The position numbers and the translations under genes are program-made. From a virus: a DNA stretch of 23,074 nucleotides. Position 1 is the first letter of the stretch; the number at the start of each line of letters is the position of its first letter. Below, piece by piece: positions 1 to 23,074 of the stretch. The stretch is from positions 1-23,074 of the IMG/VR virus record IMGVR_UViG_3300043446_001893. One strand, given 5' to 3'. The notes under the pieces were generated by a model. The model worked only from the letters and a program-made list of their open reading frames with translations. It was not told where the DNA came from and ran no database searches.

Positions 1-229
1 CACCGCCGCCAAAGTTAGAAACAGGCCCGCCGCCACCCCCGCCGCCAGCAATAACAAGATGGTCAACTGTCTGACCCACAGGAGCATTGGTTACTGAAAA
101 CGTTCCAGTGCCAGTAAACGTATGAATCTTGTAGTTGCCGCTGGTCGTGACTGTGCCGCCCGTTGCTTGAATGAACGGACTTGTAGCCGCAGCAGTCGTA
201 TATCCGAGCAAAAGGTTAGCAATAGACAT
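1..229 (-). CDS. glycine-rich tail protein, 3' end cut by window edge
   Basis: Only the first 76 residues are inside the window; the gene runs off the left edge. The visible part reads as a short N-terminal segment, then a beta-rich stretch containing GNYKIHTFTGTGTF and VDHLVIAGGGGGGG. This pattern is typical of the glycine-rich domain found in phage tail and fiber proteins, in which the repeated GTGTF and AGGGGGG elements belong to a receptor-binding or tip region. The start ATG at 229 overlaps the stop of the preceding gene as TAATG, so it is probably translated by re-initiation. Position at the end of the tail block fits a tail tip or fiber role (inference). The catalytic or binding part cannot be seen. 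Confidence 0.7.
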   Translation of the reverse strand, partial: MSIANLLLGYTTAAATSPFIQATGGTVTTSGNYKIHTFTGTGTFSVTNAPVGQTVDHLVIAGGGGGGGPVSNFGGG

Positions 230-741
230 TATGACAGGCCCCCGCCAGTAATGACAAACGTGTTAGCTGCCGTGCAGAGAATGGTTGCAAGACCATACTG
301 AGCCAAAGTGCGGTTGCCTGTGTTGGCCGTGCCAACCTGACGCAATGTGACGTTGGTTGCCTGTGTAATGGTCTGGTTGCTGGCCGAGTTATTGTAAATC
401 GTTACGGTTTGTCCCGTAGAAAATACGCTATTTGGAACAGTCACGCCGCCTGTGGTGATCGAAATGTGCTTGCCAGCATCACTTGCCACCAGAACATAAG
501 CAGCCGTTTGAGCATTTTGCGGAACGTCACGCACATTGCCAATACCGTCGGAAACGGTCGTTGCAGTCACGTTGCCGCTCGAAACAGTCGTATTAACAAG
601 TGTCAAATTATTGACAGTTGTAATTGTATTGCCGAGTTGGACGGCAGTATTGCCAAGCGTGATGGCCGTAGAAAAGTTGCTGTCCAACTGAGACAGCGGA
701 ATTGCTGCGGTCGCATTGGCGAACGTATAAGGGACAGCCAT
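229..741 (-). CDS. putative tail fiber-like structural protein
   Basis: 170 residues, rich in Thr, Asn, Val and Ala with almost no charge. The N-terminal MAVPYTFANATAAIPLSQLD followed by NTAVQLGNTITTVNNLTL has the look of a short fiber or appendage protein: a small attachment segment, a low-complexity NTxVxxGN-type region, then a beta domain (residues about 75-170) with SDAGKHISITTGGVTVPNS and TVTIYNNSA. The latter resembles beta-sandwich modules seen at the ends of phage structural proteins. It sits between the large tail protein and the glycine-rich tail protein, coupled to both by TAATG overlaps. Function as a virion appendage is inferred from composition and position; no enzymatic motif is visible. 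Confidence 0.65.
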   Translation of the reverse strand: MAVPYTFANATAAIPLSQLDSNFSTAITLGNTAVQLGNTITTVNNLTLVNTTVSSGNVTATTVSDGIGNVRDVPQNAQTAAYVLVASDAGKHISITTGGVTVPNSVFSTGQTVTIYNNSASNQTITQATNVTLRQVGTANTGNRTLAQYGLATILCTAANTFVITGGGLS

Positions 742-2948
742 TAGAACCTCACTCTGAGTTCGTGTTCCATTTCGAACGTGTTGTAAACCATTGCTGGTGA
801 ATTAGATGTTACTGTAAGTCCGAGATATTTGCCATATTGCATAGCATCAGACTTATAGAGCGAATATCCAGCCGCCAGCAGCCATTGGACAATATCAGCC
901 GTGTTGTTTTGCCACGGAATTGTATTGCCCAAATAGTTCGTCCAGCCCAAACCAACATTGGTGAGTGTGTAGGTCGGGCTAGACCCTGTTTCGCTATCAA
1001 CCGTCACATTAAGGACGCCGCCTTGGGTCAGGGTCGCCTCAATGCCAAATTTGAGCGCCTGTTTGGTGCGGATCGTGTCCTGCATGGGCCACAGGGCGGT
1101 CAAAAGGCGGGTATTGATAGGCGATGAAGCGTCGCTATACGCCTTGATGAGGTTACGACCACCCGTCCCATACATATAAATGATGCCCAGATAGGGGACG
1201 GAGGTAGTCCGCAACAGAGTGCTTTGGCTGGTAATGAACCATTTTTTGTCAAAGAACACGGCTTGGATAGGCCGCAGGCCGTCTGTGGGGTCGTTGTAAT
1301 AAAAATTAAACGCCGCGCAGAGAATGTTGTTAATGAGAACCTGACCACCCGTGATTGGGTAGGAAAAGTCAATGTTCGGGAAAATGCCGTCGAGAGCATC
1401 TGAAATCTTGGTCGTGGTCGCACCAACCAGCGCGTAAATGCCGTAATCGTTCATAAACAAAACAGAACGGAAATACGGAAAGATTGAGCCGGGGCGACGA
1501 GTGCCGACCGAGGCCGACACGTTGGTGTTGGTGAAGGTTGTGATGCCGTTAGTTCCAACGCGAACGTCAGAGAAGACGTTGATGCTGTCGTCACCAAAGA
1601 CATAGAGAAAGTTGTTAGCACTAAGCAAACTATTGATATTGCTATGCAAAGTGTCGTCAGCTAGCGTCAGATTGCCAGCCGAAATGGACGAAAAGTCGTT
1701 GTATTGACCAGCAGCAGTGTAAAAGACTGTACGCCCTTGGCTGATCCAGACGCGGCCTTGAAACGTCTCAAGACCATTATTGGCTTTGGTTGTAGCCGCA
1801 GCAGTCGCGGTAGCCCCGTTGCCGCCACCACCTGAGATCGTGACAGAAGGGTTTGAGGTATAGCCGGAGCCGGGGTTGGTCATCACGACACCAACAACAG
1901 ACCCACCAGCAATAATAGCCGTCGCAGCCGCATTGTTGCCGCCACCGCCAGAAATCGAGACGTTTGGTGTTGATGTGTATCCCGTGCCGCCATTGGTGAT
2001 GGTCACGCCAACTGTACCGTTGGCGAAAGACAAATAACCAGCGACAGCCGTGGCATTATTGCCCCCGCCACCGCTGATTGTGACGTTTGGAGTGCTGGTA
2101 TAGCCGGAACCAGCGTTGGTTACGCTGATGCTGCTAACAAGACCAGAGCCGAGAGTAGCTGTCAGGTTAGCTCCAGAGCCGCCACCACCCGACACGGTGA
2201 TGTTTGGCGTAGCCGTGTATCCATAACCGGGGTTTGTAATCTGCACAGCAACAATAGCATTGGCTGACAGAGCCGTAACAACAGCCTGCGCCTGCGTTCC
2301 CGTTGAGGAGGTCGGCGGGTCTATGGTTAAAGTTGGAAAAGCCGTAAAACCCGTGCCACCACCATTGATTGTGATGTTGGTGATCGTGCCAGCCGCGTTG
2401 GAAATAAACGCAATAGCCGTCGCTTGGGTTCCATTTGTTTGGTTCGGAGCCGAAATGGTTACGAGCGGAGGCTGTGTATAACCAGAACCGGGGTTTGTGA
2501 TCCCGATATTGGTTATGCAGCCTATGGTAATGAGATTAGCGCCATCCCATGTGTAGTAGCCCTTCTCAGGGTCCACGATGGTGGCTCTCTCGTTCTTCCA
2601 TTGCTTAGAAATGATGCCAGCAGCAGAAAAAGTGCCTGCATTAGCAACGGTTACGACCGTATTAGACGACAATTTATAGGCTTCAGCGCGACCATCCTGT
2701 TGAAAAGCCAGCACATAGTCCTGATTGTCGATGTTCACGCTGTCGATATGCGTGACTGTATTGCCCCATGTAATGCCAACATTGGATGAGGTCGGGACAA
2801 CCTTCAGATTGCCGTAACCAACAGGCTGAATGTTCTCAATCCAAGCAAATTCCTCATCAGCAATAGCCGTGCGGTTTGCTTTGGTGTTCAGAGCCTTGAA
2901 CGCCTTAACAACTTGATAATTTTTCTTTTGTTCCGGCGACTGAGCCAT
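741..2948 (-). CDS. large tail protein (nozzle/stabilisation-like) with six GSGYT repeats
   Basis: 735 residues. Residues 1-145 and about 390-735 look like one protein interrupted by a repeat block. The C-terminal part, with FLYVFGDDSINVFSDVR, VGTRRPGSIFPYFRSVLF and NDYGIYALVGATT, is the kind of propeller-like sequence seen in podovirus tail nozzle or DNA-stabilisation proteins (gp10/gp12-type; family assignment inferred). Residues about 146-385 contain six modules of 35-45 residues, each with a turn of the type NPGSGYT, GGTGYT or NPGYGYT, then PxVTISGGGG and an Ala-rich strand. Such modules occur in many phage virion proteins and are often surface-exposed. The start overlaps the adaptor stop as TGATG, with GGTGA just upstream. 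Placement right after the adaptor supports a role in the tail tube. Confidence 0.72.
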   Translation of the reverse strand: MAQSPEQKKNYQVVKAFKALNTKANRTAIADEEFAWIENIQPVGYGNLKVVPTSSNVGITWGNTVTHIDSVNIDNQDYVLAFQQDGRAEAYKLSSNTVVTVANAGTFSAAGIISKQWKNERATIVDPEKGYYTWDGANLITIGCITNIGITNPGSGYTQPPLVTISAPNQTNGTQATAIAFISNAAGTITNITINGGGTGFTAFPTLTIDPPTSSTGTQAQAVVTALSANAIVAVQITNPGYGYTATPNITVSGGGGSGANLTATLGSGLVSSISVTNAGSGYTSTPNVTISGGGGNNATAVAGYLSFANGTVGVTITNGGTGYTSTPNVSISGGGGNNAAATAIIAGGSVVGVVMTNPGSGYTSNPSVTISGGGGNGATATAAATTKANNGLETFQGRVWISQGRTVFYTAAGQYNDFSSISAGNLTLADDTLHSNINSLLSANNFLYVFGDDSINVFSDVRVGTNGITTFTNTNVSASVGTRRPGSIFPYFRSVLFMNDYGIYALVGATTTKISDALDGIFPNIDFSYPITGGQVLINNILCAAFNFYYNDPTDGLRPIQAVFFDKKWFITSQSTLLRTTSVPYLGIIYMYGTGGRNLIKAYSDASSPINTRLLTALWPMQDTIRTKQALKFGIEATLTQGGVLNVTVDSETGSSPTYTLTNVGLGWTNYLGNTIPWQNNTADIVQWLLAAGYSLYKSDAMQYGKYLGLTVTSNSPAMVYNTFEMEHELRVRF
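1794..2513 (-). repeat. six-copy coding repeat (GSGYT modules)
   Basis: The DNA encodes six degenerate tandem modules in the 735-residue tail protein. Turn motifs in order are NPGSGYT, GGGTGFT, NPGYGYT, NAGSGYT, NGGTGYT and NPGSGYT. The last three or four copies are the most alike at DNA level (for example, the repeated ISGGGGNNA-coding stretch), which suggests recent duplication or copy-number change. It is an in-frame protein repeat, not a CRISPR or mobile element. Confidence 0.85.
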
Positions 2949-3586
2949 CAGTTCACCGAGGCGTAAGCGTTAGGTACTCTGCGAGTGAATTGGGTCGAAA
3001 GCACGTTAGCAACGAGTTTCTGATACTCGCCCTTAAAGATTTCGCTTTCGCCATAGCTCTGTTCATAATACTTCGCCAAGTGAGCGGCGAAGAACGGAAC
3101 AGGCTGTTGAAATGGCTGAACAATGTCAGTTTCAACGTCATTTAAGCCAACAAGGTCTGTTGGCTGAACAACCGTATCAACTTCAATCGTATAAACCTGA
3201 TCGGGTGACGGCCCGAGGTAAAACTTCTGCGGCCCATAGTTAGAAAAGGCTATGGGACGGTTGTAATAGTTCTGCCAGTAGCGCAACTGGGCATTAAACT
3301 GCGACCAAGGCAGATAATTCAGCGGCCAGCGCGAATTGCCCCAGTAAAGATTGATGTTGATGATGTCGAGGGTCTTTGAACCGTTTGGCAAAGACGAATA
3401 ATCATAGACTTCTTGATTAGTAACGGTCGCAGAAGTCTGAAGCTCGCGTTTACATCCCGTGTCTCGCACAAGCTGATTGCGAGCGGTATTGATGTAGGCA
3501 ATCAGGTCCGTATTGGTCCAGAAATTCGCATTGGCATCATGCAGAAGCCGTCTGACTTGCGTGATGTAGTCCTGTAGAGTGGTCAT
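2948..3586 (-). CDS. head-tail adaptor protein (SU10-like)
   Basis: 212 residues. The N-terminus MTTLQDYITQVRRLLHDANA, followed by FWTNTDLIAYINTARNQLVRDTGC, is characteristic of the helical adaptor proteins that sit below the portal in short-tailed phages such as SU10. Two or three helices are followed by a beta-rich middle (residues 45-120) and a C-terminal helix pair (about 150-190). The protein would form a ring between portal and tail nozzle. The gene lies in the capsid-to-tail stretch and is TGATG-coupled to the tail protein after it. The Shine-Dalgarno is weak (GTGGAA before the ATG). The adaptor call rests on recognised family pattern plus position, and I am fairly confident. Confidence 0.75.
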   Translation of the reverse strand: MTTLQDYITQVRRLLHDANANFWTNTDLIAYINTARNQLVRDTGCKRELQTSATVTNQEVYDYSSLPNGSKTLDIININLYWGNSRWPLNYLPWSQFNAQLRYWQNYYNRPIAFSNYGPQKFYLGPSPDQVYTIEVDTVVQPTDLVGLNDVETDIVQPFQQPVPFFAAHLAKYYEQSYGESEIFKGEYQKLVANVLSTQFTRRVPNAYASVN

Positions 3587-3598
3587 TTGTGTTCCACA

Positions 3599-3934
3599 TC
3601 ATGCAGCCTGCGTCCCTTTCCCCTCCCCCCGCCTTGGAACAGGGAGAGGGGTCCGGTCCACCGTTGGGGACGTTTCGCGGTGGGCCTGTGGCCGTATCTC
3701 GCTAATCTCAAATTGATTGAGACGCGCAAGACCTTCCGGCTTGTCGTTTGCTGTTTTGGTCCAGCCGAGGCGAACTAATGCTTCCGTCTTGTCTTTTAGG
3801 CCATAGCCAAAGACATGCTGCGCCACAATCAAAGGCACTTCGACGGGCTTTCGGGGAAGAAATTCATATTTCTTTCCGTCCCACCCGTCGATTAGCACAT
3901 CATTCGTTTTGTTTATGACCCAGACAGTAGTCAT
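3599..3934 (-). CDS. conserved phage hypothetical protein, GC-rich tail
   Basis: 111 residues of unknown function. Residues 1-55 form the probable folded part: MTTVWVINKTNDVLIDGWDGKK-type strands, then FLPRKPVEVPLIVAQHVFGYG. Residues about 80-111 differ: they are rich in Pro, Arg and Gly (RTPLPVPRRGEGKGTQAA) and are encoded by a GC-rich segment containing an imperfect palindrome at 3620-3651. That tail reads like a translated bacterial palindromic repeat rather than a native domain. The start is coupled to the upstream gene as TAATG. Similar small proteins are common between capsid and adaptor genes in such phages, and a minor head or connector role is only inferred. Confidence 0.65.
   Translation of the reverse strand: MTTVWVINKTNDVLIDGWDGKKYEFLPRKPVEVPLIVAQHVFGYGLKDKTEALVRLGWTKTANDKPEGLARLNQFEISEIRPQAHRETSPTVDRTPLPVPRRGEGKGTQAA
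3620..3651. repeat. imperfect GC-rich palindrome
   Basis: CCCCTCCCCC (3620-3629) and GGGAGAGGGG (3642-3651) pair over 10 positions with one mismatch around a 12-base loop. No T tract follows on either strand, so an intrinsic terminator is unlikely. It lies inside the 3' end of the 111-residue gene. Confidence 0.55.
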
Positions 3935-4380
3935 TAGAACGTCACAATGTCGCCATAGACGCTGATGAACGCTTGAGCATTAGCCACATTTGCCGTGACG
4001 TTCACGAACAAGGTGTTAGCCGTGTAGGTGGTCTTCAACGTGTCCGTATGAAGCGTCAGATCGACATAAGTTGTGCTAGTCGTCAGGTTCGTCAAGGTCG
4101 TGGTGTTTGCCACAAGATTTGCACCATCATTGGTCTGACCAACAGTTACGTTAGCAAGAGCCGCCGAAGGAGCAGACCCGCCTGCGCTATTTGACAGGTT
4201 GGAAACCGTGATACGACGAATGATGTATTTCGTCGTACCAGCAGAACCACCCGACAGGATAGGCAGAGCAACGACAGCATTAGCCGTCGTCGCCAGCGAG
4301 AACGGAGCGGTAATCGTCGCAAGACGCTTGCTACCAAATCCGTCCTGTGTTTCGGAGCCTACACGGTTGATGTTAGACAT
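3934..4380 (-). CDS. putative head decoration or structural protein
   Basis: 148 residues, nearly uncharged, rich in Thr, Asn, Ala and Val, with alternating hydrophobic strands such as TKYIIRRITVSNLSNS, TYVDLTLHTDTL and LFVNVTANVANAQAFISVYG. The composition suggests an all-beta virion protein. It follows the capsid gene and a second small beta protein, where decoration or head-fiber proteins are usually encoded. It has its own strong Shine-Dalgarno (AAGGAG, 7 bases before the ATG), consistent with high expression. No family is recognised with certainty, and the decoration role is inferred from position and composition. Confidence 0.62.
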   Translation of the reverse strand: MSNINRVGSETQDGFGSKRLATITAPFSLATTANAVVALPILSGGSAGTTKYIIRRITVSNLSNSAGGSAPSAALANVTVGQTNDGANLVANTTTLTNLTTSTTYVDLTLHTDTLKTTYTANTLFVNVTANVANAQAFISVYGDIVTF

Positions 4381-4391
4381 CTAAGTTCTCC

Positions 4392-4754
4392 TTACGATGT
4401 GGCGTAGGAGGACTGAGTAGCCGCATTACCGCCGTTGACCGTCCAGAGCGTGATGGTCTGAGTGCCCGTCGAAGCGTTGGCGCGGACGTTATAGCCGTCC
4501 GAGACAATCGAACCGCCGACGTTCGCAGCAATCCACGTTGTCCAGCTATTAGCGGAACCCGTGTAAGCGTTGAACTCGATGGTCACATTCGCAGTCGGCA
4601 ACAGAACGTAGTTGCCAGCCGGAACGAACTGCGAGTTACCCATAGCCGTAGTATTACCAGCACCAACGCTGGAAATCGTCACAGGCTGGAAATATGCACC
4701 TGCCGTATTGGCAGAGGCATTAGCGAGAATGATTTTATTATTGGCGAGAGCCAT
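4392..4754 (-). CDS. putative small head decoration protein
   Basis: 120 residues, beginning MALANNKIILANASANTAGA. It is rich in Asn, Thr, Ala and Gly and has a beta pattern (NYVLLPTANVTIEFNAYTGS, NSWTTWIAANVGGSIVSDGYNV). The gene starts 12 bases after the major capsid stop, behind AAGGAG. This is the classic site for a capsid-decorating or cementing protein, and the lack of Cys and of charged clusters fits a virion surface protein. I do not recognise a named family. It resembles the following 148-residue protein in composition, so the two may be related or form a complex (inference). Confidence 0.62.
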   Translation of the reverse strand: MALANNKIILANASANTAGAYFQPVTISSVGAGNTTAMGNSQFVPAGNYVLLPTANVTIEFNAYTGSANSWTTWIAANVGGSIVSDGYNVRANASTGTQTITLWTVNGGNAATQSSYATS

Positions 4755-4766
4755 TGGTCGATCTCC

Positions 4767-5777
4767 TTAGAGCGAGAGCGAGTTGTAGCCAGTCACCTTA
4801 GTCATCGACTTCGGCTTCGTGGAAACAAGCTCAGCAATGTTGATGACCGCGCCGACATAGCCAATCTGCCAGTTAGGCAGAGTGCTTTCGAAGCCCGTGA
4901 ACACGAACTGGCCCTGCTCATGGATGTAGAGCGAGAGATAGTTGGTGTTGAGGAGGTACAAAGTACCTTCTGGGCAGTACGGGTCAGGATAGATCGGAAC
5001 GCCAGCGACCATGAGGGCGCGGAACGCCGACTGCGGGCCATTGGCATCGCCATCAAAGCCCGAGCCGGGGGTGATGACGTATTGTTCCTGACCAACGTAG
5101 TCCTGCGCGAGGAGCGTCCATGTGCCGAAGCCGCAGACACCGAATGTCGGAACTTCTGCGCCGTTCTTAACCGTGCCAGAGATGTACTGAAGCACGTTCT
5201 GACGGGTCGGGTTCACGTTACCAGCAGCGTACTGCTTCGACTTCCACCAAGCGTAGGTGTTACGGTTGATGTTGCCGTAAGTCGCCGTGCCCGTGCCATC
5301 ATCAACAGCCGCCGGAAGGCCCGTGAAAGCCTGCGTATTGGTGGTGTTGTTGTAGAGAGCGGTCGCCATAGCGTCCATCATCACGTTCGTCGCGTCGTTC
5401 ATACGAGCTTCGATGAGCGGGATGATTGCATGATCCTGCTGGACAGCGCCTTCCATGCCGAGGAACGGCACAGGAGAGATCATGAGCTTGAGGTTGAACT
5501 CAGCGTTGTAAGCACCCTGCTGGACGGCAGGCTGTGCGAACGAACCCGAGTAGTCAGACCATTGAGCGTTGACGAACTGAGCGCCCTGCACCGGAACCGT
5601 GACTGACGAGACACCGCCCGTTGCAGTCTGCGAGTTCGCAATCAGAGCCGCCATCAGCGGCGTCGAGTTGTAGATTTGGACCACCATCTTGGGGATGAAG
5701 GCCCGGCGGGTCACATACGTCAGTTCTGTGTACTGATTAGTGCCCGATGCGGGGAGAATACCGCCTCCGATAGGCAT
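4767..5777 (-). CDS. major capsid protein, HK97 fold
   Basis: 336 residues. It forms the icosahedral shell. Features typical of this capsid family are an N-terminal strand and helix leading into FIPKMVVQIYNSTPLMAAL (about 28-46), a spine-helix region around NDATNVMMDAMATALYNNTT, a GLPAAVDDGTGTATYGNINR stretch, then AFRALMVAGVPIYPDPYCPE and a closing beta domain. No long N-terminal delta domain is present. That agrees with a separate scaffold gene immediately upstream in the operon. The start carries a good Shine-Dalgarno, GAGGTGA. The order scaffold, capsid, decoration is standard for such phages. I am confident of the capsid role; the precise subfamily was not tested. Confidence 0.88.
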   Translation of the reverse strand: MPIGGGILPASGTNQYTELTYVTRRAFIPKMVVQIYNSTPLMAALIANSQTATGGVSSVTVPVQGAQFVNAQWSDYSGSFAQPAVQQGAYNAEFNLKLMISPVPFLGMEGAVQQDHAIIPLIEARMNDATNVMMDAMATALYNNTTNTQAFTGLPAAVDDGTGTATYGNINRNTYAWWKSKQYAAGNVNPTRQNVLQYISGTVKNGAEVPTFGVCGFGTWTLLAQDYVGQEQYVITPGSGFDGDANGPQSAFRALMVAGVPIYPDPYCPEGTLYLLNTNYLSLYIHEQGQFVFTGFESTLPNWQIGYVGAVINIAELVSTKPKSMTKVTGYNSLSL

Positions 5778-5827
5778 TAGTTCACCTCATGTTAAGTTTC
5801 GGTTTGCGCCTCTCGTCCCCGATAATG

Positions 5828-6373
5828 TCAAAACCCAATCGGACGCGGGTTCTTCCGCAATTCCGTCAGAGCCTTGGCAGCTTCGTCTCGCGCAGCAGAA
5901 GCAGGATTTTTCCAGAACTTAGACAGCGAGTTACGAGCGCTTTCGTCCAAGACATTCCGGTTGTAGGAAGTCTGAGGAGTAGGCGTCGCAGCCTGCCGCA
6001 TATAGTTCCAGTAATCTGCCGCCGCTTCGTGGTTGGTAATGCCCTTTTCGAGCATAACCTTTTCCACTTCCGCGATTTCATCTTCGGATTTCACCTTGCC
6101 AGTTTTAATGAGATCGCGACGACGACGTTCCAAGGTGTCGAGCGCTTCGCGTTCACGCAGCTTACCTTCAAGCTGGTTTACGCGCTCACGTTCCTGTTCA
6201 AGTTTTGCCGCCACTTCATCTTTCAAGTCGATGGCGTCAATCGTGAGAGAAGGACGAGCCTTCTTGGTAAGGCGCAGGAACGCCTCCCGAGTATCTGGGT
6301 TGTCAGCCAGTTCCCGCGCAAGCTGAGCGAGTTCGTCGCGGGCTTCTGGTGTAAGGTCTTCGAGAGACGGCAT
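5828..6373 (-). CDS. capsid scaffold protein
   Basis: 181 residues, highly charged and predicted mostly helical. Residues about 65-115 (VAAKLEQERERVNQLEGKLR, then EREALDTLERRRRDLIKTG) form a coiled coil. A basic C-terminal segment (KFWKNPASAARDEAAKALTE, then LRKNPRPIGF) would bind the capsid protein. This architecture, and location just before the capsid gene, is the hallmark of podovirus and siphovirus scaffolding proteins, which direct procapsid assembly and leave before or during DNA packaging. Start ATG at 6373 follows GGGGA. There is no protease domain, so the scaffold is probably released intact or cut by another enzyme (inference). Confidence 0.8.
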   Translation of the reverse strand: MPSLEDLTPEARDELAQLARELADNPDTREAFLRLTKKARPSLTIDAIDLKDEVAAKLEQERERVNQLEGKLREREALDTLERRRRDLIKTGKVKSEDEIAEVEKVMLEKGITNHEAAADYWNYMRQAATPTPQTSYNRNVLDESARNSLSKFWKNPASAARDEAAKALTELRKNPRPIGF

Positions 6374-6395
6374 TTCTGTCCCCTATGCTGTCTGG

Positions 6396-6581
6396 TTAGA
6401 TGACTTTTTTGCCATCGCCGGGAGGAACGATCTTGTAGATGTTCTTCGAGGCGGTCTTCTTGGCGCTATCAAGGCCACCGAGCGTCGCGAAACGCGGCGT
6501 GTTGGTGATCTGACCATTCTGCTGCTGATTGGTCGTCGGGTTGCGAGGCGCAGCGGCCCCGCGAGGCTTAAACAGGTCCAT
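6396..6581 (-). CDS. small conserved phage protein, 61 aa
   Basis: 61 residues beginning MDLFKPRGAAAPRNPTTNQQ and ending NIYKIVPPGDGKKVI. It is basic and low in hydrophobic residues, probably partly disordered. A longer in-frame reading exists upstream, but its Arg/Cys-rich content is a shadow of the neighbouring gene. ATG at 6581 is preferred because GGAG lies 7 bases before it, and because the upstream gene ends just ahead (TAG at 6594-6592). It lies between the Pro-rich protein and the scaffold, so a minor head or assembly role is possible. No family is recognised. Confidence 0.65.
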   Translation of the reverse strand: MDLFKPRGAAAPRNPTTNQQQNGQITNTPRFATLGGLDSAKKTASKNIYKIVPPGDGKKVI

Positions 6582-6591
6582 TTTGTCGCTC

Positions 6592-7074
6592 CTACATGGG
6601 CGGGGTCGATCCACCGGGCGGCATACCCGGTGGCATTGCGGGCGGCGCACCAGCGCCCATCGGCGCGGGCGGTGCAGGCATAGGAGGCGCACCAGCGGGG
6701 GCCGAGCCACCCGGCTGCATACCAGCCGCCTGCGGGAGATTGTTGAGAAGCTGCATGATCTCAGCAGCCTGCAACTCGTCTGTCTTTTGCTTCTTCGCGC
6801 CAATGATAGAGGTCAGAGAGTTCAGAGCCGACATGAGTTTGCGGCCTTCCGGTGTGGAAGAACCGATTTGTGGAAGCGAGCGTTCCAGAAGATCAAGCGC
6901 CATGCTGACGTTAATCATGGCTGCTTCGCGTTCACCAGCCTTTGGTTCCGGCGTTGCCATAGGCGACGGCATCGGAGGCGGTGTTTCTGAGGCAGGAGGC
7001 GGGGCCATAGCGTCGCCACCCGTAGGAGCGGGACCACCCTGTGCCATCAACTGCATAATGTCCTGATCGGCCAT
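6592..7074 (-). CDS. Pro/Met/Gly-rich hypothetical head-region protein
   Basis: 160 residues. A disordered Pro-rich segment (MADQDIMQLMAQGGPAPTGG, then APPPASETPPPMPSPM) precedes a helical core at about 48-112 (EREAAMINVSMALDLLERSL, KQKTDELQAAEIMQLLNNLP). After that comes a C-terminal Pro/Ala/Met/Gly-rich tail (GAPPMPAPPAPMGAGAPP). Proteins with this layout are common between portal and scaffold in related phages; some are minor virion components. Function is unknown. The start follows AAGGTG. The strong Pro and Met bias makes database matching unreliable. Confidence 0.65.
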   Translation of the reverse strand: MADQDIMQLMAQGGPAPTGGDAMAPPPASETPPPMPSPMATPEPKAGEREAAMINVSMALDLLERSLPQIGSSTPEGRKLMSALNSLTSIIGAKKQKTDELQAAEIMQLLNNLPQAAGMQPGGSAPAGAPPMPAPPAPMGAGAPPAMPPGMPPGGSTPPM

Positions 7075-7098
7075 GTAACACCTTAGTTTCTGTCAAAA

Positions 7099-7113
7099 TG
7101 CTGACAGTCAGCA
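7099..7113. promoter_or_regulatory. perfect 15-bp palindrome TGCTGACAGTCAGCA
   Basis: Two 7-base arms, TGCTGAC and GTCAGCA, flank a single centre base. It lies 25 bases upstream of the Pro-rich gene start, in a 124-base gap. On the minus strand a short hairpin would be followed by TTTTGACAG. It could be an operator, an attenuator or an RNA processing site, and the sequence alone does not decide. Confidence 0.4.
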
Positions 7114-7125
7114 CGAAATGTCAAG

Positions 7126-7153
7126 CGGGGGATATTTTTACGTCCGTCCCCCG
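7126..7153. promoter_or_regulatory. GC-rich hairpin with A/T-rich loop
   Basis: CGGGGGA (7126-7132) pairs with TCCCCCG (7147-7153) around a 14-base loop that includes TATTTTTA. It sits in the gap between the basic micro-ORFs and the Pro-rich gene. No T run follows, so termination is not clearly supported. Together with the palindrome at 7099 and a third stem at 7180-7195 it makes this leader strongly structured. Confidence 0.4.
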
Positions 7154-7178
7154 TCAGACGAGTGGTGCTAACAATAAC

Positions 7179-7195
7179 GGGTCTATCCCGTTTAT
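7179..7195. promoter_or_regulatory. stem-loop AACGGG/CCCGTT
   Basis: AACGGG and CCCGTT pair around TCTAT, just after the stop of the last micro-ORF on the minus strand. The tail is T-rich only when read on the plus strand (TTTATTAGTT). It may be an RNA end or processing structure; terminator function in the direction of transcription is weakly supported. Confidence 0.3.
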
Positions 7196-7198
7196 TAG

Positions 7199-7237
7199 TT
7201 AGCGACGAGCCTTACGGCCCTTACGACCCTTACGCAT
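7199..7237 (-). CDS. micro-ORF, 12-residue basic peptide MRKGRKGRKARR
   Basis: A 12-codon ORF ending in TAA, with GGAG placed 7 bases before the ATG. Eight of 12 residues are Arg or Lys. It shares the 18-base block CGTAAGGGTCGTAAGGGC (RKGRKG) with the neighbouring 11-codon ORF, so one probably arose by duplication of the other. The frame is also open upstream to an ATG at 7300, which overlaps the TAA of that neighbour as TAATG. That form would be a 33-residue peptide with an MACGYGRAPFKPS start and the same basic end. Peptides this short and basic could bind and neutralise packaged DNA, as microvirus J protein does (inference by analogy). Expression is unproven. Confidence 0.5.
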   Translation of the reverse strand: MRKGRKGRKARR

Positions 7238-7299
7238 TGTGCGTCTCCGTTCTTGAGGGATGGATGGTTTGAATGGTGCGCGGCCATAACCGCACGCCA

Positions 7300-7335
7300 T
7301 TAGCGCTTGCCCTTACGACCCTTACGACGAGCCAT
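7300..7335 (-). CDS. micro-ORF, 11-residue basic peptide MARRKGRKGKR
   Basis: An 11-codon ORF with a textbook Shine-Dalgarno, AGGAGG, 5 bases before the ATG. That is stronger than most genes in this operon have, which argues that it is really translated. Seven of 11 residues are Arg or Lys. Its TAA overlaps another ATG (TAATG). It lies between the 14-codon and 12-codon basic ORFs, downstream of portal. Too short for homology search; possible role in DNA condensation or packaging is inferred from charge and from its place in the head block. Confidence 0.52.
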   Translation of the reverse strand: MARRKGRKGKR

Positions 7336-7372
7336 GCTGGCCTCCTGTTAGAGTAAGTGTCCCCAAATTCGT

Positions 7373-7417
7373 TCAACGGCGCTTGCCGCGACGCGAACGC
7401 TTGACCGACTTATACAT
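7373..7417 (-). CDS. micro-ORF, 14-residue basic peptide MYKSVKRSRRGKRR
   Basis: A 14-codon ORF ending in TGA, starting 3 bases after the stop of the 53-residue gene. GAGGTG lies 5 bases before the ATG. Eight of 14 residues are Arg or Lys, and there is no acidic residue. It is the first of three successive basic micro-ORFs. The spacing and Shine-Dalgarno argue for translation; function is unknown. Confidence 0.52.
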   Translation of the reverse strand: MYKSVKRSRRGKRR

Positions 7418-7420
7418 TTG

Positions 7421-7582
7421 TCACCTCACGTTCACACGTTGGTTTTGCCGTCTCGTCTGATCCTTACCGACGGTTCGGATAGACGATACGCGATACTGTA
7501 GGTTTGCTGGTTTTTGCTCGCGTGTCAATTCTTTGGCACTAAAGCGCGGTTGATCCCCGGTCATAGCCTGACGTTCAGCCAT
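7421..7582 (-). CDS. small basic hypothetical protein, 53 aa
   Basis: 53 residues starting MAERQAMTGDQPRFSAKELT and ending RRQNQRVNVR. The start codon overlaps the portal stop by 8 bases (ATGGCTGA), and AAGGAG lies 7 bases before it, so it looks like a genuine coupled gene. The protein is hydrophilic and Arg/Gln-rich toward the C-terminus, with no hydrophobic core or cysteine, so it may be disordered or nucleic acid-binding. It leads the chain of basic micro-ORFs after portal. No family is recognised. Confidence 0.6.
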   Translation of the reverse strand: MAERQAMTGDQPRFSAKELTREQKPANLQYRVSSIRTVGKDQTRRQNQRVNVR

Positions 7583-9191
7583 TTGCGGCTCCTTTTTTAA
7601 TAGGAGTGACGTTCTCAGCCTGCGGTTGCGGGGCAGCAGCGGCCTTTTTGAGCTTCTCTTTAAGCATCTGTTTCATGGGCGGGTCGATCAAGTCGAGCAA
7701 GCTTTCCTTGTCGATAGCGCCAGCTTTGAACAGATTGAAGGCCATAGACCGCGTATCTTCCATAAAGATCGGGCTATTCGAGTGGGCGTCCACCTTGACG
7801 ATGTAATCTTTGGTGAATTGTTCTGCGATAAACTTTTGACCGTCAGCATCTTTATAGTGCGTCGGGTCGTAGGCTTGGATCAGCTTCATGTAGAGCGTCG
7901 CCATCTTTTCCAATGCAAGTTCAACTTGCAGAGCGCGGCGCTTGGCGCGGGATGAGCCTAAGCGGGCAAGCTGTGATGCGTGACCAGCAGAGCGGACGCC
8001 GCTTTCACCACGACCAGACAGAACGGATGAGATGCCAGACGCTTCTTCAAACATTGCGTCGATCTGATTGAGTTGTTCATACAGATCAGCAGGCATTTGC
8101 GGCGCGAGACGATCAGCCTTTGCATTTGGCATATCGGTCGAAAGCAAGCCGCCCGGACGGTTCAACGCGAAGTTCTTTTCGTCCAAAATGCCAGTAAAGC
8201 CCATTAAAGCAGTCGGTGGGTTTACTTGCTTGGCAAGAAGATCAAGAATTTCGCCCATGCGCTTGTTACGCATCTGCTGGAGATAAATGAGGCGAGAAAC
8301 CTCAGATTGACCCCAAAAATAGTCAGGCATCGGGTTTGGCGTGATTTGAATAAAAGGATTTTCGCCTTTTAAAAACATGCCGCCATTTGGACGATCATAG
8401 ATAATGACATCCGGCTGTGCGCGAGTGACAACCATATAGTCTTGGATTTCATCATCCCAGACATACAGTTCCGTCATTTCAATAGTTTCTTCCTCAACCC
8501 GTGGCTTCATACGGTTGTAGCCAAACAGATCAAGGTTCACGTTGCCGTACATGGTCGGATCGACCTGAGACAGCACGATACGATCAACGCCGCTTGCAAC
8601 ATAGTTGCTTTGTGTCGGCGCAGTCGTGATGCGCGAGATAATGCTGTCGCGCTTCGGATGATTATACAGCCGAGCGAACAGGTCAGATTTTGTCATGTAG
8701 TAAGTGTGGGTGAAGGCTTCTTGCCTGTCATTGTGCGGAATGTCTTCACGCAGCACACCCATCATGGCCGGATCGACAAAGTATGGGAAGATATTACCGT
8801 TATGTACGATCAGCTTTACGAAAGCAGAGTTGAAGCACATAGCCCAATTGAGGGCGAGGCCAAACACATGGTCGCCGTTGCTGTCTGACCACTTGTCGTT
8901 GAGGACTTGAGTAAGACGCGGAACCTTCTTGTATTCGTATTCGGGAGCCGACGCGCCGAGATTGACTGCAAAGCGTGTGGTGTCAGCCGAATAGAGGAAG
9001 GCAACCAACTGGTCGATGTGCGGATAGATTTTGTTGTAAGCCGCAGGGGCTTCTTCCGGGCCAGCGCCAAAAAGATAATAGGAGCGAAGGCTTTCGTAGT
9101 CGGCCTTACGCTCCTCATAAGAAGTCTTGCACTTGCGAACAAGGTCCAGATAGAACTCTTCCCGATGGTTTAGTTCTGTCGGTATTCTCAT
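7575..9191 (-). CDS. portal protein
   Basis: 538 residues. The portal forms the ring at one capsid vertex through which DNA enters and leaves and to which the adaptor binds. The N-terminal half has the usual wing features (YNKIYPHIDQLVAFLYSADT, ALNWAMCFNSAFVKLIVHNG). The middle contains ENPFIQITPNPMPDYFWGQS and EVSRLIYLQQMRNKRMGEIL. A long helical stem follows, with GISSVLSGRGESGVRSAGHA, SRAKRRALQVELALEKMATL and an Ala/Lys-rich C-terminal barrel-like end. This matches portal proteins of short-tailed phages in length and motif order. It lies between the terminase group and scaffold/capsid, as expected, and starts with an ATGA overlap on the preceding gene. Confidence 0.88.
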   Translation of the reverse strand: MRIPTELNHREEFYLDLVRKCKTSYEERKADYESLRSYYLFGAGPEEAPAAYNKIYPHIDQLVAFLYSADTTRFAVNLGASAPEYEYKKVPRLTQVLNDKWSDSNGDHVFGLALNWAMCFNSAFVKLIVHNGNIFPYFVDPAMMGVLREDIPHNDRQEAFTHTYYMTKSDLFARLYNHPKRDSIISRITTAPTQSNYVASGVDRIVLSQVDPTMYGNVNLDLFGYNRMKPRVEEETIEMTELYVWDDEIQDYMVVTRAQPDVIIYDRPNGGMFLKGENPFIQITPNPMPDYFWGQSEVSRLIYLQQMRNKRMGEILDLLAKQVNPPTALMGFTGILDEKNFALNRPGGLLSTDMPNAKADRLAPQMPADLYEQLNQIDAMFEEASGISSVLSGRGESGVRSAGHASQLARLGSSRAKRRALQVELALEKMATLYMKLIQAYDPTHYKDADGQKFIAEQFTKDYIVKVDAHSNSPIFMEDTRSMAFNLFKAGAIDKESLLDLIDPPMKQMLKEKLKKAAAAPQPQAENVTPIKKGAANG

Positions 9192-9670
9192 TTGTCGATC
9201 TTTAAGGTCGGATCGTTCGCGTGAACGATGGTCGGAAGCTTGTCGGGCAGATTAGCATCTTTTGGATTAAAGCCAACTGGCTCGCCCATAGCCGACTTGA
9301 CCGCGCCGCCAGACAGCATGTTCTTCATGTTGAAGATGCCAGCGCCCGCATCGCCCCACATCACGCCGTTCATCTTGGCTGCGATGGCCGCTTCCTCTTC
9401 CTGCTTGCTGACCTTGGCGTTGTTTCGGGTCAAATAACCCGGCTGAGCTTCGCCTTCTTTGACAGATTTGATGTCTGTCATGCCAAAATCGACAGCTAAC
9501 TGCTTGAGGTTGTTGTCATTTCGCTTGGAACGACCCGTTTTGGTGCTATCTCTCATGGTTGGGGCTTTTAGGATAACTTGGGCCACATCTGTGCATCCAT
9601 GCTCGCAAAGAGGCTCCCAAGCGTCAAAATAGCCGTGTCGAGGGCACTTATAGGAACGGAGAATACCCAT
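9188..9670 (-). CDS. conserved phage protein with N-terminal Cys/His knuckle
   Basis: 160 residues starting MGILRSYKCPRHGYFDAWEP. The pattern CPRH...CEHGC near residues 8-27 could hold a zinc ion. The rest is hydrophilic (TGRSKRNDNNLKQLAVDFGM, TDIKSVKEGEAQPGYLTRNN) and ends in a Gly/Asn-rich segment. ATG at 9670 overlaps the upstream TGA as TGATG; a GTG one codon earlier is possible and closer to GGAG. Proteins of this type are recurrent between terminase and portal genes in uncultured phages. The role is unknown; a structural or packaging accessory is the most likely inference from position. Confidence 0.65.
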   Translation of the reverse strand: MGILRSYKCPRHGYFDAWEPLCEHGCTDVAQVILKAPTMRDSTKTGRSKRNDNNLKQLAVDFGMTDIKSVKEGEAQPGYLTRNNAKVSKQEEEAAIAAKMNGVMWGDAGAGIFNMKNMLSGGAVKSAMGEPVGFNPKDANLPDKLPTIVHANDPTLKIDK

Positions 9671-10065
9671 CACTTGCGCTCCATCTGTTCTTTCAAGGTT
9701 GGTTTAGAAAAATCAGCCCTATTCTTAGGGCCAATGTTAAGGGTAATCTTACCCCCTTCAAGTTTCAAGCCATATCCACGAACAATGCGCGGCTTCGGAT
9801 CGCGGTTGTATTGAAGGTACTTGGTGCGGTTGCGGTTACGCATGACCGTTACATCGCCCTGCTCAAGCCGATTGAGGGCGCGAGACATGCGAGCCTGCGT
9901 CTCTTCGGACATGGAATGAGTGCCGCCAACAAAGATGCCGAAGATCAGGCGCTCAGATAGGCCAGCCAGCTCTGCCAAAAATTTGACACTCATGACCCGA
10001 TCCTCTTCTTCGAGGTAGCGAGCCATGCGGCGATAGATTTCGGCTTTGCTCAATACGTCCATCAT
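9670..10065 (-). CDS. HTH-like protein after terminase (possible small terminase or DNA-binding accessory)
   Basis: 131 residues. Residues about 26-70 (MSVKFLAELAGLSERLIFGI, then SMSEETQARMSRALNRLEQG) have the helix spacing of an XRE/Cro-type helix-turn-helix. The C-terminal part is beta-like (PKPRIVRGYGLKLEGGKITL). It overlaps the terminase stop as ATGA. Small terminase subunits carry N-terminal HTH domains and are normally next to the large subunit, and no other candidate is present. So a pac-recognition role is possible, although the order (after terL) is atypical. It could instead be a conserved accessory of unknown function. Confidence 0.55.
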   Translation of the reverse strand: MMDVLSKAEIYRRMARYLEEEDRVMSVKFLAELAGLSERLIFGIFVGGTHSMSEETQARMSRALNRLEQGDVTVMRNRNRTKYLQYNRDPKPRIVRGYGLKLEGGKITLNIGPKNRADFSKPTLKEQMERK

Positions 10066-11822
10066 TGTCCGTAAATTCCAATCTTTCTCAAATAGTTAGA
10101 GACGTTACGACCCGTCGCTATCTCTTCTGGCGTAAAATTTTCCTGCGCCTTTGAAACCTCGCGGGTCAGCTTCATCATAATCAGGCGCGGCTGCACCTGT
10201 TCGGCATAAGCCGCAGCAGCAAGAGCGGTCGCAATCACGCGGTCGTCTTTCGATCTGCCCGGTGCTGCAATCGTGCCGCCGTCGCGCCGGATCGTTTTCA
10301 TTTCTTCGATGCACTCGATTGACCTGATCCGCATCATGCCGCGCTCGAAGTAATCCTTCATGTAGGACAGCATACGCTCTTTGGTGGCGTGTGTGGTTAG
10401 CCAGCCGATGCTTGTGCCGGGACCAGATAGCGTGTCGTTCTTGCGCCAGATGTAGTTCTGCATGTGCGAGAGGACATCCATTAGGTCATTGCCGCGAGCG
10501 CCGCCGACCGCAGCCGCATGACGCTTGAGGTTGCGAAGCTCTTGCAGAACAGGCTGTCCGGGGCCGTTGACTTCAAGGTTGAGCGTCGAGTTCTTGTAAG
10601 CGCCAGCAAGGTGGGCGATGACCCACGCAAACTGGTAGGTGTTCATTTCGCTGGTTGCGAACTCAGCAACTTGTTCCAGACCATCGGCATAGGCTCGATA
10701 GACTTGTACGACAAAACGATCAGCCCAATCGCTAGAGCCGTAAGCAGGATCAGCGCCGATAACATAATAGGCAGTATCGACGGGTTCTTCCCAAACCATG
10801 AGGGTCGCTGTTTCTTCACGGCATTTAATAACCTCCGTGTCCTCGAAGTTCATTCCCATGACGTAACGATAGCAATCAGGCTTATCTTTCTTCGCGTCTT
10901 TCAATGCGTCTGTGCAACGCGCATTAGAAAAGAACGATGATCCTGTCATGACGAAGGCATAGTCTTCCGTTGGTGGAAACTCCTGATACATGAGAGCATC
11001 GTCCTTGATGCCCTCCATCATCTTCCAACGCCACCAAGCAATCTGGCGCGAATTGATCTCTACACCGTAAAGCTTCTTAATATCGCGCACCCATTCTTTT
11101 TCTTCGCCTGTAAGCTTGCCGTCCCAATAGACTTTGTAAACGTCAGAGTTGGGATCAGCCGAATAGAACTCGTTGCGCCACCAGCCGCAGAAGATTGCGC
11201 GTTGTGTGCGAGCCTTCTTGGCGGTCACATACATGTCGTGGAACATATTGAACCCACGCGCTGTACTCTCGAACATGTACAGACGCAGCGGGTTAGTTTC
11301 CGCGAGGGAGGCGAGGAGGGACGCTAGACCTTCCTCATCACCCCACGAACTCGTTTCTGTTCCGTGCAGATAGGTAATAGCTTTGCCACGCCCGAGCGAA
11401 CCTTTAGCTCGAAGGCCAGCCACCTGATAGAACAGACGCGAGCGGTTCTTTAATTGCAATTGATTGCGGTTATGGGCCACCGCAGGAATTTTGTATTCCT
11501 TCGGCAAGCCGTCGAGATACATGGCAAGCGTTGAACGAAACATATCACGGTTTTCTTCCGTGTCTGTCGTCAACGTTCCTTGCAAGCCCGGATTGATGAA
11601 GTGCCAATAAAGATCGAGAGCAAGGCTGATTGTGGTGATGCCAAGCTGACGACCTTTGAGAATGACAAAGAAGTGACAATCTTCTTCAAGACCTTTGGCA
11701 ATCTCACCCATCGTGTAGGTTTGAGTGCCAAGCAAACGGTCCATCTTCTTCAGACCTTCTTCCTTCGTTTCGATACGAAGCTGTCGGCAGAAGCGATAGA
11801 AGTGTTCCAGATTGAACTGCAT
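10062..11822 (-). CDS. terL: terminase large subunit
   Basis: 586 residues; the ATP-driven DNA packaging motor with headful or end-cutting nuclease. The ATPase has a Walker A-type KGRQLGITT (56-64), a Walker B-like ITYLHGTETSSWGDEE (149-164) and a coupling-motif-like MFESTARG (183-190). The C-terminal RNase H-like nuclease shows the expected acidic residues in VIGADPAYGSS (D358), LNLEVNG (E417) and KDDRV (D526/D527). Length and domain order are normal. The start is one base after the stop of the radical SAM gene (TGACATG), with no clear Shine-Dalgarno, so it probably depends on coupling. The HTH protein follows with an overlap. Confidence 0.92.
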   Translation of the reverse strand: MQFNLEHFYRFCRQLRIETKEEGLKKMDRLLGTQTYTMGEIAKGLEEDCHFFVILKGRQLGITTISLALDLYWHFINPGLQGTLTTDTEENRDMFRSTLAMYLDGLPKEYKIPAVAHNRNQLQLKNRSRLFYQVAGLRAKGSLGRGKAITYLHGTETSSWGDEEGLASLLASLAETNPLRLYMFESTARGFNMFHDMYVTAKKARTQRAIFCGWWRNEFYSADPNSDVYKVYWDGKLTGEEKEWVRDIKKLYGVEINSRQIAWWRWKMMEGIKDDALMYQEFPPTEDYAFVMTGSSFFSNARCTDALKDAKKDKPDCYRYVMGMNFEDTEVIKCREETATLMVWEEPVDTAYYVIGADPAYGSSDWADRFVVQVYRAYADGLEQVAEFATSEMNTYQFAWVIAHLAGAYKNSTLNLEVNGPGQPVLQELRNLKRHAAAVGGARGNDLMDVLSHMQNYIWRKNDTLSGPGTSIGWLTTHATKERMLSYMKDYFERGMMRIRSIECIEEMKTIRRDGGTIAAPGRSKDDRVIATALAAAAYAEQVQPRLIMMKLTREVSKAQENFTPEEIATGRNVSNYLRKIGIYGQ

Positions 11823-11823
11823 G

Positions 11824-12726
11824 TCATTGACCGGGGTTGTATAGTGTTACCCGTTTATTCACTTCTTCTTTTTGTGCAGCGTCAAGGTGAATGATCTTGC
11901 GGTTCTTGTTAGCAAGAGATTTGACGGCCAGATCAGCATTGCTGTCTGTATATGTGTCGATCTCTTCGTAATCTTTGTGGCCCTTCTGCTTTGCAGGCAC
12001 ACCGCAGCCGGGACAGAAACGCTTCACTTGATCCGAGAAGTCTGTGATGTGTTTATTCCACCAGCCTTCAGTCAGGGGCATACCGTGGTCTGTGCCGCGA
12101 GCCAGATCAAATGAAGCCGCGACCTCGCAGAAGTAAGCACGAAGCTCGCCCTTGTTCTGAACGATAGAGGCCGACCATTCGCGATTGATGTCGCAGTTAG
12201 CTATGCGGTCCCACATCTCTTGTTCTGGGTAGAGGTCTTTTACGGCTGTGAGAAGAGGAGCATGGTCAGAATGGCCGCGATAATTCCAAGCAACGCCGCC
12301 GTGGCTTCGAGCAGCGGTTGCCAAGTCAGTAAGTCCTTCTTCCGCACGTTGTTCTCCGTGGCTGTTCAGATTAAATGTGCCGAATGTTTTTTCGCAAAGC
12401 TCGCGATGTTTGAAGTAGTTGTTTGTCCAAAGCCCGCGCTGAAGTTTGTTGGAAACTTCTTCTTCAAAGATGCGGCATAGTTCTTCAAAGTTGCGGTGCA
12501 TACAAGGATTGCCGCCGATCATGGCAATGACGCCCCAGTAACCTTTGAGGCTACGCAGGGCCAGCCGGAAGTTATCGGGCGTAATTTCCCAGAAATGATC
12601 CTGATTTTCGAGCAATCGGGTGCAGTTAGAGCAAGCGAGGTCGCATTTGTTAGTCACATCAATGCAAATGATGTGCATGTTGCGAGGCCCGCGCATACGG
12701 GCAATAGCGGCATCTGCAATGCTCAT
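11824..12726 (-). CDS. radical SAM protein
   Basis: 300 residues. The signature CDLACSNC gives C28-x3-C32-x2-C35, the ligand set for a [4Fe-4S] cluster that cleaves S-adenosylmethionine. VIAMIGGNPCMHRNFEEL (67-84) supplies the GGxP-type SAM-binding element. Further cysteines at 178, 200, 238 and 241 (NCDI, YFCEVA, FCPGCG) could bind an auxiliary cluster as in SPASM/twitch enzymes. The start at 12726 overlaps the glycosyltransferase stop as ATGA and follows AAAGGA; a longer frame upstream is not needed. The substrate is unknown. Linkage to sugar-nucleotide and glycosyltransferase genes suggests sugar or glycan chemistry (inference). Confidence 0.8.
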   Translation of the reverse strand: MSIADAAIARMRGPRNMHIICIDVTNKCDLACSNCTRLLENQDHFWEITPDNFRLALRSLKGYWGVIAMIGGNPCMHRNFEELCRIFEEEVSNKLQRGLWTNNYFKHRELCEKTFGTFNLNSHGEQRAEEGLTDLATAARSHGGVAWNYRGHSDHAPLLTAVKDLYPEQEMWDRIANCDINREWSASIVQNKGELRAYFCEVAASFDLARGTDHGMPLTEGWWNKHITDFSDQVKRFCPGCGVPAKQKGHKDYEEIDTYTDSNADLAVKSLANKNRKIIHLDAAQKEEVNKRVTLYNPGQ

Positions 12727-13403
12727 TTGGTGTCCTTTGCCCACGGAAAGCCGTCTGGAAACTGTGCGCGTGTTTTGATATTGCCCTCGAAGAAGAACCC
12801 GCGAAGGTCGCGCTTCTCATTTAGGCGGTAGTTGAGCGTGTACAAGCCGGAGCAGGCGCTATCTAGCTGGTTAGCAACAAGAGCTTGATACACGAAGCGG
12901 TCGCCCACCATTAGCTCGCCCGTAGTCTTGTACCAGAGCGGCGCAATCTGCACGGCTATGTTGCGGTCCATCAGATAACAGTTGAGATCAATAAAGCCGC
13001 TATGATGCCCAAGACTTTCAAAGTCATCGTTGGCAAAGAAAGAGCCATCGACGTTCCGTAAAGCGCGGAGAGAATACGAGTAAGGTTTATCACCTTTGGC
13101 CTCCACCAGCTTTTCGATGTGGTTCGGCTCGAACCAGTTGTCATCATCCAGCCAGCAGATCATGTCTTCTTGGACAAGGAAAGCCGACGCGGCGACGATG
13201 CCGCCGTTCATCATGCCGTTGCCTCCTGTCTTTACTGGAAGACGGCAGATGAAAGTGTCTTCATTGTAGTAAATAAAATCAGGAACCACTCCATCAAAAA
13301 AAATGTAGTGCTTGCAAGGATGGGTTTGTGCGGCCACGCTGTTGATTGCCTGTTGAAGTTCTTTGCGGCCCGTAGTTGCCGTGACGACTGCGACTGTTTT
13401 CAT
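12723..13403 (-). CDS. family 2-type glycosyltransferase
   Basis: 226 residues. It has a GT-A fold start ([20 protein letters not shown], then [18 protein letters not shown]) and a clear metal-binding DxD site in [12 protein letters not shown] (D86-D88). The region [18 protein letters not shown] resembles the acceptor part of GT2 enzymes. No membrane segment is visible, so it should be cytoplasmic. It would move a sugar from a nucleotide donor to an unknown acceptor. It is ATGA-coupled to the UDP-glucuronate decarboxylase-like gene before it and to the radical SAM gene after it. UDP-xylose as donor is a reasonable guess from the neighbour but not shown. Confidence 0.82.
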
Positions 13404-14320
13404 TTCAGCACCTCACGGAAATAGGCTGCGGTCTTCTCAAGACCTTCTTTCAAGGTCACACGCGGTTGCCAATCAAGGGCGCATTTTGCCCTCATAATGT
13501 CTGGCTTGCGTTGTTTGGGGTCGTCCTGCGGCAAGTCCTTGAACACGATAGGGCTGAGCGAGCCTGTGACCTCTGTGACCATCTCAGCCAATTCAAGCAT
13601 GGTGAACTCTGTCGGATTGCCGAGGTTCACAGGGCCAAGCTGCTGGTCGTAGTTCATGAGCCGGATCAGACCTTCGATCAGGTCATCGACGTAGCAGAAG
13701 GAGCGGGTCTGGTAGCCGTCGCCGTAGATCGTGATCGGCTCGCCCCGCAAAGCCTGCACGATGAAGTTCGAGACGACACGGCCATCGTCAATAGCCATCC
13801 GAGGGCCATAGGTGTTGAAGATACGCGCCACTCTGACATCAATCCCGTACTGCCGTTCATAATCAAAGCACAGCGTTTCAGCCGCCCGCTTGCCCTCGTC
13901 GTAGCAAGCCCGAATACCGATAGGATTGACGTTGCCCCAATAGCTCTCGCGCTGCGGGCTGACGGTTGGATCGCCATAGACCTCCGAAGTTGAGGCTTGA
14001 AGAATACGGGTTTTGATTGCCAGACCCGCAAGCAGGACATTCACCATGCCCATGACATTGGTGAGCATCGTGCCTGTGGGATCACGCTGATAGGCCACCG
14101 GGGATGCAGGGCAGGCAAGGTTGTAGATTTGATCGTAGCCGCCATCAATCGGCTTTCGAACGTCCTGCGTGATGAGCTTCAGCCCCTCAAGGTCCACGAT
14201 GTTCTGCGGGCTACCCGTCGAGAAGTCATCCAGACAAGTCACATCATGGCCTTCCTTGACCAGCCGCTCACACAGATGCGACCCAAGGAAGCCAGCGCCA
14301 CCAGTTACCAAGATTTTCAT
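13400..14320 (-). CDS. UDP-glucuronate decarboxylase-like NAD-dependent sugar dehydratase
   Basis: 306 residues of the extended short-chain dehydrogenase family. It has the NAD-binding GGAGFLGS (7-14) and an active site in [10 protein letters not shown] (T111, E113). YDEGK gives the Y140-xxx-K144 couple, and [11 protein letters not shown] and [15 protein letters not shown] complete the core. The run [20 protein letters not shown] is typical of UDP-xylose synthases (UDP-glucuronate to UDP-xylose plus CO2); related dTDP-glucose dehydratases differ here. The length is full. GGGGA precedes the ATG, and the gene starts 14 bases after the tRNA. The stop overlaps the glycosyltransferase start as ATGA. 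The exact substrate is inferred. Confidence 0.82.
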
Positions 14321-14334
14321 GCTGTCCCCTAAGT

Positions 14335-14411
14335 TGGTTGCGGAGGCAGGATTTGAACCTACGACCTCTAGCTTATGAGGCTAGCGAGCTGCCGGACTGC
14401 TCCACTCCGCG
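14335..14411 (-). tRNA. initiator-type tRNA-Met (CAU)
   Basis: A 77-base cloverleaf with encoded CCA. The acceptor arm is CGCGGAG/CTCCGCA, leaving a C1-A72 mismatch, the mark of bacterial initiator tRNAs. The D-stem GAGC/GCUC keeps A11-U24. The anticodon loop is CTCATAA, and the T arm contains GGTTCAAATCC. The anticodon stem is CTAGC/GCTAG, so positions 29-31 read AGC with GCU opposite, not the usual run of three G-C pairs. The 5' end abuts the stop codon of the upstream gene, and the sugar cassette starts 14 bases after the 3' end, so the tRNA is probably cut out of the operon transcript. Confidence 0.9.
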
Positions 14412-15362
14412 TCATTTTGATTTTGAAATCAATTGTTCCTCATACGGAAACTCTTGAGTTTCTGTAGGTATTGATCTTTGTCTAGTTAGCAAATCCATCA
14501 TCATTCTCGTTTCAGCGTTGCGAGCTTCAGTCTCGCCTCCAAGGCGCTGATAGATTTGATAGTTGGACAGCGTTCTTTTCATTTCATTGGCTTTTGCGTT
14601 AATCGCATCGCGTTCTTTTTTCAACTTGTTTACTGCTTCATCAACTTTAGCCCAAGCAGCGCTGCGTTCAGCCAAAACCTTTTCAAAGTCTTCACCGCTA
14701 CCTTTTATGGCAGCTTGCAAACGAGGGGCAAATTCTTGCTCTATTTTTTCTTTGGCTTTGCCAGCCTCAAGAACTGCGTCAATCACTCTTGATGATTGAT
14801 TTATAGTTGCACTCAAAGTTGGAGCCGCATCGCCGCCTCCAGCCCCAAATCCCTCGCGGCGCTGGATCATGTGTTGAAGCTCATGGATCAAAGTTGCCTT
14901 AGCCTCATCAATGTTGCGACCTACCTTCAAAGTATTTGTTGCTTGATTGAAAGAACCAAGAACACCTTGTTTTTCTTCTTGTGGGGTCAAAGCCTGCAAC
15001 TTCACATTTTTCAACTGCGGATAATACTGAAACAACTCAGGATGAGAAAAAAGCTGTTCGATCTGAACGGGTTGTCCTTTGTGAAGGTTGGCAAACGCCT
15101 GCGGGTTCACCGTTGACTTGCTGTCATCAAATTCAAACCGCCAGTCACCTTCCCCCCCTTGAAACCAACCCGTTGTCTTGGGCGTCTTGGTTTCAATAAA
15201 AACTTCTTCAGCAGGCTTGCCCGCCGTCGCCATTTCTTTGGCCTTCTTAAGCTCTTTTAACGGAGCGCCCTCAGCCCCCTCACCGCCAAACATAATGGGC
15301 TCAACGCCCTCTTTCTTAGGACGCGGAGTTAAAAACTCAGGGCTTAATCCAAAAACGGGCAT
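14412..15362 (-). CDS. HELQH-motif protein (zincin-like, polyvalent-protein-associated type)
   Basis: 316 residues. Residues about 55-175 hold the conserved part: PKTTGWFQGGEGDWRFEFDD, LFSHPELFQYYPQLKNV and DEAKATLIHELQHMIQRREG. HELQH (160-164) is a zincin-type HExxH. This block is known as a module of large polyvalent phage proteins, often injected with DNA. Here it stands in a mid-sized protein with a long helical, coiled-coil C-terminus (about 190-275). ATG at 15362 is preferred over a GTG at 15371 because AGAGGTG lies 6 bases before it. The stop touches the tRNA. Peptidase activity and virion location are inferred, not shown. Confidence 0.68.
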   Translation of the reverse strand: MPVFGLSPEFLTPRPKKEGVEPIMFGGEGAEGAPLKELKKAKEMATAGKPAEEVFIETKTPKTTGWFQGGEGDWRFEFDDSKSTVNPQAFANLHKGQPVQIEQLFSHPELFQYYPQLKNVKLQALTPQEEKQGVLGSFNQATNTLKVGRNIDEAKATLIHELQHMIQRREGFGAGGGDAAPTLSATINQSSRVIDAVLEAGKAKEKIEQEFAPRLQAAIKGSGEDFEKVLAERSAAWAKVDEAVNKLKKERDAINAKANEMKRTLSNYQIYQRLGGETEARNAETRMMMDLLTRQRSIPTETQEFPYEEQLISKSK

Positions 15363-15405
15363 GACCAACACCTCTGTTTGTAGCTCTCAGCATTAAACTA
15401 CAAAC

Positions 15406-15657
15406 TCATTTAACTCGCCAAACCCTAATCCCCTGCGTCACTCTACGGGTCACAAACCGCATCCCACGAGAACGCCCCCAGTTGGCCGCCGCACTCTGCA
15501 AACGGTTCTGGATCGCCTCCCGATCCTCGTCAGCACCTACCGGAAACACAAAGCTATCCCCCACGTTCAAACGATTGAACGGGTACTTCGTCTTCCTCAA
15601 TGGCTGTGACTGCGGAGGTATCTCTACCCCACTCTCTATCTGAAACATAAACCCCAT
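15406..15657 (-). CDS. small conserved phage protein, 83 aa
   Basis: 83 residues with the order FQIESGVEIPP, YPFNRLNVGDSFVFPVG, a helix (IQNRLQSAAANWGRSRG) and a final basic strand RFVTRRVTQGIRVWRVK. Proteins with the pattern NxLxVGDSF and a terminal RVWRVK are frequent in phages and may bind nucleic acid, but the function is not established. It is the first gene of the leftward block, next to the control region. The ATG at 15657 has only a weak Shine-Dalgarno (GTGG); a second ATG three codons later follows GGGG. The start is uncertain by 9 bases. Confidence 0.62.
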   Translation of the reverse strand: MGFMFQIESGVEIPPQSQPLRKTKYPFNRLNVGDSFVFPVGADEDREAIQNRLQSAAANWGRSRGMRFVTRRVTQGIRVWRVK

Positions 15658-15707
15658 ACTAAACCACGAAGATAAAATATCCAGAATTTTTTTTGGGGCG
15701 AACTAGG

Positions 15708-15734
15708 TTGGGGGCACACCCTCACACCCCCCAA
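15708..15734. promoter_or_regulatory. GC-rich hairpin TTGGGGG/CCCCCAA
   Basis: Seven base pairs around a 13-base loop, 51 bases before the first leftward gene. It would form in a leftward leader RNA. No T tract follows in that direction, so an attenuator or an accidental GC-rich pairing are both possible. Confidence 0.35.
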
Positions 15735-15776
15735 GTCCCATCGAAAAGGCCAAGGGAGGGGGTAGGGCTGGCAATG

Positions 15777-15798
15777 CCAATCCAGAGCCAATCCAGAG
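15777..15798. repeat. 11-bp tandem repeat CCAATCCAGAG x2
   Basis: Two perfect adjacent copies of CCAATCCAGAG, followed by CC. They lie in the control region, just left of the TGAAC motif sites. Confidence 0.7.
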
Positions 15799-15819
15799 CC
15801 ATGACATGCAGTTTAGATG

Positions 15820-15934
15820 TGAACAGTTAAGCAATGAACGGTTTAGTCATGACCCATAATGGGGCCAGACCAAAGTTTTTCTTTGGGCGCGACCAAAGAG
15901 CCTCTTTGCTCTTAGTTCTGATGTGAACGGTTTA
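15820..15934. promoter_or_regulatory. three operator-like sites TGAAC(G/A)GTT(T/A)A
   Basis: TGAACAGTTAA at 15820-15830, TGAACGGTTTA at 15835-15845 and TGAACGGTTTA at 15924-15934. The third is embedded in GTGAACGGTTTAC, a near-perfect dyad of GTRAAC half sites with one centre base. The first and third are both preceded by GATG. The first two are 15 bp apart, start to start. The layout fits binding of a dimeric repressor or replication protein; the protein is not identified. Confidence 0.5.
15870..15908. promoter_or_regulatory. two adjacent hairpins (CCAAAG/CTTTGG and CAAAGA/TCTTTG)
   Basis: CCAAAG-TTTTT-CTTTGG at 15870-15886 and CAAAGA-GCC-TCTTTG at 15894-15908. They lie between the second and third TGAAC sites. 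Neither is followed by a T tract. Confidence 0.4.
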
Positions 15935-15957
15935 CCTGATAACTAATATACAAAGCC

Positions 15958-15973
15958 ATATTACTGGTAATAT
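15958..15973. promoter_or_regulatory. dyad ATATTAC-TG-GTAATAT
   Basis: Perfect 7-base arms with a 2-base centre, 38 bases left of the -35 box of the rightward promoter. An operator or activator site is possible. Confidence 0.4.
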
Positions 15974-16010
15974 ATCTCACTAAATATCTTCTTTTATATA
16001 TATATAGCTA

Positions 16011-16039
16011 TTGACATCCTAAGTTAGCGTGTGTAGATT
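16011..16039 (+). promoter_or_regulatory. sigma70-like promoter for the rightward small-gene operon
   Basis: TTGACA at 16011-16016, a 17-base spacer, then TAGATT at 16034-16039. The start of transcription would be near 16046, which leaves a leader of about 38 bases before the first gene. A TA-rich tract lies just upstream. Confidence 0.6.
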
Positions 16040-16044
16040 GTGTA

Positions 16045-16065
16045 TATGGTGATTGATACACCATA
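16045..16065. promoter_or_regulatory. dyad TATGGTG-N7-CACCATA at the promoter start
   Basis: Perfect 7-base inverted repeat with a 7-base spacer placed over the expected start site. It could be an operator that blocks the promoter, or a 5' hairpin protecting the mRNA. Confidence 0.45.
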
Positions 16066-16083
16066 AACGGAAAGGGAAAGCCT

Positions 16084-16389
16084 ATGCAAGATAGTGAAAT
16101 GACATACAAAAAGATGATTGCGCGTTGTGCCGAACATCTTGAGCAAGCCATGCGAGAAGCGCCGTTTGGTGTTTATCCCTACGTTCTGGCAATTCCCACA
16201 ACGGAAACAGAGAACGGAAAGCTTGTCGTGCGATACGATAATCAAGATTTCCCACCTAATGCGCGTGTTGTGCGCCCATGCGACAATGGCGCTTCAACGC
16301 ATCAAAAATGGATCACGGTCCCGTTTAACGGATTGTTTAGCGTGTTGCATCAAGCTTGCCGCAGAGAGCCGATCCTTCCAATCCATTGA
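16084..16389 (+). CDS. hypothetical protein, 101 aa
   Basis: 101 residues, soluble. N-terminal helix (TYKKMIARCAEHLEQAMREA), then PYVLAIPTTETENGKLVVRY and a C-terminal helix (WITVPFNGLFSVLHQACRRE). No family or catalytic motif is recognised. It is the first gene after the rightward promoter and is led by GGAAAGGGAAA with a 4-base gap to the ATG, a leader shared by other early genes here. As the first transcribed gene of the operon it may act early against host functions, but this is only positional inference. Confidence 0.65.
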   Translation: MQDSEMTYKKMIARCAEHLEQAMREAPFGVYPYVLAIPTTETENGKLVVRYDNQDFPPNARVVRPCDNGASTHQKWITVPFNGLFSVLHQACRREPILPIH

Positions 16390-16398
16390 CGTTCTAAG

Positions 16399-16436
16399 CG
16401 GGGGTTTAGGCCCCCGTCATAGAGCGCCAATGCTCT
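16399..16436 (+). promoter_or_regulatory. two consecutive hairpins between small genes
   Basis: CGGGGG-TTTAGG-CCCCCG at 16399-16416 and AGAGC-GCCAAT-GCTCT at 16421-16436, within the 66-base gap after the first gene. No T run follows, so partial termination, RNA stabilisation or processing are the options. Confidence 0.45.
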
Positions 16437-16455
16437 TACATGGAAGGGGAAAGTC

Positions 16456-16668
16456 ATGAACCTTAAGCAGATCGACGAAGCTATTTTCTGGCACGAACAT
16501 GTCCGCAAGCAGTCGCGTGACCCTAAGCAGAAACAGCGCTGCGACGAACGCATCTTGAAGCTGATGCAAGATCGAATGGATATTACCCGCGCAATGGCTG
16601 AAAAGCAGATCGACAAAGGGGTGCGCGAACATGCGGCATGGTATGACACCAGCGCCGAATTGACTTGA
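16456..16668 (+). CDS. hypothetical helical protein, 70 aa
   Basis: 70 residues, strongly charged and predicted helical throughout (MNLKQIDEAIFWHEHVRKQS, then QKQRCDERILKLMQDRMDIT). It has one cysteine and no hydrophobic stretch long enough for a membrane. The leader GGAAGGGGAAA, a one-base variant of the shared motif, ends 3 bases before the ATG. Its 3' end overlaps the -35 box of a second promoter. Function unknown. Confidence 0.62.
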   Translation: MNLKQIDEAIFWHEHVRKQSRDPKQKQRCDERILKLMQDRMDITRAMAEKQIDKGVREHAAWYDTSAELT

Positions 16669-16693
16669 CACACTCACACACCTTGCACACAAT
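16665..16693 (+). promoter_or_regulatory. sigma70-like promoter
   Basis: TTGACA at 16665-16670, overlapping the stop of the previous gene, a 17-base spacer, and CACAAT at 16688-16693. Start of transcription would be near 16700, about 20 bases before the next ATG. Confidence 0.5.
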
Positions 16694-16721
16694 GCACATG
16701 CTAACAGGAAAGGGAAACACC

Positions 16722-17051
16722 ATGTCAGCACTCGAAAAGACAGACCTGCAAAACCACGTTCAAAGCATTGCCGACACCATCACAAGCGGGACGTTAGAAC
16801 CTCGTGAGTTCGATGGTGAAGAAGCCGATGCTATGGATTGGCTCGAAGATGCGCTCGACATTGAGTACATCGTCAATAGCAAAAAAGAATATCTGGGTGC
16901 GCGTGTTTTGGTGGCCTTTGGTGGCCCTAACATCTGGGTCGATACACGGCGCGGCGTGGTCGAGGGCTACTGGTGGGGCCAATATGCCGAAGCATCTTTT
17001 AAGGACAATCTGGGCCTTGACGATGCGCTTCAATGCCTCTGGTCGTGCTAA
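16722..17051 (+). CDS. hypothetical protein, 109 aa
   Basis: 109 residues. An acidic N-terminal helical part (SALEKTDLQNHVQSIADTIT and EEADAMDWLEDAL) is followed by a conserved-looking beta region: YLGARVLVAFGGPNIWVDTR, then GVVEGYWWGQYAEASF, and a short final helix. The aromatic GGPNIWVDT...EGYWWG pattern recurs in small phage proteins of unknown function. ATG at 16722 is chosen because GGAAAGGGAAA precedes it by 4 bases; the reading frame extends upstream but that part has no Shine-Dalgarno and lies over the promoter. Confidence 0.65.
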   Translation: MSALEKTDLQNHVQSIADTITSGTLEPREFDGEEADAMDWLEDALDIEYIVNSKKEYLGARVLVAFGGPNIWVDTRRGVVEGYWWGQYAEASFKDNLGLDDALQCLWSC

Positions 17052-17062
17052 GGGGGCATAAC

Positions 17063-17155
17063 ATGCGTTACGCAATCGAGACCATCTGTGAGCTATCTGT
17101 GGCCGTCATCGTGGTGGCCGCTATCTGGGTTCTTTCAATCGCAATCGAGGGCTAA
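17063..17155 (+). CDS. single-span membrane peptide, 30 aa
   Basis: 30 residues beginning MRYAIETICELS. It then has a hydrophobic span of about 18-20 residues (VAVIVVAAIWVLSIAI) and ends EG. AAGGGGG lies 6 bases upstream of the ATG, and the next gene starts 3 bases after the stop. The basic residue before the span would favour an N-in orientation. Small membrane peptides in phages include holin-like and exclusion-type proteins, but neither is shown here, and an early-operon location argues against a classical holin. Confidence 0.58.
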   Translation: MRYAIETICELSVAVIVVAAIWVLSIAIEG

Positions 17156-17157
17156 TC

Positions 17158-17391
17158 ATGACCAGACCAGAAACACCGGAAACCCCTAGCCTCGAACCAT
17201 GCTACAGCGTTAACCCGGCGCTGTGGTCTTATTTCTGCAAACTGAGGGGGCGCTCAGATACGCCCTCAGAGGTTTGGACGGAAGCCGATGTCGTTCAGCA
17301 CCTCGACGCCGCAGAGCAGGCAAAGAAGGATAATCAGGTCTGGCGCATGTTCGACAATATTTTACACGCATCCGAAAAATTTGGCCGCTGA
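17158..17391 (+). CDS. hypothetical protein, 77 aa
   Basis: 77 residues with a Pro/Glu-rich start (MTRPETPETPSLEPC) and a helical remainder (NPALWSYFCKLRGRSDTPSE, then VVQHLDAAEQAKKDNQVWRM). No family is recognised. It is the last gene of the rightward block. It ends 25 bases from the end of the convergent HNH gene, so transcripts from both sides collide or terminate here. Confidence 0.58.
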   Translation: MTRPETPETPSLEPCYSVNPALWSYFCKLRGRSDTPSEVWTEADVVQHLDAAEQAKKDNQVWRMFDNILHASEKFGR

Positions 17392-17409
17392 GGCCCGTCT
17401 AATGTTTGG

Positions 17410-17436
17410 GGCGGGGTCAGTAAAAAGACACCCGCC
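17410..17436. terminator. possible terminator hairpin between convergent operons
   Basis: GGCGGG (17410-17415) pairs with CCCGCC (17431-17436) around a loop containing AGTAAAAA. Read rightward, it is followed by TCTTTATG, a weak T-rich tail. It overlaps the 3' end of the HNH gene. Position between converging genes supports termination; the stem is short. Confidence 0.35.
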
Positions 17437-17818
17437 TCTTTATGTGCTCCGCAAACCTAGACGCTCGCCTGACTTCTTCCGCAAAGCGCGAATCCAGCTC
17501 CGCAAGCTCCTCTTCCGACCATGCAGGCATGGAAAGAAAAGACCGGTATTTTTTTCGGATATAATCCTTAACGGCCTTTCGACGGGCTTTCAGCGTCAGG
17601 AAAAGCTGACCAGTCAGCGCCGAGTTACATTCGCGGCAAGCCGGATATTTCCTAAAAACAGTTATGTCGTCCTGCACACGCTCCGCATAATGCAGGGGCG
17701 GCACATGGTCGTAACCTGTGGATGGCTGCCCACAATATACACACGGATCATCTAGTGACCCCATGCGATCATAAAGAACGTCCAGATTTGCGTGCCTGTG
17801 GTTGTATTCTTTCTTCAT
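17417..17818 (-). CDS. HNH endonuclease
   Basis: 133 residues. CVYCG (C26, C29) and CRECN (C61, C64, N65) form the zinc knuckles. GYDHVPPLH (H38) gives the first His of the HNH site, and the helix QLFLTLKARRKAVKDYIRKK follows. A Glu-rich, Arg-rich C-terminal helix completes it. Such small HNH proteins are frequent in phages as homing enzymes or, near packaging genes, as terminase partners. Here it ends the replication operon, so DNA repair, homing or a replication-linked nick are all possible. The Shine-Dalgarno is poor, and the gene starts 62 bases after the preceding gene ends. Confidence 0.75.
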   Translation of the reverse strand: MKKEYNHRHANLDVLYDRMGSLDDPCVYCGQPSTGYDHVPPLHYAERVQDDITVFRKYPACRECNSALTGQLFLTLKARRKAVKDYIRKKYRSFLSMPAWSEEELAELDSRFAEEVRRASRFAEHIKRRVSFY

Positions 17819-17865
17819 GGTCAGATTTTCATAAAAAAAGCTAAAGCCCGTCAGCGGTCAATTTT

Positions 17866-17880
17866 GGCCCGTTACGGGCC
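17866..17880. promoter_or_regulatory. perfect hairpin GGCCCG-TTA-CGGGCC
   Basis: Six GC-rich base pairs with a 3-base loop at the end of the 90-residue gene. On the transcribed (minus) strand it is followed by AAAATTG, not T, so it does not read as an intrinsic terminator. RNA stabilisation or processing is more likely. Confidence 0.4.
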
Positions 17881-18152
17881 TATCTGTCCCAATATCTATT
17901 ACGTTCCGAAGTCTGAGCCCTGTAAGCCTGATCCATTTTCGCGGGATCGTCTGTCGGCAAGGTTAGACCTTTGCCCCCGTGCCGAAGGATATATTCGAAC
18001 GTGCCGATGGTTTTCTTGTTATTGGTCCGAAACAAATAGGCTCGCCAGCGGTTCCAAATTTCCATGTCACGCGCATTATCGGGCTTAACTACCAGTATTT
18101 CGGACGGGTGTGTTTGATGATAGGTCATCATCTGTTCGTGGATATTAGACAT
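17880..18152 (-). CDS. hypothetical protein, 90 aa
   Basis: 90 residues, polar, with many aromatic and basic residues (NARDMEIWNRWRAYLFRTNN, then KKTIGTFEYILRHGGKGLTL). The end is charged (QAYRAQTSERNRYWDR). The WRAYLFR...TFEYILRHGGK stretch could bind nucleic acid. The start overlaps the helicase loader stop by 8 bases, behind GGGGTG. Membership of the replication operon suggests an accessory role in DNA metabolism. Family not recognised. Confidence 0.6.
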   Translation of the reverse strand: MSNIHEQMMTYHQTHPSEILVVKPDNARDMEIWNRWRAYLFRTNNKKTIGTFEYILRHGGKGLTLPTDDPAKMDQAYRAQTSERNRYWDR

Positions 18153-18546
18153 GATGCACCCCGCGCATAGGTTGCGGCGCTGAAAGATCAGCCAATAGTT
18201 TTTTAAACCCCGCCTTTACGCGCTCGCGTTCGGCCTTCTGTTCTTGGGTCAATGGGCCCTCCGGTGGTCCAGATATGGCTAAGCGGTTCATGTCCCGCTC
18301 ATGATCCCGCCATTTTTTACGGTGCAAGCTGTCGCAAAAATCGACCAGCTCTGAGATGGACGGAAGGAACTTGCATTGACGCATGATCCCCGTGCGCGGC
18401 TTGACCAGCTCCTCAAGGATGCTCTGTGGATAAACCGACAAAGCTTCCGCAGCCATCCGGTGAAACGCCTCAATCCCGTCCCGATTTCCCGAAGGGTAGC
18501 AGGCCAAAACTATCGAGACGGCCTTTGCTGCTTGTTCCTTGCTCAT
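18145..18546 (-). CDS. putative replicative helicase loader
   Basis: 133 residues. The central segment (RMAAEALSVYPQSILEELVK, then MRQCKFLPSISELVDFCDSL) has the YP...L...KFLPSxxEL pattern seen in phage proteins that follow a replisome organiser and are thought to load the host DnaB helicase. The C-terminus is highly charged (EQKAERERVKAGFKKLLADL). It overlaps the preceding replication gene by 77 bases in another frame, with GGAG 7 bases before its ATG. A perfect DnaA box lies inside it. The loader call is family-pattern based and fits the neighbours; activity was not tested. Confidence 0.6.
   Translation of the reverse strand: MSKEQAAKAVSIVLACYPSGNRDGIEAFHRMAAEALSVYPQSILEELVKPRTGIMRQCKFLPSISELVDFCDSLHRKKWRDHERDMNRLAISGPPEGPLTQEQKAERERVKAGFKKLLADLSAPQPMRGVHHV
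18425..18433 (-). promoter_or_regulatory. DnaA box TTATCCACA
   Basis: Perfect match to the bacterial DnaA consensus on the minus strand, inside the helicase loader gene (it encodes the YPQ of SVYPQS). A single copy may be chance, but it is the only perfect one noticed, and it lies 1.1 kb from the candidate origin. Confidence 0.35.
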
Positions 18547-19165
18547 TGATGATCTCCGTTGTGGTTCGAGCTATGCGTTCAAGGTAGTTTTCTTTTTTGG
18601 CTGGTCGGCGCTCTTTCGCGCTCTTCACCCAGTTTCGCCATGTCGCATCCCAATCAAGCTTGACCCCGCGCTGACCAGACACGCTGGCCCAGTAATCGCG
18701 GAACTTCTCAAGCTCGTAAGTTTCTTCGATGAAGTCCTTCGGCATCCAATCAACCGGAAGGCGGCAGCCCTTTTTCGGGCGCGTCGAGCGCCTATCTAGG
18801 GGAACTTCTTTCTCTATTTCTTTTTCTTTATCTCTTTCTTCTTCTTTATATAGGCTAGCATCCTGATAGCTTTCTGCTAGCAACTTGCTAGCATCTTGCA
18901 CCAAGAAATTATTTAACTGTGGTAGCAATGCTTTAAGTTCTCGCTCAGAAATGCGGAGCCGGAAAGCTAGTGCCTTGGTTTCTGGAAGGTTGCCGTCATT
19001 CTCGCTGGCTATGAGCCACATCATGACGAGGCACTTGGCGGCGAGCGGGTCCAGCTCATGCCAATTCACATCGTCTAAAAGCTCGCGGTAAAGCTTGATC
19101 CATATGGGACGGCGGCTGTCCCCATAGTGCTGGAACTTATTCCAGTTTCTAATCTTAATGCTCAT
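18470..19165 (-). CDS. replisome organiser-like replication initiation protein
   Basis: 231 residues. Residues 1-95 look like the winged-helix DNA-binding part of phage initiators (IRNWNKFQHYGDSRRPIWIK, then LAAKCLVMMWLIASENDGNL and AFRLRISERELKALLPQL). A charged linker follows (about 105-125, EEERDKEKEIEKE). The C-terminal domain contains LPVDWMPKDFIEETYELEKF, RDYWASVSG and DWDATWRNWVKSA, typical of phage replication proteins in the DnaD/O-like class. It would bind the origin and recruit the helicase through the loader encoded next. No clear Shine-Dalgarno precedes the ATG. Confidence 0.72.
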   Translation of the reverse strand: MSIKIRNWNKFQHYGDSRRPIWIKLYRELLDDVNWHELDPLAAKCLVMMWLIASENDGNLPETKALAFRLRISERELKALLPQLNNFLVQDASKLLAESYQDASLYKEEERDKEKEIEKEVPLDRRSTRPKKGCRLPVDWMPKDFIEETYELEKFRDYWASVSGQRGVKLDWDATWRNWVKSAKERRPAKKENYLERIARTTTEIINEQGTSSKGRLDSFGLLPFGKSGRD

Positions 19166-19303
19166 CTAAACCAAAACCTTATGTTTTAGTTGCACGATGA
19201 GCCGACCCCTGCTATTACTAGGGCCAGTCAACGCGCAGCTCTCGTGCGACGTTGTATCGGGGCGCGGCGGTTAATTTCCCTTTCCTGCCGCGCCCTTCTA
19301 TTT
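19166..19303. other. structured gap in the replication operon
   Basis: No ORF is apparent on either strand. It contains the 9-bp stem at 19260-19295 described separately and a small AAAAC/GTTTT stem just before the replication gene start. It may house an internal control point separating the DnaA-like gene from the genes after it. Confidence 0.5.
19260..19295 (-). promoter_or_regulatory. 9-bp stem with the phage leader motif in its loop
   Basis: GGGCGCGGC and GCCGCGCCC pair perfectly. The 18-base loop on the minus strand is AGGAAAGGGAAATTAACC, containing the exact GGAAAGGGAAA leader used before early genes. No ATG, GTG or TTG follows within normal distance, and no T tract follows, so it is neither an ordinary ribosome site nor an ordinary terminator. 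Confidence 0.6.
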
Positions 19304-19786
19304 TCAATCTACCTTCAATTCCCCACTTTGCAACGCTTTTATGAACGGCTTGGCCCTGTCCTGAGCCTTCGAAATGCCATGCAACACGCTGGTGTGGTCA
19401 AAACCGTTAGAGGCTTTCCCGATCTGCGGCAGGCTTAGATGGGGACACATCACGCGAGCGATGGCCCAACACAAATGCCTGACGCTAGATAGGCGTCTGC
19501 AACGGCTAAAAAGCAATTGGGGAGTTACATCAAACTCGCGGCAGATGATGTGGACAACCTGTTGATAACTCAGTTTGCCGTGACCCAATTTGCCCGTTGA
19601 AATAAACGCCCCGTTTTTTATTTCATACCTTAGTCTGATCCTGTGGACAATTACAGGATTGTTAAACGACAGCACAGGCTTAGGTATTTCAATAACCTGT
19701 GGTTTAGGTGCTGGCGGCTTCTTCGCTTCGATGCGCTTCCTCACCGCTTTGTAGTGGTTCTGAAGTTCCTCCACGGTGTCGAACAT
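19304..19786 (-). CDS. DnaA domain IV-containing DNA-binding protein
   Basis: 160 residues. A helical N-terminus and Pro/Lys-rich linker (AKKPPAPKPQVIEIPKPV) precede the C-terminal module at about 71-142. That module reads as DnaA domain IV: VVHIICREFDVTPQLLFSRC, RRLSSVRHLCWAIARVMC, and the signature GFDHTSVLHGI (128-138), close to DHTTV of DnaA. There is no ATPase domain. It may bind DnaA boxes to start phage replication or to compete with host DnaA. ATG at 19786 is chosen because the gap to GGAAAGGGAAA is then 3 bases, as in other genes; the ATG one codon earlier is possible. It overlaps the preceding regulator gene by 83 bases. Confidence 0.78.
   Translation of the reverse strand: MFDTVEELQNHYKAVRKRIEAKKPPAPKPQVIEIPKPVLSFNNPVIVHRIRLRYEIKNGAFISTGKLGHGKLSYQQVVHIICREFDVTPQLLFSRCRRLSSVRHLCWAIARVMCPHLSLPQIGKASNGFDHTSVLHGISKAQDRAKPFIKALQSGELKVD
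19549..19650 (-). other. candidate replication origin: cluster of DnaA-box-like 9-mers
   Basis: Read on the plus strand: TGTGGACAA at 19549-19557, TGTTGATAA at 19560-19568 and TGTGGACAA at 19642-19650. Each differs by one base from TGTGGATAA (reverse complement of TTATCCACA), and all have the same orientation. An A/T-rich stretch (CCGTTTTTTATTTCATACC) lies between the second and third. They sit inside the DnaA-domain-IV gene, as the lambda origin sits inside gene O. Confidence 0.45.
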
Positions 19787-19931
19787 CATTTTCCCTTTCC
19801 TCATACACGCTTAAGCCGACCGACAGGAGCGTTCTTAGGGCGTCCATTTCCGTGTCGAACTTATAGTTGAAACGAAACTCTCTAATCTTTTCCTGCAACT
19901 CTGGCGAGATCAACATTTGTTTGCGGATCAT
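19704..19931 (-). CDS. ribbon-helix-helix transcription regulator
   Basis: 75 residues. MIRKQMLISPELQEKIREFR followed by FNYKFDTEMDALRTLLSVGL has the length and pattern of an Arc/MetJ-type ribbon-helix-helix fold: a short basic strand that enters the major groove, then two helices. The remaining 30 residues are polar and probably disordered; that part overlaps the next gene in another frame. GGAGGTGA gives an excellent Shine-Dalgarno, so ATG at 19931 is preferred to an upstream one. It is the first gene of the leftward replication operon, beside an AACGCAA/TTGCGTT dyad that it may bind to control both divergent operons (inference). Confidence 0.75.
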   Translation of the reverse strand: MIRKQMLISPELQEKIREFRFNYKFDTEMDALRTLLSVGLSVYEERENDVRHRGGTSEPLQSGEEAHRSEEAAST

Positions 19932-20039
19932 TAGATCACCTCCTGATGTGTAGCTTATACACAAACGCAGTTGACAACGCAAGTTGCGTTATATAAGTAA
20001 CTGTGTGTCGCCGTTGGGGGCGAAGTGGAAAGGGAACAC
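19932..20039. promoter_or_regulatory. divergent promoter/operator for replication and recombination operons
   Basis: Rightward: TTGACA at 19971-19976 and TATAAG at 19992-19997, spacer 15. Leftward: TTGCGT and TATAAG with a 17-base spacer on the minus strand. A perfect dyad, AACGCAA-G-TTGCGTT, spans 19976-19990, and another AACGCA half site lies 11 bp to its left. The operator therefore covers both promoters. Confidence 0.55.
20027..20037 (+). promoter_or_regulatory. purine leader motif before exonuclease gene
   Basis: GGAAAGGGAAC, 2 bases before the ATG at 20040. It matches the leaders at 16069-16079, 16442-16452, 16707-16717 and 20937-20947, and 19790-19800 on the minus strand. GAAAGG can pair with CCUUUC near the 3' end of 16S rRNA. 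The motif fixes this start over an in-frame ATG 15 bases upstream. Confidence 0.7.
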
Positions 20040-20936
20040 ATGGATCAGGATTTCTCACAAGAAAGCCGTGCGTCTGCATGGTGGGCCACAGACAGCCGTC
20101 GAGCCGTCTCAGGGCATTTGATTGACGTTCTGCTTGAGAAGCGTGGCGAGAAAGAACGCGACGATCTGAGCGAAGTTGAAGCCGTCCAGATGGGCCTCAA
20201 GATGCAGCCCGTCATCGCCAAGCTATTCGAAGAAGCCACAGGCATCGGAACGCAGGAGCTTGAGATTGCGGGAACTCACAAGACAGAACCTTGGCTTCGC
20301 GCTCACTTCGACTTCTCGACCAACGATGGAGGTCTGTTGGAGGTCAAGAATTTTAACGCAGCCCTCATCAATAAGTATAGCGAGCCAGACGAGCCTCTCA
20401 AATTGCCCGAGGCCGATTACATTCAATGTCTGCACGAAGCCTGCGTATACGATGTCGATCATGTCTATTTCGCTGTTCTGTTTGGGGGCCAGCGGTTCCG
20501 GTGGTGGCGGCTTGAGTTTGACAGCTTCCAAAAAGAAGACTTCCTAAAGCGAGCAGCCGCTTGGTGGGCTATGTGCGTGAACAAGACGCTGCCGCCTGCC
20601 GAGCATCCCGATCAGGCTCGAATGATCTGGCGTCATGACGATGGTTCATTCATCACAGCCAGCGCACAGGCTGAACAAGCTTGCCAGCACCTCAAGAGCA
20701 TCAAGGAGCAGATCAAAGCGCTTGAGGAGCGTGAAGCGCAATACGCCGCCGCTATCCAGAATTACATGGGCAACAAAGCCATTCTTGAGAATGTCGCAGG
20801 CGAAACGCTCGCAACATGGAAGACAGCCAAGAGCAGCAAACGCTTTGACGCTGATTTGCTCAAGAAATCTATGCCCAACATTTACGATCAGTTCTGCGTG
20901 GAGAAGCCGGGTTCCAGAAGGTTCTTGGTTAAGTAA
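20040..20936 (+). CDS. YqaJ-type viral exonuclease/recombinase
   Basis: 298 residues. The nuclease core matches YqaJ/lambda-exonuclease proteins: RASAWWATDSRRAVSGH near the start, LRAHFDFS (D91), LLEVKNF (E101 and K103 of the D-ExK site), ADYIQCLHEACVYDVDHVYF and AVLFGGQRFRWWRLEF. A helical segment (205-240, LKSIKEQIKALEEREAQYAA) follows. It should resect DNA ends 5' to 3' to give single strands for the RecT-like protein encoded downstream. First gene of the rightward recombination operon. The start is set by the purine leader. Confidence 0.82.
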   Translation: MDQDFSQESRASAWWATDSRRAVSGHLIDVLLEKRGEKERDDLSEVEAVQMGLKMQPVIAKLFEEATGIGTQELEIAGTHKTEPWLRAHFDFSTNDGGLLEVKNFNAALINKYSEPDEPLKLPEADYIQCLHEACVYDVDHVYFAVLFGGQRFRWWRLEFDSFQKEDFLKRAAAWWAMCVNKTLPPAEHPDQARMIWRHDDGSFITASAQAEQACQHLKSIKEQIKALEEREAQYAAAIQNYMGNKAILENVAGETLATWKTAKSSKRFDADLLKKSMPNIYDQFCVEKPGSRRFLVK

Positions 20937-20950
20937 GGAAAGGGAAAGTT

Positions 20951-21253
20951 ATGATGAACATGGATGCAGAAAACACCGCTTTGCTTATTCGTAGTTTGCT
21001 TAGTGCAATCAAACAGCATGAAAACACTCTTTCTGCTGCGTTGTTTAAGCTGGCTGAAAAAACCAAAACTATCGACGAATTAAACGAAAAAACCAAAACT
21101 ATCGAAGAATTAAAAAAAGAGAAGTATGAACTCAGAATTTCCAAGTGGAAAGTCGAAGAAGAAGTAAGACGTCTTCAAAAAATAGAACGTCAATATGCAA
21201 AGCTTGTTGGTCCGAAACGTGGCCGTGGTCGCCCGAGAAAGGTGAAGCCATGA
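20951..21253 (+). CDS. coiled-coil protein with C-terminal AT-hook
   Basis: 100 residues. A helical N-terminus leads to a coiled coil containing a duplicated decapeptide (EKTKTIDELN, EKTKTIEELK), then a basic helix (KVEEEVRRLQKIERQYAKLV). The end, GPKRGRGRPRKVKP, holds RGRPRK, the core of an AT-hook that binds the minor groove of A/T-rich DNA. It may oligomerise and bind DNA, acting as a nucleoid-like or recombination accessory factor (inference). The leader GGAAAGGGAAA ends 3 bases before the ATG. A/T-rich codon use differs from the flanking genes and suggests a separate origin. Confidence 0.68.
   Translation: MMNMDAENTALLIRSLLSAIKQHENTLSAALFKLAEKTKTIDELNEKTKTIEELKKEKYELRISKWKVEEEVRRLQKIERQYAKLVGPKRGRGRPRKVKP
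21056..21115 (+). repeat. 30-bp tandem duplication in the coiled-coil gene
   Basis: Two adjacent 30-base units, 21056-21085 and 21086-21115, each starting GAAAAAACCAAAACTATCGA. They differ at the base after this block (C or A) and at the last base. The duplication keeps the frame and adds ten residues to the coiled coil. Confidence 0.9.
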
Positions 21254-21474
21254 ATGTTGGAGAAAAAGAAAAGGTGGCTCGCAAGCTCGTTGACTGCGTC
21301 ACAGGATACACGGCTGACGAAGCTTGTTTTCTGCTTGTGTTGGCAATCGACGCTGTGGTGACAAGCTGCACTTACGATGATCGTTCCTATCATCAGAGCA
21401 TGGACATGATTATCGACTACATGAAGAAAGCGAAACAACAGGGGCGCGTAACAGCGCCACAGGTGACGCAATGA
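21250..21474 (+). CDS. hypothetical protein, 74 aa
   Basis: 74 residues, helical: MNVGEKEKVARKLVDCVTGY, then ADEACFLLVLAIDAVVTSCT and MDMIIDYMKKAKQQGRV. The hydrophobic stretch is too broken to be a membrane span with confidence. ATG at 21250 overlaps the preceding stop as ATGA and has AGGTGA ahead of it; the frame is open further upstream, but that part is a shadow of the AT-hook gene. The next gene also starts with ATGA. No family recognised. Confidence 0.62.
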   Translation: MNVGEKEKVARKLVDCVTGYTADEACFLLVLAIDAVVTSCTYDDRSYHQSMDMIIDYMKKAKQQGRVTAPQVTQ

Positions 21475-21890
21475 CCGACGATCTTGTGAAGCGGCTGCAT
21501 ATTGATCGGAAACAATTGTCGTCTTGGCATGGCGAAGGATTGTTGGAACGATATGAAGCGGAGCGTAAAGAAGCAGCCGACCGCATTGAGCGATTGGAGG
21601 CGGCGCGTGACGGCGCATATACAGAACGCAATCGCTTGGTTGCACTCCTTGCCAGCATCTATCCATCTGGCGTGAAGAAGACAGCCATCCCCGGTTGGGA
21701 TAAGTCGTGGCACGGATGCGTTTATATTGACCTACCAGTGGGACAAGCATCTTGGCATTTCCACGACAGTGAAGCGCATTTGTTTGCTCATCTGCCACCG
21801 TATGAAGGTGAATGGGATGGGCATACAACAGAAGAAAAATATGAACGAATTGCCCGCCTCGCACTAGGGGAGAAGAAAGATGAGCAATGA
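21471..21890 (+). CDS. conserved phage protein, 139 aa
   Basis: 139 residues. An N-terminal coiled coil (ERYEAERKEAADRIERLEAA) is joined to a compact C-terminal region: DKSWHGCVYIDLPVGQASWH, FHDSEAHLFAHLPPYEGEWD, then GHTTEEKYERIARL. The WHGCVYIDLP...SWHFH...WDGH pattern recurs in phage and prophage early proteins, without an established function; the several His residues could bind metal. It overlaps both neighbours (ATGA at the start, 11 bases at the end), which ties it to the recombination operon. Confidence 0.68.
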   Translation: MTDDLVKRLHIDRKQLSSWHGEGLLERYEAERKEAADRIERLEAARDGAYTERNRLVALLASIYPSGVKKTAIPGWDKSWHGCVYIDLPVGQASWHFHDSEAHLFAHLPPYEGEWDGHTTEEKYERIARLALGEKKDEQ

Positions 21891-22635
21891 ATTGGTTCCA
21901 TTTGCCGATCAAGAACGGATGGCTACAGCGATTGCTAAGAGCGGTCTGTTTGGCATGAAAGACCCTGTAGCTGTGCTAGCCCTCATGGCTGTCGCACAGG
22001 CTGAAGGGCGGCATCCTGCCTCTGTCGCTAAAGACTATCACCTGATCCAAGGCCGTCCCGCTCTCAAGGCTGACGCAATGCTCGCTCGCTTTCAGAAAGC
22101 TGGCGGCATGGTGCAATGGGTCAAGTATACGGATGATGTGGTGACAGGCGTGTTCTCTCACCCGCAAGGAGGCTCTCTTGAAGTTTCGTGGACCTTGGCA
22201 CAGGCGAAGGCTATCGGGCTTGCTACCAAAGATAACTGGCGTCTTTATCCTCGCGCTATGCTTCGTGCTAGGGTTATTAGCGAAGGTATTCGATCTGTTT
22301 ACCCCGGTGTTATCGTGGGTGAATACACGCCTGAAGAGGTGGGGGATTTCAAGGAAGTTCAAGGAACTCCGGTCATCGACGTACCGCCGCCTCCGCAGAT
22401 GGAGCTTGCTGAAGAAGTAGAAGCAGACGGCATCCCGCTTTATGTTCCAGAGGGCGATGATCGTCGTGTGTATGTGTATTGCGCTGACAGCGATGATTGG
22501 CAGGCACAGTACGATCACATGATTAAGCAGATCGAAAGCGCTAAGAAGCTTTCTGAAGCTGAACGCGCTGAGAAGTCTTCAGCCTTCCGCTTCGTCAACA
22601 AAGACGTTTACACAACAATCACAGGTGAAGAATGA
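21880..22635 (+). CDS. RecT-like single-strand annealing protein
   Basis: 251 residues. The core (residues about 20-155) has RecT-family features: VAVLALMAVAQAEGRHPASV, AKDYHLIQGRPALKADAMLA, SLEVSWTLAQAKAIGLATKD, NWRLYPRAMLRARVISEGIR and GEYTPEEVGDF. The C-terminal third is acidic and Pro-rich, ending in a helical segment. It should anneal complementary strands made by the YqaJ-type nuclease. The start overlaps the previous gene by 11 bases, behind AGGGGAG. The following SSB-like gene overlaps as ATGA. Confident of a phage annealase; exact family (RecT rather than Erf-like) was not tested. Confidence 0.78.
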   Translation: MSNELVPFADQERMATAIAKSGLFGMKDPVAVLALMAVAQAEGRHPASVAKDYHLIQGRPALKADAMLARFQKAGGMVQWVKYTDDVVTGVFSHPQGGSLEVSWTLAQAKAIGLATKDNWRLYPRAMLRARVISEGIRSVYPGVIVGEYTPEEVGDFKEVQGTPVIDVPPPPQMELAEEVEADGIPLYVPEGDDRRVYVYCADSDDWQAQYDHMIKQIESAKKLSEAERAEKSSAFRFVNKDVYTTITGEE

Positions 22636-22892
22636 GCAACTATCAAAACCGTCCGGGCACAGGCGTTCTCTTTCAGAACGACAAGAAAACAGGCGAGAGG
22701 CAGCCGGATTACAAAGGCAAGTTTGTCTGTGATCGTGATTACAAGGCAGGAGAAGAGTTCAAAATAAGCGCTTGGAAGAAGAAGACAGTCAAAAATTATC
22801 TGATTGCGATTAGCGTGGACAACTACAAAGCTGGCAATGCACAGGCATGGCCTCGTCCTGACCACGATGACGATAACACCGTGCCTTTCTGA
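22632..22892 (+). CDS. small OB-like protein with SSB-type acidic tail
   Basis: 86 residues. A beta-rich body (NRPGTGVLFQNDKKTGERQP, DYKGKF, EEFKISAWKKKTVKNYLIAI, SVDNYK) with many basic and aromatic residues ends in a tail, DHDDDNTVPF. Bacterial SSB ends in a similar acidic tip, DDDIPF, which recruits repair and replication partners. A role in protecting or presenting single strands next to the annealing protein is therefore plausible. It is shorter than a normal SSB (over 110 residues). ATGA overlap with the annealase gene. Confidence 0.65.
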   Translation: MSNYQNRPGTGVLFQNDKKTGERQPDYKGKFVCDRDYKAGEEFKISAWKKKTVKNYLIAISVDNYKAGNAQAWPRPDHDDDNTVPF

Positions 22893-23074
22893 TGGGAAAG
22901 ATGCAAAGAAACAAAGGCGCAGCTTATGAGCGAGAGATCGTTCATGTGCTGGTCGAGCGAGGCTATCTCGCAGCCCGTAACCTGACCCAGACCCGCGAGG
23001 GCGGTGCTGACATTATCCTTCAAGACTTCATTCTTGAATGTAAGCGTCGAGCATCTATCGCCATCTATGATTGG
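22892..23074 (+). CDS. PD-(D/E)XK nuclease, Holliday junction resolvase-like, 5' part only
   Basis: 61 residues are visible before the window ends. GAAYEREIVHVLVERGYLAA, then TREGGADIILQDFILECKRR and ASIAIYDW give the expected order: a helix with E, GGxD (D of GGADI), and ExK (ECK). This is the layout of Hjc-like and other small resolvase nucleases, and of restriction-type repair enzymes. ATG at 22892 overlaps the previous stop as TGATG; an ATG three codons later is also possible. It completes the recombination operon, where a resolvase would process joint molecules. Confidence 0.72.
   Translation, partial: MGKMQRNKGAAYEREIVHVLVERGYLAARNLTQTREGGADIILQDFILECKRRASIAIYDW

Follow-up and report, generated by a model that had tools for sequence, protein, structure and literature searches.

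Conserved strings of very short arginine- and lysine-rich genes between the portal and capsid genes of an uncultured tailed-phage family

Behind its portal gene, the 23,074-base viral record analysed here (the window) encodes a string of very short, strongly basic open reading frames, and their evolution in relatives identifies the stretch as coding, with three separate genes of 11 to 14 codons. The phages that carry such micro-genes form a large, uncultured, mostly freshwater family of tailed phages, in which the genes span 10 to 21 codons (mostly 10 to 15) and number one to three per phage. The best explanation for them, to which we give about half our credence, is that they encode polycations expressed late, at the level of the capsid protein, which would bind nucleic acid non-specifically, likeliest the phage's own DNA.

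The micro-ORFs and the head-gene cluster

The features of the window on which the argument depends are listed in the order in which they are read.

TerL: 11822-10062, minus strand
p161: 9673-9188, minus strand
Portal protein: 7575..9191, minus strand; 538 aa, PF23899 SU10_portal (E=2e-14), phrog_1216
p53: 7421..7582, minus strand; basic 53-aa protein, overlapping the portal stop, upstream partner of mA
Micro-ORF mA: 7373..7417, minus strand; 14 codons, MYKSVKRSRRGKRR, Shine-Dalgarno GAGGTG overlapping the p53 stop
Micro-ORF mB: 7300..7335, minus strand; 11 codons, MARRKGRKGKR, Shine-Dalgarno AGGAGG
Micro-ORF mC: 7199..7237, minus strand; 12 codons, MRKGRKGRKARR, Shine-Dalgarno GGAG
RNA hairpin AAACGGG-ATAGA-CCCGTTA: 7174..7192, minus strand; directly after the mC stop, with compensatory changes in relatives
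p160: 6592..7074, minus strand; first gene of the next (capsid) unit, Pro-rich, two predicted helices
Charged 181-aa protein: 5828..6373, minus strand; in scaffolding-protein position, before the major capsid gene
Major capsid protein: 4767..5777, minus strand; 336 aa, phrog_9953 major head protein (E=5e-35)

All three micro-ORFs are read from the minus strand and fall between portal and p160, a head-region gene of 160 residues. Lysine and arginine make up 8 of the 14 residues of mA, 7 of the 11 of mB and 8 of the 12 of mC, and mB and mC have an 18-base block in common, CGTAAGGGTCGTAAGGGC. A preliminary description of the window had reported three micro-ORFs of 14, 11 and 12 codons behind portal and p53, each with its own Shine-Dalgarno sequence (GAGGTG, AGGAGG, GGAG) and over half Arg or Lys, two of them sharing an 18-base block; we found exactly this arrangement. 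The third, mC, is nested in frame in a longer ATG ORF of 33 codons (7300-7199) whose start is without a Shine-Dalgarno sequence, and relatives keep only the short form. When the 23-kb window was shuffled 200 times under a Markov-1 model, basic micro-ORFs (ATG, 8 to 24 codons, at least 50% K/R, Shine-Dalgarno core) arose at 0.03 per shuffle, with a maximum of 1 in the 200, while the real 23 kb holds exactly three that satisfy the same definition, all inside 220 nt. Chance ORFs were rejected on these shuffles (0.03 per window) together with the frame controls and independent pattern scans described below.

Homologues of p53, of 39-55% identity, stand at the same place in most relatives. The p160 gene is likewise a conserved neighbour; its product had no Pfam or PHROG match, and its predicted model is helical and of low confidence (pLDDT 61), too uncertain for a fold search. 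The 181-aa protein had no family match, and its gene position points to a scaffolding protein. The major capsid protein is 86-93% identical across the phage family and distantly matches PDB 7f38, a putative major capsid protein (E=5e-5). Besides the portal match to PF23899 there is an adaptor match to PF24175, a combination that recalls Kuravirus, short-tailed and with an SU10-type portal and adaptor; the similarity is weak. Next to the terminase gene lies a cassette (11824-14320, minus strand) encoding radical SAM-like, family 2 glycosyltransferase and NAD-dependent epimerase/dehydratase proteins, and at 14338-14411 (minus strand) there is a tRNA gene, the only match in an Rfam scan; tRNA-Met is also present in relatives L190 and L192. 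Elsewhere on the minus strand, a 735-aa protein (741-2948) has tandem Gly-rich repeats, GTGYTSxPxVTISGGGG, as in large virion proteins of other phages, a 319-aa protein (14412-15371) has a Large polyvalent protein associated domain 23 (PF18838), and a 166-aa protein (19304-19804) has a DnaA C-terminal DNA-binding domain (PF08299).

Coding evidence and distribution among relatives

Searches of IMG/VR returned 56 loci with the portal as query, at least 589 related contigs with a profile (80 kept) and 351 loci (80 kept) when a remoter portal of about 60% identity was the query. Among 250 distinct homologous regions, a total that takes in loci fetched by micro-ORF patterns, 56 have three micro-ORFs, 117 two, 38 one and 39 none, and the 211 regions with one to three encode 142 different peptides. 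An earlier tally of 130 regions had counted none in 7, one in 7, two in 66 and three in 50; one of its empty regions, L027, has an insertion ahead of p53 and carries its micro-ORFs after it. This insertion is an open frame of about 800 bases that splits the portal-p53 junction, with p53 and the micro-ORFs intact beyond. The peptides are variants of RK-x-RK-x-RK with G, A, S, T or H as spacers, and the first usually begins MYK. In the relatives compared, the micro-ORFs always lie between portal/p53 and the p160, scaffold and capsid genes, and of five long contigs the four that carry basic micro-ORFs have them only at the head locus.

Substitutions counted by parsimony on the portal tree favour silent changes in each gene. 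Peptides of the mA type come from 70 grouped-set regions; their genes show 55 synonymous and 43 nonsynonymous changes, the neutral expectation being 27% synonymous (P=9e-10). The 11-codon form of mB gave 21 and 16 (P=2e-4), the 12-codon form of mC 12 and 5 (P=4e-4), and the 10-codon form of mC, MRRKGRKARR, 9 and 0 among loci found by portal only; a pooled 10-codon group of mB (P=0.5) mixed two peptide forms and was left out. In a larger portal-fetched set, in which breaking multi-base changes into single steps and pooling same-length peptides raise the stop and acidic counts artificially, the true frame had 333 synonymous changes versus 188 expected, while the two shifted frames of the same DNA had 102 versus 184 and 108 versus 183. 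The initiation signals are conserved as well: in a grouped set of 190 ORFs picked by peptide sequence alone and not by Shine-Dalgarno sequence, 188 have one 5-8 nt before the ATG and two are without, and the two mB groups, 49 members together, have AGGAGG or GGAGG at that distance without exception. Conserved frames and Shine-Dalgarno sites with varying third positions, which the preliminary description had proposed looking for, are thus present in relatives; absence of frames or sites, the contrary outcome it had named, was not seen in 211 of the 250 regions but does describe two clades that fully lack the peptides. That the stretch is a repeated DNA motif or a chance GC-rich repeat rather than genes is very improbable, for although the block common to mB and mC would suit such an origin, the in-frame synonymous excess, the frame controls, the Shine-Dalgarno conservation and the existence of so many different peptides of one composition all oppose it.

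Scans of 2.9 million viral contigs with two DNA patterns led back almost only to the same phages. MRRKGRKARR plus stop occurred in 60 stretches, and every newly fetched one encodes a portal of the family, and with it most of TerL, capsid protein and p160. A Shine-Dalgarno sequence followed by MARKxRKxRK, with no stop specified, recovered 78 new loci, of which 76 belong to the family; there the ORFs tallied end after residue 10 or 13, so their ends are fixed, and the other two loci are the start of an unrelated longer protein. A further polybasic pattern, MKRRKRxRK behind AGGAGG, had no match in any viral contig and so turned up no comparable strings outside the family. No such ORFs were found in Hydrogenobaculum phage 1 (31.6% in TerL) or in the portion examined of Vibrio phage VA-RY-3 (25.7% in portal). 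A literature search covering part of the field found neither the peptide strings nor a tailed-phage precedent. Four family members (L184-L187) occur as contigs in MAGs from three unrelated groups of bacteria, Balneolaceae, betaproteobacteria and alphaproteobacteria; these contigs may represent free phage that was co-binned.

In GenBank the close relatives number only two; both are metagenomic genomes from Manatee Spring, and each has two basic micro-ORFs. In the annotation of one, a single opposite-strand CDS covers most of the portal-p160 gap, and in the other, two opposite-strand CDSs lie over the p53-p160 gap; these calls (MW202825, L103:8246-8506; MW202753, L104:4740-5038) are probably spurious. 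The expectation that gene callers would miss the micro-ORFs was correct, both relatives having opposite-strand calls or none there. Head modules of tailed phages can carry conserved genes well below gene-caller length cut-offs.

Composition, expression and a proposed role

Taken together, the peptides consist of 39% R and 28% K (K+R 66%) and 24% G/A/S, with about 0.1% acidic residues, and the mean total charge per peptide set is +17. Codon changes in the curated set comprised 88 synonymous, 15 small-for-small, 9 Lys/Arg, 14 charge-changing and 0 acidic; relative to the synonymous rate per opportunity, charge changes occurred at about 0.11 and small-residue swaps at about 0.8. In the larger, noisier set the corresponding values were 0.30 and 0.96, and its single-step Lys/Arg rate, low as AGR codons are avoided, was given no weight. 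Selection guards positive charge and leaves spacer identity free, small residues swapping without hindrance, a pattern that suggests the peptides act electrostatically, with nucleic acid as partner.

Three properties set the micro-ORFs beside the capsid gene rather than the portal gene. Arginine codons are 48% CGT and 42% CGC in the micro-ORFs, 47 and 43 in the capsid gene, and 18 and 51 in the portal gene. At invariant Arg/Lys codons, silent substitutions are about as frequent as in the capsid gene or less so, and in most groups less frequent than in portal. The predicted duplex of Shine-Dalgarno sequence and 16S tail averages about -8.1 kcal/mol for micro-ORFs, a mean slightly favoured as they had to have a Shine-Dalgarno-like core, compared with -7.5 for capsid and -1.7 for portal. 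From codon usage, synonymous rates and Shine-Dalgarno strength we infer translation at capsid-like levels.

We propose that the peptides would be made late and at such levels, as unstructured polycations that would bind nucleic acid non-specifically. Their likeliest substrate would be the DNA of the phage itself, whose charge they would screen during packaging or once it is complete, in the way of microvirus J protein or protamine, and the copy number of one to three would set the peptide dose. The phage would benefit from such a role yet could replace it, given that two lineages dispense with the peptides. As arithmetic only, a charge of +17 at a hypothetical 400 copies each would come to about 7,000 charges, where a 35-kb genome has about 70,000 phosphates. 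Entry into the virion and condensation of DNA by the peptides are plausible, and the functional proposal of the preliminary description, that they condense or neutralise packaged DNA or line the procapsid, is the best single guess; a place in one gene run with the low-copy portal, though, is not in itself a sign that they are structural. The specific picture of two or three 10-15-residue polycations loaded into heads, a "protamine made one peptide per gene," is more tentative, and we would sooner bet against it than for it. If that picture is true, no conserved family of structural genes in tailed phages would be shorter than this cocktail, hitherto invisible to annotation, and packaged peptides would challenge the usual view that tailed-phage DNA is neutralised by ions and polyamines and not by encoded peptides. 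Lineages that naturally have or lack the peptides make the packaging question directly testable.

Polycationic composition, not exact sequence, is what is kept in adenovirus mu and baculovirus P6.9, from eukaryotic dsDNA viruses. The micro-ORF peptides resemble such protamine-like viral proteins (PMC6163548) in keeping composition over exact sequence, but whereas those core peptides are longer or made from precursors, these are direct products of 10-21-codon genes. The microvirus J protein guides and coats packaged DNA (PMC11281519, PMC11945456), and its gokushovirus counterpart in this comparison, VP8 of a T=1 ssDNA virus, has 38 aa and a C-terminal Phe buried in the capsid protein (PMC11281519). 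The analogy with J drawn in the preliminary description stands for charge and genomic setting, the product being very small, Arg/Lys-rich and encoded among capsid genes. It fails for length (10-15 vs 38 aa), for the buried C-terminal residue and for family: the present peptides are encoded by one to three separate genes of dsDNA tailed phages, and nearly all end in R or K, with no C-terminal aromatic or hydrophobic anchor. We claim no homology between them and J or VP8.

Operon boundary, alternative roles and loss of the peptides

By gene order, the run closed by the micro-genes is TerL, p161, portal, p53, micro-genes and hairpin. The folding covered local hairpins. Among 17 sequences, chosen from examples, 87% of cells in the hairpin were paired and 17 were double-changed, versus 4.7 in shuffles (0/500), and slid-structure controls scored far lower. 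A second GC-rich hairpin lies about 15 nt beyond the first; neither matched an Rfam family. The capsid genes begin about 120 nt past the hairpin. The corresponding hairpin of some relatives terminates in a run of T with TTGACA behind it, and one clade without peptides has, to the eye, a TTGACA-17-TATATT-like stretch ahead of p160; no sigma-70 match was found in the window itself. The simplest reading would be that the micro-ORFs close a packaging operon and p160 opens a capsid operon.

This hairpin is the chief attraction of the main rival to DNA binding, that inert leader peptides are translated to regulate the hairpin, and hence the capsid genes, through attenuation or RNA stability. As with attenuator leaders, short ORFs with a repeated residue type precede a conserved, strongly covarying hairpin, and the capsid genes are close by. 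An attenuator leader, however, is a single ORF with slow or regulatory codons, and here there are up to three, each with its own strong Shine-Dalgarno sequence, favoured capsid-type codons and a capsid-like expression signature. Selection acts on composition, residue identities drifting while charge stays; the T-run terminator and TTGACA of one clade suggest that an ordinary boundary with a promoter of its own divides the units; and peptide-free lineages retain their capsid genes. We consider leader-peptide regulation unlikely.

Less likely still are assembly aids that bind acidic partners, the scaffold or p160, in the procapsid instead of DNA. The micro-ORFs do adjoin p160 and the putative scaffold gene, and the net charge of p160 is -8.9 without the peptides versus -4.0 with them (loci L040-L043, L050, L187 and L212-L257), a difference that comprises two independent contrasts only. 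Simple pairing would nevertheless predict the reverse shift, since p160 gains acidity once the peptides are lost, and in most members the protein is no more than mildly acidic.

Slightly below this we place binding to host or phage RNA or to the ribosome, tuning late translation. The smallest ribosomal proteins, eL41 and bTHX, are tiny and basic, similar to the micro-ORF peptides in composition and size, and the capsid-like expression signature would fit an action in their manner; yet the peptides are confined to the head gene cluster of one phage family, and they lack the conservation of exact sequence that a surface for binding the ribosome would require. Action on the host is improbable: short cationic peptides are often membrane-active, defence-blocking or nucleoid-binding, but these genes are always inside the late packaging and capsid cluster and their products have almost no hydrophobic or amphipathic content.

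Against the preferred reading, charge screening on the phage's own DNA, count the lineages without peptides. The portal tree contains two peptide-free clades, each adjoining a clade with a single peptide, MNKTAKRGRKCRR in one case and of the MYGKMPKPMKKPPMRDGKRS type in the other. By this phylogeny two lineages lost the peptides stepwise, from two or three to one to none, so the peptides are not universally essential. In G001, a 39,021-base genome with terminal repeats from a peptide-free clade, there is no basic micro-ORF anywhere and no substitute. In another relative, L131, the portal groups with two-peptide phages and the micro-ORF set is of the three-peptide type, a mismatch that suggests recombination at the micro-ORF locus.
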